IMG/VR virus record: IMGVR_UViG_3300032322_002674
Span: 1 to 64,000 of that record
DNA: 64,000 nucleotides
Origin: a virus
Reading direction: 5' to 3' (one strand)
Part shown: positions 1 to 64,000 of the stretch, piece after piece
How positions within the stretch are numbered: position 1 is the stretch's first letter
Layout: each line of letters opens with the position of its first letter
The notes under the pieces: model-generated
The model's input: only the letters and a program-made list of their open reading frames with translations
What the model was told of the DNA's origin: nothing
Databases searched by the model: none
Made by a program: the position numbers and the translations under genes

Positions 1-2435
1 ATTATGGTTTCTTCTTTTTCCTTATCAACACTTACAGTTAATATATCACCTTCTTCTAAAGAACCATCCAATAATTTATTTGCAATTGAATCTTCAATAT
101 ATTTTTGAATTGCCCTGTTTAAAGGTCTTGCCCCCATTTTAGAATCATATCCTTTTTCTATTAAAAATTCTTTCATTTCTGTTGAAATTTCTATACCATA
201 ACCCATATCATTTACACGTTTTGTCAAATCTTGTAGGGGTATATTAACAATTTTTAATAAAGATTCTTTATCCAAAGATTTAAAATAAACAACTTCATCC
301 AAACGATTTAAGAATTCAGGTGAAAATTTCTTTTTAAGTTCTTTTTCAAGAACATATTTTGTATCTTCATCTTCATTTCTGTTTGATGTTTTAAATCCAA
401 CACCACCACCAAAATCATTTAATGTTCTAACCCCAACATTTGAAGTCATAATAATTAAGGTGTTTTTGAAGTCTATTTTTCTTCCTGTTGAATCTGTTAA
501 ATGTCCTTCATCAAACATTGGTAAGAAAATATTATATATGTCTTGGTGTGCCTTTTCAATTTCATCCAAAAGAATTACTGAATAAGGTTTTCTTCTAACT
601 TTTTCGGTTAATTCACCACCCTCATTATAACCAACATATCCTGGAGGAGCACCAACCAAACGAGAAACATTAAATTTTTCTCCGTATTCACTCATATCCA
701 TTCTGATAACATTTTCATCTGAACCAAACATTTCTTTTGCAACTTGTTTTGCCAATTCAGTTTTACCCACTCCACTCGGTCCTACGAATAAAAATACTCC
801 TATTGGTCTGTTATGTTTACGAATACCTGATTTATTACGTTTAATTGCAGATACCACTTTTTTCACTGCCTCATCTTGACCGATTACATTAGACTGAATT
901 GTTTCATCTAATGTTAACAATTTTTTATTTTCATTTTCAGTCATTTTTTGTACAGGAATATTTGTTATTGAAGAAATAACTTCATAAACATTATCTTCGG
1001 TAACTTCAATACGAAGTTTGTCTAATCTTTCTTCATACTTTTTTTGTTCTAACTCAAGTGAATCTCTTAATTTTTTCTCCTTATCACGAATTTTTCCTGC
1101 ATCTTCATAATTTTGATTTTTCACTGCGGTTTGTTTCTCTTTAACCACTATTTCTATTTCTTTTTCTAAATTTTTAATTTTTTCAGGAGTTACTTGAGTC
1201 ATTTTTAATCTTGACCCAATTTCATCCATAATATCAAAAGATTTATCAGGTTGAAATCTATCAGTAATATATCTTGATGATAATTGAACAATTTTTTCAA
1301 CAACTTCTTCTGAATAAGTTACTTTATGGAAATTTTCATAAGTAAATTTTGCTTGATTAAGAATTTTTATAGTGTCCTCATGATTTGGTTCATTTAACTG
1401 TACCATTTGGAATCTACGTTTCAATGCCCCATCTTTTTCAATTGTACGGAATTCTTCTAAAGTTGTTGCCCCAATGATTTGTATATCACCATTTGCTAAT
1501 TTTGGTTTTAGAATATTGGCAGCATCTAAACTACCTGCTGCAGAACCAGCACCAACAATAGTATGTAATTCATCAATGAATAGAATAACATCAGAATTTT
1601 TTTCTAATTCATCAAGAATTGCCTTAATACGTTCTTCAAATTGTCCACGATATTTAGTACCTGCTATTAAAGAATTCAGGTCTAACATATAAAGTGTTTT
1701 ATTTAAAAGTGGTTTAGGCGCAGTTTTATTGACAATTTTCATACCAATCCCAAACACTAATTGAGTTTTACCTGTACCTGGTTCTCCAACGATTACTGGA
1801 TTATTTTTCTTTTTTCTACCTAAAATCTGACAAACTCTATCAATATCAACATCACGACCAATTACTGGGTCAACTTTACCTTCTTCAACCCTTTTATTAA
1901 TATTCACACCAAAAGAATCTAATACAGGTGTTTTAGATTTAGTATTTTTGGTTGGTCTTTCTTTTTTATCATCTTCTTCATCACCTTCTGTTGCACCACC
2001 CATTTGTGATACTACTGTTTTGTATTTGGTTTCGATTTCTGTGAAAGTTTCTTTTGTCATGTTGTGGTTTTTTAAAATTTTATAAATATTGTTGTTTTTA
2101 TGAATTAAAGATGCAAATAAAACATCAGTTGTTGTGTAAGTATCTTTTGACTTTTTATATTCATATTCAGATGCAATGTTGAAAATTTCATCTAATTCTT
2201 TAGATACTCTTAATTTTTTAGAATTATTATTTAAAGAAAAAGTTTTTTCTAAACTAACTAAAAGATTATCTAAAATACCTTTATCTTTTATATAATTTAC
2301 AAAAGAACAATCTTCATCATTTATAATCAAAGAATATAAAAAATGTTCAGGTTTAACTTCATAGTCACCCAATTCTAATGCCTTTTTATGTGATAAATTA
2401 AGAATTTTTGTAACTTTACTTGTAGGTTTTCTCAT
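1..2435 (-). CDS. clpC: ClpC-type AAA+ unfoldase (3' end beyond window)
   Basis: Hsp100 ATPase that unfolds proteins and feeds them to ClpP. I read 811 codons from ATG at 2435 down to the left edge with no stop, so the C-terminus is missing. Order: Clp N-domain (about 1-145), first AAA+ module with Walker A GEPGTGKT at 217-224 and Walker B near 284-290, a middle region with a UVR-like stretch near 435-460, second AAA+ module with Walker A GPTGVGKT at 552-559 and DEIEKAH near 624. V679-G680-F681 sits where ClpC carries its ClpP-docking loop. The UVR stretch and VGF favour ClpC over ClpB, which does not bind ClpP. clpP lies upstream in the same direction, so a working phage ClpCP is likely. A TAAATTTG element at 2474-2481 may drive it. 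Confidence 0.93.
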   Translation of the reverse strand, partial: MRKPTSKVTKILNLSHKKALELGDYEVKPEHFLYSLIINDEDCSFVNYIKDKGILDNLLVSLEKTFSLNNNSKKLRVSKELDEIFNIASEYEYKKSKDTYTTTDVLFASLIHKNNNIYKILKNHNMTKETFTEIETKYKTVVSQMGGATEGDEEDDKKERPTKNTKSKTPVLDSFGVNINKRVEEGKVDPVIGRDVDIDRVCQILGRKKKNNPVIVGEPGTGKTQLVFGIGMKIVNKTAPKPLLNKTLYMLDLNSLIAGTKYRGQFEERIKAILDELEKNSDVILFIDELHTIVGAGSAAGSLDAANILKPKLANGDIQIIGATTLEEFRTIEKDGALKRRFQMVQLNEPNHEDTIKILNQAKFTYENFHKVTYSEEVVEKIVQLSSRYITDRFQPDKSFDIMDEIGSRLKMTQVTPEKIKNLEKEIEIVVKEKQTAVKNQNYEDAGKIRDKEKKLRDSLELEQKKYEERLDKLRIEVTEDNVYEVISSITNIPVQKMTENENKKLLTLDETIQSNVIGQDEAVKKVVSAIKRNKSGIRKHNRPIGVFLFVGPSGVGKTELAKQVAKEMFGSDENVIRMDMSEYGEKFNVSRLVGAPPGYVGYNEGGELTEKVRRKPYSVILLDEIEKAHQDIYNIFLPMFDEGHLTDSTGRKIDFKNTLIIMTSNVGVRTLNDFGGGVGFKTSNRNEDEDTKYVLEKELKKKFSPEFLNRLDEVVYFKSLDKESLLKIVNIPLQDLTKRVNDMGYGIEISTEMKEFLIEKGYDSKMGARPLNRAIQKYIEDSIANKLLDGSLEEGDILTVSVDKEKEETI

Positions 2436-2478
2436 AATGTAAATTTAATGATTTTTTTCAATTTTTTAAAATGCAAAT

Positions 2479-4242
2479 TTAATCAACTGTGGTTGTTAAA
2501 TTTTTATTGAAATTAATTGGGTATTGTCCAGTTCTTAAAAAAGTAATTTCTTTTTCAAAATTCAAATAATCTTCTTCTTTTAATATTATTGATTTTAAAA
2601 AGTCTGGACTAAAAGTTAATTCTAAAAATTCTTTAATATTGCAAGACTTTCTTGATGTTGTTATATAAGGGTCTTGGATTTGTAATACAGTTCCTTTTGA
2701 TTCTTCAAAAGTTTTTATTTTTAAGTAAGAAAGGTTGGTAGTACCTTGTTTTTTAGAATATGCAATATAATCATTATAGTTTTCATTTAAGAATTCTTTA
2801 GGATAACCAATTCGATTACCAACTAATAACATATTAACTATTTTAACAGAATCATTATCAACAGTTTCTTTATATTTATCAAGATTTTTTAATAAATCTT
2901 CTTTAATATTTAATTTTACTACATCTTCACCTAAAAATTTACCATCTATTTTTGATTCAGTTTTTTTAGTTTTATATTTATCACATTTAGTACAATTAAA
3001 ACCTTCTTCAAATGGTTTTAATTTACACTCGTTACACTTAAAACTACTTTTAAACTGTTCTAATGAATTAGGTTTATCACCAAATAAATGTTCATATTTA
3101 AACTTATCATCATGAAAATAAGTGTTATTACCCAATAAATTTATTATATCCTTAAATAAACCTATTGTATTAAAAACTTCACTTATTTGAATTACTTCTT
3201 CTTTGGTATGTGGTTTATGATAACCACAACTTGCATTTAACATTAAAACATTAACACCTTCCCTTTTTAGAGCAACAACATCAGTTTTACTACCAACAGT
3301 TGTTTTATATCCCCACTTTTGAAAAGTAGGTGTTAAAAGTAATTCTTGTTCATCATTAAATAATTCAGTATAATCACCATAACGAACAATATCTTCATTA
3401 CCTTTTCTGTCTGCTTGTAATATATAACCTACATTTGAAAAGAAGTCTTTTGTACAAGTATATGAACCTATTTGTCCAATTTCTTCGTTATGGAAAAGAG
3501 CAATTTTAACTTGTGGTAATTCCAATAATAATTGAAGTGCCACAAATATACCAACTTTATCATCACCACCAGTTCCATATTGTTCTATTTTAGAACCATC
3601 AATTGCAAATAATGTATCACCAATGTGATATACTTTATATTTTTCAATTATTTTATGAACAGTATCTTTATGTGCAACAATACAAGGATAAACTTTTGAT
3701 TTACCTTTTGTTATAAAGAAATTTTTATTACCATATTCATCTTTTTCTATGTAATAGGTTATTCCTTTTAACCCCCTTATGAAATCAGTAATATATTTAT
3801 CCATCATACCTTCTTCACCAGAATGATAGGATTGAATAGAAACAATTTTTTTCAAACGTTCTAATTGATTTCTATTTACTTTAACTTCTTTTGATTTTTT
3901 AACTGAACTAACCATTTTTTTATATTTATTTGAGAATTTTTCCATATCTTTATCAATAAAAGAAAATTCATAAGGATTAACTAAATTTTTCAATAATTTA
4001 TTAATCTTTAATGAACATCTTGATTTTGATTTCCATGAATCAGTATCATTTTTAATATTTTTTAAATGTATTAATGAAACTTCATCAGGATTTATACCAA
4101 AATCCAAATAATTACCGTGATTTTTTATAAAATCATAATTATGGGGATTATCTAATATGTCAATAATTTTTTTAGATATATTACAACCTTGTAAGGAAAG
4201 GGAGTAAATTACATTAAAAAAATCTTTTGTTTTTAAAATCAT
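2479..4242 (-). CDS. M20-type metallopeptidase with extra N-terminal region and zinc ribbon
   Basis: 587 aa. The middle third has the full ligand set of an M20/M28-like di-zinc peptidase: H191-x-D193, D227/D228 in a GGDD motif, catalytic E253-E254, D278 and a C-terminal histidine at 342 or 345. Residues 1-120 are not peptidase and resemble N-terminal segments seen on other phage proteins. After the catalytic part comes a four-cysteine ribbon, C403, C406, C417 and C420, then about 165 residues I do not recognise. It probably cleaves peptides, perhaps those released by ClpCP downstream. The fused regions could target it to a partner. The fold is well supported; the substrate is inference. Confidence 0.8.
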   Translation of the reverse strand: MILKTKDFFNVIYSLSLQGCNISKKIIDILDNPHNYDFIKNHGNYLDFGINPDEVSLIHLKNIKNDTDSWKSKSRCSLKINKLLKNLVNPYEFSFIDKDMEKFSNKYKKMVSSVKKSKEVKVNRNQLERLKKIVSIQSYHSGEEGMMDKYITDFIRGLKGITYYIEKDEYGNKNFFITKGKSKVYPCIVAHKDTVHKIIEKYKVYHIGDTLFAIDGSKIEQYGTGGDDKVGIFVALQLLLELPQVKIALFHNEEIGQIGSYTCTKDFFSNVGYILQADRKGNEDIVRYGDYTELFNDEQELLLTPTFQKWGYKTTVGSKTDVVALKREGVNVLMLNASCGYHKPHTKEEVIQISEVFNTIGLFKDIINLLGNNTYFHDDKFKYEHLFGDKPNSLEQFKSSFKCNECKLKPFEEGFNCTKCDKYKTKKTESKIDGKFLGEDVVKLNIKEDLLKNLDKYKETVDNDSVKIVNMLLVGNRIGYPKEFLNENYNDYIAYSKKQGTTNLSYLKIKTFEESKGTVLQIQDPYITTSRKSCNIKEFLELTFSPDFLKSIILKEEDYLNFEKEITFLRTGQYPINFNKNLTTTVD

Positions 4243-4246
4243 ACTA

Positions 4247-4277
4247 CAAAAGTAAATAAAAAATCCAAATAAAACAA
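4247..4277 (-). promoter_or_regulatory. Host-like promoter, TTG-N20-TACTTTTG
   Basis: On the minus strand TTG, exactly 20 bases, then TACTTTTG, ending five bases before the ATG of the peptidase gene. This fits the Bacteroidota primary promoter form (TTTG at -33, TAnnTTTG at -7). The same 20-base spacing recurs before the genes at 13875 and 17184. Confidence 0.6.
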
Positions 4278-4284
4278 CTGCAAA

Positions 4285-4515
4285 TTAATCAAAACAACCT
4301 GGTGATATTTTTAATTTATTACCAAAATGATTTATTACAGTACCATAAGGAAAGAATTTCATAATTATAAATCCATCTTCTTTTAATTTGGTTTGAGATT
4401 CATTATATGTAATATCTTCAACTTTAATTTTTTCAGTTTTATATTTTTCTTGTTTAATAAAAAAACATATTCCCTTTTTATCTATTTTATTTTCCTCGTA
4501 AGTTAAATCTCTCAT
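4285..4515 (-). CDS. Hypothetical protein, 76 aa
   Basis: Small charged protein with no family I recognise. The N-terminal half is rich in Lys and Glu; the C-terminal half has a short hydrophobic stretch and ends in SPGCFD. It lies one base after the gene at 4517-4939 and reads the same way, so the two are likely cotranscribed. No signal peptide or membrane segment. Confidence 0.6.
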   Translation of the reverse strand: MRDLTYEENKIDKKGICFFIKQEKYKTEKIKVEDITYNESQTKLKEDGFIIMKFFPYGTVINHFGNKLKISPGCFD

Positions 4516-4516
4516 A

Positions 4517-4939
4517 TTATTTAAATTTATAAAATAAAAAATCTTTAGATGATGAAAAATATTTTTCTAATATTCTACTTATTTTTTGAGTTGTTTCCAC
4601 CCAAAATTTATCTTTTATGTGTTTCTTATTTTTAACATAAAAAACCAATTCCAAAGAAAAATAAGTTTTTTTATCTTTTTTTAAACCTGATTCAGGAAAT
4701 TCAAAATTTAAGATAAAATTCTTATTAAAATTACTGTCTTTTTCAATACGTTTATAAATTCTTTTTTTTAGTTCACCCTCAAAGAATCTTATTTTTTTTC
4801 TACTTTCTAAAATATCTTCATAAATTGGTAAACCCCACCCGCAAATGGTGATGTAAAAACTTTCAGGATTATTTATAGTCGTAAATCCCCACTTAACTCT
4901 AAAGAAATTATTTTCGAGTTCGTATTCCTTTCCCTTCAT
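4517..4939 (-). CDS. Hypothetical protein, 140 aa
   Basis: Not recognised. It has aromatic-rich beta-like segments around residues 10-40, a Lys/Arg-rich middle (about 45-70) and no membrane segment. It belongs to the minus-strand run that continues into the 76-aa gene and the M20 peptidase. Codon use and A+T match its neighbours, so it is likely a genuine phage gene. Confidence 0.6.
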   Translation of the reverse strand: MKGKEYELENNFFRVKWGFTTINNPESFYITICGWGLPIYEDILESRKKIRFFEGELKKRIYKRIEKDSNFNKNFILNFEFPESGLKKDKKTYFSLELVFYVKNKKHIKDKFWVETTQKISRILEKYFSSSKDFLFYKFK

Positions 4940-4982
4940 TTTATAGTTATTTTTTAAAATTTAACAAAATATTTTTAATAAA

Positions 4983-5294
4983 TCAAGTAAGTTCTTTTTT
5001 TATTAAATGCAAAATACTTATCCATTGTTTTTCGGTTTGTGGATTAAAATTTTCTTTTATATAAGGAAAAAATTTATTGTAATCATTAAAATTAATATAT
5101 TCAGAATTTATCAACCAATAATAATATTCTTCTATTAATTTTTTTTGGGTTTGTTTTGGTAGATTTTTTGGTTCTATGTAAGAATCTTTTGTGGATAAAA
5201 ATTTTGTAAAAGATTCATCAGATGTTTCTAAAAAAGAAATTCCGTATGCAAATGCAAAAATAAGTAATACTATTAATATAGGAAAAAAATCCAT
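4983..5294 (-). CDS. Small membrane-anchored protein, 103 aa
   Basis: Residues 1-22 form one hydrophobic helix (MDFFPILIVLLIFAFAYGIS), with no signal peptidase site seen. The rest is soluble, charged and rich in Lys, Tyr and Asn, so it is probably anchored by its N-terminus in the inner membrane. Its start directly abuts the stop of the methylase gene upstream, which suggests translational coupling. Function unknown. Confidence 0.6.
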   Translation of the reverse strand: MDFFPILIVLLIFAFAYGISFLETSDESFTKFLSTKDSYIEPKNLPKQTQKKLIEEYYYWLINSEYINFNDYNKFFPYIKENFNPQTEKQWISILHLIKKELT

Positions 5295-6104
5295 TTAATA
5301 ATTTTTTATCAATAGTTCTATTGATTTTGTTTGTTTTAGATTTTGTCTTGCCATACTTGGTTTAACAAACTCTTTATTTAAATAAATCCATTTATCAGGG
5401 TTATATATATTGTTAATACCTTCAAAATCATAGTAAGATACAGAAACTTTATTATTTAATGAATCCAAAACCTTACCCAATCTTAGATGGTCATCATAAT
5501 TAAAAGATTGATTTGAATAATAATCTTCCAATTTAAAATATGGTGCATCTATATAAAAATATGATTCAGGATATTTTTTTATTACTTCTTCAAAATCTAA
5601 ACATTCAATATTTGTTATTTTATCAATTTTATTAACCCATTCAGGTTTTATTAGTCTTTCTTTAAAAGTTAAAAATTTTGATTTATATTTACCTTTTAAA
5701 TCAACAAATTTACTTGTTTCAGGTTTAGTACCAGAAAAAACTTGTGTAACAACATATATATAATTTAATCCAATTTCAAAATCAGGTTTTTCGGGATTAT
5801 ATTTAAAATCACTATTAAAACAATTTTTCTGATAAAAATCAAATCTTTCCTTTTCTTGTGCAGGAATGTCTTTAATATGATTATAAAATTCTTCGTGATG
5901 TTTTATACATAAAAACAAATTTGCATTTAATGGATTAATATCATTATAAACAACTTCATTTAAATTATTCAATTGTTCGGTAGTTAAATTAAAATATACC
6001 CAAAATGCACCACCAAAAGGTTCACAATAAGAATTAATATCGTTTGGTATATATTCTTTAATCCATTTACCTATTCTACTTTTACCTCCAATCCAAGAAA
6101 ACAT
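5295..6104 (-). CDS. Dam-like (D12 class) DNA adenine methyltransferase, variant DAPY motif
   Basis: 269 aa, normal length for the D12 class, which transfers a methyl group from S-adenosylmethionine to adenine N6. The AdoMet-binding motif appears as CEPFGGAF near residue 27-34. The catalytic motif IV reads D-A-P-Y near residue 172 instead of the usual DPPY. The N-terminal W-x-G-G-K-S-R segment is typical of the family. A second D12-type gene (36695-37351) has canonical DPPY. The DAPY change may alter activity or specificity, so treat it as a likely but unproven methylase. It could protect phage DNA against host restriction. Confidence 0.8.
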   Translation of the reverse strand: MFSWIGGKSRIGKWIKEYIPNDINSYCEPFGGAFWVYFNLTTEQLNNLNEVVYNDINPLNANLFLCIKHHEEFYNHIKDIPAQEKERFDFYQKNCFNSDFKYNPEKPDFEIGLNYIYVVTQVFSGTKPETSKFVDLKGKYKSKFLTFKERLIKPEWVNKIDKITNIECLDFEEVIKKYPESYFYIDAPYFKLEDYYSNQSFNYDDHLRLGKVLDSLNNKVSVSYYDFEGINNIYNPDKWIYLNKEFVKPSMARQNLKQTKSIELLIKNY

Positions 6105-6166
6105 ATTAAAATTTTCTTAGAAAGATAATGGATTTTATTTAAAAGTAAATTTAATCATAAATAATA

Positions 6167-6928
6167 TTACCAAATCGAATTATCTTCAAATAAAATTACA
6201 TGGTTTATTTGATTATTAAACGGTAATTCAACTGTACCATAAACTTCTACAAGAATATCAGAATAAATTCCAAAATTAGGGTCTATACCCAAATTTTCAA
6301 TCATTTCAACAGTATTTAAATTAACTATTCTGTCACCCTTCACAGAATAAAAAGTTCTTTCTTCATTGAAGTTTCTTACAGTTCCTATGTTTACTTGTTC
6401 ATGCAACATCCAAACAATAGATTTTTTAATCTTTGATTGAACTTCATTTTCATCATCCAACCTATTTAAGTTATCAATAAAGATATTTCTAAATTCAAAA
6501 CCTTCTTCAATACTTACAATATTATTAATTAAAATATTTTGATATTGATTTAAATCAATATTATCAATATTATAATCTTCAAGTATGTTTCTTCTTAAAC
6601 GTTCTGCAACCCCACCACCATACATTAAATTAACTGGTTGTTGTCTTTGAATTTCCTCAAAAATAATCATGTTATGTTCGTTCAAATGGGTTCTAATGGA
6701 TTTCAAAAGAAGTTTAACATTCTCTTCTGGAATATCCATTAATTTTATTGCCTTTTTGGAATTTTCATTTAATGTTATGGATAATTTATTTTCATTATTA
6801 ATTGTTGCATTAACAACAATATAATCATAATCATTAAACCCTAAATCCCCCAAATTGAATGTTTTAAATAAAACATCTTCATTATTTTCTCTTGGGAACG
6901 ATATATATCTTTTATCTTTAAAAATCAT
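6167..6928 (-). CDS. Hypothetical protein, 253 aa
   Basis: Not recognised. Acidic and Asn-rich, mixed alpha/beta by composition, with a Gly-rich turn (YGGGVAERLRR) near residue 105. No membrane segment or obvious catalytic motif. It precedes the methylase gene by 62 bases and follows the 108-aa gene by six, inside the minus-strand unit that includes clpP and clpC. Confidence 0.6.
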   Translation of the reverse strand: MIFKDKRYISFPRENNEDVLFKTFNLGDLGFNDYDYIVVNATINNENKLSITLNENSKKAIKLMDIPEENVKLLLKSIRTHLNEHNMIIFEEIQRQQPVNLMYGGGVAERLRRNILEDYNIDNIDLNQYQNILINNIVSIEEGFEFRNIFIDNLNRLDDENEVQSKIKKSIVWMLHEQVNIGTVRNFNEERTFYSVKGDRIVNLNTVEMIENLGIDPNFGIYSDILVEVYGTVELPFNNQINHVILFEDNSIW

Positions 6929-6934
6929 AATATT

Positions 6935-7261
6935 TTAAATTTTTGGTAAAAAATTATTTATTTGGTTATTAAAATGGTCAACAAACATATTTTTTAAATT
7001 TTCATATTCCTTTGGTGATAATTCAATACTATTAATGGATTGCAAGTTTTTTTGTGTCCAAACATCTATGTAAGGATAATAAAAACTTATGAAATGTTTT
7101 CTTAGGTCATGATTATACTCAACGAAAAGTTCAAAACTTTTTACATCATTATTTTCTTCGTAAATAAAAGTAAATGAAAAATTATTTTCATTTATTCTTA
7201 AATTGTGGATACTTGTTTTTGGTAAAAAATTGTGGAATAGTTGAATTAATTTTTCTTTCAT
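6935..7261 (-). CDS. Hypothetical protein, 108 aa
   Basis: Small protein with alternating aromatic and charged residues, predicted to form beta strands in the middle (about 25-60) and a C-terminal helix. No recognised domain. Ten bases separate it from the SCM-family gene upstream and six from the 253-aa gene downstream, so it is cotranscribed with both. Confidence 0.6.
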   Translation of the reverse strand: MKEKLIQLFHNFLPKTSIHNLRINENNFSFTFIYEENNDVKSFELFVEYNHDLRKHFISFYYPYIDVWTQKNLQSINSIELSPKEYENLKNMFVDHFNNQINNFLPKI

Positions 7262-7271
7262 ATAGTTTATT

Positions 7272-8252
7272 TTAATTAGTTAATAAAATTTTAGATTTTT
7301 TGTGTGCCACTTGATTAAATAAATCATCTCGATTAAAAGTGTCTAAATAAGGATATTTTATATTATTAAGGTTATTGATTGTTGTTTTTAATTTCAAATA
7401 TTCAACAATTCTTGTACCATTCCAATATCTGTTTATGTAATGAAGTTTTACAATAAAACCATTTAAAAAACCAATCAAATACATTAATTTTTCGATTTCC
7501 TCATTTAAATAATAACATCTATCCATAAAAATTTGACCGTTATCTAATCTCCAAAGTAATGCTCGACCTTTTAATTTACCATTTTCAGTTACAATTAACA
7601 TATTAACTTTTTCATGATTATGTTCATACAATTTTGGTGAATAACCTTGTTTTGAATTTCTCATGCAAGATTTACCTAAAACTGTTTTGGGACCATCATA
7701 GAAAAAATTGTCTTTATGATAATTTTTTTCTGAATACCAAAAGGTTATTTCTTCACCTGAAACAACCTTAATATCATAATTAATCTTAGATATATTTAAA
7801 AGGTTTTTGAAATTCGTAATAAAATTCTGTATTAAAACATCATCCTTAACAAAACTACATAATTTAGATATTTTTATTTTATTCCATTTTGATTTGTCAC
7901 TATGACTACCAAAGATTTCATTATCTTCAATTTTGATATATTTAAAAACACCTAAATTTAATTTATTTAAATAATAATCATTAACAATTTTTTTACTTAC
8001 TTGACAGTTATTTGTAACAGATAAAAATGTCAAATATTTAAGTGTTTTATCACACAATGAAGTTTTATTATTTAAACCCAATTCTATTTGAGAATCTTTA
8101 AAAACACCTTTGAAAGAAAAATTATTTAAAAGATTATATAAATCTAAATTTAAATTAATTTTTTCAAAGGTTTCTTTAACTTCTTTTTTAAAAGAAAGTT
8201 TTTTAAAAGAAAATGGGAAAATAAAATCAGTAAATTGTACAAATAATGACAT
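7272..8252 (-). CDS. SCM-family phage protein, copy A
   Basis: 326 aa, no known function. The C-terminal half holds a motif set shared with the genes at 44322-45164 and 9157-10062: a K-S-C-M block, then a short strand, K-G-R-A-L-L-W, a D-R-x-Y about 15 residues later, and a closing Y-P-Y-L-D-T-F. The N-terminal half is not conserved among the three. The invariant Cys, Arg and Asp suggest an enzyme or ligand-binding fold, but I cannot name one. It sits four bases after clpP. Confidence 0.7.
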   Translation of the reverse strand: MSLFVQFTDFIFPFSFKKLSFKKEVKETFEKINLNLDLYNLLNNFSFKGVFKDSQIELGLNNKTSLCDKTLKYLTFLSVTNNCQVSKKIVNDYYLNKLNLGVFKYIKIEDNEIFGSHSDKSKWNKIKISKLCSFVKDDVLIQNFITNFKNLLNISKINYDIKVVSGEEITFWYSEKNYHKDNFFYDGPKTVLGKSCMRNSKQGYSPKLYEHNHEKVNMLIVTENGKLKGRALLWRLDNGQIFMDRCYYLNEEIEKLMYLIGFLNGFIVKLHYINRYWNGTRIVEYLKLKTTINNLNNIKYPYLDTFNRDDLFNQVAHKKSKILLTN

Positions 8253-8256
8253 TAAC

Positions 8257-8916
8257 TTATTTTTTAAGGATTAATCCATCAACTAAACCGTATTCTACTG
8301 CCTCTTGACCTGTAAACCACTTATCACCGTTATTACAATCTTCTGCGATTTGTTCATAAGATTTACCTGTATTAATAGATAAAATATCATAAAGTTCTTT
8401 ACGTAACTTTTTCATTTCTTCCATTTGGATTTCCATATCAGTTGCCTTTCCCTGAGTTCCACCTAAAGGTTGGTGTATCATTGTTCTACTGTGTTTTAAA
8501 GAGAATCTTTTACCTTTTTGTCCTGATGATAATAAAACTGCACCCATTGATGCAGACATACCAACATTAATTGTTTGTACATCTGGTGAAATCCAATTCA
8601 TTGTATCATATATTGCCAATCCTGCTTGAACAGAACCACCAGGAGAATTAATATACATTATTATATCTTTTTTATGGTCTAAATTTTCAAGAAATAATAA
8701 TTGAGCAATTATTACATTTGCTGCTGTATCTGTTACAGGACCTCCAAAGAAAATTGTTCTATCCATCATTAATCTGTCAAAAACAGACATGATTGCAAAT
8801 CTTTTTTCTCTTTCTTCAACAATGTGTGGTGTCATCATTGAAATTTCTGAATTAATTTCTTTTTCATTCAATCCCAAGTCTTTTGAGAATTTTGTGAATT
8901 CATTTGTAAAGTTCAT
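8257..8916 (-). CDS. clpP: ATP-dependent Clp protease proteolytic subunit
   Basis: 219 aa, close to the length of bacterial ClpP. The serine-protease triad is visible: S123 in SASMGA, H148 in MIHQP and D193 in the AED segment, with the SPGGSV oxyanion loop at 91-96. The tetradecameric chamber degrades substrates unfolded by a Clp ATPase; the phage ClpC gene lies downstream in the same unit. The leader AAACAAACAAT before the ATG is identical to that of the 56-aa gene just upstream. It could process virion proteins or remodel host proteins; the window does not say which. Confidence 0.96.
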   Translation of the reverse strand: MNFTNEFTKFSKDLGLNEKEINSEISMMTPHIVEEREKRFAIMSVFDRLMMDRTIFFGGPVTDTAANVIIAQLLFLENLDHKKDIIMYINSPGGSVQAGLAIYDTMNWISPDVQTINVGMSASMGAVLLSSGQKGKRFSLKHSRTMIHQPLGGTQGKATDMEIQMEEMKKLRKELYDILSINTGKSYEQIAEDCNNGDKWFTGQEAVEYGLVDGLILKK

Positions 8917-8938
8917 ATTGTTTGTTTTTTTTATTTTA

Positions 8939-9109
8939 TTAAATTTTATTCCAACCCATTTCTATTAAAGAATTTGCTATACATGGATTTGTTTCATAAA
9001 CAAAATCATCTCCATGAGGTGATATTACCCTTACTGCTATTTGGATACAAATTACACCCCTATTTTGTTCTAATGCAAGATTAATATCTCTTTGTGTGTT
9101 TTGATTCAT
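8939..9109 (-). CDS. Small hypothetical protein, 56 aa
   Basis: Open frame from ATG at 9109 to TAA at 8939, starting MNQNTQRDINLALEQ and ending MGWNKI. The central segment carries hydrophobic strand residues (VICIQIAVRVIS). It lies 22 bases before clpP and shares with it the leader AAACAAACAAT-ATG, which supports its being translated. No homology recognised. Confidence 0.6.
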   Translation of the reverse strand: MNQNTQRDINLALEQNRGVICIQIAVRVISPHGDDFVYETNPCIANSLIEMGWNKI

Positions 9110-9156
9110 ATTGTTTGTTTTTTTAAAAATTTAAAGAAAAAAAATTGGATAATCAA

Positions 9157-10062
9157 TTATTTTTTAATTTTGCTAATGTATTTATATGCTGAAGGTAAGT
9201 AGTTATTATTATTATAAGGATTCATAGTACAAATATAACCTTTTTCTTCATCAACAACTAAACTATCAACAGGTGGGAATTTTTTACAAAAATTAATTTT
9301 TAATACAAAACATCCTTCACTACTTTGAACAATACCTTCTGATTTGAAAAATTCTCTTATTTTTGCTTGTGCAACTGGTAAACCATAAACAGAATTAAAA
9401 AATTTAAAATAAGTTCCTTTTTTTATTTCTTTTTTTCCATATACTTTTGTATCAATTTCTTGATTACCATGAAAAAAATAACTTCTTCCTTGAATAACCC
9501 CTTTTTCATCTTTTACAACAACCAATTGAATTTTATCCAAATTATTATAATAAAATTCATACCAACTCACATCAGGTTTTTCCCAACCTGAATTTTTTAA
9601 GTTAAAATTGGCACAAGAATTAATCGCAATTGTATTTACATTATTTGTATAATTAAATGCCTCAAGTATTTCTTCTTTGTTAGAAGGAAAGTGTAATGTT
9701 AAATTATCTCCCATTTTTGCTAAAAGTTTATTGTTAAAATTAAAAAAATCCTTTTCTTTAAATCTTCCTTTGTGTTCAGATGAATTAATTATGTGTTGTA
9801 AAACTCCTTGAATGTTTGGTGTAAATATTTTATTTTTTTCAAATCCACCATTTTTTAATCTACTGTGTTGACAATAAATAAAATTACCATTTTCAAAACC
9901 TAAATAATCATAAGAATTATCCTGTTCAACAACCAAATGACCGTAATTAAAAATATCTTCTAAAGTGTTAGGTTTAAATAATTTATTTATTTCAAAACCT
10001 ATTTTAGTTTCTGACTTAGGAATTAAATTTTTAAATGATTCTTGTATTGTTAATATATACAT
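9157..10062 (-). CDS. SCM-family phage protein, divergent copy C
   Basis: 301 aa. It matches copies A (7272-8252) and B (44322-45164) in motif order: N-S-C-A in place of SCM, a strand ending V-V-V-K, G-V-I-Q-G-R-S where copy A has KGRALLW, and a closing P-P-V-D-S-L that aligns with PYLDTF. The motif block is the only evidence of kinship and the match is weaker than A to B. The start overlaps the hydrolase gene by 13 bases. Function unknown. Confidence 0.55.
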   Translation of the reverse strand: MYILTIQESFKNLIPKSETKIGFEINKLFKPNTLEDIFNYGHLVVEQDNSYDYLGFENGNFIYCQHSRLKNGGFEKNKIFTPNIQGVLQHIINSSEHKGRFKEKDFFNFNNKLLAKMGDNLTLHFPSNKEEILEAFNYTNNVNTIAINSCANFNLKNSGWEKPDVSWYEFYYNNLDKIQLVVVKDEKGVIQGRSYFFHGNQEIDTKVYGKKEIKKGTYFKFFNSVYGLPVAQAKIREFFKSEGIVQSSEGCFVLKINFCKKFPPVDSLVVDEEKGYICTMNPYNNNNYLPSAYKYISKIKK

Positions 10063-10565
10063 GTAAATATTTTTTTAAAAATTAAATTAAAATCTAAAGA
10101 GTGGGTTTCGTTTTTTAACCATTCAAAGTTATATTTATAACCCATATTATTCAACCACTCAAATGTTTTGTCATAATTAACAACAGTATCATCAGTTGAT
10201 ATAAACAAAGTAACATCAGTTTTTTCTTTTAATTCTTTAGTTAATTCCTTATTTACCTTAAAAAAATCTTTATAAAACCATTTATAGGAAAGGGTTATTT
10301 CAGATATTGCAGGATTAAAAAGAATTGTTTTTTTACCCAATAATGTACCAACATGAAATGCCCAAAACCCACCCATTGAATTACCAATTATATAATCATA
10401 ATCTTTTGCGATTTCCATTATATATTTAATAAATTTAGGGTTATTTCTATTTAACTCATAATCCATTGATGGGTTAAAGAAATCAACTTTATAATTTTTT
10501 AAAATTTCCCTAACTTCTTCTTCGTGTGTTCCACCTAAACCGTGAAACCAAAATACTTTTTTCAT
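10050..10565 (-). CDS. Small alpha/beta hydrolase (YqiA/UPF0227-like esterase)
   Basis: 171 aa, the size of the compact YqiA-type esterases. The nucleophile elbow is G-N-S-M-G-G near residue 62-67 and the oxyanion region is the N-terminal H-G-L-G-G. The acid is probably the Asp in S-T-D-D-T and the base the His in E-T-H-S-L-D. It should hydrolyse a small ester or thioester in the cytoplasm. It overlaps the 64-aa gene upstream by four bases. Confidence 0.75.
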   Translation of the reverse strand: MKKVFWFHGLGGTHEEEVREILKNYKVDFFNPSMDYELNRNNPKFIKYIMEIAKDYDYIIGNSMGGFWAFHVGTLLGKKTILFNPAISEITLSYKWFYKDFFKVNKELTKELKEKTDVTLFISTDDTVVNYDKTFEWLNNMGYKYNFEWLKNETHSLDFNLIFKKIFTCIY

Positions 10566-10756
10566 TCTAATTCAATTTTTATTATGTTATTTAAATCAAC
10601 TAATTCATTTGTTTTTAATTCTGTTACATTTAATACAACACCCCTAATAATTTCACCATTTTTTAATGTAACAAGAACTTTTTGGAAACCCATTCCTGTT
10701 TCTGGTAATTCAAGAAGAACATTTTTCCAATGATTATTTAATGTTATTTTAAACAT
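10562..10756 (-). CDS. Hypothetical protein, 64 aa
   Basis: Small protein with a V-T-L-K-N-G-E-I-I-R-G-V strand pair that recalls Sm/OB-like beta barrels; this is only a resemblance. Its stop overlaps the hydrolase start as ATGA, so the two are translationally coupled. It is the first gene of the minus-strand unit running to clpC. Confidence 0.6.
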   Translation of the reverse strand: MFKITLNNHWKNVLLELPETGMGFQKVLVTLKNGEIIRGVVLNVTELKTNELVDLNNIIKIELE

Positions 10757-10837
10757 ATTTTTTTATAAAAGAATTTAAGATTGTTCCAAAAACCATAAAT
10801 TAAATCTAAACAAAAAAAAATTAAAAAGTCAAATTCA

Positions 10838-10845
10838 ATATTTAT
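10838..10845 (+). promoter_or_regulatory. Late-promoter-like ATATTTAT
   Basis: Exact ATATTTAT, 13 bases before the ATG at 10859, in the same sense as the gene. Confidence 0.6.
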
Positions 10846-10858
10846 AATTAAAAAACTA

Positions 10859-12646
10859 ATGTCATTTATAGATAATAAAACCAAGATTTTCACCCAAATT
10901 GAAACAAATAGAGCAATATCCCAAATTATTGCAAATAAAGAAAAAACAATTAAAGGTATTTCCAAAATTATACAACAATTTTCTTCAATAAAAGATATTG
11001 GTGAGGATATAATACCCTTTCTTTTGGATATGTTGAAATCTTTAGATGGTTATCAAAAAATAGAAGAAGTGTTTGATAAGATTTTATTGGAATTAACAAA
11101 CATTGAAAATAAGGTTAAAGAAATTATATTTTTTGAATTAAAAGAAAATTTTTTATGTAATTGGACTGGAAATGGTTTACCACTTTTTATGACACAAGGG
11201 TGGAGAATTAAAATAACATCACTTGATTTGACAGAATTACTTAAAATTAATCCAAATACACAATTAGGTAATTTTTACTATGACAATAATTTTAATAAAT
11301 TTCTTTATGATAATGTATTGCAAATTCCAGGAACAACATCTACATGGGGTGATTTTTTAGAAATTACTTATTTGCAAAATAGTGAAGAATTTGAATTTAA
11401 AGTAAAAAATGTTTCTACTGTTAATGAATTTTATACAAAATTTATAAATTCAATTAATATTTTTCCAAAAGAAAATATATATTCTAAATTTATGGATGAA
11501 ATATTTGGTAATATAAAAAATGAACTATCTTTATCTTCAAATAAAATTAATTATGATGAACAAGTTAATACAATTATTGATAAATTATTGAATTCTGGTG
11601 AATTAATTGAAATTGATAATTCTTTTTTTGAATTTACCGAAGAAGAAACTTTACTTAACAATACTAAAACTAATCAACTTTTATCTGGTTTTGCAAATCA
11701 AGTATTTTGTGATATTAATGAATTAAATTTACCAACATCATCTATTACACAATCTTTTTTATTAATTAAAAATTCACCAAAATACAATGAAATTAAAAAT
11801 CAAATAATACTTAATATAAATGAAGTGGTTACAGAAAATGATAATATTTCACAAATTAATAAACAAACATCAAAAAATTGGTTTATTGTTGAATTTATAA
11901 AAGGTTTACCAAAATTATTAATATCATTTTTAATAACACCAAAAATAAATTTTTTATTTATAACAGGAGCAAAGATAACAAATACATATCAAGACTACAA
12001 TTTAATTGACTTTATAAAAAGTAATAAAAAAGTATTTTATAGTCTAACTAAATCTATACTTAAAACCATAATTAATATATTATATCCAATTATACTAAAA
12101 CTCATAAGAAAATTAGTAAGTAGAATTATTGCAGAAAAAACAAAGGAAAAGGTAAGAAATCAAAAATTGGTTTATAGTTCATTAGTTGGATTAAATAATA
12201 TAAATAATATTATAAATAATATTACTGATAACATACCTGAATTACCAGATAATGAAGTTTCTGCTATAATATTACTGATAAGAACTTTATTAAATAAGTT
12301 AGAAGTACCAGATACCCCAGCACCACAAATACCTTCACCATTAATACTTGCATCTGCAAGAAAACCTGGTTTATCTGCAACAAAAATTACATCAAGAATT
12401 ATTGAACGTCAAAATGAAGCAGGAATACCAAGTGGTGCATTACCTGATGGTACAATTTCACCTGATGAAGTGATGGAAACTATTAGAGTAGAAGAAATTA
12501 TTAAGGGAATACTTGAGGATATGAAAATAACAGTTGTTATACAACCTGGTGTTCAGGTTACTGCAACAGGAACTTCACCATTAGGACCAGTACAAGTGGT
12601 TGGTACAACCATTTCTTTGGGTGAGGGTTATGCAATTACTCAATGA
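10859..12646 (+). CDS. Putative virion protein, 595 aa
   Basis: A long protein in a late-type setting: own ATATTTAT element, plus strand, among minus-strand genes. Residues 1-100 look helical, the middle is Asn/Ile-rich, two hydrophobic segments lie near 350-380 and 395-420, and residues 480-595 are Pro/Gly/Thr-rich, ending in a strand-rich tail typical of baseplate or tail proteins. I do not recognise the family. It ends two bases from the converging LeuRS gene. Confidence 0.6.
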   Translation: MSFIDNKTKIFTQIETNRAISQIIANKEKTIKGISKIIQQFSSIKDIGEDIIPFLLDMLKSLDGYQKIEEVFDKILLELTNIENKVKEIIFFELKENFLCNWTGNGLPLFMTQGWRIKITSLDLTELLKINPNTQLGNFYYDNNFNKFLYDNVLQIPGTTSTWGDFLEITYLQNSEEFEFKVKNVSTVNEFYTKFINSINIFPKENIYSKFMDEIFGNIKNELSLSSNKINYDEQVNTIIDKLLNSGELIEIDNSFFEFTEEETLLNNTKTNQLLSGFANQVFCDINELNLPTSSITQSFLLIKNSPKYNEIKNQIILNINEVVTENDNISQINKQTSKNWFIVEFIKGLPKLLISFLITPKINFLFITGAKITNTYQDYNLIDFIKSNKKVFYSLTKSILKTIINILYPIILKLIRKLVSRIIAEKTKEKVRNQKLVYSSLVGLNNINNIINNITDNIPELPDNEVSAIILLIRTLLNKLEVPDTPAPQIPSPLILASARKPGLSATKITSRIIERQNEAGIPSGALPDGTISPDEVMETIRVEEIIKGILEDMKITVVIQPGVQVTATGTSPLGPVQVVGTTISLGEGYAITQ

Positions 12647-12648
12647 TA

Positions 12649-13875
12649 TTAAAAACAAACATTAAAAAATTCTTCTAATTCTTGTTTTGTTTTTATATTA
12701 ATTATTTTACCCTTATTTTTATTAAAAAATTCCATCCATGTTGATACCACTTTATTTACTTTCCAAGAATCAAAATAACTGATTACTATATCTTTAAATT
12801 CTTTTAAATCTATTACTTCACCGTTTTCAGTAGAATTATTAAACCAATTAAATAATCTATTTTTAAAACGTTCACAACCCTTATAACCTGAATCCTGCCA
12901 TTTACCACCTTCAAAATAATGATTAATAAACATCAAATACATTCTAAGAAGTTGTGGTTCATATTTATTTAAATCTACAACATTATTAAGTCTTTTACTC
13001 ATTTTATTACCATCTTCACCAAGAATCATACCTTGATGTACTACCTTCTTAAAAGGTTCATCAAAGTCAATATAACCAATATCATATAAAAATTTAGTTA
13101 TAAATCTTGAGTAAATAAGATGAGCACAAGCATGTTCATTTCCACCTACATATATATCAACTGGTTTAGTTTTATCATACATTATTGTATAAAAAGAAGA
13201 ATCAACAAATGTATCTAAAGTATCACTTTCACCTTCCATTGGTATTGGGCAACCCCAACTTCTTTGCCTTGATACACACCAATCTCTAAAATTATCTTCT
13301 CTTAACCAATAAAGTTGTTGTTTTTTAGTCTTTTCAGGGTAGTCAACTTTTTCTAAATCTTTAATAAGTCTTTCTCTATAATCTGTAATTTTAAAATACC
13401 ATTGTTCCATTTCTTTTTGTTCTATTATTGCACCACTTCTTTCACCCCTTCCTTCTATAATTTGTTCATTTGCAAGAACTGTTTTATCAATTGGGTCCCA
13501 ATTAACTAAACCCATTTTTTTATAAGCAAGTCCATGTTTATAAAGTTCTTTAAATAACCATTGTGTTTTTTCAATATAATAAGATTCAGATGTAATTAAT
13601 TTCTCTTCAAAAGAAGTATTCATTCTAACCATTTCCTTGCGGAAATTTTCTATATTCTCATAAGTTACTTCTTTAGGATTTCTACCAATTTTTTTTGCAT
13701 AATTTTCTGCTGGAAGTCCAAAAGAATCAAATCCAAATGGTTGAAAAACATTATATCCTTTAAATCTTTGTATTTTACAATAAGAATCTACAATTGAGTA
13801 GTTATACCAATGTCCACAATGTAATCCACTACCTGATGGATAAGGGAACATAACTGTAATAAATAAATTTTTCAT
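12649..13875 (-). CDS. leuS: Minimal leucyl-tRNA synthetase-like protein without editing domain
   Basis: 408 aa against about 860 for bacterial LeuRS. The class I core is intact: PYPSGSGLHCGH at 11-22 (HIGH signature), DSFGLPAE at 50-57, VNWDPIDKTVLANEQ at 124-138, DWCVSRQR at 198-205, DTFVDSS near 221-227 and KMSKR at 291-295. The CP1 editing domain, normally inserted before the DWxVSRQR block, is absent: residues 188-198 run straight through. The zinc-binding cysteines of the first insertion are lost (GRGERSG), and only about 90 residues follow KMSKR. I chose ATG 13875 because upstream codons read through the promoter. It may charge tRNA-Leu without proofreading or act on another substrate. 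Confidence 0.88.
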   Translation of the reverse strand: MKNLFITVMFPYPSGSGLHCGHWYNYSIVDSYCKIQRFKGYNVFQPFGFDSFGLPAENYAKKIGRNPKEVTYENIENFRKEMVRMNTSFEEKLITSESYYIEKTQWLFKELYKHGLAYKKMGLVNWDPIDKTVLANEQIIEGRGERSGAIIEQKEMEQWYFKITDYRERLIKDLEKVDYPEKTKKQQLYWLREDNFRDWCVSRQRSWGCPIPMEGESDTLDTFVDSSFYTIMYDKTKPVDIYVGGNEHACAHLIYSRFITKFLYDIGYIDFDEPFKKVVHQGMILGEDGNKMSKRLNNVVDLNKYEPQLLRMYLMFINHYFEGGKWQDSGYKGCERFKNRLFNWFNNSTENGEVIDLKEFKDIVISYFDSWKVNKVVSTWMEFFNKNKGKIINIKTKQELEEFFNVCF

Positions 13876-13879
13876 AATA

Positions 13880-13910
13880 CAAATATAATAAAAAAACAAT
13901 AAAAAGTCAA
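13880..13910 (-). promoter_or_regulatory. Host-like promoter, TTG-N20-TATATTTG
   Basis: On the minus strand TTG, 20 bases, TATATTTG, ending five bases before the LeuRS ATG. It nearly abuts the divergent ATATTTAT of the plus-strand gene at 13929, so two promoter types lie back to back. Confidence 0.6.
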
Positions 13911-13915
13911 TGCAA

Positions 13916-13923
13916 ATATTTAT
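13916..13923 (+). promoter_or_regulatory. Late-promoter-like ATATTTAT
   Basis: Exact ATATTTAT preceded by TGCAA, only five bases before the ATG at 13929, so any transcript starting here would be close to leaderless. Confidence 0.6.
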
Positions 13924-13928
13924 TTTAT

Positions 13929-14132
13929 ATGGATATTTTATTAACAAATAAGGAATTGGTTGAAAAAATGGGTAAACTTTTTAAAGAACATGAGGATTTA
14001 AAAGTTAAAATTTATAATGATATGATTTTGTTGGAAGAAAAAGAAAAAGAATATATTGAATTATATGAAGAATTAAATAAAAGAACTGGTTTTAAATCAG
14101 AAACAAAGGTGGAGGAAAAAATAAATGAGTAA
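13929..14132 (+). CDS. Small coiled-coil protein upstream of gp5-like gene, 67 aa
   Basis: Lys/Glu-rich, one long amphipathic helix over residues 10-55, likely a coiled coil. First gene of a two-gene late operon; it overlaps the gp5-like gene by eight bases. A GGAGG run near its end acts as a Shine-Dalgarno for the next gene, unusual in this window. Probably a small baseplate or assembly factor; function unproven. Confidence 0.65.
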   Translation: MDILLTNKELVEKMGKLFKEHEDLKVKIYNDMILLEEKEKEYIELYEELNKRTGFKSETKVEEKINE

Positions 14133-14988
14133 TTTTTCTTTTAATAATATTAATTCAAAAATAAAAGAAAATAAAACTTTTATTTATTATGCAGAAGTGG
14201 TTGATAATAATGACCCTACTGAATCTTTTAGAATAAAGTGTAGAATACCTGATATAGATAAAATTACAACACCTTTATCAGAATTACCATTTGCAACACC
14301 ACTACTACCAAGACATCTCAATATTTTACCTAAAGTTGGGGAAACTGTAAAAGTTTTCTTAAATAGTGAAGATACAAGAAATAGGGAATGGATAGGACCA
14401 GTTATAACACAATTACAAAATGTAGATTATCAAAGTTATTTTGTAAATGCATTTAATGGTAAAACTTTTGAAAATGTATCATCAAATACGCCAATTTCAC
14501 AAATACCTGAAATGAATGATGTTTATCCAAATAAAAATACAATTGCATTAATTGGTAGGGGTTCAACAGATATACAATTACAAAATGACGCGATTTTAAT
14601 AAGAGCAGGGAAATATGATAATAATATTATTATTGATGAATTTGATAAATTAATCGCATTAAATAGAAAAAATCCTGCTCAAATTGAGTTAAAGTGGGAT
14701 GGTGAAACTTCTAATACAAATATTATTTCTGATACAATAAATTTAATATCCCACGAAGGAAACCCAAAAGTTAGTTTTAATGGGGTAGATTTGGATATTA
14801 ATAAACTTCACCCACTTCCTTATGGTGATGTTTTATTGGAATTTTTGGAATTAATTAAACAATTTGCACTTACACACATTCATTCAGGTTCCAGATTGGA
14901 GTCAAATATAGGTTCAGGTCAACTAGAAAAAATTAAAAATTTTGATTTAAGTAGGATTTTAGGTAATCAAAAAATTAGAATAAATTAA
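14125..14988 (+). CDS. Baseplate spike protein with gp5-like OB-fold
   Basis: 287 aa. The N-terminal half has the layout of the OB domain of T4 gp5 and related spikes: a D-P-T-E-S-F-R-I-K-C-R-I strand, then F-A-T-P-L-L-P near residue 52-58, P-K-V-G-E-T-V-K-V-F near 70-80 and R-E-W-I-G-P near 92-97. No lysozyme insert is present; cell-wall cutting is probably done by the amidase at 60686-61660 or the fusion at 62103. Expected at the tip of the tail, bound to the gp27-like hub. It overlaps the converging 103-aa gene by 14 bases. Confidence 0.75.
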   Translation: MSNFSFNNINSKIKENKTFIYYAEVVDNNDPTESFRIKCRIPDIDKITTPLSELPFATPLLPRHLNILPKVGETVKVFLNSEDTRNREWIGPVITQLQNVDYQSYFVNAFNGKTFENVSSNTPISQIPEMNDVYPNKNTIALIGRGSTDIQLQNDAILIRAGKYDNNIIIDEFDKLIALNRKNPAQIELKWDGETSNTNIISDTINLISHEGNPKVSFNGVDLDINKLHPLPYGDVLLEFLELIKQFALTHIHSGSRLESNIGSGQLEKIKNFDLSRILGNQKIRIN

Positions 14989-15286
14989 GTAATAATTCAG
15001 TTTCTTCATCCATTATTAACTCAATTTCATCATTTTCTTTAACCTCATTATAAATATTTTTTATAGTTTTATTAAAAAAAATATTACAAAGATTTTTACT
15101 AAGGTTTGGTGATGTTTTAAACATCTTACCATTATCTTTATCGTTTTTTAAACTAATTTTTTTATTTTTATAATCAATTTCTATTTTTTTAATAGAAAAA
15201 TTAATATTATGGAATAAGGCAATATCTTTTAAAGTATCACCTTTATGAATTCTTTGAATCAATTCTAATTTTTCTTGGAAATTCAT
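14975..15286 (-). CDS. Hypothetical protein, 103 aa
   Basis: Charged protein, helix at residues 1-20 (EKLELIQRIHKGDTLKDIA), then beta-like Lys-rich segments and an acidic C-terminus. No known domain. Last gene of a four-gene minus-strand unit starting at 17184; its start overlaps the 296-aa gene by four bases. Confidence 0.6.
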   Translation of the reverse strand: MNFQEKLELIQRIHKGDTLKDIALFHNINFSIKKIEIDYKNKKISLKNDKDNGKMFKTSPNLSKNLCNIFFNKTIKNIYNEVKENDEIELIMDEETELLLNLF

Positions 15287-16173
15287 TTTTTAATGTATTT
15301 TTGGATAACAAAATTAGTAATAAAATCAGTTAATTCTTTTTCACTTTTTGAATTAAAAATAGTGTAACCATCCTCTACAACATCAATTGACCAATCTTTA
15401 ACAATATCAATTTCCTTTTCATTATCCAAATATTTTATTTTTTTTACAATTGTTTCAATATTTGCAATAGGACTTAAAGTTAAAACCTCTTTCTTTTCAA
15501 AAGTAACTGGAATATTTTTTAAAAATAACTTAGAACCATCACTATAATTATAGTGTAAAAAAATATTGTATTTAATATCATCTATATTTGAATGATATTT
15601 TAAACTTTCAATTAATTTAGTTAAGGATTTTGATTTTCCAATTTTTAAGAAATTTAATCTATTAACAGAAATTTCAATATTATTAACATCACTAAGATTT
15701 GCAAAAAATCTAACTTTTCCTTTTAATTTTACTCCAGGAATATGTTCAATATAAAAAGTAACAGAAGAATAATCACTTGCACCTTTTCTTATGTAAACCC
15801 TATCAATTTTAAGAATTGAATCTTTTGGTATTGTTACCTCAAAATCACCTATTATTTCTTTATTTTCATTAGAAAATATATTAAAATAAAAATGTTTTTT
15901 TAATTCTTTTGGTAAACTGTCTTTTTCAGAATTTTTAATCAAAAAACTTTCATCATAATCTTCATTAATTTTTCTTTTTGTACCCCTTCTATTATAACCT
16001 TGACCTTCATAATAATATGTAGTATTATTTACCCTTCCGACCATATTATTAATAAATTCTTTTGGTAGAAAAAATTCAAATAATTTAGAATTTCTACTTT
16101 CTTTGACTGGAAGAAAAGACCAATCTTCCTCTAATTTGATTGAATCTCCGATTTCAGGGATATATAGTTTCAT
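15283..16173 (-). CDS. Hypothetical protein, 296 aa
   Basis: Not recognised. Beta-rich appearance with repeated Val/Ile/Tyr strands between Lys/Asp turns. A basic loop Y-N-R-R-G-T-K-R-K near residue 59-67 could contact nucleic acid, but this is a guess. It lies three bases from the upstream 166-aa gene and belongs to the four-gene unit under the promoter at 17199-17230. Confidence 0.6.
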   Translation of the reverse strand: MKLYIPEIGDSIKLEEDWSFLPVKESRNSKLFEFFLPKEFINNMVGRVNNTTYYYEGQGYNRRGTKRKINEDYDESFLIKNSEKDSLPKELKKHFYFNIFSNENKEIIGDFEVTIPKDSILKIDRVYIRKGASDYSSVTFYIEHIPGVKLKGKVRFFANLSDVNNIEISVNRLNFLKIGKSKSLTKLIESLKYHSNIDDIKYNIFLHYNYSDGSKLFLKNIPVTFEKKEVLTLSPIANIETIVKKIKYLDNEKEIDIVKDWSIDVVEDGYTIFNSKSEKELTDFITNFVIQKYIKK

Positions 16174-16176
16174 GTT

Positions 16177-16677
16177 TTATAAATTTTCTTCTTTAAATTG
16201 AAAGTTTGGTGACATAAATTCAGGATGAATTCCTTCATCAAAAATATATGCATAAAAATGATTTTTTAATAAATTTAATATTCTGTTTCTTTCTTTAAAT
16301 AACATTCCCTGACCATAAGTAATGTGCAAACAATTTTTTAAATTAGGTTTTAATTCTTCTAATTTTTTTAAGTCAACAAAAAATTCTTCATATTTTTTAT
16401 TTTCTTTAATCATTTCTTGAAGATATTTTAAATCCTTTTCAAAATTCAAAATATAACATTCTTGATTAAAGAAAATATCACAAATTTTAACATCTTTAAT
16501 TAATCTACCTTTTAGAATGGTAAAAGTATCTAAAAAATCAGTAGTTATTGATAACTGTTCAAATTCCGAGTAATTATCAACATTAAAATTTAATTGATAA
16601 TTAATCAAATTACTAATAAATTCAATATTAAAATTTTCTTTATTTTTTGTTGGTACTATAAAACTTAAATTACCCAT
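16177..16677 (-). CDS. Hypothetical protein, 166 aa
   Basis: Alpha/beta type with several Leu/Ile/Phe helices and no clear motif. No membrane segment or cysteine pair. Separated by three bases from genes on both sides in the minus-strand unit 14975-17184. Function unknown. Confidence 0.6.
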   Translation of the reverse strand: MGNLSFIVPTKNKENFNIEFISNLINYQLNFNVDNYSEFEQLSITTDFLDTFTILKGRLIKDVKICDIFFNQECYILNFEKDLKYLQEMIKENKKYEEFFVDLKKLEELKPNLKNCLHITYGQGMLFKERNRILNLLKNHFYAYIFDEGIHPEFMSPNFQFKEENL

Positions 16678-16680
16678 ATT

Positions 16681-17184
16681 TTAATCATTTTCACCCATAA
16701 TTAAAATTTTCTTTGGACAATTATCAATTACTGCTAAAGTACCATGTCCTTCAAAAGAACAACCATGTAAATCGTCATATTCAATGCGATTTGGTTTTTT
16801 TGATAAAATCACACTACATTCTAAACCATAACCATCTGCAATAACCCATTCAGGATGTTTACATTTAAAATCAAAAATTTTATTTTCGTTTCCAATTTCT
16901 AAAAATTCTATATCAGAAATATCCCAAACACCATAATCTAAACAACGTTCATCAAGTCCTTCTAAACTATCATATAAATTTTTTAAATCTAAAGAAATTT
17001 CACCACCCTTTACTAAATTGTGAAATTTATCAAATGATTCTTTATCAGAAGAAATAACTTCAATCAAACGATTATTATCAAAATCATAATTATATTTTTT
17101 ACACCATTTTTCTTTTTCTTCTATTTTAGAAATAATTTCAGATGACAAAATGTTTTTTTCTAAGATTTCTTGTTTTAATTTCAT
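16681..17184 (-). CDS. Hypothetical protein, 167 aa
   Basis: I start it at ATG 17184 (MKLKQEILEKN) because codons further upstream overlap the promoter at 17199-17230. An N-terminal helical part, residues 1-60, is followed by a region with Cys, Trp and acidic residues (E-C-S-V-I-L-S-K) and a segment reading C-S-F-E-G-H-G-T-L. No family recognised. First gene of its unit. Confidence 0.6.
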   Translation of the reverse strand: MKLKQEILEKNILSSEIISKIEEKEKWCKKYNYDFDNNRLIEVISSDKESFDKFHNLVKGGEISLDLKNLYDSLEGLDERCLDYGVWDISDIEFLEIGNENKIFDFKCKHPEWVIADGYGLECSVILSKKPNRIEYDDLHGCSFEGHGTLAVIDNCPKKILIMGEND

Positions 17185-17198
17185 AATTGTTTTTTTTC

Positions 17199-17230
17199 CA
17201 AAAGTAGTCAAAAATCCCAAATAAAACAAA
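17199..17230 (-). promoter_or_regulatory. Host-like promoter, TTTG-N20-TACTTTTG
   Basis: On the minus strand TTTG, 20 bases, TACTTTTG, with the ATG at 17184 following after 14 bases. The cleanest match in the window to the Bacteroidota -33/-7 promoter form. Confidence 0.7.
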
Positions 17231-17234
17231 TGCA

Positions 17235-17242
17235 ATATTTAT
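17235..17242 (+). promoter_or_regulatory. Late-promoter-like ATATTTAT
   Basis: Exact ATATTTAT preceded by TGCA, 10 bases before the ATG at 17253. Divergent from the host-like promoter at 17199-17230. Confidence 0.6.
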
Positions 17243-17252
17243 TAAATAAAAA

Positions 17253-18710
17253 ATGGGATTTTACAGAACATATTTTACAAAGAATAATACAATACTTAGA
17301 AATCGTTTGGTTAATACTGCAAAAAACCAAGTAACAGAATTATATTACGGTAAAGATGTTCCTATATTTTCAGGTAATACAAGTGGTTTTAGTGGAACAA
17401 CAGATTTTTCCAGATTCTTATTTCAGTTTGATGTAACTGAATTAAGGGAAAAATATATGGATAAAACCATCATATCTTCCACCACAATCACTCATAAACT
17501 AAAAATGACTAATACATCATCTTTTGATAGAAGTCTCTTAGGAAAACCGTTTAAAGACTATTTTAGAGCAACATCATTTGATTTAATTCTTTTTAGAATA
17601 CCAGAATCTTGGGATGAAGGTGTTGGATATGATTATAATAATAGAAATTCAATTAATTTCCAAACAAATGAAACTTTTTTATTGGGTCCATCAAATTTCA
17701 TAGAAAGGGGAACAAACCAAAATTGGACATTAACTGGTGCAGTTGGTGGTAATCCAACAATATTAAGGGAACAACATTTTGATAATGGTGATGAAAATCT
17801 TGAAATGGATATTACAGATATTGTAAATGATTTAATTACTGGAACAACCGAAAATTATGGTTTTGGTATTGCATTTAGAAGTGATTATGAAAGATTAGTT
17901 ACTGATGAAAAATATTATGTTGGATTTTTCACAAAATATACACAAACACTTTTTGAACCACATATAGAAACAGTTTGGGATGATACTGTACTTGATGATA
18001 GAAACAAATTTTATCAAAACAAATTAAATCGTCTTTATCTTTATGCAAATATTGGTGGAAATTATGAAAATATTGAAATAGGTCAGGTTAAAATATATGA
18101 TAATGAAGGTAATGTTTTTAGAACATTTTCATCCCAACAAATAAAACAATCAACCAAAGGTGTTTATTATGTTGAATTTAGTGTTTTAGATACTGATTCA
18201 GAATGTCAGGTTAATTTTATTGATGTATGGAAAGATATATACTATAATGGTGTAAAACAACCTGATGTGCAAATGTATTTTACAATACAACCAAATACAA
18301 AATTCTTTTATATAAATAATAATGATAAATTACCAACCAATTATTCAATATCATTAAATGGTATTAAAAAAGATGAAACAATTTTAAGGGGTGATATTAG
18401 AAGAATTACAGTTTTTGCAAAAAAAGATTTTGAAAAAAATAATGAAGTTATTGATGGATTAAAATGGAGAATATATTTAAAACAAGGTACAGAAGAAATA
18501 CCTATAACAAATTGGTTAGATGTTAATAGGGGTTATACTTATAATTGGTTTGAATTAGATACCAGTTTTTTATTACCAACGATTTATTATTTGGATATTA
18601 AATTAGAAACAGGAAATTATGTTAAAACCTATAATGAAACTTTAAAATTCTTTGTTGTTGGTGTTGATGATAAATTTAATTTATTAACTGCAAGGGATTA
18701 TCTTGGTTAA
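17253..18710 (+). CDS. Putative baseplate or tail structural protein, 485 aa
   Basis: Beta-rich throughout, with many aromatic and Asn/Asp turns, no membrane segments and no catalytic motif. Segments such as F-S-R-F-L-F-Q-F-D and S-F-D-L-I-L-F-R-I-P look like jelly-roll strands of virion proteins. It has its own ATATTTAT element and stands alone on the plus strand. Its TAA shares a TTAA with the stop of the converging integrase gene. Exact structural role unknown. Confidence 0.65.
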   Translation: MGFYRTYFTKNNTILRNRLVNTAKNQVTELYYGKDVPIFSGNTSGFSGTTDFSRFLFQFDVTELREKYMDKTIISSTTITHKLKMTNTSSFDRSLLGKPFKDYFRATSFDLILFRIPESWDEGVGYDYNNRNSINFQTNETFLLGPSNFIERGTNQNWTLTGAVGGNPTILREQHFDNGDENLEMDITDIVNDLITGTTENYGFGIAFRSDYERLVTDEKYYVGFFTKYTQTLFEPHIETVWDDTVLDDRNKFYQNKLNRLYLYANIGGNYENIEIGQVKIYDNEGNVFRTFSSQQIKQSTKGVYYVEFSVLDTDSECQVNFIDVWKDIYYNGVKQPDVQMYFTIQPNTKFFYINNNDKLPTNYSISLNGIKKDETILRGDIRRITVFAKKDFEKNNEVIDGLKWRIYLKQGTEEIPITNWLDVNRGYTYNWFELDTSFLLPTIYYLDIKLETGNYVKTYNETLKFFVVGVDDKFNLLTARDYLG

Positions 18711-19507
18711 ATTGGTAATTTAACTTTTGAAAGAATTTTATTTGAAATATGAGTATATATTTCGGTAGTTTTTACATTTGAATGTCCTGCGATATTAGAT
18801 ATTATTTTTAAATCTGTTCCTGTTTCTAAAAGAGTTGTAAAACATGAATGACGCAGATTATGAATTGATGTTTTATAATCAATATATTTTTTATATATTT
18901 GTTGACAAGATTTTATAGAATATTTTCCTGAATTTTGTCCATTAAATAAATAAACTTTTGGTTTGTATATTTTATAATAATCACGAAGAAGATTTAAAAT
19001 ATTTTCTGATAATGGTACAATTCTATCTTTTTTTCCTTTTGAGTTTAATATATTTATAATCATTCTTTTTGAATCAATATCTTCGATTTTTAAGTTTACT
19101 ATTTCTGAAACTCTTAAACCTACTGAAAAACATAAAGATAATATTGTTTTATGTTTTAAGTTTTTTATATTATTAATTTTTTTAATAATTGTTTCTGAAT
19201 CAATTACTTTAGGTAATTTCTTTTCTTTTAAAGGTCGAATAAAAGAAATTTTATCATATTTTTTATTTAGGACTTCTTTATATAAAAATTTTAGGGAACT
19301 GATTATTTGATTTTGTTGTGAAGATGAAGAATAATTGTAATTTGTAACGTATTCTTGGAAATCAGAAGAATTTAATCTTGTAAATGATTTATTCTGTTTT
19401 TTAAAAAATTCACAAATATAATGTAAATAAATATTTTTAGTATTTTCAGAAAAACCCTTTAATTTCAATTTTTGGACACAAATTTCGTAATAGTTAGTTT
19501 CTTTCAT
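18707..19507 (-). CDS. Tyrosine recombinase/integrase (XerC/D-like)
   Basis: 266 aa from ATG 19507; an upstream in-frame TTG at 19519 is less likely. All catalytic positions are present: Arg in VGLRVSE, Lys in the SKGKKD hairpin, H-x-x-R in IHNLRHS, His in AGHSN and the nucleophile Tyr in EIYTH. It has an N-terminal SAM-like core-binding domain and is the short form common in Bacteroidota. The extra helix insert of integron integrases before HxxR is absent. It lies 0.9 kb from the cassette-like repeats at 20.3-21.5 kb and could act on them, or on genome integration or dimer resolution. Confidence 0.93.
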   Translation of the reverse strand: MKETNYYEICVQKLKLKGFSENTKNIYLHYICEFFKKQNKSFTRLNSSDFQEYVTNYNYSSSSQQNQIISSLKFLYKEVLNKKYDKISFIRPLKEKKLPKVIDSETIIKKINNIKNLKHKTILSLCFSVGLRVSEIVNLKIEDIDSKRMIINILNSKGKKDRIVPLSENILNLLRDYYKIYKPKVYLFNGQNSGKYSIKSCQQIYKKYIDYKTSIHNLRHSCFTTLLETGTDLKIISNIAGHSNVKTTEIYTHISNKILSKVKLPI

Positions 19508-19514
19508 ATTGAAA

Positions 19515-19600
19515 ATCAATTAGTTATGGGTAGTTAGATATATACAATAGTTAGTTGCAATTGCTACATTTGTTTTTAAATTAAACATTTGTGTAAACAT
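19515..19600. other. Candidate recombinase binding or att region
   Basis: Directly upstream of the integrase gene lie two near copies of CAATTAGTTA/CAATAGTTAG, a palindromic GCAATTGC and a direct repeat TAAACATTT. Short repeats beside a tyrosine recombinase often mark arm or core sites. No second att copy is visible, so this is only a candidate. Confidence 0.3.
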
Positions 19601-19668
19601 TTTTATTCTTTTTTTTGCCTACACACTACAAAAATATAAAAATTTTTAGTAAAAAACAATTTTTTAAT

Positions 19669-19676
19669 ATATTTAT
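19669..19676 (+). promoter_or_regulatory. Late-promoter-like ATATTTAT
   Basis: Exact ATATTTAT about 21 bases before the ATG at 19698, a longer distance than most. Confidence 0.5.
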
Positions 19677-19697
19677 ATAAAAATAAAACAATTTTAT

Positions 19698-20180
19698 ATG
19701 AGAACAACAAAAATTACTTTAAATGAATTACGTAGCTTAATAAAACAGATTATTAAGGAAGAAAGAATGCTGAATGAATCCCTAAATAAAGATATTAGGG
19801 AATTTGGTAAGGATTTAGGAAAATATTTAACAAATTCTGGTTTTAAAGTTAAATTTATGAGTGGTAGAATGTCTGATGAAGATATGAAGCAAATAAAAAC
19901 GAACACAAATCTTGTGGGTTTAGTGTTAGACCAAAATGATTCACAACAATCCTTGTACATGCACTTCAATCCAAAAGACTTAAACAATATAGAAAAAATA
20001 GTTGATAAATTTCAATTATCACCATATAGAGGTAAAGTTATGTCTAAAGGTTGGACAAATAAACAAGTTGTTGGTGCATTAAATCCTGGAGATATTTTTA
20101 AGTGGGATAGTCAAAAGGATAGTGGTCTATATCAATTTTTTAGACTAAAAAAGGTTGACAGTAAAGTTTCCAATGTGTAA
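19698..20180 (+). CDS. Putative virion protein with N-terminal amphipathic leader, 160 aa
   Basis: Residues 6-23 (LNELRSLIKQIIKEE) form an amphipathic helix that resembles leaders on other late genes here (37355-38110, 38315-38746). It is followed by L-N-E-S, a possible I/L-x-E cleavage site. The remainder is a small alpha/beta domain of unknown function. With an ATATTTAT promoter it is likely packaged or capsid-related. Confidence 0.6.
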   Translation: MRTTKITLNELRSLIKQIIKEERMLNESLNKDIREFGKDLGKYLTNSGFKVKFMSGRMSDEDMKQIKTNTNLVGLVLDQNDSQQSLYMHFNPKDLNNIEKIVDKFQLSPYRGKVMSKGWTNKQVVGALNPGDIFKWDSQKDSGLYQFFRLKKVDSKVSNV

Positions 20181-20348
20181 CCCCAACACACAAAATTAAT
20201 AAAAAAATTTGGAAAAAAAACAACAGCCAGTTAGTGAAAGTTTAAGATTAAGAAATTATTTTAAATAATCCACCACACAAAAAGAATAAAAATGTCTTAG
20301 TGCTTTGATTGGAGTTCCGTAGTAAATAATCCGCAACTACAACTAACA

Positions 20349-20394
20349 GCGTGTATAAAACATTAAAACGATTTTATACACGCAAAACGTTATG
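20349..20394. repeat. attC-like hairpin and repeat 1
   Basis: Perfect 12-base inverted repeat GCGTGTATAAAA (20349-20360) and TTTTATACACGC (20372-20383) with an 11-base loop, flanked by CTAAC on the left and AAAACGTTATG on the right. TAAC and GTTA pair as the outer arms. The shape of an imperfect palindrome with AAC/GTT ends is that of an integron attC site. Core GCAAAACGTTATG spans 20382-20394. Confidence 0.55.
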
Positions 20395-20414
20395 CGAAAA
20401 TTTGCTTACCACCC

Positions 20415-20741
20415 TCAATACTCCGAATGAACTTTAGGATTGATTTTTTCAATTTCTGCATACGCTTCTTCAAACTCTTTTGTAATGTGTGGCTTTATTG
20501 GCATCTGTTTCGCTATGTAAGCCATACACGCATCTATTCCTTTCCAACTATATTTTTTGTAAATAGGTAGCACCCATTCCAAATCTTGTGCATCTATCAA
20601 TACCATATCTGCACACGCATAATTGAAAAAATCATTGGCGTTCATAGCTATTCCAAATGAGCCTTTAATCAGCCCACGCAAATCATCGCATAACAGCACA
20701 TTGGCGTTATTGCTTTCCGTTTTCAAATTATCATTTTCCAT
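20415..20741 (-). CDS. Cassette-borne hypothetical protein, 108 aa
   Basis: Base and codon use differ from the phage genes: higher G+C, more GCA/GCC and CGC. It reads like a bacterial chromosomal gene with an A-D-M-V-L-I and D-L-E-W-V-L-P segment. It sits alone between two GCAAAACGTTATG repeats with its 3' end towards repeat 1, the arrangement of a one-gene cassette. Likely acquired from a Bacteroidota host or integron. Function unknown. Confidence 0.6.
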   Translation of the reverse strand: MENDNLKTESNNANVLLCDDLRGLIKGSFGIAMNANDFFNYACADMVLIDAQDLEWVLPIYKKYSWKGIDACMAYIAKQMPIKPHITKEFEEAYAEIEKINPKVHSEY

Positions 20742-20794
20742 ATTATTAAATTTAGTGTTTCAATTAAGCATCTTTGTGGCAACAACGCCAGTCT

Positions 20795-20807
20795 GCAAAA
20801 CGTTATG
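20795..20807. repeat. Cassette repeat 2, GCAAAACGTTATG
   Basis: Identical to the 13-base core of repeat 1, 413 bases away. A short TGGC/GCCA stem lies just left of it. The next cassette's stop codon follows within six bases. Confidence 0.6.
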
Positions 20808-20812
20808 TTTAA

Positions 20813-21059
20813 TTAAAAATTATTACGTGGGAAGTACTCCAACCCAGTTTCACTTATCATTATATTGTCAACAAATTTTATATCAACTTCTTCGTATTGT
20901 AACTCACCATTATAATACCTTGATATATGTAGTTTTTCACCTGTTCCATATCTACATTCAACTGATGAAGTATCATCGTCCCATGTAGGACACCAATCAG
21001 GTATTTTAATTTTACTGGCTTTCTGCTTCGTTTGAAAGTTTTTTGTTTAAATTATCCAT
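20813..21059 (-). pseudogene. Frameshifted cassette gene, about 83 codons
   Basis: ATG at 21059 opens MDNLNKKLSNEAES and stops after 15 codons. Another frame, with no start codon of its own, continues as K-I-K-I-P-D-W-C-P-T-W-D-D-D through to TAA at 20813. Removing one A from the A6 run after codon 5 joins them into one protein of about 80 residues. So this is either a one-base insertion or a sequencing error in a homopolymer. It lies between repeats 2 and 3. Confidence 0.5.
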
Positions 21060-21108
21060 TGTTTTTCGTATTAAGTTTTGAGGTATTAATCAGCCACCTC
21101 GTTTAGCT

Positions 21109-21121
21109 GCCAAACGTTATG
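21109..21121. repeat. Cassette repeat 3, GCCAAACGTTATG
   Basis: Matches repeats 1 and 2 at 12 of 13 bases. Short stems GAGGT/ACCTC and CAGC/GCTG lie to its left. It overlaps the stop codon of the 109-aa gene. Confidence 0.55.
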
Positions 21122-21446
21122 AAACATTCTTCATCCTTCTATTGATGTTCGCTAAAATCATATCATACTCGATAAATATGACATCACCTTCTCGTTCATC
21201 ACTTTCTTTATATCTACTCGGTTTGTAAAAATCTCTAACCATTTGTTTAGCTTCGACATATTTACCTTCGTTTAATAATGGTTCAATTTGTTCTGATATG
21301 ATTTTAGCTAATTTCTCACCCATAACATCAATATATCTATAATATTCCAATGAACGTTTCATAACATCAGATATATTCAAGTTTTCTGATTCGGTTAATT
21401 TAAACTTGTTAAATTTGTCAATGTGTTGTCTCATTTCTTTACTCAT
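21117..21446 (-). CDS. Hypothetical protein, 109 aa
   Basis: Helical, charged protein beginning M-S-K-E-M-R-Q-H-I-D-K-F-N-K-F-K, a leader style seen in marine phage proteins. No domain recognised. Its TAA lies inside repeat 3, so it may be the third cassette gene, or the phage gene into which the cassettes were inserted. Confidence 0.55.
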   Translation of the reverse strand: MSKEMRQHIDKFNKFKLTESENLNISDVMKRSLEYYRYIDVMGEKLAKIISEQIEPLLNEGKYVEAKQMVRDFYKPSRYKESDEREGDVIFIEYDMILANINRRMKNVS

Positions 21447-21468
21447 AATTTTCTTTTATAAGAAAAAA

Positions 21469-21618
21469 CTACATATATCTGTGTCCGTTATGTTCAATTT
21501 TTAAAAAATTATGAGTTTCTATTATTAAATTCTTCTGAACTAATTCTATCGTGGTAGGTATGGACATCACCACAATTACTACCGCATAATACTCTTTTTT
21601 AAGTGCTTCGTATTTCAT
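21469..21618 (-). CDS. Small hypothetical protein, 49 aa
   Basis: ATG 21618 to TAG 21469, starting MKYEALKKEYYAVVIVVMS, one hydrophobic segment at 11-18. The core CGTTATG at 21486-21492, a partial fourth cassette repeat, lies in its C-terminal codons. Preceded by the 20-base element at 21637-21656, which supports expression. Confidence 0.4.
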   Translation of the reverse strand: MKYEALKKEYYAVVIVVMSIPTTIELVQKNLIIETHNFLKIEHNGHRYM

Positions 21619-21636
21619 AGGTATAAATTAATTTTT

Positions 21637-21656
21637 ACTAAATATAACAACAAATA
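21637..21656 (-). promoter_or_regulatory. Repeated upstream element, copy 1
   Basis: Plus-strand text actaaatataacaacaaata, 18 bases before the start of the 49-aa gene on the minus strand. The identical 20-mer occurs at 21877-21896 before the 40-aa gene. Probably a promoter of a third type. Confidence 0.45.
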
Positions 21657-21721
21657 CTATACCATTTTCATCCTCAAAAGAAATTTTTCTGAAACTTTTG
21701 TATTAAACCGTAAGTTTAAAT

Positions 21722-21844
21722 CTAATTCTCTTGTAAAATTTCTTTTAATCCATCCTTTGAATCAAATAAATAATCTGTGATGAAATATTTTACAATAACT
21801 TCCACCAACATTCTTCTGTAACTTTTGTTTTCTAATTCTAACAT
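21722..21844 (-). CDS. Small hypothetical protein, 40 aa
   Basis: ATG 21844 to TAG 21722, starting MLELENKSYRRMLVEVIVKY. Mostly helical, charged. Preceded by the second copy of the 20-base upstream element. Too short to classify. Confidence 0.35.
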   Translation of the reverse strand: MLELENKSYRRMLVEVIVKYFITDYLFDSKDGLKEILQEN

Positions 21845-21876
21845 AATTTTAAGTTTTAATTTGTAAATTTTGTTTA

Positions 21877-21896
21877 ACTAAATATAACAACAAATA
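21877..21896 (-). promoter_or_regulatory. Repeated upstream element, copy 2
   Basis: Exact second copy of actaaatataacaacaaata, 32 bases before the 40-aa gene and just after the gp55-like gene's stop. Confidence 0.45.
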
Positions 21897-21918
21897 TAAG
21901 AAATAAATTTTGATTTGT

Positions 21919-22656
21919 CTAATGCAAAATTTCATAATCCCTTTCTTCTATATATCCTGTTTTAAAATATTGATAAACATCCTTATAATATTTTAATGAA
22001 TCTCTTATTTGTTTGGTATTCAGTTCAGTCATAGTTCTGATATATTCAAATATTAAATTTTTATTATATTTATTATTTCTTAAAAAATATTCTTGTATTT
22101 GATACCAGTTATCAAAAATATCAACAAGTGCCAAACCAACTTTTAATTCTTCTTTTGTCATATTTTTTTCATTTTCCTCAATTTTATCAGAAATCACAAC
22201 AGATAAATTTTTAAAAACCTCAATAATTAATTCATTATAATTTAAATTTAAAGTTTCAGTTTGTAAATCCTTTCTATCATTTTCCATTGTTTCAATATTG
22301 GATGGTGAAATATCTTCATAAGATGCATTAGTTTTAGTATTTTTCTTTGATTTATTAATTTGTACAATTAAATGTCTTTTAATGATTGTTCCAAAATAAG
22401 AATATGATTTTTTATTTTTTTCAGGTTTAAATTTATCCATTTTTGTTACTAAAAAAGATAAAACATCATTATGAGTATCATCATAATTTAAATCTGGACG
22501 ATATAGTTTATATCTTCTTATTATTGAATCGGTCATTTTTTTAAGAGGATTTTTTAAATGTTTATTAAAAATACTATTTCTTTCCTCTTGTGAATTACTT
22601 TCTAAGTACCTTACTACTGCATCCTCTTGTTCTTTACCCCAATATCCTTTTGCCAT
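21919..22656 (-). CDS. Late-transcription sigma factor, gp55-like
   Basis: 245 aa (T4 gp55 is 185). Residues 55-105 match sigma region 2 as seen in phage late sigma factors: an acidic helix around 58-66, then S-Y-S-Y-F-G-T-I-I-K-R-H near 84-95 and a basic stretch N-K-S-K-K-N. Such proteins bind host core RNA polymerase and read a short -10-like element without a -35. The rest is helical and lineage specific. It most likely directs transcription from the ATATTTAT elements before virion genes. Uses TAG as stop, which shows that the standard code applies. Confidence 0.72.
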   Translation of the reverse strand: MAKGYWGKEQEDAVVRYLESNSQEERNSIFNKHLKNPLKKMTDSIIRRYKLYRPDLNYDDTHNDVLSFLVTKMDKFKPEKNKKSYSYFGTIIKRHLIVQINKSKKNTKTNASYEDISPSNIETMENDRKDLQTETLNLNYNELIIEVFKNLSVVISDKIEENEKNMTKEELKVGLALVDIFDNWYQIQEYFLRNNKYNKNLIFEYIRTMTELNTKQIRDSLKYYKDVYQYFKTGYIEERDYEILH

Positions 22657-22667
22657 TTTTTAAAATA

Positions 22668-23447
22668 TTATTTTCTATCTTCTGCAAAATAATATTCTTT
22701 TTTTGATATTTCGTAATATTCTTTTGCATCATTAGGGGTTAATTGTTCATCTTTGTCATTTTTATAAGACCAAAATAAACTACCTTCTCTCATGTTTGTA
22801 TGTTTATAACCAATTTTAGGAATTGTCATTACTTTATAACCATTGTAAGTTACTCTTAATAGAAACTCATAATTAAAATAAAGTTTAATAGATTTTTTAA
22901 GACCACCAACTTTTTCAAACATTTCTTTGTTAATTATTGCACCACTTGGATTAAAATTTGGATAATCTTGTAAAATATTATTATCTAAATAACCCAATTC
23001 ATCAGAAAATTGCATTGCCCAAACAGGTTCGTTAGTAAAAGAAATCATTTTACCATCAGTATTTACATCAACAGTAATGGGTAAAAAAACTGAAACATCA
23101 CCATAGGATTTAATATATTTCTCCCCATTTTTAATCCATATTTTACTCATTTCATCATCTACTTCAAGATAAGAAAAATAAGGTGTTTTTACTTCTTTTA
23201 CACCAACATTTATTTGTGTACAAAAATCTTTACTTTCTTTATTTTCAACAATTCTAACATCTAAATCCCCATAATTAAAATTATCAACAAATTTAATTAC
23301 ATCTTTACACAAACATCTAACCACTAAAACTTCATGAGGTTTTACTTGTTGTTCTTGTAAACTTTTTATTGCAGTTTTAAAATATTCTTCTACATTACCT
23401 TTTAATATATGTATTGGTATAATTACTGTTATATTATTACTTTTCAT
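22668..23447 (-). CDS. Family 2 glycosyltransferase
   Basis: 259 aa, GT-A fold. N-terminal I-T-V-I-I-P-I strand, nucleotide-binding region with N-V-G-V near residue 80, and metal-binding E-V-D-D-E near residue 96-100 (DxD type). It should transfer a sugar from a nucleotide sugar, perhaps to phage DNA, virion proteins or host surface glycans. It overlaps the next glycosyltransferase gene by 11 bases, so the two probably work on one product. Confidence 0.85.
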   Translation of the reverse strand: MKSNNITVIIPIHILKGNVEEYFKTAIKSLQEQQVKPHEVLVVRCLCKDVIKFVDNFNYGDLDVRIVENKESKDFCTQINVGVKEVKTPYFSYLEVDDEMSKIWIKNGEKYIKSYGDVSVFLPITVDVNTDGKMISFTNEPVWAMQFSDELGYLDNNILQDYPNFNPSGAIINKEMFEKVGGLKKSIKLYFNYEFLLRVTYNGYKVMTIPKIGYKHTNMREGSLFWSYKNDKDEQLTPNDAKEYYEISKKEYYFAEDRK

Positions 23448-24513
23448 TTAATTCTTCATTTATTTCTAATAATTCTTTATGAACTTCAATTAGTTCTTTA
23501 AGTCTTTTTTCAAATATTTTTTCATAAACTTCTTTTGTTTTATTTTTACTCATTTCAAAAGAATATTGATTTTTTAATTTTAACATTTCTTCTTTAATGG
23601 TTTGATTATCATCATCTTCTAACCAATCTTTTAAGAAACCTGCAACCATATCAGGTATTTCTAAAACATTATTAACCCAGTAACCATTATTTTCAGTCAT
23701 CCATTCTGGTGTTAAATTTGGTATTTTACCAATAACAGGTACACCAGATTTCATAGATTCAACAGGGAAAGTACCAAAAGATGATATTTCATCAATCCAA
23801 ACTGATAAACAAGATTCAGATAAATGATTTGCAAATGTTTTTCTATCTAAACCACTTAATGTTTTAAAGGTAATCCATTTAAATTGTGGATGTTTTAAAT
23901 AAAATGTTTTTATTAAACGCATAATATCTCTGGTATTTCTACCTACTATTGATACGATTGGTTTTTGTGGTTTTTCAGATTCTTTAAAAAATTCAGGAAT
24001 ACCAACAGGTATTGAATAATATTCAACATCTTTAATAATTGTTTTTAAGTATTCTGAAACTGTTTCAGAGTTAGTAATTACTTCTGAAATACCATATTTA
24101 CTATAAGAAGTAGATGGTGGTAGATAATCAAAAACATAATCATAGTTATTACACATTATAATTCTATGACATGGCATTTTTTCTGTTTGTTCAATTACAT
24201 TAAAAAATAATTCTGGTATTACTAAAAAATCTTTAGGTGATATTTTAAGTTTTTGAGACTCAACAGAAATATGTGGTAAAGAAGAATATTCTTCACCTAA
24301 CCATTCTGTTACAGGAATGTAGTCATTTTTTTCATGTAAAATCCATGAATTATAACCTAATTCATTTAAAAATTTTGCCTGTTGATATATGTTTGCAACA
24401 GAACCTAATGGATTACCTTTTGTATCCATTACAAAGAAATATATATTAAAACTTTTATTACTAAATGAATTAATACTTTCTTCTAATAATTTTATTCTTT
24501 CTTTTTTTGTCAT
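23437..24513 (-). CDS. GT4-like glycosyltransferase
   Basis: 358 aa, GT-B fold. The C-terminal domain has V-S-I-V-G-R-N near residue 188 and the donor-binding segment F-G-T-F-P-V-E-S-M-K-S-G-V-P-V-I-G near 248-265, the E-x7-E style region of GT4 enzymes. C-terminal 40 residues are a charged helix. Paired with the GT2 gene downstream. Confidence 0.82.
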   Translation of the reverse strand: MTKKERIKLLEESINSFSNKSFNIYFFVMDTKGNPLGSVANIYQQAKFLNELGYNSWILHEKNDYIPVTEWLGEEYSSLPHISVESQKLKISPKDFLVIPELFFNVIEQTEKMPCHRIIMCNNYDYVFDYLPPSTSYSKYGISEVITNSETVSEYLKTIIKDVEYYSIPVGIPEFFKESEKPQKPIVSIVGRNTRDIMRLIKTFYLKHPQFKWITFKTLSGLDRKTFANHLSESCLSVWIDEISSFGTFPVESMKSGVPVIGKIPNLTPEWMTENNGYWVNNVLEIPDMVAGFLKDWLEDDDNQTIKEEMLKLKNQYSFEMSKNKTKEVYEKIFEKRLKELIEVHKELLEINEELNEK

Positions 24514-24516
24514 ATT

Positions 24517-24909
24517 TTATGATTCTTTTATAATATCATTTTTTAAAAGGGTATTAAAACTTAATTTAAAACCATAACTCATTTCACGTTCAAAATCTAA
24601 TTTACCATCTTTATTTTCTGCATTTAAAACAGTATCAACCATCATTCTTATAAAATCTAATTTAACAGTATCTAATACATAAAGTGGTTCATTCATAAAT
24701 TCTTGAATTTCTTTTTCTGTTGGTTTTTCAACATTTTCCTTTTCAATAGTTTCACTTGTTTCTTCTTCATCATATTTCATTGATAAAACATAATCCATAA
24801 TTTCACTATCGTTTTCTTCTATTCTTATCATATCTGATATTGCATTAATATCAATATAATAATCATGACCATCTATTTCAAAATATTCTTTTTGATTTTT
24901 GTTTCTCAT
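24517..24909 (-). CDS. Hypothetical acidic protein, 130 aa
   Basis: Very acidic, with a low-complexity Glu stretch at about 50-70 and an amphipathic helix afterwards. No known domain. It lies three bases before the GT4 gene and its start overlaps the HAD-like gene by four bases. May regulate or scaffold the glycosyltransferases; unproven. Confidence 0.6.
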   Translation of the reverse strand: MRNKNQKEYFEIDGHDYYIDINAISDMIRIEENDSEIMDYVLSMKYDEEETSETIEKENVEKPTEKEIQEFMNEPLYVLDTVKLDFIRMMVDTVLNAENKDGKLDFEREMSYGFKLSFNTLLKNDIIKES

Positions 24910-25427
24910 AGTTTTTCTTTTAATTCTTTTAATGAATTTATGTTTTCTTCACAAACCCAATTTTTATTATTTTCTGTATTAAATTTAATAAATTTTTTAT
25001 TTTCAGGTTTTAAATCATATATCATTTTATTATCTGAAACTATTATATCACACTCATTCCACAAATCTGAATAAGTTTCAGTAAAAACAATATTTGGTAC
25101 GGTAGATGAATATTTTGATAAAAAAAATAATGTACTAGGTATTGCCTTACCAAATTCTCTGGATATTAATTTAATCTTAAAACCTTCTAATTGCAGATTA
25201 TTTAAATAATTAATTATATTATTTTCTGATTCATGTGCATGACCAAATATTTCAAGAGAATGTTCTTGAAATAAGAAATTAATAATATTATTTTTAAGGA
25301 ATTTTAATTCTTTAGAAAAGTCATAAGTGGTTACTTTTTTCTTTCTATTATGGTATTTATTTAATACCATATTTAACTTAGTTAAAGTATCCCTTAAACA
25401 ACCATCTATTGTAATACCTACTACCAT
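24906..25427 (-). CDS. HAD-like protein lacking the nucleophile Asp
   Basis: 173 aa from ATG 25427 (a GTG at 25436 is also possible). The N-terminus V-G-I-T-I-D-G-C-L-R-D parallels the V-D-I-D-G-x-L-x-D motif of HAD phosphatases, but the first, nucleophilic Asp is Thr here. A later D-I-I-V-S-D-N could be the acidic motif. It may be an inactive or divergent member. Family call is tentative. Confidence 0.5.
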   Translation of the reverse strand: MVVGITIDGCLRDTLTKLNMVLNKYHNRKKKVTTYDFSKELKFLKNNIINFLFQEHSLEIFGHAHESENNIINYLNNLQLEGFKIKLISREFGKAIPSTLFFLSKYSSTVPNIVFTETYSDLWNECDIIVSDNKMIYDLKPENKKFIKFNTENNKNWVCEENINSLKELKEKL

Positions 25428-25445
25428 AATTTGCACTTAATAATG

Positions 25446-25453
25446 CAAATATA
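25446..25453 (-). promoter_or_regulatory. Host-like -7 element TATATTTG
   Basis: TATATTTG on the minus strand 18 bases before ATG 25427. The expected -33 position reads only CTTT, so the match is partial. It lies in the 48-base gap after the 154-aa gene, so it may restart transcription towards the glycosyltransferases. Confidence 0.5.
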
Positions 25454-25484
25454 TGATAAAAAAAACAAATGTAAAGTAAAAAAA

Positions 25485-25949
25485 TTAAAAAATGTATAAA
25501 TGGAATAAATTTTGTATCATAGGATATTCTAATTCCATATAATCTTTAATCGTAGGTCTTGAGTATTCTTTTATTTTTATTTTTATCCTTTTTGTTCTAA
25601 CTTCCCATTCTTTTGTTTCATCATTAAAAAATAAGGTTTCATTATGGATTTTTGGTAAATGATAATATTCAAATGAAATTATTTTTTCATTAAAATTATA
25701 TACATCCATTATTTCAATTTTAAAACGAGAAGAATTTAAATACCATAACATACCTAATAATTGTATTAATAATTCAAATTCTTTAAATTTATTACTAAGT
25801 GAAACTATTAATAATGAATCATAAGAAACTGTTACTTCTAAATAGTCTTTATTTTCACTAAAAGATAAATCTAATGAATTTGCATCACAAAAAAGTTCTA
25901 TTTTCTTATAAACCTTTAAAATAGTATCAGAACATTTATTAAGAAACAT
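25485..25949 (-). CDS. Hypothetical protein, 154 aa (small-gene cluster)
   Basis: One of six adjacent unknown genes of 118-161 aa. Helical N-terminus, a hydrophobic strand-helix block at 45-75, aromatic-rich C-terminus. No motif recognised and no clear similarity by eye to its neighbours. Confidence 0.6.
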   Translation of the reverse strand: MFLNKCSDTILKVYKKIELFCDANSLDLSFSENKDYLEVTVSYDSLLIVSLSNKFKEFELLIQLLGMLWYLNSSRFKIEIMDVYNFNEKIISFEYYHLPKIHNETLFFNDETKEWEVRTKRIKIKIKEYSRPTIKDYMELEYPMIQNLFHLYIF

Positions 25950-25950
25950 A

Positions 25951-26316
25951 TTACAATTTTTTTAAGTATTTTATTATATCTTTTTTTGTTACTTCATAAT
26001 ATAATGTATCTTTAGAATCACTAAATATAAAAGAAAAATCATTAGTTTGAGATGAAACATATCTACAATTAAACTCCTCACCTGCATTTATGGTATTATT
26101 TTGTCTAAATAAAATAACTGCAAGTTTAAATAAAACTTCCCAAAAATTAAGGTAATTAATACTTTTAATTTTTTTCTTAAAAACAATATGTTCTTCTGTA
26201 AATAAGGATGGTATTTTAAATATTATAAAAATATCACCCTTTTGCATCATGTAATTTAAATCAAAATCATTTGAATACAATTGGAATAATCTGTTTATTT
26301 CTTTTTCATTCACCAT
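25951..26316 (-). CDS. Hypothetical protein, 121 aa (small-gene cluster)
   Basis: Alpha/beta composition with a hydrophobic helix near residue 55-70 (WEVLFKLAVILF) that is probably core, not membrane. Ends in a Lys-rich helix. One base from the 154-aa gene, overlaps the 161-aa gene by 11. Confidence 0.6.
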   Translation of the reverse strand: MVNEKEINRLFQLYSNDFDLNYMMQKGDIFIIFKIPSLFTEEHIVFKKKIKSINYLNFWEVLFKLAVILFRQNNTINAGEEFNCRYVSSQTNDFSFIFSDSKDTLYYEVTKKDIIKYLKKL

Positions 26317-26791
26317 AATTAAAGTTTTCAGTATAATATTTAACTTTATTTCTAAAAAATGATGTGTCCAATAAAAGTTTAATATCTTTATTTAATCCTA
26401 TTTTTCTATAAAATTTCATTGTTAATTTTCTTTTAAATACATAACTATTAAAATCTAAATATTCATCAGGAACACCCATTAATTTAATATATTCTTCTAT
26501 TGCAAGATAAAAACAAATTAATTTAAAATCTATTAATCTTTTATTATCTGTTTCAAAATAAAATTTTTCATCATCATTTATTGATACAGTAAATCTTATA
26601 AAATTACCATACATATTTTTTGCACTAATATTAACCTTATACTTAAAAATACCACATAATGTCATTAACATTTCATTTTTTGCCCAAAGATAAAAATTTG
26701 ACATTATTTCTTTTTCAATAATATCTATCTGCTGTCCAACATTTTTAGACAAGCGAATAATTTTAAGCGACTGTGTATATTTACTTTTCAT
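26306..26791 (-). CDS. Hypothetical protein, 161 aa (small-gene cluster)
   Basis: Basic protein with several helices; segments such as F-Y-F-E-T-D-N and D-F-K-L-I-C-F-Y-L recall the strand-helix blocks of its neighbours. No catalytic motif. A 77-base gap of plain AT-rich sequence precedes it. Confidence 0.55.
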   Translation of the reverse strand: MKSKYTQSLKIIRLSKNVGQQIDIIEKEIMSNFYLWAKNEMLMTLCGIFKYKVNISAKNMYGNFIRFTVSINDDEKFYFETDNKRLIDFKLICFYLAIEEYIKLMGVPDEYLDFNSYVFKRKLTMKFYRKIGLNKDIKLLLDTSFFRNKVKYYTENFNYGE

Positions 26792-26868
26792 AGACGTAAA
26801 TTGTTACTATTTTTATAAAACAATTTATTTTTTTTCTGTGGAAATTAATTTCCCTTTTTGATACACTT

Positions 26869-27225
26869 CTATCTGGTTAATATCCATTTTTTTATAATTA
26901 AACTTATTTGTTCTTGGTCATATATTAACATAATAACACCATTTCCATTTTCTATAAAACAATTATATTTATTATTTATTTTATTAACATAAATTCTTCT
27001 TAAAAGTGTTTGTAATTCACCATAACAATGCATAAACATTATAATAATTACCAATTCTTCAAATTCATTTTTAAAAATTAAGTCACATTTAAGTTTATTG
27101 TTATTTGTGATAGTATAAGATTGATTTTTATCCCCCCTAAAAATAACAAAATCTTTTTTATAATTCAACTTATTTTGAATACAAAAATTTGCAAAACTAA
27201 CTATAATTGAACTTGAGTTAATCAT
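26869..27225 (-). CDS. Hypothetical protein, 118 aa (small-gene cluster)
   Basis: Small protein with a hydrophobic segment E-L-V-I-I-I-M-F-M-H near residue 56-65. Stops with TAG. Its start overlaps the next gene's stop by one base. Function unknown. Confidence 0.55.
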   Translation of the reverse strand: MINSSSIIVSFANFCIQNKLNYKKDFVIFRGDKNQSYTITNNNKLKCDLIFKNEFEELVIIIMFMHCYGELQTLLRRIYVNKINNKYNCFIENGNGVIMLIYDQEQISLIIKKWILTR

Positions 27226-27632
27226 TAGTGGTATAAATTAATTTCAGTTAAATCAATAATATCTTTTAAAGAAAGTATAATTTTTTCTTTATCAATAAAT
27301 TTAACTTTATTTGTTCTATTATCAACATAAGATGATGTTTTTGTTACCCTTAAATAATTTATTGAATAATCCATTGTAAAAAGATAATCAGATAATTCTT
27401 CATATAAAATAAGAAAATTACTATATAATATTAAACAAAGAAAATCTGCATCAATATCTTTAGTTTTATATTTTCTATCTGAAATACTTAAAAAAGTTTT
27501 ATTTGATTTTACTAAAGAAATTTTAATTAATTGTTCATGTGTTAAAAAATGTGAAGTTTTACTTATTGTAATTCCATATTCTTCTTTAAGAAGTCTTTCA
27601 ACAGTTCGTTTTATATCTTCAATTTTTATCAT
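27225..27632 (-). CDS. Hypothetical protein, 135 aa (small-gene cluster)
   Basis: N-terminal helix with a charged I-K-R-T-V-E-R-L-L-K-E-E-Y pattern, then a block with D-F-L-C-L-I-L-Y-S-N-F-L near residue 62-73. Overlaps the 145-aa gene by four bases. Confidence 0.55.
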   Translation of the reverse strand: MIKIEDIKRTVERLLKEEYGITISKTSHFLTHEQLIKISLVKSNKTFLSISDRKYKTKDIDADFLCLILYSNFLILYEELSDYLFTMDYSINYLRVTKTSSYVDNRTNKVKFIDKEKIILSLKDIIDLTEINLYH

Positions 27633-28066
27633 AAAATGATTGGATAATTTTTTGCAATAATATCGTGATAAGTTTTTTTAATATCACCATAATTGTTTGC
27701 AATTGTTTTAAAAATTTCTTTATAATCTTCTAAATTATATATTTCAGTTGTATTATAATCTGTTACTATAAATTTTTTTGTTTTAAGTACATCTGGTTTT
27801 AATATTATATCATAATACTTATAATCCCCTTTACTGAAAAAATGATTTAAAAAATCTTCACTATTGGTTAAATTTTTTAATATAAAACTAACACCCAATA
27901 ATTCACCAAAACCCATTAAATTATGATTTTCAACCGTTAATGTGAAACCAAAAACATCATTACCAATATAAATTTTAACATACCCCTTTTCTTCTTCCTC
28001 ATAGATATAATAGTTTGGTACATTAATATATGTTAAAAATTTTTTTATATTATTATGTAAACTCAT
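27629..28066 (-). CDS. Hypothetical protein, 145 aa (small-gene cluster)
   Basis: Beta-like N-terminal region (K-V-Y/I-K-I-Y-I-G type strands), a Leu/Gly-rich helix near 50-65, and a Lys/Tyr-rich C-terminus. It overlaps dnaJ by four bases, so it is translated from the same message. Function unknown. Confidence 0.55.
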   Translation of the reverse strand: MSLHNNIKKFLTYINVPNYYIYEEEEKGYVKIYIGNDVFGFTLTVENHNLMGFGELLGVSFILKNLTNSEDFLNHFFSKGDYKYYDIILKPDVLKTKKFIVTDYNTTEIYNLEDYKEIFKTIANNYGDIKKTYHDIIAKNYPIIL

Positions 28067-28890
28067 TTAAAATTTTCCAATTCTTTTAGTTTTTTAAATA
28101 ATTCTTTTTCTTTATCGTTTACTTGTTTTGGATTTTTAAGTAAAAGTTTAATATATAAATCACCTGTTCTATAAATTGTTTTAAATCCTTTTCCACCTAC
28201 TCTCATAGTGGAAAAAGGTTCTGATAGTGGTTTAACCTTAACTTTAATTTTTGTTTTATCTAATAAAGTTATTTCATGTTCACAACCTAAAATAAAATCA
28301 GGATATGATAAAGTTAAATTATATCCAATATCGAAACTATTAATTCTTATTAAATTTGGGTGATGGATTTGATTAATAAAAATAAATAAATCACCTGGTA
28401 CTCCTTCACCTTCACAATCATTACCCATACCATTTAAAATCATTTGCGAATCAGTATCAAATCCTTCTGGAATAGTTATTTCTTTTGTAACTGTTTCAGT
28501 TTGAAATAAACCATCAACAAATTTTCTTCTTTTATATTCAACGGTTTTAATGCAACCACTATAAATTTCTTCTAAAGTTAAATATAAATCAATTTTAAGA
28601 TTTTGACCTCTTCTTTGTCTTTTAGTTCTAAAACCACCACCAAAAAATTGATTTATTATATCATCAAAATCAAAATTTCCACCACCCATATTAAATCCAC
28701 CTGAATCATATTGATTTCTTTTTTCATCATCAGAAAGTATTTCGTATGCCTGGGTAATTTCTTTATATTTTTCTTCTGATTCAGGATTTTTATCAGGGTG
28801 ATATTTTTTTGATAATTCCCTAAATTTCTTTTTTATTTCTTCTTTTGAAGAATCTTTTGTAACACCTAAAATTTCATAGGGATTTTTCAT
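28063..28890 (-). CDS. dnaJ: DnaJ-type co-chaperone without zinc finger
   Basis: 275 aa. J-domain at 1-68 with the H31-P32-D33 signature that stimulates DnaK ATPase, a Gly/Phe-rich linker at about 72-95, then the two beta-sandwich client-binding domains of type II J-proteins. The four CxxCxGxG zinc repeats are absent, and the protein is about 100 residues shorter than DnaJ. T4-like phages of other hosts carry similar genes. With ClpCP it gives the phage its own protein-quality machinery. Confidence 0.93.
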   Translation of the reverse strand: MKNPYEILGVTKDSSKEEIKKKFRELSKKYHPDKNPESEEKYKEITQAYEILSDDEKRNQYDSGGFNMGGGNFDFDDIINQFFGGGFRTKRQRRGQNLKIDLYLTLEEIYSGCIKTVEYKRRKFVDGLFQTETVTKEITIPEGFDTDSQMILNGMGNDCEGEGVPGDLFIFINQIHHPNLIRINSFDIGYNLTLSYPDFILGCEHEITLLDKTKIKVKVKPLSEPFSTMRVGGKGFKTIYRTGDLYIKLLLKNPKQVNDKEKELFKKLKELENFK

Positions 28891-29348
28891 GGTAATAATA
28901 TAAAGTTTAAATCTTTAGAAAATGTTTTTTTATTTACATTATTTTCAACATGAACAAATTTTAATCTATAAGTAAAATCTTCAAATTGATTTGTATAACC
29001 TAAACCTAAACTTTTTGTTGTTGGTAAACTTTTATTGTTTGACCAAACAATTTGTAGAAAAATATTTTTTTTAGATAAAAATCTAAAAAACTTTATAATA
29101 AGATAATTTCTAATCCAAAGTTTATAATCTAAACTAAACAGAAATAATACAAAATTCAAAAGTAATGAAATATCTTTTGGTTTTGATTGATTTATTTTAC
29201 GGTTTTCCCAAAATTCTTTTCTTTCTTTTTCATAAAGAGAATGGTTATCCCCAATTGGAATTGAATCAAAACCTTCTTTAATTAATAAACTTTGTGGTGG
29301 AATTGATTTAATATAACTGTTTTTCTTTGTTTCAAAAAAACTTTTCAT
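28887..29348 (-). CDS. Hypothetical protein, 153 aa
   Basis: Basic, with a helical hydrophobic block around residues 60-85 (LLNFVLFLFSLDYKLWI) that may be buried or peripheral to membrane. Overlaps dnaJ by four bases. No recognised family. Confidence 0.55.
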   Translation of the reverse strand: MKSFFETKKNSYIKSIPPQSLLIKEGFDSIPIGDNHSLYEKERKEFWENRKINQSKPKDISLLLNFVLFLFSLDYKLWIRNYLIIKFFRFLSKKNIFLQIVWSNNKSLPTTKSLGLGYTNQFEDFTYRLKFVHVENNVNKKTFSKDLNFILLP

Positions 29349-29375
29349 TTTGTAAATTTAATAAAAAAAAACCAA

Positions 29376-30212
29376 TTAATCAAATTTCTTTTTAAAATCT
29401 TCTTTTAAATCAAATGGGTTTTCATACTCTTTTGTGTATAATCTCATATACATTAAAGATTTATTAAATATTGGTTTCATAAAGTTTTCGTGAATAATTT
29501 TTAAATTATCTTCTGTAAGTTGTCCTAAAAAAACAACAGGTACTTTAGAATTATCATCCATTAATTTTTGTTTTAATACTGATATGAATCTTTCAGTATC
29601 AGATTCACATTTGGTAATTAAAAAAGAAATTCTATCATGATTATCTGTTATATATATTTTTGTTCTAAAATAAGATATGAATTTTGGTACATCATTATTT
29701 ATAATAAAATTTTCATATATACCAAGAAATGTTAATTCTTTTCTTTTTTTTGGTTCTTTATCTGAATAAATACTAAAAATTTCTTCTGTTCTCCAGGGTG
29801 ATGCATGTAAAATAACCCAATCAGGATGTGTTGATTGTAAAATAACTTCTCTACCTAAATTATCCCTAACACCATCAATTAACCATTTAGGTAAAGAATT
29901 TTGATTTAGATTTTTTCTTGATGTTGTTAAAATAACTTCTTCATTTTTTTTTATAACAACATCACATTTTGATGTTCCTTTAGTAATTTTGTATATAGAT
30001 GGGAAAAAAACATTGGATGATAATTCAATATATTTTTTATAATAACCTATTGCAGTCCATAATCTACCAATTCTTTTTGATGCAAAAGATTTATTACCAC
30101 TTTTTGTTTTACCTAAATTTGCAATTTTAAGTTTCTTTTTCCAATCGGTAATAAAAATTTTAAAATCAAATTCATAATAACTTTTATATGGTCTGTATCT
30201 TGATTTTTCCAT
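29376..30212 (-). CDS. Hypothetical protein, 278 aa
   Basis: Basic N-terminus rich in Lys, Tyr and Ser (about 1-60), then alpha/beta segments with H-P-D-W-V-I-L-H-A-S-P-W near residue 130 and a strand-rich C-terminal half with V-V-F-L-G-Q-L. Could bind nucleic acid through the basic region, but I recognise no family. Separated by 27 bases from the downstream gene. Confidence 0.55.
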   Translation of the reverse strand: MEKSRYRPYKSYYEFDFKIFITDWKKKLKIANLGKTKSGNKSFASKRIGRLWTAIGYYKKYIELSSNVFFPSIYKITKGTSKCDVVIKKNEEVILTTSRKNLNQNSLPKWLIDGVRDNLGREVILQSTHPDWVILHASPWRTEEIFSIYSDKEPKKRKELTFLGIYENFIINNDVPKFISYFRTKIYITDNHDRISFLITKCESDTERFISVLKQKLMDDNSKVPVVFLGQLTEDNLKIIHENFMKPIFNKSLMYMRLYTKEYENPFDLKEDFKKKFD

Positions 30213-30224
30213 TATCTAAAAACA

Positions 30225-30332
30225 TCATTTTTTTTTTAATTTCCCATACCATATATATTCAGATTTACGTCTTTTAACATAATCAGATAATAAAAATGTC
30301 TTACCATTTATTTTATCCCTAACATTCTCCAT
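30225..30332 (-). CDS. Small basic ORF, 35 aa
   Basis: ATG 30332 to TGA 30225, beginning MENVRDKINGKTFLLSD and ending in a Lys run. Could be a remnant of a longer gene or a small basic protein. It fills part of the 420-base stretch between 30213 and 30633. Confidence 0.3.
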   Translation of the reverse strand: MENVRDKINGKTFLLSDYVKRRKSEYIWYGKLKKK

Positions 30333-30372
30333 CTACGATAAATCAAATATAATATCTTATCTAAAAAATAAT

Positions 30373-30609
30373 TTATAAAACAATTCTTAAAGTTTTAACT
30401 ATATTCTTTTTCCCCATAAAATCAATAACTTCCACATCTTCTTTATTTTTGTCAATATAGACCCTTATTGGTTCATTATTTTTATAAAAATTGTAAAAAT
30501 GTTCTACATTTAAATTTTCATTATGTGGTATAATTTTATCATTAACAATCATAACATTTTCACACTCTTCTAAAATTGCACCAACTTGGTGACTAATAAA
30601 TAAACAGTT
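30373..30609 (-). pseudogene. C-terminal remnant of an ABC-type ATPase
   Basis: Open frame of 78 sense codons with no start codon at its left end. It begins with L-F-I-S-H-Q, which matches the H-loop strand of ABC ATPases, then E-C-E-N-V-M-I-V-N-D-K-I-I, the usual strand pair after it. Walker A, signature and Walker B parts are missing. An internal ATG at 30552 could still give a 59-aa product. Most likely decayed. Confidence 0.45.
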
Positions 30610-30633
30610 TTAATGTTTTATTCTTATTAATTT

Positions 30634-31020
30634 TTATAAAGTCAAAGTAAAATTATCACAAAAATTTTTAACAAATTCTGCTTCCACATCTCCTGTAAAT
30701 TCATTATTAATCCATACATCAGTATTTTGAATTTCTTCAAATTTAATTTTGAATGTTCTAATTATTTCAATCACATTATTATAAATAAATTGAATAGGTA
30801 AATCTTTTACATTATTACTAAATATTCTAACAATAACAGCAGGTATTATTATAGCAATATCACCTTTATATGTTTCAATGTTATCTAAAAAATGTAATTG
30901 GAATAACTCACATGCTAATGCAGTATTTCTTTTGTTTTTTGTTTTATTTAAAAAACCTATAATTTCCCATTTTCTAATTAATTCATTTGAATTTTGTTCT
31001 ATTTTTAATAGTTCTACCAT
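30634..31020 (-). CDS. Hypothetical protein, 128 aa
   Basis: Mostly helical, with hydrophobic stretch I-A-I-I-I-P-A-V-I-V-R-I near residue 56-67. No domain recognised. It stands 24 bases downstream of the RuvC-like gene. Confidence 0.55.
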   Translation of the reverse strand: MVELLKIEQNSNELIRKWEIIGFLNKTKNKRNTALACELFQLHFLDNIETYKGDIAIIIPAVIVRIFSNNVKDLPIQFIYNNVIEIIRTFKIKFEEIQNTDVWINNEFTGDVEAEFVKNFCDNFTLTL

Positions 31021-31044
31021 AATTTTATTTTTTTTAATTTTTTT

Positions 31045-31638
31045 TTAATTCCACAACCCAAGTTTACGCATTGCACCCAAAACAACACAATATGCATCAC
31101 TCATATCATAACATTCTTTAATTGGAATTGAATGTTTATTTAGGGGCCAAATTATTTGTGGTTCTTTTTCTGATACCAAATTCCATATAATAATTTTCTT
31201 ATCACAATCTTTTGGATAACCACCAAATAAAACTGATTTACCCAATTTATTTTTTTGCATTAAAACAGGAAATGCATATTTTCTTGCATCATAAGAAGAT
31301 ATATACATTGGTTTAATATTTAATAAATCCCATATACATTTAGAAATCATACCATTGAAACGTAATAATTTTGCAATTGTAAAAATATTATTACTTCTAA
31401 GTAATGGTTCTTCTATAAATACCTTTTCTATATTATTCCAGATGTCAGGTAATTCTTCTAATTGAATTTGAATAAACTCCTTAAAAACATCACATTTTTC
31501 AAATAAAATATCATCTTCCTTATTTTTAGTTTTAATTTTTGGTGTAACATATCTTAATTCTATCAATTTACCTTCAATAGAAAAAATTGATACACCAATT
31601 GTTTTTGATGATACATCTAATCCTAATACGTATTTCAT
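31045..31638 (-). CDS. RuvC-like RNase H-fold nuclease
   Basis: 197 aa. First strand V-L-G-L-D-V-S-S with the catalytic Asp at residue 8, I-E-E-P near 70-73 for the second acid, and C-Y-D-M-S-D-A-Y near 176-183 for the last acids, the order of RuvC resolvases. Likely resolves branched phage DNA before packaging, the job done by an unrelated enzyme (endonuclease VII) in T4. Confidence 0.75.
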   Translation of the reverse strand: MKYVLGLDVSSKTIGVSIFSIEGKLIELRYVTPKIKTKNKEDDILFEKCDVFKEFIQIQLEELPDIWNNIEKVFIEEPLLRSNNIFTIAKLLRFNGMISKCIWDLLNIKPMYISSYDARKYAFPVLMQKNKLGKSVLFGGYPKDCDKKIIIWNLVSEKEPQIIWPLNKHSIPIKECYDMSDAYCVVLGAMRKLGLWN

Positions 31639-31639
31639 A

Positions 31640-32212
31640 TTATCTAACTATATTACAATCTTTTGGGTTTATGATAACTCTAACAAATTCAGAATTTGAA
31701 AAATCTATCTCATATATTGATTCGCAAGAAATTACCCATCTATATAAATACTCTTTATTATCATAAACATCAATTACATAATCAAAATCTTTTAAATCTT
31801 TATATTCAATTAATTTTGGGGTACATTCTTTTTTAAAGTCAACTTTTAATACTTTCCATTTTAAATGAGTACCATTGATATAATGTGGTTCATTACATTC
31901 TAAAATTTCAGTTGGTTGAATTTCAATAAAAGTACATTTTTTTTCTAAAGAATTATCATATTCACTTTTTTTCCATATTCTTTCAGTATTCCGCATAGGT
32001 TGTTCACCTACTGATTCTTCATCCTGAATTGTTACAGTACCATCTGTAACAGTAAATATTGTCCTACCTTCTTGTGGTATTAGTGTACTATTTGTAATAC
32101 TTGTATTATATACAACTTCATTTTCTTCTAATGAATTTTCTTCTAAAGTTCTTCTTAGACTATTAATTTGTTCTAATTCTTCATCACTTATTCTATTTTC
32201 TCTAATTGGCAT
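31640..32212 (-). CDS. Hypothetical protein, 190 aa
   Basis: Acidic N-terminal 80 residues look disordered (Glu, Asn, Thr-rich); the C-terminal half is beta-like with Trp, Tyr and two Cys (C-N-E-P-H and K-K-E-C-T-P). No family recognised. One base from the RuvC-like gene. Confidence 0.55.
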   Translation of the reverse strand: MPIRENRISDEELEQINSLRRTLEENSLEENEVVYNTSITNSTLIPQEGRTIFTVTDGTVTIQDEESVGEQPMRNTERIWKKSEYDNSLEKKCTFIEIQPTEILECNEPHYINGTHLKWKVLKVDFKKECTPKLIEYKDLKDFDYVIDVYDNKEYLYRWVISCESIYEIDFSNSEFVRVIINPKDCNIVR

Positions 32213-32217
32213 AATGT

Positions 32218-32481
32218 TTATTTATTATTTTCTAATAAGGTTAGTACTTCTTGTACTGCCTCTTCTAATGTTTCAAAATCTGAAACTGGTGTAAATCCTA
32301 TTTTTGTTTTAACCAAGAATTGTGGAACATGGTCATATTCCGAAAATTCTTTAAAAGTTTCCCATTCTTCTTCATTTTCATGAATATCTTTTTCTGAATA
32401 TTCAATTCCAGAAGAATTTAAAAGTTCCTTAATTTCCTTACAATAATCACAACCTTGCATTGTGAATAAAAATACCTTCAT
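32218..32481 (-). CDS. Glutaredoxin-like protein
   Basis: 87 aa, the length of a glutaredoxin. Redox motif C-D-Y-C at 11-14 after strand K-V-F-L-F-T, cis-Pro in H-V-P-Q-F near residue 52-56. Such phage proteins reduce ribonucleotide reductase or other disulfides; no reductase gene lies in this window. First gene of the minus-strand unit to 21919. Confidence 0.88.
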   Translation of the reverse strand: MKVFLFTMQGCDYCKEIKELLNSSGIEYSEKDIHENEEEWETFKEFSEYDHVPQFLVKTKIGFTPVSDFETLEEAVQEVLTLLENNK

Positions 32482-32528
32482 ATATATATTTTTTTTAAAG
32501 TTAAACTATTGCAGAAAAAAGTAAAGAG

Positions 32529-32536
32529 ATATTTAT
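32529..32536 (+). promoter_or_regulatory. Late-promoter-like ATATTTAT
   Basis: Exact ATATTTAT, 14 bases before ATG 32551; TTGCAG lies about 20 bases further upstream. Confidence 0.6.
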
Positions 32537-32550
32537 TAAAAAAAACATAA

Positions 32551-33987
32551 ATGTTAAAAATTTCTGACATATTAAATGAAATTGTTCAAGAAAATTTAAA
32601 TAAACTAAAAGAAGGTTTAAATCTAACATCTCGTGCTAAAAATAATTTAGAACAAAGGGAAGTATTTATAAAAGATAAATTAAATAAACCGATTGAAGAA
32701 TTAGATTTAAATGTTTTAGAATTAAATTTAAATAAAAATCAATTAGATATAATTGGTAAAAAAATAGTAGATAAATATCCATTTATAGAATATAAAGTTT
32801 TCCCATCCCATTTTCGTGAAAATTTAATAAGTTCAGAATATTATTTATTTCTTTATTTAAAAGAAGATAAAGATGTTTTTATTAGATTAGATTTATGGAT
32901 GGGTGATAAAAAAATAAGTGATGTTATTAATTATTTTAATAAAAAATTAGAAGAAAATAATTTAAATGAAAATACTGACCCAGCAGTTACAGATATTGCC
33001 AGAGCAAAAATATCTTTAAGTAAATCCAAAGATATTTTAAGGGATATGGGGGTTAATTTCGGTCAAGGAAAATGTTCTATACCAATTGGTTATAGTGGTG
33101 ATTTTTTTATGAATTCTTATGTTAGATTAATAAAATATAATGATATTAATAACCCAGTATTAACCCCAGGTAGTCAAAAATCACAAGATACATATAGATT
33201 ATTTGGTTCTGCATTAAATTTTTCTAATGTAAATGTTAATCAAAATCAACAACCCAATGGTGGTTCTCAAATAACATTATCTGGTGTTACTTTTGAATTT
33301 CAAGGTAATATGTGGGGAAAAATTAATAATAAAAAAGTTTGGTTAGATAACAAAGGAATCGAAGTTAATAATACAGTTTCAAATATATTGAATAGTATGT
33401 ATATAACAAATGAATCTAAAAATAAATTTTTAACATATAATAATATTGATTATGTAAAAACAAATATTGGTTGGGCAACATATAATAGAACAACTGGTAA
33501 AAGTGGTATGGTTATCACTAAAAAAAATAATGTACAACCAAATCAAACAACATTAAATAATGAATGGTTTAAAATTAATCCAATACCTAAAAATTATTCA
33601 TTAAAATATAATGGTTTTGATTATAAATTTGGTGAAGTTAAAAAAATTCAATCACCTTTAACTAAAAATTTAAATCAACAACTAACTAATGAATGGTTAA
33701 AACAAAATTCACAAAATCAAACCAATCAAATATCAAATGTAACTGTACTTGATGATATTTCAATAGAAAGTACAAAAGAAAAATTAGTTAATTGTGAAAT
33801 AGAATTTTATGAATTTGATTCTTCTTTTTTGAATAAACCTTTGCAAAAAGGATTTAGACCAAGAAAATTAACACCAGGTTCTTTTATAAAATGTAAAACA
33901 AATTATTATATAAAAATTTTAAAATCTTATCCCAAAATGAATAATTGTGAATGGGGTGTGATTTATATAACCCAATTAGAAATTTAA
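32551..33987 (+). CDS. Virion protein with one SRA module, 478 aa
   Basis: Residues 1-21 form an amphipathic leader ending L19-K20-E21, followed directly by G-L-N-L-T-S-R-A (SRA at 27-29) and L-E-Q-R-E-V-F-I. This is the module head found five times in 40458-43196 and once in the fusion at 62103. The rest is Asn/Gln-rich with repeated Trp-containing strands (M-W-G-K-I-N-N, residues 250-330). First gene of a two-gene late operon with the tape measure gene. Function unknown; a tail or internal head protein is likely. Confidence 0.65.
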   Translation: MLKISDILNEIVQENLNKLKEGLNLTSRAKNNLEQREVFIKDKLNKPIEELDLNVLELNLNKNQLDIIGKKIVDKYPFIEYKVFPSHFRENLISSEYYLFLYLKEDKDVFIRLDLWMGDKKISDVINYFNKKLEENNLNENTDPAVTDIARAKISLSKSKDILRDMGVNFGQGKCSIPIGYSGDFFMNSYVRLIKYNDINNPVLTPGSQKSQDTYRLFGSALNFSNVNVNQNQQPNGGSQITLSGVTFEFQGNMWGKINNKKVWLDNKGIEVNNTVSNILNSMYITNESKNKFLTYNNIDYVKTNIGWATYNRTTGKSGMVITKKNNVQPNQTTLNNEWFKINPIPKNYSLKYNGFDYKFGEVKKIQSPLTKNLNQQLTNEWLKQNSQNQTNQISNVTVLDDISIESTKEKLVNCEIEFYEFDSSFLNKPLQKGFRPRKLTPGSFIKCKTNYYIKILKSYPKMNNCEWGVIYITQLEI

Positions 33988-33989
33988 TT

Positions 33990-36479
33990 ATGGCAAATAA
34001 CCCTTTTAATAAACAAGACATTGAAAAAGAAATTGAAAGACTTAAAGAATTGGAAGAAATAACCAAATCTATTAATGGTAATTTAGGTCTTTGGGTTAAA
34101 TCTTATGGTCAAATTAATAAAATTCAAAAGGAATTAAATAAATCACAAGATACAATAAATAAATTAAAAGAAGAAGAATTAAATACTACTGACCAACAAA
34201 GAAAATTATTATTACAAGGTGTTATAAAAGAATTAGAAAATGAATATTCATTAGTTGAAGAAAAATTAAAATTAATAAAACAAGAACGTAATCTTCAAAG
34301 AGCAATACAAGGTGAAATAAAAAAAAGAACTAAAGAAACATTAGAAAGTGTTGGTGAAACCACAAAACAATATGTACAACAAAATTTTTCAGTATCATCA
34401 ATTTTATCTTATTTAACAGATATTGATTCACAAATAAGAAAAACCAATCTTGCAATAGGTGGTGGTGAGGAAGGATATAATAACATAAGAATTTCATTGG
34501 AAGAATCTGCAGGATTTTTAAGTAGAATTGGAGTTTCTTTGGCAGATGCGGCACAATTTCAAAGAATAATTACTGAACAAACTGGTAGGCAACAATTTTT
34601 AAATAGACAAAATGTTGAATCAATTGCATTAATGGTTCAAGGAACAGGTTTACAGGCAGAAATGATTGGTGAAATTGTTGCTGGAATGGAATTATTTGGC
34701 AGGGGTATTAATTCAACAAAAATGTTTATTGAGGAAACCCTTAACATGTCAAATGAAATGGGTTTAAATGGTATTGCTGTAACCAAAAAAATTGGTGAAA
34801 ATCTTAAAAAGGCACAAGGTTTCTTTTTTAAACAAGGTCAAGATAAAGGATTACGTAACATTGTTATGTTATCTGAAAAATATAGAATGAATATACAATC
34901 TGCATTAGGTTTTGCAGAAAAAGTACAAACTGTTGAGGGTGCAGTAGAAACTGCAGCACAATTACAAGTACTAGGTGGTTCTTTTGCTCGTTTAGGTAAT
35001 CCTTTTGAACTTTTATTTAAAAGTAGAAATGACATAGAAGGATTTGTTGAATCTTTGGTAAAAACTAATGACCAAATTGCAACTTTTGATAAAAAATCAA
35101 AAACATTTAAAATAAGTGCTCTTGAATTACAAAGATTAAAATCAATTGCAGAAGTTACTAGTATCCCTTTTGAGGAATTAACTGAATCTGCATTAAAATT
35201 TGCTCAACTATCTAAGGCATCATCTCAAATTAATTTTGGTACTAAAAAAGATAGGGAAATGATTGCCAATATGGCAAAATTAAATGAAAAAGGTGGGTTT
35301 GATGTTACATTTGAAAAGGGTGGAGAACAAGTTACAAGAGCAATTGAACAATTAACAAGTGCTGATTTGGGTTATTTAAAACAAACACAACAGTCTTTGA
35401 AAGAAAGAGCAGAACAAGCAATGGGTTTTGATGATACATTAAAATCTGTTACAGAAGAATTAAAAGCAACACTTTTACCACTTTTAAAAGGTATTAATGA
35501 AGCATTAATTTCCTTTAGAAGTTTTAGAGATTCACTTTTTGGTGAAGATGGTGATAGTTTTGCAAAAAAAATAATGATGGGTGGTTTACTTATTGCAGGG
35601 GTTGCTCCAGTATTATTATCTTTTGCATCAGTATTTTTAAGTGGAATTGGTAGATTAATGGCAGGTGGATTATTAAATAAGATGGGTTCTGCAAGTGCAA
35701 TGTCAACTGCAACTACTTTGGGTAAAGGTGGAATATTTTCATCACTTTTTGGTGGATTAAGTGTTGGTAAAGGTATTGCATTAATTGCTGGTGTAAGTGT
35801 TGCTATAATTGGATTATCTTATGCCTTTAAAAGTTTGGGTGATGTTAATTGGGGTAATATTGATATTGGTAAACTTGGGGGTCTTATGGCTGGTGTAGTT
35901 GCTCTTGGTTTTGCAGCTGCAAAACTTGGAGTTTTAATTAGTGCTTCTGGGGGTGGTGTTTTTGGAATAATTGCTGCAGGAATAGGAACATTAACCTTAT
36001 TATCACTTCCAATATTTACTTTCTCTTATGCATTAAATTCTTTAGGTGATTCTTTTAAAAATTTATCTATGGGAGTTAATTCTATTGATACAACCAAATT
36101 AAAAGATGTTTTATCTTCTATGGGTGATGTATTATCACAATCAACAAAATCTTTTGGTTCTGCAATTACTGAATCTTTATTTGGTAATAAAATAGAAGGT
36201 GTTGTTCAACCAATTGTGGAATTAAGTAAAATTGATAGTGAAAAACTTAAAGTAATTTCTAATCTATTTGCTCAATCAAAAGGAAAACCTTTAGTTGTTA
36301 AAGTAACTGATGATATTAATATCAAATTTGATGATTTAAAAATCAATATTAATGGTGAAACAAGTGTTGTAAATAATTCTAAATTAAGGGAAAATATTAA
36401 AGAACAAGTAATTCAATCACTAAATGATGCATTTTATACAAATAGAATATCTGTTCCTTCTTTAAATGGTAGAGGTTAA
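33990..36479 (+). CDS. Tail tape measure protein
   Basis: 829 aa from ATG 33990; in-frame codons further upstream overlap the previous gene. Residues 1-110 are coiled coil (Lys/Glu/Leu heptads), 110-480 helical and Gln-rich, and about 530-740 hold several Gly/Ala/Ile hydrophobic segments, as in tape measure proteins that enter the host membrane on DNA ejection. T4 gp29 is 590 aa, so a longer tail is expected here. No lysozyme or peptidase domain seen. Shares a TTAA stop with the converging 68-aa gene. Confidence 0.78.
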   Translation: MANNPFNKQDIEKEIERLKELEEITKSINGNLGLWVKSYGQINKIQKELNKSQDTINKLKEEELNTTDQQRKLLLQGVIKELENEYSLVEEKLKLIKQERNLQRAIQGEIKKRTKETLESVGETTKQYVQQNFSVSSILSYLTDIDSQIRKTNLAIGGGEEGYNNIRISLEESAGFLSRIGVSLADAAQFQRIITEQTGRQQFLNRQNVESIALMVQGTGLQAEMIGEIVAGMELFGRGINSTKMFIEETLNMSNEMGLNGIAVTKKIGENLKKAQGFFFKQGQDKGLRNIVMLSEKYRMNIQSALGFAEKVQTVEGAVETAAQLQVLGGSFARLGNPFELLFKSRNDIEGFVESLVKTNDQIATFDKKSKTFKISALELQRLKSIAEVTSIPFEELTESALKFAQLSKASSQINFGTKKDREMIANMAKLNEKGGFDVTFEKGGEQVTRAIEQLTSADLGYLKQTQQSLKERAEQAMGFDDTLKSVTEELKATLLPLLKGINEALISFRSFRDSLFGEDGDSFAKKIMMGGLLIAGVAPVLLSFASVFLSGIGRLMAGGLLNKMGSASAMSTATTLGKGGIFSSLFGGLSVGKGIALIAGVSVAIIGLSYAFKSLGDVNWGNIDIGKLGGLMAGVVALGFAAAKLGVLISASGGGVFGIIAAGIGTLTLLSLPIFTFSYALNSLGDSFKNLSMGVNSIDTTKLKDVLSSMGDVLSQSTKSFGSAITESLFGNKIEGVVQPIVELSKIDSEKLKVISNLFAQSKGKPLVVKVTDDINIKFDDLKININGETSVVNNSKLRENIKEQVIQSLNDAFYTNRISVPSLNGRG

Positions 36480-36682
36480 AAATTTAATTTTATTTTATTG
36501 GTGTGAAATATAGGATAGACTACGTTATAAGGAATATAACCATCTTTAATTATTCTTATATCTTTATATGTTTCATTTTTTAAAAAATTATTTTTATTTA
36601 ATTCTTCATAAATTTCAAATGAAACTAATAAAAATTTAATTTTATTCTTATTTTTATCAATAAAATTATCTAATACATTCAT
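36476..36682 (-). CDS. Hypothetical protein, 68 aa
   Basis: Small Lys/Asn-rich protein with an N-terminal helix and a few strands. Lies 12 bases after the second methylase gene, so cotranscribed. Function unknown. Confidence 0.5.
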   Translation of the reverse strand: MNVLDNFIDKNKNKIKFLLVSFEIYEELNKNNFLKNETYKDIRIIKDGYIPYNVVYPIFHTNKIKLNF

Positions 36683-36694
36683 TTATTTAACTTT

Positions 36695-37351
36695 TTATTC
36701 ATTAGTCCAAAAACATTCTACTGTTTGATGTTTTGAACCATTCATTGATTTCATTGGTTTGAATTCCATCCAATCTGCCTTACTATTTTCACAAACAATA
36801 ATTTGACCAATTCTAGATTTTGACCATTCAGAAAGTTTATTAAAATCTATAAGTTTATTACTCCATTTATATCTATGACCACCATATTGATATGGTGGGT
36901 CTATGAACCATGTTGCTTCTTCATTTTTAATTTCATCATAATTACCTAACTTTATTTCCCAATGTTTAATTTTATATAAATTAGATGATATTCTTTCTTT
37001 AGTTTTTTGTGGATTCATTCCTTGAAATGTTCCTGCTTTTTTTTGTGGGATTGATGCACCTTGCCCTGCAATAAAACCAAGTAATGTAATTTCTTCTTCT
37101 ATTAACCCATCTGTATTAAAATATTCACCTCTATTAAAATTTGGTAGTTTTAAAATATCTTTTTCAGAACAAGATTGTAAATATTTCCACAAATTATAAA
37201 TTTTTTCATATTTATCTACTAACAAAATATCATTTTCCCAATATTTTAAACTATATCTTGCACTTCCAGCAAATGGTTCAATTATTTTTGAATATTTAGG
37301 TGGTGGATAATATTTAACTATTTTACTTTTACTTCCGTAGTATGAAAACAT
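36695..37351 (-). CDS. Dam-like DNA adenine methyltransferase with DPPY
   Basis: 218 aa. Motif I E-P-F-A-G-S-A-R-Y at about 24-32 and catalytic D-P-P-Y near residue 151-154; the N-terminal Y-Y-G-S-K-S-K is typical. Shorter than Dam (about 270), so the target-recognition part is small. It lies three bases after the virion gene 37355-38110, so it may be transcribed late from that promoter. Methylated phage DNA would resist some host enzymes. Confidence 0.85.
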   Translation of the reverse strand: MFSYYGSKSKIVKYYPPPKYSKIIEPFAGSARYSLKYWENDILLVDKYEKIYNLWKYLQSCSEKDILKLPNFNRGEYFNTDGLIEEEITLLGFIAGQGASIPQKKAGTFQGMNPQKTKERISSNLYKIKHWEIKLGNYDEIKNEEATWFIDPPYQYGGHRYKWSNKLIDFNKLSEWSKSRIGQIIVCENSKADWMEFKPMKSMNGSKHQTVECFWTNE

Positions 37352-37354
37352 ATT

Positions 37355-38110
37355 TTATTTTACCTTTTTAATTGGTTTTAAACTACCTGAAAATATTGTA
37401 TTACCAATTTTAATATTAATATCTTCCTTAATTAATTTTTCCTCATAAACCTCATTTATTGTTTCATAAACAATTTCCTTAATTACACTTCTTAGTTCAT
37501 TAATATCAAAATTAAAATTTCTATTTTCTTTTAAAACTTCCCTATCCCTTAAATTTGTTGGTTTTTGAATATTACCTTTCTTAATATTACCTTGTGGTTT
37601 AATTTCATATTTTTCATCCAAACGATTTTGCAAATCCTTACTTTTATTTATAATATTCATAGGTACACCAATATTACCAGTTATTGCAGTTGCATCAATT
37701 TTTGGGATTGGAGTTTTTTCCATTATTTCCAATATATCTTTTGGTAGTTTCTTTTTAACTTCTTCCCTAATATTTCCACTTGGTTGTTCAGGAATATATT
37801 GTGGATGATATTGTGGAACAAATGTATTTTCTTCCATTAATCCATGTTGTTGTGGGTTAATTGTTGTTTGTAATAGATTTGGTGACATTTTCTCTATTTG
37901 GTCATACATTGAATCATAATCTTCTGAAACTTCGTTATAAGTCTTATAATCCTCATTTATGGGGTATCTTGATGGTTGTATTGGGTCTTTGGTTATATTT
38001 TTAATATCAACAGATTCAGATTTCTCCATAACCATTTTACTTCTATTTAATAATTGTGTTAATTTATTTGCTCTTTCTTGTGCCTCTTTTTGTGATACTT
38101 TAATGTCCAT
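37355..38110 (-). CDS. Putative prohead or virion protein, 251 aa
   Basis: Charged, Pro/Gln-rich, low in aromatic residues; disordered look at 60-180. Near the C-terminus an amphipathic helix I-N-E-L-R-S-V-I-K-E-I-V is followed by L-I-K-E-D, an I/L-x-E site. Has an ATATTTAT promoter. Scaffold or core proteins share such composition, but the assignment is tentative. Confidence 0.5.
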   Translation of the reverse strand: MDIKVSQKEAQERANKLTQLLNRSKMVMEKSESVDIKNITKDPIQPSRYPINEDYKTYNEVSEDYDSMYDQIEKMSPNLLQTTINPQQHGLMEENTFVPQYHPQYIPEQPSGNIREEVKKKLPKDILEIMEKTPIPKIDATAITGNIGVPMNIINKSKDLQNRLDEKYEIKPQGNIKKGNIQKPTNLRDREVLKENRNFNFDINELRSVIKEIVYETINEVYEEKLIKEDINIKIGNTIFSGSLKPIKKVK

Positions 38111-38122
38111 GATTTTTTAATT

Positions 38123-38130
38123 ATAAATAT
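38123..38130 (-). promoter_or_regulatory. Late-promoter-like ATATTTAT
   Basis: Exact ATATTTAT on the minus strand preceded by TGCAA, 12 bases before the ATG at 38110. Confidence 0.6.
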
Positions 38131-38153
38131 TTGCAGAAAAAAATAAAGTAAAA

Positions 38154-38300
38154 ATGCATATTTTTGTGAAAAAAAACAAAGAAAGATATAAAATTAGTTA
38201 TCATATTAAAAAACTAAAATATCAAAATCCTGAATATTTCTTTGTTTTTAAAAAACATAAAGATGGATATAATATTTGGAGAATTGATACAAAACTTTAA
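38154..38300 (+). CDS. Small basic protein, 48 aa
   Basis: ATG 38154 to TAA 38300: MHIFVKKNKERYKISYHI at the start, W-R-I-D-T-K-L at the end. Very basic and aromatic. It lies divergent from the 251-aa gene and 14 bases from the stop of the WYL gene. Real coding is likely but not certain. Confidence 0.45.
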   Translation: MHIFVKKNKERYKISYHIKKLKYQNPEYFFVFKKHKDGYNIWRIDTKL

Positions 38301-38314
38301 AATAATTATTAATT

Positions 38315-38746
38315 TTAAAATGCACCGCCAAAATCATCAGTTAATTCATTATTATTTCTTGGTGGAACATCATTAAAATTTGCAATTGCCTCAACTCTAT
38401 TCATTGATTCATCACCATTTGGATTAAATCCTGGTCTAACTTCATCAAATCTTTGATTTCTAAGTACTTGCCATTGAATTATTCTATCAGTTCTGAATAA
38501 TCTCCAACCTGGAACTTCATTTGGGTGGTCAGATACTCCATCCCTTTGCCATGCCCTAATTACAGGGTTATTTGCCTTAGATAAACCAAATGCAACAGGT
38601 TCAACTGTTCTATAACCTCTAACATTAACTGTATCACCTATATAATAAAATCTAATAACCTTTCTATTAGTTATTGCATCAAGTACTCTGTATCTTGCAA
38701 CACTTTCAGAAATAATTTCCTTAAATAGATTATATATTGATTTCAT
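38315..38746 (-). CDS. WYL-like domain protein with N-terminal leader, 143 aa
   Basis: Residues 1-18 form an amphipathic leader (M-K-S-I-Y-N-L-F-K-E-I-I-S-E-S) with I-x-E at 12-14. Residues 20-105 follow the WYL pattern: N-R-K-V-I-R-F-Y-Y, G-Y-R-T-V-E-P, W-R-L-F-R-T-D-R-I. WYL domains bind ligands or nucleic acid in regulators and defence proteins. Here it has no DNA-binding partner and a late promoter, so a virion-borne role seems more likely. Confidence 0.65.
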   Translation of the reverse strand: MKSIYNLFKEIISESVARYRVLDAITNRKVIRFYYIGDTVNVRGYRTVEPVAFGLSKANNPVIRAWQRDGVSDHPNEVPGWRLFRTDRIIQWQVLRNQRFDEVRPGFNPNGDESMNRVEAIANFNDVPPRNNNELTDDFGGAF

Positions 38747-38751
38747 TATTT

Positions 38752-38759
38752 ATAAATAT
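38752..38759 (-). promoter_or_regulatory. Late-promoter-like ATATTTAT
   Basis: Exact ATATTTAT on the minus strand, five bases before the ATG at 38746; a nearly leaderless message would result. Confidence 0.6.
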
Positions 38760-38762
38760 CAA

Positions 38763-39683
38763 TTATTTTATAATAGGTGAATTTAAAGGATGCAAAAATC
38801 TATCAAATTCAAAAATAGGTTGTTCAGATATTTCAGAATAAAAAGTTTCATTTAGATTTTTTCCAAACATCTCATAATTCAATAAGTTAATTTTTTTGTA
38901 CAATTTCTTTTCGTAATTGTTTATTTTTGATTTAATCATTCCTGACCAATAAGAAATAAAGTGTTCTGTATTTCTTGTTCTATCACCTTTTAATTCCTTA
39001 AATTTATTTATATATTCATCAATATTGTTAACATTTTTTAAATGTTTCTTAAAATCAAAATTTTTATATTGATTTAGATATTTAAATTCTTCTGAATTAA
39101 AAAATATATCCCAACTTTGTTTTGTGTTATTTGGATTACTATTTTTTATATGATGTAGTATAGAATTTATTCTAGCAGATTCCTCTGAATTTAAAAAATA
39201 GTAAAGTGTGTTAATGAAATAATTCCATATATCATCTTCATTATAAAGTTTTTGATATATTTTTGTATTTTCAATGTCTTTATTAATTCTATTGTTATTA
39301 AATGTTTTTATTAACTGATAAAGATGTAATAATTCATGTGATAAAATATATTCTATATTTTCTTCATTATTAATATTTAATGTAATTCCTATCTTTGCAT
39401 CATATACATCAAAATCACCGTAAAAATCAAATCTATTGGAACACCAACCATGATTTATGGTATAATCATTTTTGATTATAATCAATTCTATTAATAGTCC
39501 ATTTATATTATATTCTTTTAATTTAATATTTTCTTTTAAATTAATTTTTATTTCATTTTGTGATGTTAAATTCCATTTTTTATTGTTATATTTATTTAAG
39601 ATAATATTATAAAGATATTCTAAAGTCGGTTTCATTTCTTTTAAATACCCACTTTCAAGTAATAATTCCAATAAATACCTCAT
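38763..39683 (-). CDS. HExxH zinc metalloprotease-like protein A
   Basis: 306 aa from ATG 39683; the longer frame overlaps the upstream gene. H116-E-L-L-H120 is a zinc-binding HExxH, and E167/E168 in N-S-E-E-S-A-R gives a plausible third ligand. The gene at 46931-47785 has the same pair of motifs at similar spacing, so the two are paralogues. Sits in a late operon eight bases after the 81-aa gene. Could process virion proteins or degrade host envelope protein; not proven. Confidence 0.65.
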   Translation of the reverse strand: MRYLLELLLESGYLKEMKPTLEYLYNIILNKYNNKKWNLTSQNEIKINLKENIKLKEYNINGLLIELIIIKNDYTINHGWCSNRFDFYGDFDVYDAKIGITLNINNEENIEYILSHELLHLYQLIKTFNNNRINKDIENTKIYQKLYNEDDIWNYFINTLYYFLNSEESARINSILHHIKNSNPNNTKQSWDIFFNSEEFKYLNQYKNFDFKKHLKNVNNIDEYINKFKELKGDRTRNTEHFISYWSGMIKSKINNYEKKLYKKINLLNYEMFGKNLNETFYSEISEQPIFEFDRFLHPLNSPIIK

Positions 39684-39690
39684 AAATAAA

Positions 39691-39936
39691 TTAAATAAAA
39701 TCTGGATAAGTGTAAGAAGAATTAAAACGATTTCTTGATGTTGCATTACCTCTTTCCAAAATATCCAAAGAAGAACCAATTGAACCATTTAATTCACCTT
39801 TACCCTTAATATCTCCAGTAGATAATGCATTTGGGTGATTTGTGTCATATAATGAACCTGGTTGTTCGTTATATATATTTCTTGCCTTATTATCAGGTCT
39901 TTGTACATTTCCTATTAATTCTAATGGTGATGGCAT
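39691..39936 (-). CDS. Hypothetical late protein, 81 aa
   Basis: Asn/Ser/Gly-rich, likely unfolded alone, with no cysteine. First gene of the late operon that includes metalloprotease A, under ATATTTAT at 39954. Small virion or assembly protein likely. Confidence 0.55.
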   Translation of the reverse strand: MPSPLELIGNVQRPDNKARNIYNEQPGSLYDTNHPNALSTGDIKGKGELNGSIGSSLDILERGNATSRNRFNSSYTYPDFI

Positions 39937-39953
39937 AATATTTAGTTTTTTAT

Positions 39954-39961
39954 ATAAATAT
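39954..39961 (-). promoter_or_regulatory. Late-promoter-like ATATTTAT
   Basis: Exact ATATTTAT on the minus strand within ATATATTTATAT, 17 bases before ATG 39936. Confidence 0.55.
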
Positions 39962-39963
39962 AT

Positions 39964-40461
39964 CTAAAAATATTTTATTGAATAGACAATTCTTTTTAAT
40001 TGTTCTTTTCTAAAATCATTTCTAATAATTCCTTTCATTTTATTTTTTCTTTTATGTGGGTATTTTACATAATTAAATGCATCATTATAATTCATTTCAG
40101 TATTCTCAACTATTTTTTTTATTCTTTCTTCACCTGCATTAGATTTTTCTTTTTTAACCATTAAAACATATTCTTTTATTTTATCAGAAAAAATATCATA
40201 ACCGTTAAAAAGAGTTTGTAACCTATCTATAAAAAATTCATTAAAATAAACTTTTTTGTTTCCATCAGTTTGTGGTGAAAAATTTATTGTATCAGGATTA
40301 ATATTCTTTATGAAATCATTAATTATTTTATATGCAGTTGCAGTTGAACGAACCGTATAAAACTATATAATAAAATATAGTAATTTCCTAATTCTTTCAT
40401 TCACATAATGATTTAAAAATTTATCTTCACTAATAATATTTTTAATAAATTCTATTGTCAT
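39964..40461 (-). pseudogene. Phage protein of 165 codons interrupted by one in-frame TAG
   Basis: ATG 40461 overlaps the stop of the 912-aa gene as ATGA, a strong sign of a true coupled start. The frame reads 32 codons, meets TAG at 40363-40365, then stays open for 132 more codons to TAA at 39964. Codon use after the stop is like that of real genes, ending in a basic segment Y-P-H-K-R-K-N-K-M-K. An internal ATG at 40161 gives a 65-aa fragment. Either a recent nonsense mutation, readthrough or a base-call error. Confidence 0.6.
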
Positions 40462-43196
40462 AGATTATTTTTTATTCCTCTTGATGTTGTTGGAACTTTG
40501 TCAATACCTAATGATGGTTTAACCATTTTATTTTTATCTTTTGTATGTGTTTTTTTAAACTGATTATCCAAACCTATATCATATAGGGTTTCTTTCTTTT
40601 TATGTATTTGACCTCTGTATTGATTTAAAATATTTTCAATCCAACTTTTCATTTCCAATCCACCTGCAAGATAAAAATCAATTCCATCATTATTTTTGTC
40701 AAAAAAGTTTTTTAACCTTTTAATTTCATAATAAGAAATAGTATTTTGATTTAAAAGGTAGTTTGAACGTTTTGATGACATTCCATATTCTTTTTGGTAT
40801 TTTTTTATTTCTTCTTTAACAAAACCAGGTATTACAAATTCTTTTCCTTCTAATTCAGAATTTGTTTCATTAAGTTTACCAAAACTATCATATTTTGAAT
40901 TATCATTTTCTTCATATTCTTTCATTTTTTCTAATGCATCACCTAATTTATTAAATCCATGAAATGTTGGTAAATTTGGGTGTACTAAAAGTATATCGAA
41001 ATGACTAAATCCAATAAATAAATTTTTCAAATAATCAGAATATATTATTATACTTATTCTATCAAATGTTATAGGGAAATTAATTTTTTTATTTAGTTCC
41101 CTTTCAAATTTTTCTTTTAATTTTTTTAAATTAGTATGATACAACGTAAAAAACCCCAAATCAGATGTTGTAAATTCTTCAATTGGTTTTTTTAAAATCT
41201 GATTTATATATTCTTCCCTTTGTTTTTCTTGTTGTGATGCACGAGATTTTATTTTATCACCTAAACCCTCTTTTATAAAATCATCTTCAATGTTACCACC
41301 AGTCAATATTTTTTCAATATTTTCTAAAGAATCTTTATCTAAATCAAAAGTATCATTATATATATTATAATGTCCTATAATATCCATATCATCATAATAA
41401 AAATATCCATAATACAGAACCCCAACATTAATCCAATCATCATCTTCAAGTGAAGGATTTAATTCTAAATTATCACTTAATAAACCCCTTCTATTTAATA
41501 TTTCTTTTAATTCGTTTTCATAATATTTTATTCTTTTATACCAATATTTAATTTGTTCAGATAATTTAGTTATTTCTTTTCTTTTTTCTTCATTAACAGA
41601 ATCAAATACTTCTTTTATTGGATTATATTCGTCATCCAAAACCATTCCCCAATTACTTTTATTTACTTGGGTTTTATTTATATATTCAATTTTTTGTTTT
41701 AGATTTTGGTTTGCACGAGAAGTTAATTTTAATCCTTCTTTTATTTCCTTTTGTTTAAAAATTCCTTTAAAAGTTTCTTTTTCTCTTTCAATAATTTCTT
41801 TTCCTTTTTGTATTAATTCTTTTATTGTATTTGCACTACCAAAAACTCTAACTGGTTGATTATAAGAAACCCCATTAGATAATGTTCTTCTTTCTATTGT
41901 AGAATAAGAATAAGTTAAATCAGGCAAATTACATCTAAAATTAACATCTTTAAGTTCAAATGTAACTGAATTAATAAATTTACCTTTTAATCCTTGTCTT
42001 TCTTCTATTTCATAATCATAATCACCCATTTCTTTAATTATGAAATCACTTATTTTGTAAGTATATTTTGGGTGGGTATCTAATAAAAAATTATATTCAG
42101 GATTTGATAAATTTTCTAAACCTTTTTTTAATATTTGATTTATATATTCCTCCCTTTGTCTTTCCTGGTCTCCAGCACGAGATTTTAAATTTAATCCCTC
42201 ACTTATATTTTCTTTTTTTAAAAAATCCAATAATTCACCAACAGTTTTAAATTCCTTATATAAAGTTATTTTTAAATTTTCTAATTCAGTTTTAATTAAA
42301 AGAATGAAATCATCCCAAAATTCAATTCTATAATAACCACTATCATCTAATGAAAAAGTAATTTTTGTTATATCATCTCTAAAATCCTTTTCAATTTCAT
42401 GATATGGTTCTTGTTGTAATTTTTGAAGTTTATCAATTATCTTAACATAAATTGGTTTTGCATTATCATCACCAATAAATCTAATTTCTTCTGGTGTTAC
42501 ATCATTAATATTTTTGGATAATATATTTCTAATATATTCTTCCCTTTGTTTTTCTTGTTGTGATGCACGAGAAGTTAGTTTTAAACCTTCATTTATTTTT
42601 TCACTCTCATATTTTATCTCTAATTTTTTTATTTCTTCATAAACCTTCGGTAAATAAAAATTACCTATAAAATCAAAAATTTCTTTGTTTGTTAAATTAT
42701 AATTATATATAATACTATCAATTATTCTATTATATGTTTCAGGTATGTGTATTATACTTTGGAACTCTGTGTCAATGTTTTTTTGTTTATCATAACTTAA
42801 ATGTATTGGAATAACAGGATAATTATCCCAAAAAGGTGTGGCATAAAACAAATATTTGTCATTTTCCCAACTTACAACACCTTCCAAACTATTTTTATAA
42901 ATTTCATAACCTTTATATTGACTTGGTATATTATTATTTATATTACCAGCAAATTCATTATAAAATGATTCTTTTTCTTTTTCATTTAAATCCAAATAAT
43001 CAAGTTCATTATAATATATTACTTGTCCATTATCAAATTTATGTCTAACATATTTTCGTTTTATATCATCTGGTAAAAATATAAAAACTTTTACTGGTAA
43101 ATTAAATTTTTCCTTATTTTTAATTTTATTTGAATAAAATTCTATTGCCTTTAGTTCTTGTTGATTGGCTCTAGAAGTTAGTTTTAAATTACCCAT
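40458..43196 (-). CDS. Five-module SRA repeat protein, 912 aa
   Basis: Built from five modules of 203, 130, 154, 156 and 269 residues. Each opens with (E-G)-L-x-L-x-S-R-A and a Q-x-E-x-Q-R-E-E-Y-I helix; SRA lies at 8-10, 209-211, 339-341, 493-495 and 651-653. The later modules follow I-x-E (201-203, 331-333, 485-487, 641-643), the form cut by T4-type prohead proteases. Module bodies differ. The last 140 residues hold a further helical segment seen in phage virion proteins (S-S-K-R-S-N-Y-L-L, G-G-L-E-M-K-S-W). Probably a virion polyprotein; function unknown. Confidence 0.7.
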   Translation of the reverse strand: MGNLKLTSRANQQELKAIEFYSNKIKNKEKFNLPVKVFIFLPDDIKRKYVRHKFDNGQVIYYNELDYLDLNEKEKESFYNEFAGNINNNIPSQYKGYEIYKNSLEGVVSWENDKYLFYATPFWDNYPVIPIHLSYDKQKNIDTEFQSIIHIPETYNRIIDSIIYNYNLTNKEIFDFIGNFYLPKVYEEIKKLEIKYESEKINEGLKLTSRASQQEKQREEYIRNILSKNINDVTPEEIRFIGDDNAKPIYVKIIDKLQKLQQEPYHEIEKDFRDDITKITFSLDDSGYYRIEFWDDFILLIKTELENLKITLYKEFKTVGELLDFLKKENISEGLNLKSRAGDQERQREEYINQILKKGLENLSNPEYNFLLDTHPKYTYKISDFIIKEMGDYDYEIEERQGLKGKFINSVTFELKDVNFRCNLPDLTYSYSTIERRTLSNGVSYNQPVRVFGSANTIKELIQKGKEIIEREKETFKGIFKQKEIKEGLKLTSRANQNLKQKIEYINKTQVNKSNWGMVLDDEYNPIKEVFDSVNEEKRKEITKLSEQIKYWYKRIKYYENELKEILNRRGLLSDNLELNPSLEDDDWINVGVLYYGYFYYDDMDIIGHYNIYNDTFDLDKDSLENIEKILTGGNIEDDFIKEGLGDKIKSRASQQEKQREEYINQILKKPIEEFTTSDLGFFTLYHTNLKKLKEKFERELNKKINFPITFDRISIIIYSDYLKNLFIGFSHFDILLVHPNLPTFHGFNKLGDALEKMKEYEENDNSKYDSFGKLNETNSELEGKEFVIPGFVKEEIKKYQKEYGMSSKRSNYLLNQNTISYYEIKRLKNFFDKNNDGIDFYLAGGLEMKSWIENILNQYRGQIHKKKETLYDIGLDNQFKKTHTKDKNKMVKPSLGIDKVPTTSRGIKNNL

Positions 43197-43818
43197 TTAT
43201 TAAATTTGTTAATATTTGTTTTTGTTCAGGATTTATTGTTGAAAAATCAAAAGTTTTTAATAAATTATAAAATCCAGCATATAATACATCACCAGATACA
43301 ACATCCATATTACCCATATCAATCATATATTTAAGAGTTCTATGAAAAATTGGTGATTGGTAAATTATATCATTTAATTTTGGTTCTAAACCAATCGTAT
43401 TTTCTTCTTGTTCTTTTAAAATTTCAATAAATTTTTGTTTCTTTATTTCATCCAATTGTTTTTTCTCAAGATTTTGGATTAATTTTTCTAATTCTTTTTT
43501 TCTATTTAAGGATTTTTCAGATGTAGATTTTATTTTATTCAAGAAATTTAATTCAGATTTATAAATTTTTAGGTCAGTTTCTTCACTTTTATTTAAAGAT
43601 TCAGAAATACCCATTGCAGAAATACCAAATAATCCACCCCATGCATACCCACCTTGAAGTGATGGGTCTTGTCTGGATGTTTTTACAAAATCATCTGTGG
43701 TTGATTGAGAACCAGTTTGATTTTGAAATTGATTTGGTTTATCATCCCCATCAATTATTGCTCCATCTTTATCAATCAATTCTTCCAATTCTCTTTTCTT
43801 AAATATTCTTTTTTTCAT
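43189..43818 (-). CDS. Putative virion protein with coiled coil, 209 aa
   Basis: Basic N-terminus, a Gln/Ser-rich stretch to residue 55, a Gly-rich patch G-G-Y-A-W-G-G-L-F-G, then a coiled coil at about 80-150. Overlaps the 912-aa gene by eight bases. First gene of this late operon. Role unknown. Confidence 0.55.
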   Translation of the reverse strand: MKKRIFKKRELEELIDKDGAIIDGDDKPNQFQNQTGSQSTTDDFVKTSRQDPSLQGGYAWGGLFGISAMGISESLNKSEETDLKIYKSELNFLNKIKSTSEKSLNRKKELEKLIQNLEKKQLDEIKKQKFIEILKEQEENTIGLEPKLNDIIYQSPIFHRTLKYMIDMGNMDVVSGDVLYAGFYNLLKTFDFSTINPEQKQILTNLING

Positions 43819-43833
43819 TTCTAATGTTTTTTA

Positions 43834-43841
43834 ATAAATAT
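43834..43841 (-). promoter_or_regulatory. Late-promoter-like ATATTTAT
   Basis: Exact ATATTTAT on the minus strand, 15 bases before ATG 43818. With 43864-43871 it forms a divergent pair, each in its own gene's sense. Confidence 0.65.
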
Positions 43842-43863
43842 TAAAATTTTTTGTTTTTTTATA

Positions 43864-43871
43864 ATATTTAT
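43864..43871 (+). promoter_or_regulatory. Late-promoter-like ATATTTAT
   Basis: Exact ATATTTAT on the plus strand, 11 bases before ATG 43883. Confidence 0.65.
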
Positions 43872-43882
43872 TTTAAAAAGGT

Positions 43883-43942
43883 ATGAAAACACAAAAATGT
43901 GGTTGTGGTGGAGTTAAAAAACCTATTAAACCTAAAAAATAA
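43883..43942 (+). CDS. 19-aa Cys/Lys microprotein
   Basis: ATG to TAA with sequence MKTQKCGCGGVKKPIKPKK. It has its own ATATTTAT promoter, an AAAAAGG stretch before the ATG and lies three bases before the next gene. The C-G-C-G-G core could bind metal. Because the promoter sits directly upstream, I take it as real, although it could also be a leader peptide for the membrane gene. Confidence 0.5.
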   Translation: MKTQKCGCGGVKKPIKPKK

Positions 43943-43945
43943 TTT

Positions 43946-44266
43946 ATGAATTTTGTTTTATTAATTTTATTTTTCGCAATTGGACAAGGATTATTTAATT
44001 ATTTTCTTGATTTTTGTTTTAATGAAGGAAATATATTTGATTGGTATTATGAATTTATTCAAGAAAAATTTTATGATAATCATCCAAAAATATTTAAGGT
44101 ATTAGGTGGTTGTATTTATTGTTTTTCTTTTTGGGTAAATTTATTTTTCTATATTCCTTTTATTATAATTTTTTCAATTCCTTTACCAATATCTTTAATT
44201 CTTTTCCCTTTTTATGTTGGCATTTCTCAATTGGTAATCAGACTTAACCAACATTTTTTTAATTAA
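43946..44266 (+). CDS. Small membrane protein, 106 aa
   Basis: Hydrophobic segments at 2-18, about 60-80 and 78-98, with a conserved-looking G-G-C-I-Y-C-F-S-F-W (two Cys, one Trp) near residue 54-63 like phage membrane proteins of the C-x-x-C-x-x-W type. Likely two or three membrane passes. Cotranscribed with the 19-aa microprotein. Could be involved in lysis or superinfection control; unproven. Confidence 0.6.
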   Translation: MNFVLLILFFAIGQGLFNYFLDFCFNEGNIFDWYYEFIQEKFYDNHPKIFKVLGGCIYCFSFWVNLFFYIPFIIIFSIPLPISLILFPFYVGISQLVIRLNQHFFN

Positions 44267-44321
44267 CTTTGCATTTGTTTTAATTAAATTTTTTAGTTAG
44301 GTTTTAACAAAATTAATTAAA

Positions 44322-45164
44322 ATGAAATGTTTAAATGGTTTAACCGATATTCAAAAAAAGAAAATTTTAAAAACAAAATTACCAATTAATATTACTTTTG
44401 GTGATTTAAATTCTGAATTATTTTTTAAATGGTGGTATTTAACCTATAAATGTAATAAACTTTATTTTTCTAAATTAGAAAATAAAAAATTAACAATAAA
44501 AGATGGGTTATTTTTTTTAGATAACAATAAAAATGGTTTAAAACCATATAATGTTTTTAATAATTCAAATAATATTGAATATGAATCTTTTTCATTAACT
44601 AAACTGGATTGTTCTTGGGATATTTTATCTGGTAAAGATATTTTGCAGGGTTATGATTCAACTAAATCTAATGTTAAATCTTGCATGACATTTAATGGTA
44701 AAAACCCTAATACGTCAAAAGGAATAATAAATGAATTAAATTTTTATTGTAAGAATAAAAATGTTTCATTATTAGTGATTAAAGAAAAAGAAAAAATTGT
44801 TGCAAGAACTTTATTATGGAAAAATGGTAAAAAAAAGTTTTTTGATAATATCTATTCACACAATCCTTTATGGAGATTCTACATTGAAATGATTTCAGAA
44901 ATAAATAATTTCATGGATTGTGAAGATAATTATTTTTCTATTTCATTAAATTATATTCCAACTTTCCAAATTGTTTATAATCAAAAAAACTACCATATAG
45001 TTGATTATAGTAATATACCTTATTTAGATAATTTAATATACTATGATAAAAAAACCAAAAAATTAACTAATAATTGTAGTTTTAATACTATTGATTTAAC
45101 TGAAACTGATGATTCAGAATATTTAATAAAGGAACTTTTAGAAGAACATTCTTTAAATTCCTAA
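44322..45164 (+). CDS. SCM-family phage protein, copy B
   Basis: 280 aa. Motif order as in 7272-8252: V-K-S-C-M, strand L-L-V-I, I-V-A-R-T-L-L-W, F-D-N-I-Y and I-P-Y-L-D. No ATATTTAT upstream, so probably early. N-terminal half differs from copies A and C. Ends overlapping the converging helicase gene by 12 bases. Function unknown. Confidence 0.65.
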   Translation: MKCLNGLTDIQKKKILKTKLPINITFGDLNSELFFKWWYLTYKCNKLYFSKLENKKLTIKDGLFFLDNNKNGLKPYNVFNNSNNIEYESFSLTKLDCSWDILSGKDILQGYDSTKSNVKSCMTFNGKNPNTSKGIINELNFYCKNKNVSLLVIKEKEKIVARTLLWKNGKKKFFDNIYSHNPLWRFYIEMISEINNFMDCEDNYFSISLNYIPTFQIVYNQKNYHIVDYSNIPYLDNLIYYDKKTKKLTNNCSFNTIDLTETDDSEYLIKELLEEHSLNS

Positions 45165-46892
45165 TTCTTCCTCAAATTCTTTTATGATTTCAGAAGTAGT
45201 TGATTCTAATTTACCATCTACTGTCATTTCAATTACTTCTTTTTTCTTTTCAAGAATTTTATAAACTATTGTATCAATTGTTGAATCGAAAAGTGGATAA
45301 TAAATAACCACGTTTCTGTTTTGACCAATTCTCATTACTCTATCTTCTGCCTGACGCATATTTGCAGGTGTCCAATCTAAATCATTAAAAATAACAATTC
45401 TACTACTTGTTAAAGTAATTCCAACTCCAGCGGCAATAATATTACCAACAAAAACTTTTACATTATCATCATTTTGGAATCTTTCTACTGCAAGTTGTCT
45501 ATCTTCTGTTTTTGTTTCACCATTAATTTTTACTGCAATGTCTTTATATTTTTCAAAGATTTGGTTTAACACTTCTGTATAACAAGTAAAAATAACCACT
45601 TTTTCACCGTTTTCTATGATTTCATCAATTAATTCTTGTGTATGTTTTATTTTTTCTTCTGCAACATATTTTCTAAGAACTGATAATTGAACTAATTTGT
45701 TATTTGCGGATATATTTCTTCCTTCTTTTCTTTTCCATTCAATGTATCTATCAATTGCAGAATTATATCCTTTTTCATCAATTTCCAAATATATTGGTTT
45801 AATAATTTTTTCTGGTAATTCAGATAAAACATCAACCCTTCTTTTTCTTAACATTACTGTTTGAATTCTTCTGTTTAATTCATCCAAATTTGATGCACCA
45901 TTATAATCATAAATCATTCTTCCCCTTACCATCATTAATTTTGCATTACAATATGATTTAATAAAACTAACCCAATTTGATGTAATTGGATGTTCTACAA
46001 TTCTAAGTAAATTAAAAATATCAAATGGTTTATTTGTTATAGGCGTTCCAGTTAATAACCAAACTTTTTTAACAGTACTTTGTATTTGGTCAAATATTTT
46101 ACTACGTTTTGTATTTTTATTTTTAAGATAATGGGATTCATCTGAAATAATTAAATCAAAATTTTCTTCAATTATTTGTTTTTTAAATTTAATTAACCTA
46201 TCATAATTTATTATTGTCCATTTATTTACTTTCCATTTATCTTTAATAACACTTATATTATCATCACTATCATAGAACATTATTTCATGTTTCCAATTTA
46301 ATTTAAGTGTTGCAGGACAAACTATTAATATTTTGTTAGATTTGGATTCTAATCCTGCAATAACACCACAAAGAGATTTACCACAACCTGGGTCAAATGC
46401 AAGAATATATTTGTCATTTTTTAAAAGATGTTCAATACCTTCTTTTTGATAATTTTTTGGTGGTCTTGAGTTATATTTTTCCCAATCAATATTAACTTCA
46501 TTTTCTACCTTAAAAAGATTTTCATTTAAATTAAACTTTGGAAACCATATTAATTTTGAATCTCCACCTTTTGTTAATTTAACATAACAATGCATTGCCT
46601 TTTCAGTTTCACCTATTACTTTCTCTATAAAAATTCTTTCGGGTAGAAATTCTAATTCTTCTTGTTTTTTTAATTCTTCTGCAAAATATTTTGTTATTTC
46701 TACTATTTTATTAACTTCCTTTGGTTTATATTCTTTATTTTTAATAATATAATCACATTGGTTTGGGGTTATGGTGTTTAATAACTTAGTTTTAAATAAT
46801 TTTTTAAGTTTTTGTATGTAAGGGTTTTCACCAGAATAATCTTCAATTATTTGGTAACAACGTTTTAATTTATTTTCTGAAATTTTTTGCAT
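45153..46892 (-). CDS. SNF2-family DNA helicase/translocase
   Basis: 579 aa. Walker A D-P-G-C-G-K-S at 167-173, motif II D-E-S-H, motif III L-L-T-G-T-P, and C-terminal motif VI Q-A-E-D-R-V-M-R-I-G-Q, the SMARCAL1/HARP type of SNF2 ATPase that anneals or remodels DNA forks. T4 UvsW plays a similar role in recombination-driven replication. N-terminal 140 residues are specific to this protein. No ATATTTAT in its own sense, so probably early or middle. Confidence 0.88.
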   Translation of the reverse strand: MQKISENKLKRCYQIIEDYSGENPYIQKLKKLFKTKLLNTITPNQCDYIIKNKEYKPKEVNKIVEITKYFAEELKKQEELEFLPERIFIEKVIGETEKAMHCYVKLTKGGDSKLIWFPKFNLNENLFKVENEVNIDWEKYNSRPPKNYQKEGIEHLLKNDKYILAFDPGCGKSLCGVIAGLESKSNKILIVCPATLKLNWKHEIMFYDSDDNISVIKDKWKVNKWTIINYDRLIKFKKQIIEENFDLIISDESHYLKNKNTKRSKIFDQIQSTVKKVWLLTGTPITNKPFDIFNLLRIVEHPITSNWVSFIKSYCNAKLMMVRGRMIYDYNGASNLDELNRRIQTVMLRKRRVDVLSELPEKIIKPIYLEIDEKGYNSAIDRYIEWKRKEGRNISANNKLVQLSVLRKYVAEEKIKHTQELIDEIIENGEKVVIFTCYTEVLNQIFEKYKDIAVKINGETKTEDRQLAVERFQNDDNVKVFVGNIIAAGVGITLTSSRIVIFNDLDWTPANMRQAEDRVMRIGQNRNVVIYYPLFDSTIDTIVYKILEKKKEVIEMTVDGKLESTTSEIIKEFEEELGI

Positions 46893-46906
46893 TAAAATAA
46901 ATTTAA

Positions 46907-46914
46907 CTATTTAT
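46907..46914 (+). promoter_or_regulatory. Late-promoter-like CTATTTAT (one mismatch)
   Basis: CTATTTAT, 16 bases before ATG 46931. Confidence 0.45.
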
Positions 46915-46930
46915 ATAAAAAAATAAAGTA

Positions 46931-47785
46931 ATGTTAAATGAAGATTTAGGGAAAGTTGATTGGATAAATAATTTGTCAATAAACATTACTGAACAATTAC
47001 TTGATAATGGTTTAAATAACATGATAATTGATGTTTACAACGACTATATTGATAAAATCTTTATTTCAGTTATAAACAATAATGAAACAACAGGTAAATT
47101 AATTAATAAAGATTTAGGTAAAGATGTTATTATTAATCTAAAAATTAACAAAGATGAAAATCTTAAAGATAAAATAATATCTATATTAAGTCATGAATTA
47201 CTTCATTTTTATGAAAAAATAAAAAAATATAATAAAAACTATAAAAAATATTATGATGTTAGAAATCTTCTTCAATTAAACTACCAATTTAAAAAAAATA
47301 AAATTATAGATAAATTTTTAAAAATGTTTTATCTTTCTTTGGATGAAGAAATAAACGCAAGGGTACAACAAACTTATTCTGAAATTTTTAAATTAAATAA
47401 AGAAGAAATAATAGATTTTATTAAAAATTATTCCCTACCTTTTAAAGATTCTATTGAATTAATTAATTATGATATTAATGAATTAGATGAATTAAGTAAT
47501 GAAGAAAAAGATAATCTATTAAAGTTAGTGAATTATTTGTTTGATTATTTTAAATTAAAAAATAAGTTCACCACATTTAATCAGTTTAAAAAATTCTTTA
47601 CAACGAAAATAAAATTTTCTGGTCAAAAACTTTATAGAAAAATTTTAAAACTCGTTGGTTCAATAATTGTCACTAAAAATGTTAATGAAAATTTAAATTA
47701 TCTTATCTTATTTTATCAAGAAGAATTATTAACAGAAAATTTTAGTCAAAATTTTGTAGATTTTGATTTTTCTAATTGGAACTGA
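46931..47785 (+). CDS. HExxH zinc metalloprotease-like protein B
   Basis: 284 aa. H88-E-L-L-H92 and E139/E140 in D-E-E-I-N-A-R mirror the motifs of 38763-39683 (spacing 51-52 residues in both). The rest is divergent. First gene of a late operon ahead of a neck-like protein and a fibre. Possible virion-maturation or lytic protease. Confidence 0.62.
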   Translation: MLNEDLGKVDWINNLSINITEQLLDNGLNNMIIDVYNDYIDKIFISVINNNETTGKLINKDLGKDVIINLKINKDENLKDKIISILSHELLHFYEKIKKYNKNYKKYYDVRNLLQLNYQFKKNKIIDKFLKMFYLSLDEEINARVQQTYSEIFKLNKEEIIDFIKNYSLPFKDSIELINYDINELDELSNEEKDNLLKLVNYLFDYFKLKNKFTTFNQFKKFFTTKIKFSGQKLYRKILKLVGSIIVTKNVNENLNYLILFYQEELLTENFSQNFVDFDFSNWN

Positions 47786-47788
47786 TTG

Positions 47789-47796
47789 ATATTTAT
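47789..47796 (+). promoter_or_regulatory. Late-promoter-like ATATTTAT
   Basis: Exact ATATTTAT, 15 bases before the GTG start at 47812. Confidence 0.6.
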
Positions 47797-47811
47797 ATAT
47801 AAAAAAATCAA

Positions 47812-48918
47812 GTGAAAGTAGATATAACATTAGAAGAAAAAGAATTTTTATTTACACTAGTAAAACACCTTTTGGGTGCTCCTATAAGAAAAATAGAAAT
47901 TGCAGATGAACAATTAGAATCTGCACTTTTTATGGCAATAGATGAATATTCAGGTAAATTAAATGAATGGATTACAGAGAATCAGTGGCCCAGTTTATTA
48001 GGGTTAGATTTACCAGTACAAGATTTTACTGTTGCTCTTACTAATTTTACACTTGATTTTGAAAAAAGATATTCTTATGCCTATTCAAAAATTGTTGGTT
48101 TACAAACTGTTGGACCCTGGGAGTTAAAACAAGATTTTATTGAATTGGTTAGAAATCAACAACAATACATTATTCCTGCTGGACGTGAAGTTAATGAAGT
48201 ATTGTGGTTTACACCACCACCATTATTTAGAGCATTTAATGATGGTTTTTATACATCATTTATTAATCCTACTGTTGCAACAAATGCAGCAGGAGCATTT
48301 AATCCAACTGGTCATTATATAATGCCTGCACATGATTATCTATTAAGATTAACAGATGTTTCATTAAAAAATAGAATGTTATTTGGTGATTTAATTTATA
48401 AAATCACAGGAGGACCAAATGGCACAAAAATTTTACATTTAATGCCCACTCCTGGAGGTCGTTTTGATTTTAATGCAATGAAATATAATGGTAGTAAAGT
48501 TTATTATTGGTATTATGATGTTAATAATAAAAATCCAGAAGATTGTAGAAAAGATAATCCTGATATTATCAAATATCCAACACAAGTACCTTTACAATTA
48601 CTTTCTTATACACAAATGAATCAAACTGCAAAAAATGATGTAAGAAAATTATTCATATCACATACTAAAGAAATGTTGGGTAGGGTTAGAGGAAAATACT
48701 CTGGACAAGTTAAAATTGGTGAAGCAGAAGTAACTTTAGATTATGATGCTCTACTTAATGAAGCAAAAGAGGAAAGAAAAGAATTTATGGATAAATTATC
48801 TGAAAGATTGGAAAAATTAAATCCACAAAAAATAATGGAAAGGGTTGCTCAACAAGCAGAAAACCATAATAAGTCTTTACAGTTTCACCCATTCCCAGCA
48901 CCAATAATACATATTTAA
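47812..48918 (+). CDS. Putative neck or head-tail connector protein, 368 aa, GTG start
   Basis: Starts with GTG after an ATATTTAT element. N-terminal helical region (residues 5-60) with E-Q-L-E-S-A-L-F-M-A-I-D-E-Y-S, a pattern seen in phage neck and connector proteins, then a beta-rich middle and a charged C-terminal helix. Two bases from the fibre gene. Role inferred from composition and place only. Confidence 0.5.
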   Translation: MKVDITLEEKEFLFTLVKHLLGAPIRKIEIADEQLESALFMAIDEYSGKLNEWITENQWPSLLGLDLPVQDFTVALTNFTLDFEKRYSYAYSKIVGLQTVGPWELKQDFIELVRNQQQYIIPAGREVNEVLWFTPPPLFRAFNDGFYTSFINPTVATNAAGAFNPTGHYIMPAHDYLLRLTDVSLKNRMLFGDLIYKITGGPNGTKILHLMPTPGGRFDFNAMKYNGSKVYYWYYDVNNKNPEDCRKDNPDIIKYPTQVPLQLLSYTQMNQTAKNDVRKLFISHTKEMLGRVRGKYSGQVKIGEAEVTLDYDALLNEAKEERKEFMDKLSERLEKLNPQKIMERVAQQAENHNKSLQFHPFPAPIIHI

Positions 48919-48919
48919 A

Positions 48920-50179
48920 ATGAGTAATTTTACAACAAAAGTTGATTTTTTAAGGCAAATTAAGAATTTTACAGGTTTAACTGCAACTGGCAGTTGGAAT
49001 TTAACTGGAAATACTATTACTTCTTCTGATTTTATTGGTTCTTTAAATGACCAACCTATAAAGATTAAAGTTAATAATACTGATAAAATAAATGTTGATA
49101 ATGAAGGTTTAATAATTGGTAATAATTCTATAAATGAAGTAGGTGTTACTAACACATTATCTATAAGAAATGGTATTAAACCAACATCAGGTAATACTGA
49201 TTCTGTATTATTGTTTGCAGATGATATTGAAGGTACTAATTCTTCTGGTTTAGTAATTATTTCAGAAGATAATTACATTCATAAATTTGGTAATAAAGTA
49301 ATTTTTAATAGTGGTAATGGTTTGATTGAATCATCAACTTTATTAAGTGTTGATGGTGGATTATCACTATCAATATCTGCAACAACAGATAATACAGTAA
49401 ATTTCACTAATGATTTATATACATTATTATGTGATACATCATTAAATAACATAACAGTTAATTTACCAAGTTTATCAAATTATAGGGGTAAAATAATAGT
49501 TATTAAAAAAGTTTCACAATCTAATCATGTTAAAATTCAACCATCAATTTTTGAAGATATTGATGGTTATGAAAATATGTTTTTATTAAACAATAATGAT
49601 TATATTATTTTACAATCACCAGGTAATATTGGTGGATTTACTGGTTGGAAATCTATTTCCAAAAAATATAGTAATTTATTATTTACTCAAACAGGTAATA
49701 GTTCAACAGTAAGTGGAACAACAGTTGAAACAACAATAATTGATGGTGGTATAGGGACATTAGTAATACCAGCAGACTTTTTTAAGGTTGGTCAAATTTA
49801 TACTGCAAAATTAAGTGGTATGTTATCTGCAGCAAACTCACAAACATTAACAATAAGATTAAAATCGGGAAGTGTCACTTTGGGAAGTGACACAATTACA
49901 TTTCCTAATATTTCTAATAGACCCTGGCAATGTTATATTGATTTTATTATAAGAGAAACTGGTGGTGTAGGTGTTGCATCAATTAAAACAAATGGTTTAT
50001 TTAGTTTTCATAATTTTGCAAGTGATGTTTTAGGTGGTGGTTTTGATACTACTAATAATTCAACATTTAATACTACTATTTCTAACACATTAGATTTTAC
50101 TGTACAATGGGGTAGTAATAACTCAAGTAATTCAATTTATAGTACAAATTTTTACTTAGAATTGAAAAATCAATTTTAA
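48920..50179 (+). CDS. Tail fibre or receptor-binding protein
   Basis: 419 aa, Ser/Thr/Asn/Gly-rich repeats of short strands, typical of trimeric beta-helix fibres at 30-250, then a C-terminal domain at about 270-419 with jelly-roll-like strands. No chaperone gene is recognised next to it. Shares a TTAA stop with the converging gp53-like gene. Confidence 0.72.
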   Translation: MSNFTTKVDFLRQIKNFTGLTATGSWNLTGNTITSSDFIGSLNDQPIKIKVNNTDKINVDNEGLIIGNNSINEVGVTNTLSIRNGIKPTSGNTDSVLLFADDIEGTNSSGLVIISEDNYIHKFGNKVIFNSGNGLIESSTLLSVDGGLSLSISATTDNTVNFTNDLYTLLCDTSLNNITVNLPSLSNYRGKIIVIKKVSQSNHVKIQPSIFEDIDGYENMFLLNNNDYIILQSPGNIGGFTGWKSISKKYSNLLFTQTGNSSTVSGTTVETTIIDGGIGTLVIPADFFKVGQIYTAKLSGMLSAANSQTLTIRLKSGSVTLGSDTITFPNISNRPWQCYIDFIIRETGGVGVASIKTNGLFSFHNFASDVLGGGFDTTNNSTFNTTISNTLDFTVQWGSNNSSNSIYSTNFYLELKNQF

Positions 50180-50499
50180 AGTCCATTTAAACGAATTTCT
50201 TCATTTACCTTGTCTTGGTATTCCTGTAAGGAAGAAAGTAGTGGAAATGGTATTCTAATGGGTAAATCTGGGTAAAAATCAAACTCTAACCCTCCGAATT
50301 GTGGATTCGCTAGTTGAATTAACCATCCGTAAGTTGGATTATTATAATATTTTTGTGATAATTTATCAAATCTTGTTACACCATCTTTATAAGTTTCATA
50401 CTTATCAGTACTTTTAATACCCAATTTAATGAATGGAATAAATTTAAATTGACCATCATTAAAATATTTATCATATCTATTGAAATATTGATTTGCCAT
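50176..50499 (-). CDS. Baseplate wedge protein, gp53-like (LysM-type)
   Basis: 107 aa. Pattern T-R-F-D-K-L-S-Q-K-Y-Y-N-N-P-T-Y-G-W-L-I near residue 43-62, then N-P-Q-F-G-G and P-D-L-P-I-R-I-P, the LysM-like fold of T4 gp53 and its relatives. It closes the wedge ring of the baseplate. Own ATATTTAT four bases upstream. Confidence 0.75.
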   Translation of the reverse strand: MANQYFNRYDKYFNDGQFKFIPFIKLGIKSTDKYETYKDGVTRFDKLSQKYYNNPTYGWLIQLANPQFGGLEFDFYPDLPIRIPFPLLSSLQEYQDKVNEEIRLNGL

Positions 50500-50502
50500 A
50501 TT

Positions 50503-50510
50503 AATAAATA
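50503..50510 (-). promoter_or_regulatory. Late-promoter-like ATATTTAT
   Basis: Exact ATATTTAT on the minus strand, only three bases before ATG 50499 and between two late genes. Confidence 0.6.
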
Positions 50511-50513
50511 TTA

Positions 50514-53405
50514 TTATTCGTCATCTATAAAATCATCCAATTGTTTACCTGACATAAGTAATGTTGGTGGGTCTGCTGCAATTGTTGGTCCTAATGGACT
50601 AGAAAATTTTGTAGATAATAAATCAGAATCTTTTAAAGTTATTGGTTTATTAAATCCAATAGTATCAATATTTATTGATTTGTTATACATATTTTGTTCA
50701 CTTTCAGAATATTTTATATATTTTTGATTATCTTTTTCAAATTTTTGATATAATTCAGTATTCGCAAAGAAATTATGTTGTAATGCATTTTGTAATCTAC
50801 TAACAGGACCTGACATAGAAGAACCACCTATAAATTTAAAATTAATAGTTACATTTGCAATCATAGGTTGAACACCTATTCCTTCTGGATTCAAATCCCA
50901 CATTTTTTCATAATCTATATTAACACTATCAATTACTATTTTTGTATTATAAAAATCACCTAATCTTAAAATACAAATTGGTGGTGTTGAGAATGTTGTA
51001 TTTAATACTTTTTTTACACCATCTTCAAAACGTTCTTTTGAAATTGTTTTTCCTGGTCTTGTACATTGTGTTAAAAAAGTTAATCTTCTATTTAAACCTT
51101 GAGGTGTCGTAGAATGGAATGAAGGATGAAAATGTCTTATTTTTTCTTTCATTCTATCTCTAAACATTGCATTCATTATAGCATCTTTTTTTAATGTTTC
51201 AAATTCAATTTCATCTTCAAAAATAAAATCACTTTCTATTTTTTCAAAAGTTCTTTCATTTCTTTCATCTAAGTCAACTCTTTGGTATTTTCCAGTTTTT
51301 TTAACATATTTTAAAACAGAACTATTACTAACACTATCACCTACTAAAATTGTTGCCTTTGCAAAACGTGATTTTATTTCTTTATCAGTATTTTCACCAC
51401 CTGGATTATTATCTCCTATTGTTGCAGGTAATGGTTTACCAATTATATATTTAAAAAATATTTGATTATTTCCAAGTTCATTTTTCAAAAAATTTTCAAA
51501 TTCTTTTGCTCTTGCATTTGGTAATGTATCATTATTATATTCTTGACAATTAGGTATGTTGTTACCTTGAATACATCTTTTAGATGCAGAACCTACAATA
51601 GTTATAATAATTTCATTATCAGGATATTGACTTAATTCATTTTTTATTTCATTTATTTTATCTTCAAAATCACTATAACCACCAGGATAAGCAACTGCCC
51701 ATCCAGACCATGAAGAATTAATTGTTGTTATATCATTTTCAAAAAACGCACTTATTTCACCAATTGGTATTTTATTAATTATTTTACTACCACTTACAAT
51801 TAAATCTTGTTCTTTATCAAAATTTGGAATATCAGGAAAATTTGGTTCACAACCCCAAAAAAACTTTTGAAATTCTTCATAAGATAAATCTTTAAAATCA
51901 TCTGAATCCATTATTGCAGGATAATCAGATAATACTGTAAAAGATAATGTTCCTGTTCTTTCAGAATTATTATAAGTATAGATTGGTTCAACTCTACCAA
52001 GTATTTGTGTTGTTTCCCAATTTGCACTATTTTGTTCAGAAAATTCTAAATTATATGGTGGAAACCACATTAACCTTCCACGATTTTTACCCCTTTCCAA
52101 TTCTGGTAAATCATCTGTTAACCCTTCCCATCCTAAATTTTCAATAGAGAACATGAAATCTTTAATTGAAATATCTTTTTTATCATAACCTACTCTTATA
52201 AAACCATTATCTTGTAATACTGAAAAAGAACCATTTGGTTTTTCTAAAAAATTACCTTTTATAAAAGTAGAGTTACTACCTCTTACTAAAGAATCAACAT
52301 TATCATATCTTCTATTTTTTGTCCAATTTCTACAATAAGTTCCATTTTCTGTACCATCAGAACTATAATTAACACCAACTCTTGTACCTCTTGGAATTGC
52401 ACCTTTAGATGGGTCAGTTGCACTATCACCTTCTTTAAAAGGCATAGTGATTATTTTACCTGGATGATATTTATCAGTACCATCAGAATGTCCATCATTT
52501 ATTAATTGTTGAGTAAATCTTAATAAACCTCTTTTATATGGATTTGTGCCTCTAAATGCATTTTCAATTGGATTATCTTTTAAAGATTGTTGATTTTCCC
52601 ATTGAAGTGCAGTACCAGGTGTTATTTGAGAATCTTTATCATTTTTAGATAATATTAAATTTGTATTAGTATAAACTAATCTACCAAATCCTTCATCATC
52701 TAAATCTATACCTTTAAAGTTTACTTGTCCTCCAACAGTATTGGGTGGTAAAGAATGGTCTCTACCGATAACTCTTGGTTCTTGTATTGGTGAACCTATA
52801 TAATAGTATCTAAATCCTCTTACATCAGATACATAAGGTGCAGAAATACTCCAATCATTAGGTTTTAAACTAATTCTTCCTGATTCATCCCTTATATCTA
52901 TTGATGGTACTAAACCTTGTAAATATTCTTGAGAAGTTCTTTTTGCAAATAAAATTACTAAATTTTGTAAACCAATTTTACCTAATTCAGTTTCATTTGG
53001 ATTATTTAATATTCTACCTATAACACTATTTTGTAATTTTGAATTTGTTTGAAAATCTCCAGTTCCAATATTACCTATAATTGAATTACCCCTATAAACA
53101 TCTGAAATACCATTGATTACATCAAATACTTTTGAAAGTTTATCATTTTCTAAATTATAAGGATTTTCAGGAGTATATTTATTTGAACCATTTGAATTTA
53201 ATACTTCACTACCTTGTTTATAATTATTTTGAATATATTCTGGAATATGATTATTTAAATCATTATCTCTAACAAATACACTAGTATCTACTGAATATTC
53301 TTGAAGAATCGTATCTGGAGGTAATGGCAAATTTTTTGATAAAAGATTAATTCTTTCTTGATTTGCAATTTCTCTTAATATAACTGATGAACTATTGTTT
53401 GCCAT
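50514..53405 (-). CDS. Large baseplate/tail protein with OmpA-like region, 963 aa
   Basis: Long beta-rich protein. Near residue 448 it reads L-G-R-V-E-P-I-Y-T-Y-N, then E-R-T-G-T-L-S-F, a motif of tube-cap/baseplate proteins in contractile tails. Residues about 600-690 follow the OmpA-like peptidoglycan-binding form: V-G-S-A-S, then N-A-R-A-K-E-F-E-N-F-L. It may hold the baseplate to peptidoglycan on infection. Pairs with the gp53-like gene. Confidence 0.65.
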   Translation of the reverse strand: MANNSSSVILREIANQERINLLSKNLPLPPDTILQEYSVDTSVFVRDNDLNNHIPEYIQNNYKQGSEVLNSNGSNKYTPENPYNLENDKLSKVFDVINGISDVYRGNSIIGNIGTGDFQTNSKLQNSVIGRILNNPNETELGKIGLQNLVILFAKRTSQEYLQGLVPSIDIRDESGRISLKPNDWSISAPYVSDVRGFRYYYIGSPIQEPRVIGRDHSLPPNTVGGQVNFKGIDLDDEGFGRLVYTNTNLILSKNDKDSQITPGTALQWENQQSLKDNPIENAFRGTNPYKRGLLRFTQQLINDGHSDGTDKYHPGKIITMPFKEGDSATDPSKGAIPRGTRVGVNYSSDGTENGTYCRNWTKNRRYDNVDSLVRGSNSTFIKGNFLEKPNGSFSVLQDNGFIRVGYDKKDISIKDFMFSIENLGWEGLTDDLPELERGKNRGRLMWFPPYNLEFSEQNSANWETTQILGRVEPIYTYNNSERTGTLSFTVLSDYPAIMDSDDFKDLSYEEFQKFFWGCEPNFPDIPNFDKEQDLIVSGSKIINKIPIGEISAFFENDITTINSSWSGWAVAYPGGYSDFEDKINEIKNELSQYPDNEIIITIVGSASKRCIQGNNIPNCQEYNNDTLPNARAKEFENFLKNELGNNQIFFKYIIGKPLPATIGDNNPGGENTDKEIKSRFAKATILVGDSVSNSSVLKYVKKTGKYQRVDLDERNERTFEKIESDFIFEDEIEFETLKKDAIMNAMFRDRMKEKIRHFHPSFHSTTPQGLNRRLTFLTQCTRPGKTISKERFEDGVKKVLNTTFSTPPICILRLGDFYNTKIVIDSVNIDYEKMWDLNPEGIGVQPMIANVTINFKFIGGSSMSGPVSRLQNALQHNFFANTELYQKFEKDNQKYIKYSESEQNMYNKSINIDTIGFNKPITLKDSDLLSTKFSSPLGPTIAADPPTLLMSGKQLDDFIDDE

Positions 53406-53412
53406 TTATTTT

Positions 53413-53420
53413 ATAAATAT
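53413..53420 (-). promoter_or_regulatory. Late-promoter-like ATATTTAT
   Basis: Exact ATATTTAT on the minus strand, seven bases before ATG 53405. Confidence 0.6.
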
Positions 53421-53464
53421 TTAAAAATTTTTTTTTGTAAAAATACTTTACTTTTTTTTTTATT

Positions 53465-53700
53465 CCCTTATATTGCACTGGACCCTAGTATATATTAATA
53501 ATATTAATATTTAAATAATTTAATAAAATATATATTAATTTATTATAAGGTCCAGAAGGACCTAGTATATTTAAATAATTTAATAAAATATATATATATA
53601 TATATATATTAATTTTTATAAGGTCCAGAAGTACCTAGTATATTTAAATAATTTAATAAAATATATATTAATTTATTATAAAATTAATATTATTAATAGT
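53465..53700. repeat. AT-rich tandem repeat with GGTCC palindrome
   Basis: Three copies of a 73-77 base unit, marked by CTAG at 53485, 53562 and 53635. Each continues TATATTTAAATAATTTAATA (copy 1 with a variant start), then ATATATATTAATTTATTATAA. Copy 2 has a pure TA expansion. Between copies lies GGTCCAGAAGGACC (53549-53562), a perfect 5-base-arm palindrome; the next copy reads GTACC (53622-53635). It fills the gap between two divergent late genes and may be an origin, a terminator pair or a structural element. Confidence 0.75.
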
Positions 53701-53724
53701 TATATATAAAAATAAAAAATAATT

Positions 53725-54495
53725 ATGGCAAATTCAAATTATGAAAATCAACCAGTATATCAAATTCCTTTTGATGTATTAGAATTACCAAGTAAAGGTA
53801 TTTTATATCCTAATAAAATTGATAGAGTTAAAGTTGAATATTTAGTTGGAAATGATGAAAATATATTAACTTCTTTCAATTTAATTCAAAATGGACAAGT
53901 ATTTGATATTTTACTTCAAAGAAAAGTAAAAGATTTACCTTTTAGAACTGATGAATTATTAATTGGAGATAGAAATGCAATATTAATTTGGTTAAGAGCA
54001 ACTGCATACGGAACTCATTATCCAGTTAAAGTCAATGACCCAGATACAGGAGAAGAATTAGAAGGTGCGTTAGATTTAACTAAATTAAAACCTAAATATT
54101 TAAATCATCAACCTGATGAAAATGGATTATTTGAGTTTGTTCTACCAATTTCAAAAAAAGTAGTAAAATTTAAATTATTAACAGTTAAAGATGAAAGAGA
54201 ATTACTTCAAACTTCTGAACAAAAAATGAAAAGAGGTTCAAATATATCAACTCTTTTAACTGATAGATTAACAAAATTTATTAAATCAATAGATGGAAAT
54301 ACTGATGGTATTCATATTATGAATGAAGTTCAAATAATGTTGGCAGGTGATTCTCTTGCATTAAGAAAATTTTATGAACAAGTAGAACCTGGTTACGAAT
54401 CCAAAGTAGATGTAGAATTGCCATCGGGAGGTGTGGTAAATTCCTTTTTTCGTATTGGACCAGACTTTTTTTACCCTGACATTAGAGTATCGTAA
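53725..54495 (+). CDS. Baseplate hub assembly protein, gp26-like
   Basis: 256 aa (T4 gp26 is 208). Characteristic N-terminus L-P-S-K-G-I-L-Y near residue 20-27, then G-N-D-E-N-I-L, L-L-I-G-D-R-N-A-I-L near 80-89 and L-R-A-T-A-Y-G near 91-97. In T4 this protein helps build the central hub. A weak ATATAT element precedes it. Its 3' end overlaps the gp51-like frame by 41 bases across a T7 run. Confidence 0.75.
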   Translation: MANSNYENQPVYQIPFDVLELPSKGILYPNKIDRVKVEYLVGNDENILTSFNLIQNGQVFDILLQRKVKDLPFRTDELLIGDRNAILIWLRATAYGTHYPVKVNDPDTGEELEGALDLTKLKPKYLNHQPDENGLFEFVLPISKKVVKFKLLTVKDERELLQTSEQKMKRGSNISTLLTDRLTKFIKSIDGNTDGIHIMNEVQIMLAGDSLALRKFYEQVEPGYESKVDVELPSGGVVNSFFRIGPDFFYPDIRVS

Positions 54496-54670
54496 ATATT
54501 TTGAAGAAGAAGTTTACTATATGGTTAAACATATAGGTTTTACTGATGCAGATGTTCAGAATATGCCAACTTATAGAAGGAAATTTCAGATTAATATGTT
54601 CTTAAAAGAATTAGAAGAACAAAAAGAACATTATGAAAGGGAAAACAGGAAGAATAAATTTAATAGATAA
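54455..54670 (+). CDS. gp51-like partner of the hub protein (TTG start or frameshift product)
   Basis: 71 aa as read from TTG 54455. The conserved-looking part, E-E-E-V-Y-Y-M-V-K-H-I-G-F, starts before the only ATG (54521), so translation must begin at TTG or arrive by frameshift. The T7 run at 54466-54472 is in the overlap, and this frame is +1 (or -2) to the gp26-like frame. Tail assembly chaperones use such shifts. The C-terminus is a charged helix. Confidence 0.6.
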   Translation: MDQTFFTLTLEYRKYFEEEVYYMVKHIGFTDADVQNMPTYRRKFQINMFLKELEEQKEHYERENRKNKFNR

Positions 54671-54671
54671 A

Positions 54672-55052
54672 TTATTCTTCATCAATTAAATCTTTATAAA
54701 AATCTGTTGTTTTTAACCATTTACCCCAAGATGATTCCATAAATAAATCCCACAAAATAAAGGGTATTGATATTGTATTAATAATAGGAATAAACCAAAT
54801 CCAAACTTTTTTATGGTAAATATCAGGATTAATTTTATAAAGTTTTAAATTAAATTTCCTTAATAAAATAACAGATATTATATAACCAAAAAATAATAAA
54901 CTAGGTATTACATTAATACATGGGGATTTTAAACCATAACAATCACATATAGATGCATTTGTTGTTATAGATTTAACCCCAATAAGTATTAAAACACCAA
55001 CAAACAAAAGTATTACAGAAAGTGTGGTTAATAAAGGATAATATTTTTTCAT
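54672..55052 (-). CDS. Membrane protein, 126 aa
   Basis: Hydrophobic segments at about 8-28, 48-64 and 88-105, with a Cys-containing loop (C-D-C-Y-G-L-K-S-P-C) between the first two, which probably faces outside. Last gene of the minus-strand unit from 55533. Likely early membrane function; unrecognised. Confidence 0.6.
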   Translation of the reverse strand: MKKYYPLLTTLSVILLFVGVLILIGVKSITTNASICDCYGLKSPCINVIPSLLFFGYIISVILLRKFNLKLYKINPDIYHKKVWIWFIPIINTISIPFILWDLFMESSWGKWLKTTDFYKDLIDEE

Positions 55053-55061
55053 AAATTTATT

Positions 55062-55226
55062 TTATTGAAATAACCAAATTAAATCGTTAATTAATGTTTT
55101 TAAACCTAAATAAAATTTAGGGAATAAAATAATAATCCATATCCAACCAATTTCAAATTCATTTTCTTTTGGATTAAATTTTAATATTATTTCTTCTAAA
55201 AACCAATTATATATTTTTGAAAACAC
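55062..55226 (-). CDS. Small membrane protein, 54 aa, GTG start
   Basis: From GTG 55226 to TAA 55062, with one hydrophobic helix I-G-W-I-W-I-I-I-L-F-P near residue 27-37. No ATG in this frame. It lies between the 91-aa gene and the membrane gene. Coding is likely from its composition, moderate confidence. Confidence 0.45.
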   Translation of the reverse strand: MFSKIYNWFLEEIILKFNPKENEFEIGWIWIIILFPKFYLGLKTLINDLIWLFQ

Positions 55227-55257
55227 TTTTAAAATCGTTTAATTTCATTGATAATAC

Positions 55258-55533
55258 TTAAATATAAAACTTTTCTTTTGTTAATAAATCCCAAAGATTA
55301 TTTTGTGTATCCATTTTTTTAAAAAATAATTTATATAAATTAGAGCATAAAGTTGTCATTACAAATTCAAACCAGTGAATGTGTTTATTATCAAAATCAA
55401 TAAAATCTTCTTCTTCATAATTTACTTCTTGGTCTTTTGAAAACATAATAATATCGTTATATTCAGGAAATAATGTTTTACACATTTCCAATAATTTTTC
55501 TTTATGTTTTTCTGTTAGTTCTATTGATTTCAT
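55258..55533 (-). CDS. Hypothetical protein, 91 aa
   Basis: Helical, acidic in the middle (Y-E-E-E-D-F-I-D-F-D), no known domain. One base after the M42 peptidase gene, so the two are probably coexpressed. Confidence 0.55.
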   Translation of the reverse strand: MKSIELTEKHKEKLLEMCKTLFPEYNDIIMFSKDQEVNYEEEDFIDFDNKHIHWFEFVMTTLCSNLYKLFFKKMDTQNNLWDLLTKEKFYI

Positions 55534-55534
55534 A

Positions 55535-56665
55535 TTAATCCAATTTATAATTTAAATCATTTTTAAAATTACCACCCAAATTTCTTAAAATAGTGTCAAG
55601 AATTCTTATTAATCTTGATACATCTTTTAAAGAACATGTTTCCTGTGTGGAATGCATATACTTTATTGGAATTTGGAATAATCCTGTTAATGGAGACCAC
55701 ATAGAAAAAACATCTGCATCAGTACCAGTAACTTTTCCTTTTGCTCTTATTTGATAAGGAATTGTTCTTGTTTTCTTTTGGTTATCAGTAGATTTAATAG
55801 GTATTTGAATAGATTCAATTTGTTGAATAACAAAATTAAATAAATTCTGATTAATTGCAGGTGCAGTTAATACCAAAGGACCTAACCCACTCATGAATTG
55901 TTGTTTTTGTCCAGTAATTCCAGGTGATGTTGTATCATGTCCAACATCCAAAACAAATGTTAAATCAGGTTTAATCAATCTTGCCATTAATTCTGCACCC
56001 CTTTTACCAACTTCTTCTTGTACACAATTAACCAAATAAAGGTCAAAAGGTAATTCAACATCTTGAAGTTTCTTTAAGAGTTCTACCAAAACAAAACCAG
56101 ATATTTTATTGTCTAATCCTTTTGCCACCAAATATTCTTCATTTAAAATTTGAATATTTTGTTTAAAAACAATTGGGTCACCAGGTTGAACCATTTTCTC
56201 AACCAATTTCTTATCATAGATACCTAAATCAATATAAATGTCTTTAATAGAAGTTCCCGATTTTTTTGATTCTGCGGTTTTAAAATGTGGTGCAACTGTT
56301 GTAGTAATACCATTTATAATATCACCGTTTCTATTTAAAATTTGTACTTGTTTTCCTTGACAAATATTTGGGTCAATTCCACCGTTTTCAAAAACAGAAA
56401 TATAACCACCTGAATTAACACTTTCAACTGTCATACCAATTTCATCAACATGAGCAGTAATTGCAACCTTTAAAGGATTTTCAACTTTTGATTTTTTATA
56501 TAAAAAACCTGATTGTGAATGGTCAAGATGATATAAATCACCTTCATTAAGGAATTTTCTTCCATAGTTTAACCATTTTTTTTGACCAAGAATTTCAAAT
56601 CCTGCAGGAGTGGGAGTTTGCAGGTATTCCAATAGGAATTCCATGTTGTATTTAAAGTTATTCAT
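55535..56665 (-). CDS. M42-family aminopeptidase
   Basis: 376 aa, normal for M42 (FrvX/glutamyl aminopeptidase) enzymes, which form large cages that digest short peptides. Ligands: H72-x-D74 in T-A-H-V-D, the Asp of K-G-L-D-N-K, catalytic E-E in V-Q-E-E-V-G, the Asp in V-L-D-V-G and a late His in Y-M-H-S-T. With ClpCP and the M20 peptidase it would complete a route from protein to amino acids. Confidence 0.88.
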   Translation of the reverse strand: MNNFKYNMEFLLEYLQTPTPAGFEILGQKKWLNYGRKFLNEGDLYHLDHSQSGFLYKKSKVENPLKVAITAHVDEIGMTVESVNSGGYISVFENGGIDPNICQGKQVQILNRNGDIINGITTTVAPHFKTAESKKSGTSIKDIYIDLGIYDKKLVEKMVQPGDPIVFKQNIQILNEEYLVAKGLDNKISGFVLVELLKKLQDVELPFDLYLVNCVQEEVGKRGAELMARLIKPDLTFVLDVGHDTTSPGITGQKQQFMSGLGPLVLTAPAINQNLFNFVIQQIESIQIPIKSTDNQKKTRTIPYQIRAKGKVTGTDADVFSMWSPLTGLFQIPIKYMHSTQETCSLKDVSRLIRILDTILRNLGGNFKNDLNYKLD

Positions 56666-56786
56666 AAAACAAAGATAAAATTTATTTTTTTATTTTTCAA
56701 ATGCAAATTTATTTAAAATATTTATTCTTTTTACATTCTTCTTCATAAAACAAAAATACTAATTTTTTCATAAAATCTTAATGCAA

Positions 56787-56794
56787 TTATTTAT
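56787..56794 (+). promoter_or_regulatory. Late-promoter-like TTATTTAT (one mismatch)
   Basis: TTATTTAT preceded by TGCAA, 13 bases before ATG 56808. Confidence 0.5.
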
Positions 56795-56807
56795 TTAATA
56801 ATAAATT

Positions 56808-59800
56808 ATGAATTCAATTAATCCAAATAGTATTTACGAAGAAGGTATCCCACTACCAGAAAATTATATAATATATGCGAATTTAGAAGTAAAACTAACT
56901 AAACGTAGTATTTTAGTGAGTGATGGTGATGGTAATTTTTCTTCATCACAAAGAACATTTAATATTTCTTTTTTGAATAGTGATTTATCAAAAAATGAAC
57001 AAACAACAAATTGGACAAATGAATTAATAAATAATGAAAAGGTTAATGATGAAACTTTTGGTATGACAGATATTCAAATTAAATTTGACAAAAATAATAT
57101 ACCAAGAGTTACAATACAATTTGTGGATATAAGGGGTGCATCATTAATTGGTCAGGGAAATAATTCACCATATAATGCATTTTTTAGTTTACCATATCCA
57201 GAATTTTTATTAACAATTAAGGGTTATTATGGTAAACCTGTAACTTATTCACTTTCTTTGTTGGATTTTTCATCACGGTATAATTCACAAAATGGTAATT
57301 TTGAAATTACTTGTGAATTTGTTGGTTTTACTTATGCAAAATTAACTGATATTCCTGCTGCATATATTTTATATGCAAAAGATATAAATGGACAACCAAA
57401 ATTGGATGAAAATGGGGAAGAATTACCTTATTTAAGGGATTTTATTGAAAATATTGGTACTTTAAATGAACAAATTGATACCTTAAAAAATGATGAAACC
57501 ACAAAAGAAATAGAAAATTTAAGACCAATCTTAGATAGAATAGTAAATTGGAAAGGTGAATATGAAAGGGGTTGGAGAAATCGAGATTTTTATTCTAATG
57601 AAACATATATTAAAGGTAATGAATTTTGGAAAGATTTAAAAATACTTAATGAATATGGTATTGAATTTCCTTATACGAAAGAAAATTTTTCATTAAGAAA
57701 AAATAGACCTTATACAACAAAACAAGAATTACCACCTTATGCATTTTATCAGAACACAAAAATAACTTATATATCAGGTGGTATTACAATACCTTATCTT
57801 AGTATAGAATTACAAAATCAATTTACAACAGAAACTTTTGAAATATTTAAAGATGAAAAATTTGGGGAAGTTACAAAATCTTTTCAAAAATTAATTGATG
57901 ATATTAATATAAAATTAAACAACAATAAAGATATTATTGCAGATAAAATAAATAATTTGGCAAAAAAAACATTAGGTAGAATACCAACAATAAAATATGT
58001 TTTTGATATTATTTTAAGTGATACAGAAATTTTTTTAAATAAACTTAGAGAAGTTGCAATTAGTGCAGAAAAAGAAAATCAAAGTAGATTAGAAATTTTT
58101 AGTGGTGTAGATTCTGATATTCCAGAAACAAAAAAAAATAAAAATGTTTTTCCTTTTCCAGCATATTATATAAAAGATGAACAAAATAATGAATATAAAC
58201 ATGAATATTTGGGTAACAATGATAAAGTAAAACAAAATAGAAATTTTTTTCCTGAATTAGATTTTACTGAAAGATTTATTATTTTTCAAAAAAATTTTGA
58301 AAATACACAAAGACAAAATAATTTACTTAATCCTGAAAGTGGTTGGTTTCCAATATCTCCTTTAGAAAGTGTTTATTATTTTAATGGAAATAATCCTTTA
58401 TCACCTTACTCAAATATTACAAATGTAAATGAACTTTTGGATAAAATAATTGATAGATATGTTATTTTATTATCATCATTTTTATCAAATGAAGGTAATG
58501 ATAGAGATAATTTAAAAAACGAACTTGAAATACAACTTGCCAAAATAGAATTAAGTAATTTGTTACTTTCTTTTCCTGAAAATAGTAATGAATTTAAAAC
58601 ATTACTTAAAAATATAAAAACTAATGGATTTTATTCTAAAATAATAGAAAGAATAAAATTAAGACAGGTAATTAATTATAATGGTACAGATTATTTTGTT
58701 AATATAAATCCACCTATAATTGGTAATTTAGTATTAGATGATAATATTGAATCTAAAATATTAAATTTAGATAATGAAAGTGTTAGTTCTAATATTACAG
58801 ATAATAATTTAAATAGTTTAATAAGTCAAAATTTAAATATTTTTAAAAATAATTTTGTAAGTCCTGATAGAAATATTGTAATTGATGACAAAAGTAAATT
58901 ACCAAGATTATTATTAGATTATAAAAATTTTATACAAAAACCATCATTAATAAATGAAGGTAAAAGTACTTTTGATGATAATTTAAATCCATTAAATCTT
59001 GAAGAAATTAATATTAAAAAAGATTTTTACAATTCTGTAATAGAACTTGAGAATTTATATGGGGTTAATGGGGGAACATCAATTTATTTTTTAAATAATA
59101 TTTACAAAATAAATTGGGAAGAAATTACAAATATATTAACTAACTTCGCTGGGGTTATTGAATTACCTTATTTTACAGTATTGCAAATAGGTTCCATTTT
59201 ATGGGATAATTTCAATAATAATAATTTCAATATTAATAATATAGAAAATTTATTTGATATTAGTTATAATGCAATTATAAATGATTTATCATTTTACATA
59301 AACAATAGGGAAGTTTTTATTAATGAATTTTTAAATTTTGATTTTAATGAAATATTTACTGAATTTTTTACAACACAAGGAATTGATGATAATAATTCAG
59401 ATTTTTTATTTTTTAATAAAAATCAATTAATAAAATTTAAAAATTTCTTAAAAGAAAAAAGAATATTAATAAATCCATCATACAGATTATGGAAAAATCC
59501 TAATACTGAATTAGGTTATTATTCTAATAATGTTTCATTTTTATATCAACCGTTAATTTATAATAGAACAAACGAAAGTTTTGAAATAGAAGATATATTA
59601 AAAAATGCTGGTGAAATTTTCTTTAGAACTTTTGAAAGTGAATTGAAAACAAAAATTGATACAATTGAAAAGGAACAAAAATCTAATTTTAATGAATTAT
59701 TAAAAGAATTTAATGATTATAAATTGGAAACTTATAACTCATTTAAATCATTATATGATAGATGGATTGCGAATACAAGTTCTGATTTTAATTTAAGGAA

Positions 59801-60689
59801 AGACTTTATTTATATAAATCGGTTTTATAAAGATATTGGTGATATTTTGGTTATAAATCCACAAAGTTTAACAAATTTATTTGATAATCCAAAAACACCA
59901 CTTTATTCAATTATATCCAATTTATTATCAGAAAACAAATTGGATTTTCATCCTTTACCTGCATTTATAAATAATTTTAATCCAGAAAATGATAAACTGG
60001 CAAAAGAAATGTTTGGTCAATATAACACAATAGAAAATGTAATAACTGAACCAAAGTTTATTTGCATGTATGTTGGTGGAACTTCAAAATATATTATTAA
60101 TGATAAAGTTGGTAATGTATTCGGTGATTTTTTAAATGATAGTCCAGATAAAATAACCCCTAAAGATTATAATGATGAAATTGAAGTTATAAATTATAAA
60201 CCATTTTCATTTGATGTAGAAATAGGTTCACAAACACAATCACATTTTAAGGATTTACAGTTTGACCAAAAACAATTTAAAGTAACAAATGAATCTTTGC
60301 AAGCACAAGAAAATATTGCAAATTCATCAAATACAAGAAAAGGTTTATTAACAAGTCAATCATTATATTCAGTTTATTTACAATATTCTTATTCTTGTAC
60401 TGTTACTGGATTAGGTAATGCATTAATACAACCATTACTTTATTTTAGAATTCCTAATATTCCATTAATAAATGGTTATTATTTAATTATTAATGTAGAA
60501 CATTCAATTACACCAAATTTTATGGAAACAAAATTCACTGGTGTAAGAATTAGTAATGCAACAATACCTATTGTAAAAAGTTATTTTGAAACATTAGGTA
60601 TAAGTGATTCAAGTGGTAGCAATCAAGATAACGTAAACCCAACAGAAAATGGTTGGATAAAACAATTAAAAGAATTAAATATAGTATGA
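56808..60689 (+). CDS. Large baseplate hub protein with gp27-like ends, 1293 aa
   Basis: The N-terminal 200 residues and the last 150 look like the beta-barrel parts of hub proteins of the gp27 type: D-I-Q-I-K-F, F-L-L-T-I-K-G-Y-Y-G, and near the end P-L-L-Y-F-R-I-P-N-I-P-L-I-N-G-Y-Y. The 900 residues between are Asn/Glu/Lys-rich and specific. T4 gp27 is 391 aa, so this is greatly expanded. It should hold the gp5-like spike. The amidase start overlaps its stop as ATGA. Confidence 0.65.
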   Translation: MNSINPNSIYEEGIPLPENYIIYANLEVKLTKRSILVSDGDGNFSSSQRTFNISFLNSDLSKNEQTTNWTNELINNEKVNDETFGMTDIQIKFDKNNIPRVTIQFVDIRGASLIGQGNNSPYNAFFSLPYPEFLLTIKGYYGKPVTYSLSLLDFSSRYNSQNGNFEITCEFVGFTYAKLTDIPAAYILYAKDINGQPKLDENGEELPYLRDFIENIGTLNEQIDTLKNDETTKEIENLRPILDRIVNWKGEYERGWRNRDFYSNETYIKGNEFWKDLKILNEYGIEFPYTKENFSLRKNRPYTTKQELPPYAFYQNTKITYISGGITIPYLSIELQNQFTTETFEIFKDEKFGEVTKSFQKLIDDINIKLNNNKDIIADKINNLAKKTLGRIPTIKYVFDIILSDTEIFLNKLREVAISAEKENQSRLEIFSGVDSDIPETKKNKNVFPFPAYYIKDEQNNEYKHEYLGNNDKVKQNRNFFPELDFTERFIIFQKNFENTQRQNNLLNPESGWFPISPLESVYYFNGNNPLSPYSNITNVNELLDKIIDRYVILLSSFLSNEGNDRDNLKNELEIQLAKIELSNLLLSFPENSNEFKTLLKNIKTNGFYSKIIERIKLRQVINYNGTDYFVNINPPIIGNLVLDDNIESKILNLDNESVSSNITDNNLNSLISQNLNIFKNNFVSPDRNIVIDDKSKLPRLLLDYKNFIQKPSLINEGKSTFDDNLNPLNLEEINIKKDFYNSVIELENLYGVNGGTSIYFLNNIYKINWEEITNILTNFAGVIELPYFTVLQIGSILWDNFNNNNFNINNIENLFDISYNAIINDLSFYINNREVFINEFLNFDFNEIFTEFFTTQGIDDNNSDFLFFNKNQLIKFKNFLKEKRILINPSYRLWKNPNTELGYYSNNVSFLYQPLIYNRTNESFEIEDILKNAGEIFFRTFESELKTKIDTIEKEQKSNFNELLKEFNDYKLETYNSFKSLYDRWIANTSSDFNLRKDFIYINRFYKDIGDILVINPQSLTNLFDNPKTPLYSIISNLLSENKLDFHPLPAFINNFNPENDKLAKEMFGQYNTIENVITEPKFICMYVGGTSKYIINDKVGNVFGDFLNDSPDKITPKDYNDEIEVINYKPFSFDVEIGSQTQSHFKDLQFDQKQFKVTNESLQAQENIANSSNTRKGLLTSQSLYSVYLQYSYSCTVTGLGNALIQPLLYFRIPNIPLINGYYLIINVEHSITPNFMETKFTGVRISNATIPIVKSYFETLGISDSSGSNQDNVNPTENGWIKQLKELNIV

Positions 60690-61660
60690 GTTTAATACAA
60701 GGATTTCAATATTCTTTAATAGATATAAATAACAATCCAATTGGTGCAAGTGGACAACCAAATGAAAATTTTGGTAGATTATCACCAAGATTTGTGGTAT
60801 TACATTCAACAGGAGGACCCAATTTTAATACAAACTTGGATTTACTAACATCAAAAAAATTACCACCAAAATCAAACACTTATGTTTGTGCTCATTATTT
60901 AATTGGTAATAAAGATAAAGAAAATGGTTTAATATTTCAATTGTTGGATGAAAGATTAAAAGGTGTACATGCAAATAATTTAAATGATTTATCAATTGGT
61001 ATTGAATTAGTTGATAAATTTTATAATAGTTTACCCAATTATGAACCCTTTATTAATGATAATAGGGTTGGGGAATGGTTAACACCAGAAGAATATTTAT
61101 CATGTTTAATATTATGTACAGATTTATCAATTAGATTAGGAATTCCAAGAAAGTATATTTCTTTATATGAAATAAAAAATAATACAAATATTGTATCACC
61201 AAACCCCATCTTTAATGTAAATGATAGAACAGTTTCAGGTAATGGGTCTAATGCAATAGAAAAATTAAAAAAATCTAATTTAAGTGGTTTTATTTTTCAT
61301 AAAGATTTTATAAGTACCAAAAGTGACCCAGTATTTTTTAATGGTGAAAAATTTATAAATGATTTAAATAAAACTTTTATTGTTACAGGTATTGGTTCTG
61401 CACCACAAAATTATTTAAACATTTTTAATGGTATAATTAATGGTAATATAACAGTTGACCAAATAGGGGGTAATCAAACCTTTGAATTACTACCAAATGT
61501 AAATATAAAAGAAACTTTCAGAAAAGTTATATCTATTTTGAAAAATTCAAAAAAAGAAAGGGAAGAATTTGAAAAAACTTTAAAAGTAACTAATACTTTA
61601 ACCAAACAACAACAAAAGAAAGTATATCCAGGAAGTAGTATAAATGATGGTTCTATTTAA
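60686..61660 (+). CDS. N-acetylmuramoyl-L-alanine amidase (Amidase_2 type), tail-associated
   Basis: 324 aa from ATG 60686, overlapping the hub stop as ATGA. Zinc ligands: H40 in V-L-H-S-T, H205 in F-H-K-D and D214 in T-K-S-D-P; A-H-Y-L-I at 69-73 and G-V-H-A-N-N at 93-98 match the active-site loops. It should cut peptidoglycan between sugar and peptide. Its place after the hub gene suggests local cell-wall cutting on infection; lysis is the other option. The C-terminal 110 residues are unassigned. Confidence 0.8.
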   Translation: MSLIQGFQYSLIDINNNPIGASGQPNENFGRLSPRFVVLHSTGGPNFNTNLDLLTSKKLPPKSNTYVCAHYLIGNKDKENGLIFQLLDERLKGVHANNLNDLSIGIELVDKFYNSLPNYEPFINDNRVGEWLTPEEYLSCLILCTDLSIRLGIPRKYISLYEIKNNTNIVSPNPIFNVNDRTVSGNGSNAIEKLKKSNLSGFIFHKDFISTKSDPVFFNGEKFINDLNKTFIVTGIGSAPQNYLNIFNGIINGNITVDQIGGNQTFELLPNVNIKETFRKVISILKNSKKEREEFEKTLKVTNTLTKQQQKKVYPGSSINDGSI

Positions 61661-61970
61661 TTTTTAAAATCATTCTATAATAAAGTCCACAATCTTTTTG
61701 TTTGGTGAAACCAAAACTTTTATAAAGATTTTGGGCAATTATATTTTCTTTCATTACCCCTAATTCTAAAACTTTTACTTCTTTCTTTTTTAAATCATTT
61801 ACTAATAGTTTTAAAAATATTTTACTGTAACCTTTACCTCTGAATTTTTCATTAATTATAAATTCCCATAAACTACTTTTTGTAGTTGTTTCTTCTTGAA
61901 TGAAACAAGAACCTATATTTTCATTTTTATCAATTAAATGAAATTCACCATTATATTTTATTATCTCCAT
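61653..61970 (-). CDS. GNAT-family acetyltransferase
   Basis: 105 aa, short for GNAT. Acetyl-CoA loop R-G-K-G-Y-S-K near residue 61-67, then strand L-E-L-G-V and helix N-I-I-A-Q-N-L-Y-K-S-F-G-F, the usual motif A/B order. Overlaps the amidase stop by eight bases. Target unknown. Confidence 0.8.
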   Translation of the reverse strand: MEIIKYNGEFHLIDKNENIGSCFIQEETTTKSSLWEFIINEKFRGKGYSKIFLKLLVNDLKKKEVKVLELGVMKENIIAQNLYKSFGFTKQKDCGLYYRMILKIK

Positions 61971-61974
61971 TTTA

Positions 61975-62067
61975 TTACCATTTTAAACCCATTACATAAG
62001 AATAAGTATCGTATTTATTAATACCATAATTTTTAAACCCTAATTTACTGATTTCATAAATTATATT
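61975..62067 (-). pseudogene. C-terminal remnant of a second GNAT protein
   Basis: A 30-codon open stretch with no start codon: I-S-K-L-G-F-K-N-Y-G-I-N-K-Y-D and ending Y-V-M-G-L-K-W. This is the usual closing strand of phage GNAT proteins. The remainder is gone. It lies just before the intact GNAT gene. Confidence 0.4.
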
Positions 62068-62081
62068 TTACACAAAGTTAC

Positions 62082-62089
62082 ATATTTAT
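62082..62089 (+). promoter_or_regulatory. Late-promoter-like ATATTTAT
   Basis: Exact ATATTTAT, 13 bases before ATG 62103. Confidence 0.6.
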
Positions 62090-62102
62090 TTATTAAAAAC
62101 TA

Positions 62103-64000
62103 ATGCAAAATTCTTGTGGAATCCTTTTTATTTCAAAACCAACAAAAAAAATTGGTTTGGGTTTACGTGCAGATGGTAATAGTCCTAATACTTGGTCAAC
62201 CATTGGTGGTGGAATTGAAGAAGGTGAATCTTTTTTGGAATGTCTAACAAGGGAAATTAAAGAAGAATTGGGAATTGATTTAAACCCAAAATTAATTCCA
62301 ATTGATGATAATGAAAATTATAAAACATTTATTTCTTTTGTTGATTCAGAATTCACACCCACTCTTAATAAAGAACATTCAGATTTTAAATGGTTTGATT
62401 ATTCTGAATTACCCAAAAATATCCATCCAGGACTTAACAAAACATTAACAAAACCATTTGTTCAAAAAGTTTTAAATAAACATTTAAATGAAACCACAAC
62501 TGATGCAAGTGGTAGTTTTGTGGGTACTTTAAATTCACCAATACATAGGGGTAATATTGGGGATTATATAAAAGAGGATTTGGAGTTAAAATCCAGAGCA
62601 AAAGACCAAGAAAAACAAAGGGAAGAATATATTAAAGATTTAATAAATAAAGTGACAAAACCCCCTATAAGGGAAGTTAAATTGGAAGATTTACAGAAAT
62701 TAAAAGAATGGGATATACAAAATGATACAAAATATATAAATGAATTTAATAATAGACTTTTTGAATATTATTATGAAATTGAAAGTTATTTTGATAAAGG
62801 TGTTTTTATTTTAAAAAATGGTGAAAAATTTCAATTACAATACATAACCAATCATTTTTCTTTGGTTACACCTAAATTAAGGGATTATATTAAAGGAAAT
62901 AAATGGCATGATATAGTGTACTTCTCAAACACAAAAGAAATGTTTGAAATATTGGATAAAATAATGGAATCAGTAAATATGAAAGAAAACATAAGTATTA
63001 AAGAAAACATAAAAAATGATGGAAAAAATTATGATGTTATTCATGAAGATGATGATTTATTGGTTATAAATGTTAGAGATGCAAAAACTGCAAAATGTTT
63101 TAGTCAAAATACACAATGGTGTTCACAAAGTAATCCAGGTTTTAGAAATCATTATTTATCAGAAGAGTTACAAAAAGAATATTTTAAAAATAAAGGTTTA
63201 TTAAATGAAACAATTGTAAAAAATAATAATGAATATTGTTTAAAATCCAAAAAAGGAAAAAATTTGGGTTGTTACCCAACAAAATCTGGCGCAGAAAAAA
63301 GGGAAAGACAAGTACAATATTTTAAACACTTAAATGAATATCAGGTTTCACCTGGGGAAACAGTAGAATGGGATTTGGAAAATAATACCACCAAAATTAA
63401 TCGTTTAGATGGTTCTATTGAATGGATTTTACAAAATGAACACCAAACCCTACCTTACTTAGAAAAGTTGTTTAAAACATTAAATAAACAACAAATTATC
63501 GAATTCTCAAAAAGATTATATAATAAATTATCATCTGGTGGAAATAAAAGAAAAATCATAATGATTGGTTTGGTTACTGCAATGATAAATTATGGTATAT
63601 CAAAAGATGATATTCTTCATGAATTTAATAGTTCAGATATTGAACAACTTATTCAAAAAGATATTAAACCTAAAATAGAAAAACAATATAGGGGTGATAT
63701 TAATGATTTTTTAAATCTTCTTGCATTTAAAGAAAGTTCTGGTAATTGGAAAAAAATCAGATATTCTAAAAAAACTGGTAATCCTGTATATATTGGAAAA
63801 TATCAATTTGGTAAAATTGCACTTGAAGATTTGGGTGTTAATCCTGATATTATTTTACAATTTAAAGATAATCCTAATGTATTCCCACCAAAAATGCAAG
63901 ATAATTTAGTTAAAAAATTATTAAATAAAAATAGAAAATACTTGGGTGATAATTATCTTTCTTATGATGGTAAAACTGTTGGTGGTATAAATGTTACTGA
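62103..64000 (+). CDS. Multidomain virion protein: Nudix, SRA module, TQWC domain, lysozyme-like (3' end beyond window)
   Basis: Open for 632 codons to the right edge. Nudix hydrolase at 1-125 with a perfect Nudix box at 36-58 (G36, E42, R50-E51, E54-E55, G57). At 156-158 I-K-E, then D-L-E-L-K-S-R-A (SRA 164-166) and E-K-Q-R-E-E-Y. A phage domain at about 310-400 with A-K-C-x-S-Q-N-T-Q-W-C (C332, W339, C340). At 535-600 E544-S-S-G-N-W and G-K-Y-Q-F-G (565-570) resemble a lysozyme/transglycosylase with catalytic Glu. A nucleotide hydrolase and cell-wall enzyme in one late protein is unusual. Confidence 0.75.
   Translation, partial: MQNSCGILFISKPTKKIGLGLRADGNSPNTWSTIGGGIEEGESFLECLTREIKEELGIDLNPKLIPIDDNENYKTFISFVDSEFTPTLNKEHSDFKWFDYSELPKNIHPGLNKTLTKPFVQKVLNKHLNETTTDASGSFVGTLNSPIHRGNIGDYIKEDLELKSRAKDQEKQREEYIKDLINKVTKPPIREVKLEDLQKLKEWDIQNDTKYINEFNNRLFEYYYEIESYFDKGVFILKNGEKFQLQYITNHFSLVTPKLRDYIKGNKWHDIVYFSNTKEMFEILDKIMESVNMKENISIKENIKNDGKNYDVIHEDDDLLVINVRDAKTAKCFSQNTQWCSQSNPGFRNHYLSEELQKEYFKNKGLLNETIVKNNNEYCLKSKKGKNLGCYPTKSGAEKRERQVQYFKHLNEYQVSPGETVEWDLENNTTKINRLDGSIEWILQNEHQTLPYLEKLFKTLNKQQIIEFSKRLYNKLSSGGNKRKIIMIGLVTAMINYGISKDDILHEFNSSDIEQLIQKDIKPKIEKQYRGDINDFLNLLAFKESSGNWKKIRYSKKTGNPVYIGKYQFGKIALEDLGVNPDIILQFKDNPNVFPPKMQDNLVKKLLNKNRKYLGDNYLSYDGKTVGGINVT

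Follow-up and report, generated by a model that had tools for sequence, protein, structure and literature searches.

Editing by leucyl-tRNA synthetase (LeuRS) is treated as near-essential, and the C-terminal domain of the enzyme is regarded as important for binding tRNA-Leu. The LeuRS of Mycoplasma mobile lacks the CP1 editing domain (PMC3834818); a short linker, reported to be a nonapeptide, stands in its place and the leucine-specific domain is missing as well (PMC5059758). Huge phages carry up to 67 tRNAs and 15 synthetases (Al-Shayeb et al. 2020, PMC7162821). The window analyzed here is a stretch of 64,000 nucleotides of viral DNA, taken from an IMG/VR record of 173,457 bp that is itself a fragment. 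From its letters alone, a half-size LeuRS without an editing domain had been proposed at positions 12649–13875, and reading frame, strand, coordinates and family were all confirmed. The gene lies on the minus strand, with its ATG at 13875 and its stop codon at 12649–12651, and encodes 408 amino acids (P0001); the assignment draws on a family match, a PDB search and a structural model. It stands alone among structural-type genes, with a baseplate-hub match at 14125–14988.

The NCBIfam model leuS_bact (TIGR00396) matches the protein with E = 1e-103, covering three pieces and skipping the CP1 stretch. The score of 347.9 bits is below the curated cut-off of 548.4 bits because half of the model is missing from the protein; a 508-residue relative that also lacks CP1 scores 557.9 bits, above this NCBI equivalog cut-off. 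LeuRS enzymes were the best matches in a sequence search of the PDB. The core is that of a class I LeuRS, not of a class II enzyme such as SerRS, AlaRS or GlyRS, and a weak similarity to MshC was seen in the profile search. The AlphaFold2 model (pLDDT 92.8, pTM 0.90) has as its top Foldseek match 3ziu, the M. mobile LeuRS that lacks CP1, together with Leu-AMS (TM 0.91 over the query), and follows chain B of that structure up to its residue 544. VIA-align superimposes 407 of the 408 residues on 5ah5 (Z 35.8, rmsd 2.1).

The Rossmann catalytic core is present with its HIGH and KMSKS motifs. Residues were checked in an alignment of 42 minimal LeuRS sequences with full-length LeuRS. In the HIGH motif (HCGH, residues 19–22; 13810–13821, minus strand), H19, G21 and H22 are invariant in 42/42 minimal enzymes, as are K291 and K294 of the KMSKS motif (KMSKR, residues 291–295; 12991–13005, minus strand). 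The leucine- and ATP-site residues M9, Y12, D50, F223, S226, E247, H248 and H252 are likewise the same in all 42, and F10 and Y242 are nearly invariant. The active-site blocks are thus kept, as the sequence-only reading had it.

The losses can be read from the same alignment. Only 6 residues separate L191 from D198 at the point where full-length LeuRS carries the 191–202 residues of CP1 (join at residues 191–198; 13282–13305, minus strand). A second join, after RQRxWG.PIP (residues 212–216; 13228–13242, minus strand), leaves 3 residues in place of the zinc insert of 54–57. The tail past N385 comprises 23 residues, compared with 118–130 in full-length LeuRS, and the C-terminal tRNA-binding domain is absent. 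The claim that nearly all of the C-terminal tRNA-binding part is missing needs qualification: the domain proper is gone, but the helical bundle is trimmed rather than absent. Model and alignment place four helices in residues 328–408 (12652–12894, minus strand), with no C-terminal domain after them, and the model aligns over its full length up to residue 765 of the E. coli and 783 of the T. thermophilus LeuRS. This bundle has 13 K/R and 12 D/E residues and hence no net positive charge.

The zinc cysteines had also been reported missing. They are indeed absent from the window copy, but this is not unusual by itself, as Acinetobacter LeuRS has D/D/G/S at these positions; the CxxC...CxxC pair is present in 36–37 of the 42 minimal relatives. 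The cysteine-less ZN1 module (residues 121–156; 13408–13515, minus strand) was compared with other LeuRS sequences segment by segment. It is 28% identical to that of the closest relative, L004, and 58–67% identical to the Acinetobacter/W02 type, whereas its flanks are 68–74% identical to L004 and 40–45% to the Acinetobacter/W02 type. By these identities, ZN1 looks like a module swap that makes the window enzyme a mosaic.

No second reading frame supplies the missing domains: the whole 173,457-bp record holds neither an editing domain (PF13603) nor a second piece of LeuRS, and in other records the editing-domain search gave weak matches only, in IleRS-sized reading frames. A split enzyme of the Aquifex alpha-beta type, or editing in trans, was rejected on the strength of this result for the 173-kb fragment.

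A host-type promoter, and early expression with it, had been proposed as well. A promoter-like site (TTGACT-17-TATATT, 10/12 matches) does lie just upstream of the ATG, at 13882–13910 on the minus strand, but sites of this kind are no more frequent than expected by chance (9 in the region, fewer than the 12.9 in shuffles). Similarly, TAnnTTTG precedes 5 of 63 genes and is no commoner there than in random 60-mers (6.2%). If the site at 13882–13910 were real, transcription would, judged by spacing, begin on the LeuRS ATG or directly beside it (13876–13882) and give a leaderless mRNA.

More than 40 relatives were found on phage contigs of up to 735 kb. Scans of IMG/VR gave 46 loci, the longest contig measuring 607,744 bp, and almost every locus is a complete minimal gene of roughly 400–430 codons. 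Two huge-phage records carry relatives, LR745206 (634,780 bp, 59% identical) and LR756501 (735,411 bp, 39% identical). Three copies lie in bacterial genome bins (L271–L273), which may be phage contigs. The dN/dS of the minimal enzymes is 0.05–0.24, indicative of purifying selection and not of a decaying gene. The 735-kb phage and two further contigs (L237 and L238) encode a version of 504–508 residues, in which the zinc insert is retained but CP1 and the C-terminal domain are gone. In a tree of the quick kind, with a pattern-selected sample of full-length LeuRS, this longer version groups with Acinetobacter LeuRS (99%), apart from the window family (100%). The AU test rejected a single clade of minimal enzymes (p = 3.9e-5). 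Given this rejection and the separate grouping, reduction of LeuRS in phages probably happened twice. The few Bacteroidota sequences included in the tree do not support an origin of the window family in that phylum.

The 634-kb phage has synthetases for Leu, Val, Met, Ile and Gln, of which only LeuRS has a homologue in the 173-kb record. Among the proteins that the two have in common, LeuRS is the most alike (59%; the others are 22–54% identical), which fits horizontal spread. A remnant of the gene was seen in L269 and L270 at 6001–6308, where residues 1–80 are followed by residues 360–404 in another frame, with intact tRNA-Leu genes on either side. The remnant reads as gene loss in progress, and its decay beside intact tRNA-Leu genes means that minimal LeuRS is dispensable in some phages. 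L258 has a second, partial C-terminal copy (residues 312–402, 49% identical) at 8189–8461, about 1 kb past the complete gene. L016 encodes, on the same contig as its minimal LeuRS, a 284-residue protein (1839–2693) with weak AsnRS/AspRS similarity that is under full synthetase length.

The relatives are strongly associated with tRNA genes. In an ARAGORN count that reached 6 kb from each of 46 non-duplicate minimal-LeuRS loci, 75 of the 194 tRNAs (39%) were tRNA-Leu; leaving out W02-type loci gave 57 of 156. Genome-wide, tRNA-Leu accounts for 10 of the 118 tRNAs (8.5%) in the two huge phages. An array of five tRNA-Leu genes ends 11 nt ahead of LeuRS in L237, one of seven ends 22 nt ahead of it in L238, and five tRNA-Leu genes lie just upstream of the enzyme in the 735-kb phage. 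The discriminator is A73 in 73 of the 76 distinct tRNA-Leu near minimal LeuRS genes. A73 is the chief identity element for leucine in E. coli, whose enzyme needs A73 and contacts in the D and T loops, and does not need the variable arm (PMC9976931). Arrays of tRNA-Leu with A73 beside the gene are as expected if the enzyme charges tRNA-Leu. A GlnRS-like gene in the 634-kb phage comes after three tRNA-Gln genes, and such pairing of a synthetase with the genes of its cognate tRNA may recur across these phages.

The window's own phage departs from this pattern. The 173-kb record, a fragment, was searched for tRNA-Leu and yielded none; ARAGORN gave only tRNA-Lys, and there was one weak Rfam match. 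No tRNA-Leu was found in the 180-kb relative G001, also a fragment. For the window's phage, the substrate would then be host tRNA-Leu or the product of a gene on the missing sequence. Outside the window, at 161274–161330 (plus strand) of the same record (G000:C1), a 57-nt tRNA-like match to RF00005 scores 35.2 bits, above the gathering score, and is not called by ARAGORN. Several relatives have a tRNA-like element of 65–66 nt, 630–870 nt downstream of LeuRS (L006, 7833–7898; L007, 7839–7903; L008, 7840–7905; L009, 7832–7897; L015, 8071–8136; L016, 8072–8137). It has no clear D-arm, TCT or CTA in the anticodon region, and a strong T-arm. We rejected it as a partner of LeuRS: a decayed tRNA-Arg is its likeliest identity, since an intact tRNA-Arg(UCU) occupies this position in L004. 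In the 735-kb phage, two tandem tRNAs with a CTA anticodon (LR756501, 690585–690738, plus strand; tRNA-Pyl according to ARAGORN) are possible amber suppressors.

We consider it likely that the window gene encodes a functional, minimal and editing-free LeuRS that charges tRNA-Leu. This was one of the options in the sequence-only reading, and it is supported by the tRNA-Leu arrays of the relatives, by the conserved active site and by the CP1-less 3ziu as best structural match. Such an enzyme would activate leucine with ATP and move it to the 3' end (A76) of a tRNA-Leu bearing A73, with recognition of the tRNA probably mainly through the acceptor end and the shortened helical bundle. Because CP1 is gone, post-transfer proofreading would be impossible, and errors with norvaline or isoleucine would be controlled at the synthetic site only, as for the M. 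mobile enzyme. During infection the enzyme could keep phage translation supplied with Leu-tRNA. In the huge relatives the predicted substrate is tRNA-Leu encoded by the phage itself; in the window's phage it would be host tRNA-Leu, or else tRNAs from the unsequenced parts. Four points weigh against charging of tRNA-Leu: neither the 173-kb record nor the 180-kb one, both fragments, has a tRNA-Leu; the C-terminal domain, which in known bacterial LeuRS touches the elbow and the variable arm of the tRNA, is absent; the bundle has no net positive charge; and the L269/L270 copy has decayed.

A wider proposal, which we put forward only tentatively, is that huge phages have evolved, at least twice, a self-contained leucine-charging module, consisting of a tRNA-Leu array and a LeuRS without proofreading and without the domain for the tRNA elbow and variable arm. 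The module would charge any tRNA-Leu with A73 and bypass host LeuRS, with mistranslation (norvaline for leucine) being tolerated or useful. A ValRS-like protein of 442–443 residues, also without the CP1 editing domain, is encoded in the 634-kb phage (W01, LR745206; 34378–35709, minus strand) and in L245 (578–1906, plus strand), in the latter some 4 kb away from the gene for minimal LeuRS; NCBIfam ValRS models match it with E values of 1e-98 to 1e-103. That these phages also have this 443-residue protein suggests that doing without editing is a strategy general among phages.

Among the alternatives to charging of tRNA-Leu, the one that survives best, while still unlikely, is a synthetase-like enzyme that passes activated leucine to another target, such as a carrier protein, a small molecule, a peptide or a modified base. 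MshC, GluQ-RS and the aa:CP ligases are synthetase-like proteins that serve other targets after losing tRNA-binding parts. The loss of the C-terminal domain, the trimmed bundle and the weak MshC similarity would all fit such a role, as would the lack of tRNA-Leu on the 173- and 180-kb records that carry the window copy and the L015 group. There is also a precedent for activation that stops short of the tRNA, in that LeuRS-I of the Sulfolobaceae yields Leu-AMP and does not charge tRNA (PMC9437257). Against this stand the strong link of the relatives to tRNA-Leu genes and the unchanged KMSKS motif and leucine pocket. Activation of leucine for another carrier, as had been suggested from the letters, is further disfavoured by the lack of a PP-binding domain (PF00550) in the phage's own record and in 11 of the 13 records searched, and no shared biosynthetic neighbour or tRNA-independent partner was seen.

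We judged it still less probable that the enzyme is specialized for a phage tRNA-Leu of class I shape, having shed the domain that reads a long variable arm. Cellular tRNA-Leu is a class II tRNA, and a special tRNA as substrate had been raised as a possibility. Short arms do occur in 28 of the 76 distinct tRNA-Leu near minimal LeuRS genes, and two to four short-arm tRNA-Leu lie directly ahead of the W02-type gene. However, although they adjoin the gene in several phages, the ratio of short to long tRNA-Leu(UAA) near the enzyme (3:7, 30%) is that of the IMG/VR background (20:56, 26%; p = 1.0). The enzyme is absent from 48 of 49 contigs with a short-arm tRNA-Leu and present on one, long arms prevail among the tRNA-Leu in its neighbourhood, and no short-arm tRNA-Leu was seen in the 173-kb record of the window's phage. 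Persuasive as the pairing had seemed in both huge phages, the short-arm tRNA-Leu was dropped as a dedicated partner, being widespread in IMG/VR (79 of the 80 pattern matches listed) and not enriched near the enzyme. As an observation in its own right, short, class-I-like tRNA-Leu(UAA) of 73–79 nt make up about a quarter of the phage tRNA-Leu(UAA) pattern matches (20 of 76; L116–L195 and L351–L410).

A non-catalytic decoy or regulator, binding host tRNA-Leu or LeuRS, for example, and so altering host translation or countering defence, would suit a half-size protein whose gene lies outside a tRNA context in the window clade, but is highly improbable with catalytic residues constrained across 42 sequences and the low dN/dS (0.05–0.24). 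Splitting of the Aquifex type, carrier ligation and a non-catalytic role all fare worse than charging of tRNA-Leu.

A conserved phage family that has shed both the editing domain and the C-terminal domain, apparently on two occasions, yet remains linked to its cognate tRNA genes would set the lower size limit for a natural LeuRS and show what suffices for leucylation; we know of no natural LeuRS smaller than this one. It would also make testable whether phages give up fidelity to gain a smaller enzyme or to evade the host's control of LeuRS. Compact or orthogonal LeuRS/tRNA pairs could naturally be developed from it.

A LeuRS without CP1 (M. mobile) and synthetases in huge phages (PMC7162821) were already known. 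We found no paper in the open-licence literature on a phage LeuRS without an editing domain, nor on one that is linked to tRNA-Leu arrays, has arisen twice and lacks the C-terminal domain along with CP1 (as well as the zinc insert in the case of the window family). The main text on the huge-phage synthetases mentions neither LeuRS nor missing editing domains (PMC7162821). Like the M. mobile enzyme (3ziu), the phage protein has no CP1 in cis, has a short join instead and keeps the active site. Unlike that enzyme, which is the cell's own and has 637 residues, with a chain that runs well past the stretch matched by the phage model, it comprises 408 residues and lacks the zinc insert and the C-terminal domain. 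With full-length bacterial LeuRS (E. coli, T. thermophilus and Agrobacterium AgnB2) it shares the catalytic fold, HIGH, KMSKS, the leucine pocket and ZN1, and VIA-align gives Z scores of 32–36 over about 404–407 residues; in contrast to these enzymes, the window copy has no CP1 (about 190–200 residues), no zinc insert and a tail of 23 residues. It resembles MshC, GluQ-RS and the aa:CP ligases in consisting of a catalytic core whose tRNA-binding parts are incomplete. To our knowledge, none of these lies beside arrays of cognate tRNA genes, as the relatives of the phage LeuRS do.

Follow-up and report, generated by a model that had tools for sequence, protein, structure and literature searches.

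A short run of small genes and repeats beside a tyrosine recombinase gene in a viral genome raises the question of whether the run is an integron-like cassette array, and whether the neighbouring enzyme acts on it. In this study, we analyzed a window of 64,000 nucleotides (the whole stretch of DNA under analysis), which is bases 1-64000 of an IMG/VR record of 173,457 b. The parent record has a terminase large-subunit match above cut-off at 88,894-89,616, and eight of ten large window ORFs had no match in PHROGs. A sequence-only reading of the window had described a recurring 12-base core, and this was confirmed: the core is exact at 20383-20394 and 20796-20807, has one mismatch at 21110-21121, and is partial at 21486. 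The core alone is a weak signal, as 15 matches with at most two mismatches were found against 9.1 expected, and 15 were reached in 4 of 100 shuffles. The case for the repeats rests on the surrounding structure and not on the 12-mer count, and it is the structure that rules out chance repeats. Screening for tRNAs and known RNA families gave nothing notable. The protein encoded at 21919-22656 on the minus strand matches sigma-70 region 2 below threshold (E 0.024, 14.9 bits, cut-off 24) and is perhaps a phage sigma factor. The parts of the array are as follows.

21362-21490, minus strand: site 4, attC-like, with R'' TAAC at 21487-21490 and R' GTTA at 21362-21365; fold z -2.9
21117-21446, minus strand: cassette-3 gene, 109 aa, with its start inside site 4 and its stop at the TAA of the following TAAC
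21015-21119, minus strand: site 3, with R'' TAAC at 21116-21119 and the 5' arm present, the 3' arm and R' gone; fold z +0.3
20691-20805, minus strand: site 2, attC-like, with R'' TAAC at 20802-20805 and R' GTTA at 20691-20694; fold z -1.3, outer boxes paired
20415-20741, minus strand: cassette-1 gene, 108 aa, no Pfam family, full-length relatives in viral contigs only
20344-20392, minus strand: site 1, a short attC-like hairpin, with R'' TAAC at 20389-20392 and R' GTTA at 20344-20347; fold z -3.7
19555-20347, minus strand: last (recombinase-proximal) cassette, start GTTAGTTG at 20347 and end CAACTAAC at 19555
19508-19558, minus strand: attI-like site, cassette-end TAAC at 19555-19558 followed by AT-rich TATTGTATATATC, directly before the recombinase start
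18707-19507, minus strand: XerA-type tyrosine recombinase, the proposed array recombinase, with Phage_integrase and SAM_4 and without the IntI-specific insert

Three of the four repeats fold (1, 2, and 4). The stem reported for repeat 1 was found, with 12 bp and paired outer TAAC and GTTA in the DNA fold. Folding of the others held for repeat 2, whose outer arms pair, and for repeat 4, but not for repeat 3. The loss of the 3' arm of site 3 is also present in sister contig G001, which is identical in the array, and variant forms of the window array were not found. At site 3, the reading frame of cassette 2 (ATG at 21059) is interrupted. As had been claimed, genes end at the repeats: the stop of gene 3 is the TAA of the repeat's TAAC, and gene 1 stops 22 b before the TAAC of repeat 1. 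The cassette-3 gene has its start codon (21446) and initial codons within site 4, and the cassette-1 gene has its start codon (20741) and 16 codons within site 2. The site 2 block has near-identical copies in many viral contigs. Its leader and the first codons of its gene are common to many viral contigs with unrelated gene bodies, and the same was found at site 4. The odd base use noted for the first gene was reproduced (GC 0.361 in cassette-1 DNA versus 0.239 in the window). The ends of cassette 3, GTTATGAAAC and GTTTCATAAC, are complementary, and complementary R''/R' ends occur in window cassettes 1, 3, and last. The limits first given for the array were too narrow; it reaches 19555, 0.8 kb further, at the attI-like site. 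The last cassette carries an inverted gene (19698-20180, plus strand) starting MRTTKITLNELRSLIKQIIKEE. It also contains 77 b (20213-20289) that match a largely non-coding part of Flavobacterium phage immuto at 86% identity; this is the nearest isolate match of the region, and the cassette was perhaps made from phage DNA. The window array looks short and partly decayed, with sites 1, 2, and 4 apparently intact and site 3 apparently dead. The central claim of an integron-like array with attC-like architecture is upheld.

On the minus strand, each site opens with TAAC and roughly 5 unpaired bases, followed by the first arm of the stem, a middle part of varying length, and the complementary arm, and it closes with 1-2 bases and GTTA. 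Arms paired in 302 of 342 sites that were picked by the complementarity of cassette ends, regardless of arm pairing, compared with 7.7% when arms were shuffled among sites. The spacer asymmetry, 5 unpaired bases on one side and 1-2 on the other, was present in 222 of the 302 paired sites. Wobble pairs on the gene strand were G.T/T.G in 415 cases and A.C/C.A in 75, counts that are not independent because the sites are interrelated. Since G.T/T.G exceed A.C/C.A there, the gene strand is the strand whose fold is kept. With attI as the reference, the gene strand is the bottom strand, described in a passage of Qi 2023 (PMC9892861) as more recombinogenic in classic integrons. Of 299 neighbouring pairs, 226 showed full complementarity between the four variable bases after GTTA and the four that precede TAAC, at the two ends of a cassette; the remaining pairs had no match (12), one (21), two (18), or three (22). 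Perfect ends were expected in 14.8% when ends were shuffled within records. Next to the recombinase, 40 of 54 ends were perfect when the best-matching TAAC within the last 150 b was taken. These counts covered 73 of 80 recombinase loci (duplicates removed), 13 of 28 other records, and two isolates; the 13 records were hand-picked for linked arrays, G023 and G026 duplicate G019, and G004 was excluded.

To relate arrays to recombinases, seven recombinases were used as queries, giving 219 relatives in viral contigs, of which the best 80 were kept. Leaving out 12 loci with less than 600 b upstream gave 68 loci. Among these loci from the best 80 of 219 relatives, each with at least 600 b upstream, a site was present within 3 kb upstream in 62 of 68, and no site was detected within 3 kb in the other 6. 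Around the best 80 of the 219, 310 candidate sites lay upstream on the recombinase strand and 4 on the opposite strand (400,780 b), compared with 8 and 0 by strand downstream (579,307 b). A TAAC+TATA site preceded the recombinase in 71 of these best 80 loci. The integron-integrase model matched in 8 of 29 records, never above cut-off, and in all eight the array was upstream on the same strand. In the phage contig G017 (169,658 b), 44 candidate sites are spread over 37 kb, and the array stops 0.8 kb short of a recombinase of this kind; in the window the recombinase is 0.8 kb, one cassette, from the last site. These results indicate that the recombinase is not incidental, as its family sits at array ends. 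A putative integron-like system is recurrent in many large phages of Bacteroidota-type bacteria.

The recombinase had been described as of Xer and not IntI type, and our comparisons agree: the best NCBIfam model is XerA-type, the score is below the integron-integrase cut-off, and the closest models are XerA, XerD, and XerC. For three phage proteins, NF040815 gave 165.0 (window), 206.1, and 192.3 bits, all under the curated cut-off of 220. TIGR02249 gave these three 149-176 bits against a cut-off of 265, with the match split around the IntI insert. The catalytic residues R, K, H, R, H, and Y are conserved in an alignment of seven recombinase sequences. Aligned with IntI1 and IntI2, the phage, Flagellimonas, and G313 enzymes lack the IntI insert before the HxxR motif. 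An additional domain near patch III defines IntI, according to a passage of Ghaly 2022 (PMC9668308). An AlphaFold2 model of the recombinase (pLDDT 88.1) matched IntI 2a3v with Z 20.1 (rmsd 4.2, 258 aligned) and, about equally, XerA 5hxy with Z 20.0 (rmsd 14.0, 255 aligned). In a recombinase tree that took in one third of the larger clade, most phage array enzymes formed one group and those of G004, G017, and G027 a second. The integrases of the temperate phages Ingeline and Freya fell beside the first group, and several deeper forks were weak. The Cellulophaga Ingeline integrase is a relative of the recombinase without an array, and no array of this type was found around the Ingeline and Freya integrases in the stretches fetched. 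Among isolates of the Polaribacter phage Freya (L226 Freya_1, L228 Freya_9), the distance between the record start and the integrase gene increases with genome length, from 50 to about 3,840 b. A large hairpin ending in CCTATAAC lies just before the Freya integrase and is perhaps a related insertion site.

The main ORF pointed toward the recombinase in 233 of 248 linked units from 61 records, with 3 opposite and 12 ambiguous. Of these 233 genes, 84 have their start inside a site; 59 use the TAA of the following TAAC as their stop, and 163 end near it. Starts inside sites were seen in 79 of 124 units with sites of at least 95 b and in 5 of 109 with shorter sites. Many cassette proteins begin with a shared sequence resembling MSKEMRxxIDxFxxxLxEN, whose codons lie within the site or directly after it (window 21446; L149, L153, L179, L184, L199, G012, G017). 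A loose motif for a possible virion-targeting N-terminus matched 22 of 239 cassette proteins compared with 18 of 420 control windows. In G017, Pfam matches identified N6/N4 methylases in 13 of 35 cassette proteins, plus one MT-A70 and one Dam, so that methyltransferases make up 15 of 35 in this 37-kb array if all matches are different proteins. The other arrays gave 6 methylase matches in 63 proteins scanned, out of 146 cassette proteins listed. Small phage genes seem to make up the cargo, joined in larger arrays by DNA methyltransferases, which would shield the phage from host restriction. Some LMO9 phages plate less on LMO6, potentially via methyltransferase differences, as a passage of Nilsson 2020 (PMC7077304) puts it; its main text uses neither "integron" nor "cassette". 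We infer that the plating difference may be tied to cassette turnover.

Gain and loss of cassettes was examined by comparing relatives; identical cassette content would have counted against the sequence-only reading, and the content was found to differ. Sixteen contig pairs are at least 90% identical over 850 b of attI and recombinase. In eight, the upstream sequence differs, with the break 0-2 b from TAAC; these eight are 99.5-100% identical over attI and recombinase and carry unrelated cassettes beyond TAAC. In the other eight, the upstream sequence is the same too. Seven Flavobacterium phage isolates (hosts LMO6/LMO9) have 10 to 15 units each, written here with one letter per cassette.

mumin: ABCDEFKHLJ
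filifjonk: ABCDEFKHLMNOJP
mymlan: ABCDEFGHIJ
tooticki: ABCDEFGHLQ
sniff: BCGDEFRSTUVWJX
snork: BCGDEFRTUVWJX
hemulen: ABCYZDEFRTUVWab

Cassette S (439 b) lies between R and T in sniff and is missing from snork, the flanks being identical over 5310 and 4154 bases, and filifjonk differs from mumin by a 1581-b insert that is three cassettes. The breaks in the isolates fall exactly at TAAC with about 5-7 bases shared, which is too little for homologous exchange. The site moves with the gene downstream of it, as shown by sniff/snork, mumin/filifjonk, and several partial body matches. A unit made of a gene and the site following it is ruled out by the same two isolate comparisons. Of four informative near-full-length body pairs, two support a site with its downstream gene and the other two share neither site. 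The simple unit does not predict that cassette body G is found beside two distinct sites, or that the G004/G009 pair has a common body with neither site in common. We also considered a swapping of N-termini by recombination, giving a constant N-terminus and a variable body; it is countered by bodies being linked to their own upstream site, although sites have changed in a small number of pairs. No tyrosine recombinase was found in the seven Flavobacterium isolates or in P12002L (0 of 8), and their arrays are therefore served in trans or are relics. Some arrays, then, move in trans or by homologous recombination.

The sequence-only reading had also suggested capture of cassettes from bacteria. 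Similar bacterial sites do exist, but they are rare, the arrays are mostly phage-borne, and capture from bacteria is not required. The proposed search of Bacteroidota genomes gave two convincing genomes, a rare occurrence (2 of 395, with one pattern), to which two plasmids are added. Among these 395 genomes of the phylum, the site pattern matched 7 compared with 5 for a reversed control pattern, and paired sites were present in 2 of the 7. The exact site block was found in 21 viral stretches and in 1 of the bacterial/archaeal collection, the latter without the rest of the site. A scan of this collection found no relative of the cassette-1 protein, and plasmids gave no match to it. Genome G313 from this phylum search (L131, G313:C8:60001-80000) contains an array of four such sites with complementary cassette ends. 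There, the site follows the genes in the classic order, AbiEi, Fic, caspase-like, and GmrSD-like genes are nearby, and the recombinase beside the array has 484 aa with an extra N-terminal part. The Flagellimonas marinaquae plasmid NZ_CP092416 (L221 7560-9790) carries an erm(F) unit with ends GTTATGCGG and CCGCATAAC directly before xerA. The Arenibacter plasmid NZ_CP022516 (L229) has the Flagellimonas recombinase and end site (matching from the AAC of TAAC) with a different cassette.

We propose that the array very probably belongs to a phage-borne integron-like system, in which the XerA-type recombinase at the array end joins the attI-like site and folded attC-like sites. At the level of sequence, the comparisons show cassette units with complementary ends, exact gain and loss at TAAC, cassette replacement at attI, a fixed place and orientation beside one recombinase family, and conserved arm pairing. 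The recombinase encoded at the array end would act on the double-stranded attI-like site beside its own gene. Its attC-like partner sites would fold from one DNA strand, with the folded gene strand as the substrate. A cassette would be one site and one gene, entering or leaving by recombination at TAAC, and circles may serve as intermediates. Weighing against the proposal are the isolates with sites and no tyrosine recombinase, the bodies found with differing sites, the 6 recombinase loci in which no site was detected within 3 kb, and, in the window, the unfolded site 3 and the sameness of the array in G001.

The array could instead be a passive CALIN derived from bacterial integrons and moved, if at all, by a host IntI, with the neighbouring recombinase serving phage integration. 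Passages of Qi 2023 (PMC9892861) report CALINs in virulent phages and recombination by IntI1 of five of six phage attC sites, one from Polaribacter phage P12002L, which carries sites of the present type, the tested one not necessarily among them. The Flavobacterium isolates, having no recombinase, fit the CALIN definition. We regard this origin as unlikely because the recombinase family is tied to arrays by position and strand, a common attI-like site switches cassettes, the site block is enriched in phage and not in bacteria, and the window recombinase is one cassette from the last site. It is quite improbable that the hairpins are regulatory repeats, such as terminators or leaders of small phage genes, at which homologous recombination produced the cassette differences. 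Start codons and leaders often inside sites (84 of 233) and bodies with different sites would suit such a role, but complementarity between the two ends of one cassette is not expected from it, the few bases shared at the TAAC breaks are too short for homologous exchange, and the recombinase linkage is fixed. The enzyme might also be an ordinary phage integrase, or a Xer-like dimer-resolution enzyme, with one attachment site and an array nearby by coincidence, as its XerA, XerD, and XerC models and the array-free Ingeline relative would allow. A temperate-phage integrase would use a single attachment site to insert the phage into the host chromosome; what was observed at the site adjoining this recombinase is variable cassettes. 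Array sites in 62 of 68 family loci, nearly all in one orientation, make this coincidence highly improbable.

If the phage-borne integron-like system is real, virulent phages would own a gene-capture machine. This would explain the fast turnover of methyltransferase genes in Flavobacterium phages that plate differently on related hosts, and integron-type recombination would be possible without the IntI-specific domain. Searches requiring the IntI domain would miss such systems, and erm(F) on one plasmid relative suggests that the same kind of system may move resistance in Bacteroidota. We lean slightly toward a broader view, in which large Bacteroidota phages have a second class of integron with a XerA-type recombinase lacking the IntI domain, single-stranded folded sites, and inverted genes whose protein start comes from the site. 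During infection, phages would use it to store and exchange genes for methyltransferases and other small effectors, and it may be a pre-IntI or an independent origin of integrons.

The phage arrays resemble integrons such as class 1 and the Vibrio superintegron in their tandem single-gene cassettes, in complementary outer boxes with a folded stem, and in an insertion site beside a tyrosine recombinase gene that points away from the array. As in integrons, a cassette viewed from attI is a body followed by a site. Integron genes read away from attI and then into their attC, whereas phage-array genes run toward attI and have the site at their 5' end, where it often contains the start codon. The integron Pc promoter beside attI drives the cassettes and would not serve genes reading toward attI. 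The central spacers of integron attC sites are about equal in length on both sides; those of the phage sites are 5 versus 1-2 bases. Unlike integrons, the system is phage-borne and its recombinase has no IntI-specific additional domain. NF040815 ('site-specific tyrosine recombinase/integron integrase') makes XerA recombinases the best sequence model, and the fold is near both XerA and IntI, but the score is below the curated cut-off and the enzymes are linked to cassette arrays, not to a single dif-like site. The G313, Flagellimonas, and Arenibacter systems have the same site type and complementary cassette ends, and the G313 and Flagellimonas recombinases also lack the IntI insert. They differ from the phage arrays in the classic gene orientation and defence-like cargo of G313 and in the erm(F) of Flagellimonas. 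In the literature searched, which had bioRxiv outside its scope and included few subscription papers, no description of a phage-encoded integron without IntI was found. A passage on IntegronFinder 2.0 mentions only In0 in Bacteroidetes earlier and then one complete integron, in Salinibacter. Phage attC clusters and IntI1 activity on phage attC are already known from the sections of Qi 2023 (PMC9892861) cited above, and the present arrays resemble those CALINs: in both, virulent phages carry attC sites and the cargo includes methyltransferases. Unlike a CALIN, the window array adjoins an integrase, a link that is family-wide; the virulent phages in those sections have neither their own integrase nor a dedicated attI, and both are present here.

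Follow-up and report, generated by a model that had tools for sequence, protein, structure and literature searches.

Repeated head modules behind predicted prohead-protease sites in proteins of a T4-like jumbo phage: candidate virion cargo polyproteins

The prohead protease gp21 of phage T4 cleaves after L/I-x-E, the motif at which the capsid targeting sequences of T4 (10-19 residues) are also cut, and in T4 IPIII an Asp in place of the P1 Glu blocks processing (PMC9026906). The T4 internal proteins, which join a constant signal to diverse bodies, act as inhibitors of type IV restriction enzymes (PMC12373910). In phiKZ and SPN3US, too, the cuts made in head proteins (by gp175/gp245) follow a short motif whose last residue is Glu, and a single protein may have several such sites (PMC10052503, PMC5694885). 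Besides, polyvalent proteins are large and multidomain, many of them being thought to be packaged and injected, and their ART, kinase and peptidoglycan-cutting domains and NUDIX neighbours are described in those sections of Iyer et al. (2017; PMC5512222) on which we draw here. We report on proteins of a T4-like jumbo phage in which similar heads recur, each internal one behind an (I/L/V)-x-E site. The best explanation, which we consider probable, is that they are virion cargo polyproteins that are packaged and cut by the prohead protease; the term polyprotein, as judged from the sequences, stands for a strong inference and not for a fact.

The phage genome and its head-bearing proteins

The stretch of DNA analysed, hereafter the window, comprises the first 64,000 bases (1-64000) of a virus record of 173,457 bases (G000). 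A further contig, G003 (133,435 bases; metagenome 3300033571), dovetails end to end with the far end of G000 over 6.9 kb with 1 mismatch, and two sister contigs from the same metagenome are 100% identical to G000 over every compared stretch. This overlap and these matches place the protease and the heads in one genome, and G000 and G003 are treated as one T4-like jumbo phage of about 300 kb. By PHROGs profiles, G003 encodes a gp20-like portal (1.6e-59) and a gp23-like capsid protein (3.5e-69), along with a gp18-like sheath, baseplate wedge and gp21-like protease. Over the matched part, identity of the capsid protein is 41% with its counterpart in Flavobacterium phage immuto and 32% with the one in the huge phage LR756508; hundreds of uncultured relatives encode this protein, the best 80 of them at 59-64%. 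The phage also encodes DnaJ, with its J and C-terminal domains (window 28063-28890), and an N-acetylmuramoyl-L-alanine amidase (window 60653-61660), and Rfam and tRNA scans of the 64,000-base window were empty. Repeats of 76-98 bp, 94-100% identical, occur in at least three places of the genome (window 19458-19554, G000 about 166877-168065, G003 about 34610-36035). Three paralogues share the motif YLSLDEEINARVQ (window 46931-47785; G000 70432-71340 and 140915-141745), a Pfam scan of one of the three giving no match, and about a dozen ORFs of about 100 residues form one family (G000 119519-119848 and 119979-120275; G003 20563, 73758, 77116, 113135, 113444 and others), several of which open with M-x-L-N-K-T-I-x-N-L-R-x-S-x-x-S-F-F-N.

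The genome contains 33 SRA/QREEYI heads in 13 ORFs, 31 of them internal and two at the start of their own protein. Eight are carried by a 1410-residue protein encoded directly upstream of the portal gene, and four by a 1200-residue protein. The earlier note on this DNA had described a 912-residue protein with five heads, and one head each in 32551-33987 and in the fusion at 62103 (Table 1). The single heads are indeed there, and so are the five, with QREEYI restricted to copies 2, 3 and 5: copy 4 reads QNLKQKIEYI, copy 1 reads QQELKAIEFY, and copy 5 has a two-residue insertion in its head. The five products envisaged for this chain would probably be six, given the further L-N-E behind module 5. 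In the 912-residue ORF the codon preceding the start codon in frame is a stop.

Table 1. Coordinates of the features discussed; positions are those of the window unless a contig is named.
Feature	Position	Strand	Details
912-aa head polyprotein ORF (putative), five heads	40458..43196	-	heads at about residues 2, 204, 334, 488, 644
Module 1, residues 1-203	42588..43196	-	EYY-class body, native N-terminal head MGNLKLTSRANQQELKAIEFY
Predicted cleavage site I-N-E, residues 201-203	42588..42596	-	
Module 2, residues 204-333	42198..42587	-	REEYI-class domain; AlphaFold pLDDT 82.9, pTM 0.76
Predicted cleavage site I-S-E, residues 331-333	42198..42206	-	in disordered linker
Module 3, residues 334-487	41736..42197	-	REEYI class
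Predicted cleavage site I-K-E, residues 485-487	41736..41744	-	
Module 4, residues 488-643	41268..41735	-	same head, different helical-looking body
Predicted cleavage site I-K-E, residues 641-643	41268..41276	-	
Module 5, residues 644-777	40866..41267	-	REEYI class, head GLGDKIKSRA
Possible further site L-N-E, residues 775-777	40866..40874	-	no head after
C-terminal tail domain, residues 778-912	40461..40865	-	without family match
Upstream 209-aa ORF, same operon as 912-aa ORF	43189..43818	-	8-nt overlap with start of 912-aa ORF
ATATTTAT element of 912-aa operon	43834..43841	-	23 nt before first start codon
478-aa protein	32551..33987	+	L-K-E after a short N-terminal stretch, then a single head module, L-N-E and a 338-aa domain
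Predicted cleavage site L-K-E	32605..32613	+	precedes head of 478-aa protein
ATATTTAT element of 478-aa ORF	32529..32536	+	at -22
680-aa fusion	62103..64000	+	to 64145 in record (145 bases past window)
Possible site L-N-E	62484..62492	+	follows NUDIX in 680-aa fusion
Predicted cleavage site I-K-E	62568..62576	+	precedes head of 680-aa fusion
ATATTTAT element of 680-aa fusion	62082..62089	+	at -21
gp21-type prohead protease (Peptidase_S77)	G003:102527-103228	-	PF03420, E 3e-22

I-x-E or L-x-E, as reported earlier, precedes all six internal heads of the window (INE, ISE, IKE, IKE, LKE and IKE). Genome-wide, P1 is Glu at 31/31 internal heads and P3 is Leu in 18, Ile in 11 and Val in two, Leu or Ile thus accounting for 29/31, while P2 is variable and P4-P20 are near background. 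The motif [ILV]xE occurs at about 0.02 per residue phage-wide and at 0.030 in the roughly 31 residues upstream of the same heads, so that about one would be expected by background at a fixed place, against 31 seen. Because the head copies are homologous, the 31/31 sites represent conservation and not 31 independent events, and the argument for a site rests on the conserved columns, P3 and P1 being kept and P2, P1' and everything further upstream not. The distance from the Glu to the Ser of SRA is 6, 7 and 8 residues in 26, 1 and 4 cases, respectively, with the site whole in each. Both native N-terminal heads, MGNLKLTSRA in the 912-residue protein and MPLNLKSRA in the protein at G003 69664, have starts bounded by upstream in-frame stops and carry Met in place of the P1 Glu, as expected if the free N-terminus matters. 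MPLNLKSRA compares with E followed by GLNLKSRA at internal heads, which means that native heads begin where cleaved ones would. The second native-head protein (G003 69664-71739) matches at its C-terminus phrog_7595 (1e-13), an uncharacterised phage family.

SRAxxQEKQ is common to nearly all heads and the next five residues track the body class, the same head fronting bodies of the REEYI, EYY (LPD-x-IK repeats), GIND and NIDI classes. REEYI modules that precede something other than a head tend to end in [IL]xE (LNE, LNE, INE, LNE and LNE), a tendency that we take as supportive at most, as [IL]xE is frequent; since folded modules contain it several times as well, a cut is not defined by this motif on its own. 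An AlphaFold model of module 2 of the 912-residue protein, made with an alignment of 20 modules, is a compact domain of three helices, four strands and one helix. Residues 1-6 are unstructured, the head forms helix 7-24, followed by helices 32-42 and 44-57, the four strands and helix 116-125, and I-S-E lies in the unstructured tail after this last helix. A two-module model had low confidence (57), with residues 126-141 below 50. The model thus places the head at the front of its own domain, as the first helix, with no bridging of two modules, which speaks against heads that form part of one continuous fold, the outcome named in the earlier note as contrary to its reading. Fold searches of the module in BFVD and PDB gave no match at E<0.001, weak immunity-protein-like matches being set aside.

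In some of these proteins several unrelated domains share one chain. In the 680-residue fusion a NUDIX domain (5e-15, above the Pfam cut-off) is followed by L-N-E with a TTTDASGSF linker, I-K-E with the head module, a further domain and an endolysin- or transglycosylase-like C-terminus (4e-6), and elsewhere an HD phosphohydrolase (phrog_19425, 3e-21) is fused with modules. An RNA 2'-phosphotransferase/ART-like match is weak (phrog_5470, 5e-4), and a kinase-like glycine loop in the 1410-residue protein was read by eye, with no support from the database search. Pfam matches to EABR, XRCC4 and the like were below cut-off and were taken as chance coiled-coil matches.

Distribution of the heads and leaders of relatives

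The earlier note knew of no described family with this head, and module searches of Pfam, PHROGs, PDB profiles and INPHARED agree in giving no match, none being found for the heads in INPHARED even at E 10. Searches of IMG/VR with head alignments, the 1410-residue protein and the leader retrieved contigs of the same phage only, and GTDB genomes contained no heads. Nor were heads found in fifteen relatives identified by their capsid protein, three of which are 251-296 kb long, or in phages immuto and LR756508.

A leader of 14 residues, MKYIITEKQLKLIE or of its type, ends in L-I-E and opens five of the 13 head ORFs, the 912-residue protein and most of the others being without it. Similar leaders ending in [ILV]xE also open ORFs that carry no head, and in the three relatives of 251-296 kb one pattern finds the same leader type on 23 ORFs, 19 of which have [ILV]xE ending at residues 15-24 from Met. 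By their sequence, the leaders ending in L-I-E resemble T4 capsid-targeting sequences, and their occurrence in relatives whose capsid proteins are similar suggests that packaged proteins of this kind form a wider class among uncultured T4-like phages. One relative (G005, IMGVR_UViG_3300044633_000899) encodes about eleven paralogous modules of about 148 residues, with a body of about 130 residues unrelated to the SRA heads. They are mostly free-standing genes, and most lie behind the leader MKIIITENQYKLIKE and then NISLKE; two copies are internal, C-terminal in larger proteins after [IL]xE, and one of these follows an Fe/Mn superoxide dismutase (Pfam 6e-40) at the joint PLNE + SISLKE. These leader-borne modules, free and fused, indicate that the anatomy recurs with another module. 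A fusion at G005 240193-241716 combines a leader-family module with Fe/Mn superoxide dismutase and a peptidase-like region (HEWVHAHQ, by eye). In LR756508.1 (143900-195316), ten ORFs, most of them near capsid genes, carry the leader M-K/R-I/L-x-E-x-K-L-R-x-I-x-x-E-E-I, internally in two. Repeats after [ILV]xE in LR756508 and in a further relative (G006) look to be of structural-protein or transposase type and were rejected as head systems.

Prohead protease, capsid-protein site and a shared upstream element

The protease also matches phrog_207 (5e-36) and T4 gp21 (PDB 5jbl, 1e-11) and keeps GEANHP (GE-x-x-HP) and GVSSRG (SSRG), the His and the Ser being found in the protease of Flavobacterium phage immuto as well. 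The capsid protein carries LINE followed by ATTTDSSGSFETVVFPIVRR near residue 60, that is I-N-E and then A, matching the site pattern, and we take this site to lie close to the position at which the N-terminal 65 residues of T4 gp23 are removed. Moreover, TTTDASGSF after the NUDIX L-N-E of the 680-residue fusion resembles the maturation site of the capsid protein (I-N-E followed by ATTTDSSGSF), and the two are the sole such strings in the ORF set of the phage. As regards membership among the substrates of Peptidase_S77, the protease is thus present in the same phage and L/I-x-E stands at the predicted cut position. The T4-type protease proposed at the outset for these sites gains support from the gp21-type gene in the same genome, the capsid-protein I-N-E and the placement of sites in disordered linkers.

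An element reading ATATTTAT lies 12-30 nt before the start codon in 8/12 head ORFs versus 56/353 others (p 1.7e-4), and is also found at the sheath, portal, protease and core-like genes. Its presence at both head ORFs and virion genes suggests late expression, and it may be a late promoter of the phage; T4 late promoters read TATAAATA.

Explanations of the chains and comparison with known systems

In the mechanism that we favour, virion cargo would be made late as polyprotein chains, which would enter the prohead via the 14-residue leader, of the T4 capsid-targeting kind, or via the head modules. During head maturation the gp21-type protease would cut after (I/L/V)-x-E in the interdomain linkers, releasing about 30 different proteins, most of them 125-200 residues long, that begin with (G/N/S/D)-L-x-L-x-SRA; enzyme domains, among them NUDIX and HD phosphohydrolase, would be set free as separate products too. 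Most likely the products would act in the role of the T4 internal proteins and Alt, as diverse cargo injected with the DNA, and one constant head with fast-diverging bodies would be suited to countering host defences or to host takeover. Since the module bodies have no known homologue or confident fold match, an effector role rests on analogy, and we rate the chances that the modules themselves are injected effectors as about even. We lean somewhat towards a true polyprotein strategy, whereby some 30 injected proteins, each keeping its head, are made in chains with as many as eight heads, which the capsid protease would split only once they are in the prohead.

Packaged polyvalent (multidomain) proteins might instead act uncut, I-x-E being kept through recent copying of the heads or as a helix-capping Glu. 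The heads share rare codons (CGT for the Arg of SRA in 25/33, p 3e-16; TCT in 28/33) as expected of recent descent from one DNA sequence, suggesting that they spread recently within the lineage and that part of their conservation is due to this common descent. In addition, the virion RNA polymerase of phage N4 is packaged unprocessed, according to the polyvalent-protein sections cited above (PMC5512222), and the 42 head proteins without cleavage in SPN3US (PMC10052503) count against cut cargo. However, P1 and P3 have been kept while P2, P1' and every position upstream of P3 have diverged, headless leaders also end in [IL]xE, the modelled site lies outside the fold, native N-terminal heads need no Glu, and a protease is encoded in the same genome; that the chains act whole thus appears improbable to us. 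Cleavage could also occur with disposable head modules, which would be core-binding targeting domains, or long propeptides, for enzymes as the cargo (NUDIX, HD phosphohydrolase, ART-like, kinase-like). Giant phages remove propeptides of 111-254 residues (PMC10052503), constant heads and domains beside unrelated enzymes would fit targeting, and the head modules are the sole shared part found across the 13 ORFs. We nevertheless deem this unlikely, as the 912-residue protein and several small ORFs consist almost wholly of modules, with no recognised enzyme, the module bodies (23-37% identical, in several classes) are unlike a targeting domain, and the separate leaders of 14 residues already look like targeting sequences.

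At the DNA level many heads share 85-89% identity over 49-71 nt and their bodies do not, which, with the shared rare codons and the one head before several body classes, is what would be seen if the head were chiefly a recombination joint, a short conserved DNA for module swapping with no role in packaging or proteolysis. Selection on the protein argues otherwise, the P1 Glu being kept with a varying codon (GAA 17, GAG 9) and P3 staying aliphatic, and such a joint leaves the leaders and native N-termini unexplained. With the codon varying and the residue constant at P1, we rejected the view that a DNA element alone fully accounts for the head, and a chiefly recombinational role seems very improbable, yet recombination at the heads and packaging with cleavage can both hold. 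If packaging and cleavage by the prohead protease are true, many different proteins would be loaded into the phage head in equal copy number from few genes, and the cargo could be extended whenever a module came to lie behind a protease site. As an address label, the head-and-site rule would then help to find cargo, yielding some thirty candidates for injected proteins in one phage and making the question of what a jumbo phage injects testable by mass spectrometry.

With T4 IPI-IPIII and Alt, the proteins described here share a gp21-type protease in the genome, a constant signal with diverging mature bodies and, on five of the 13 head ORFs, short N-terminal leaders ending in L/I-x-E, tentative ART-like domains being among the cargo candidates (PMC9026906, PMC12373910). 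The T4 proteins, in contrast, come from one gene each and lose a propeptide of 10-19 residues, whereas up to eight heads are fused here with sites between them, and the constant head follows the site and would stay on the product; the searches gave no sequence similarity to them. The phiKZ and SPN3US motif reads S/A-x-E or A-x-E, a single mature product is left once the extra cuts have removed propeptides, and no repeated head is described. The family in G005 shares leader-borne modules and C-terminal fusion after [IL]xE, but its module sequence is unrelated and occurs mostly in free-standing genes without tandem repeats. Polyvalent proteins, in the sections cited, are intact chains or are processed by a peptidase domain of their own, and none is described there with repeated heads and interdomain prohead-protease sites (PMC5512222). 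On the favoured reading the arrangement would be a variation on the T4 internal-protein scheme, joined with a polyvalent architecture, plus a new sequence family.
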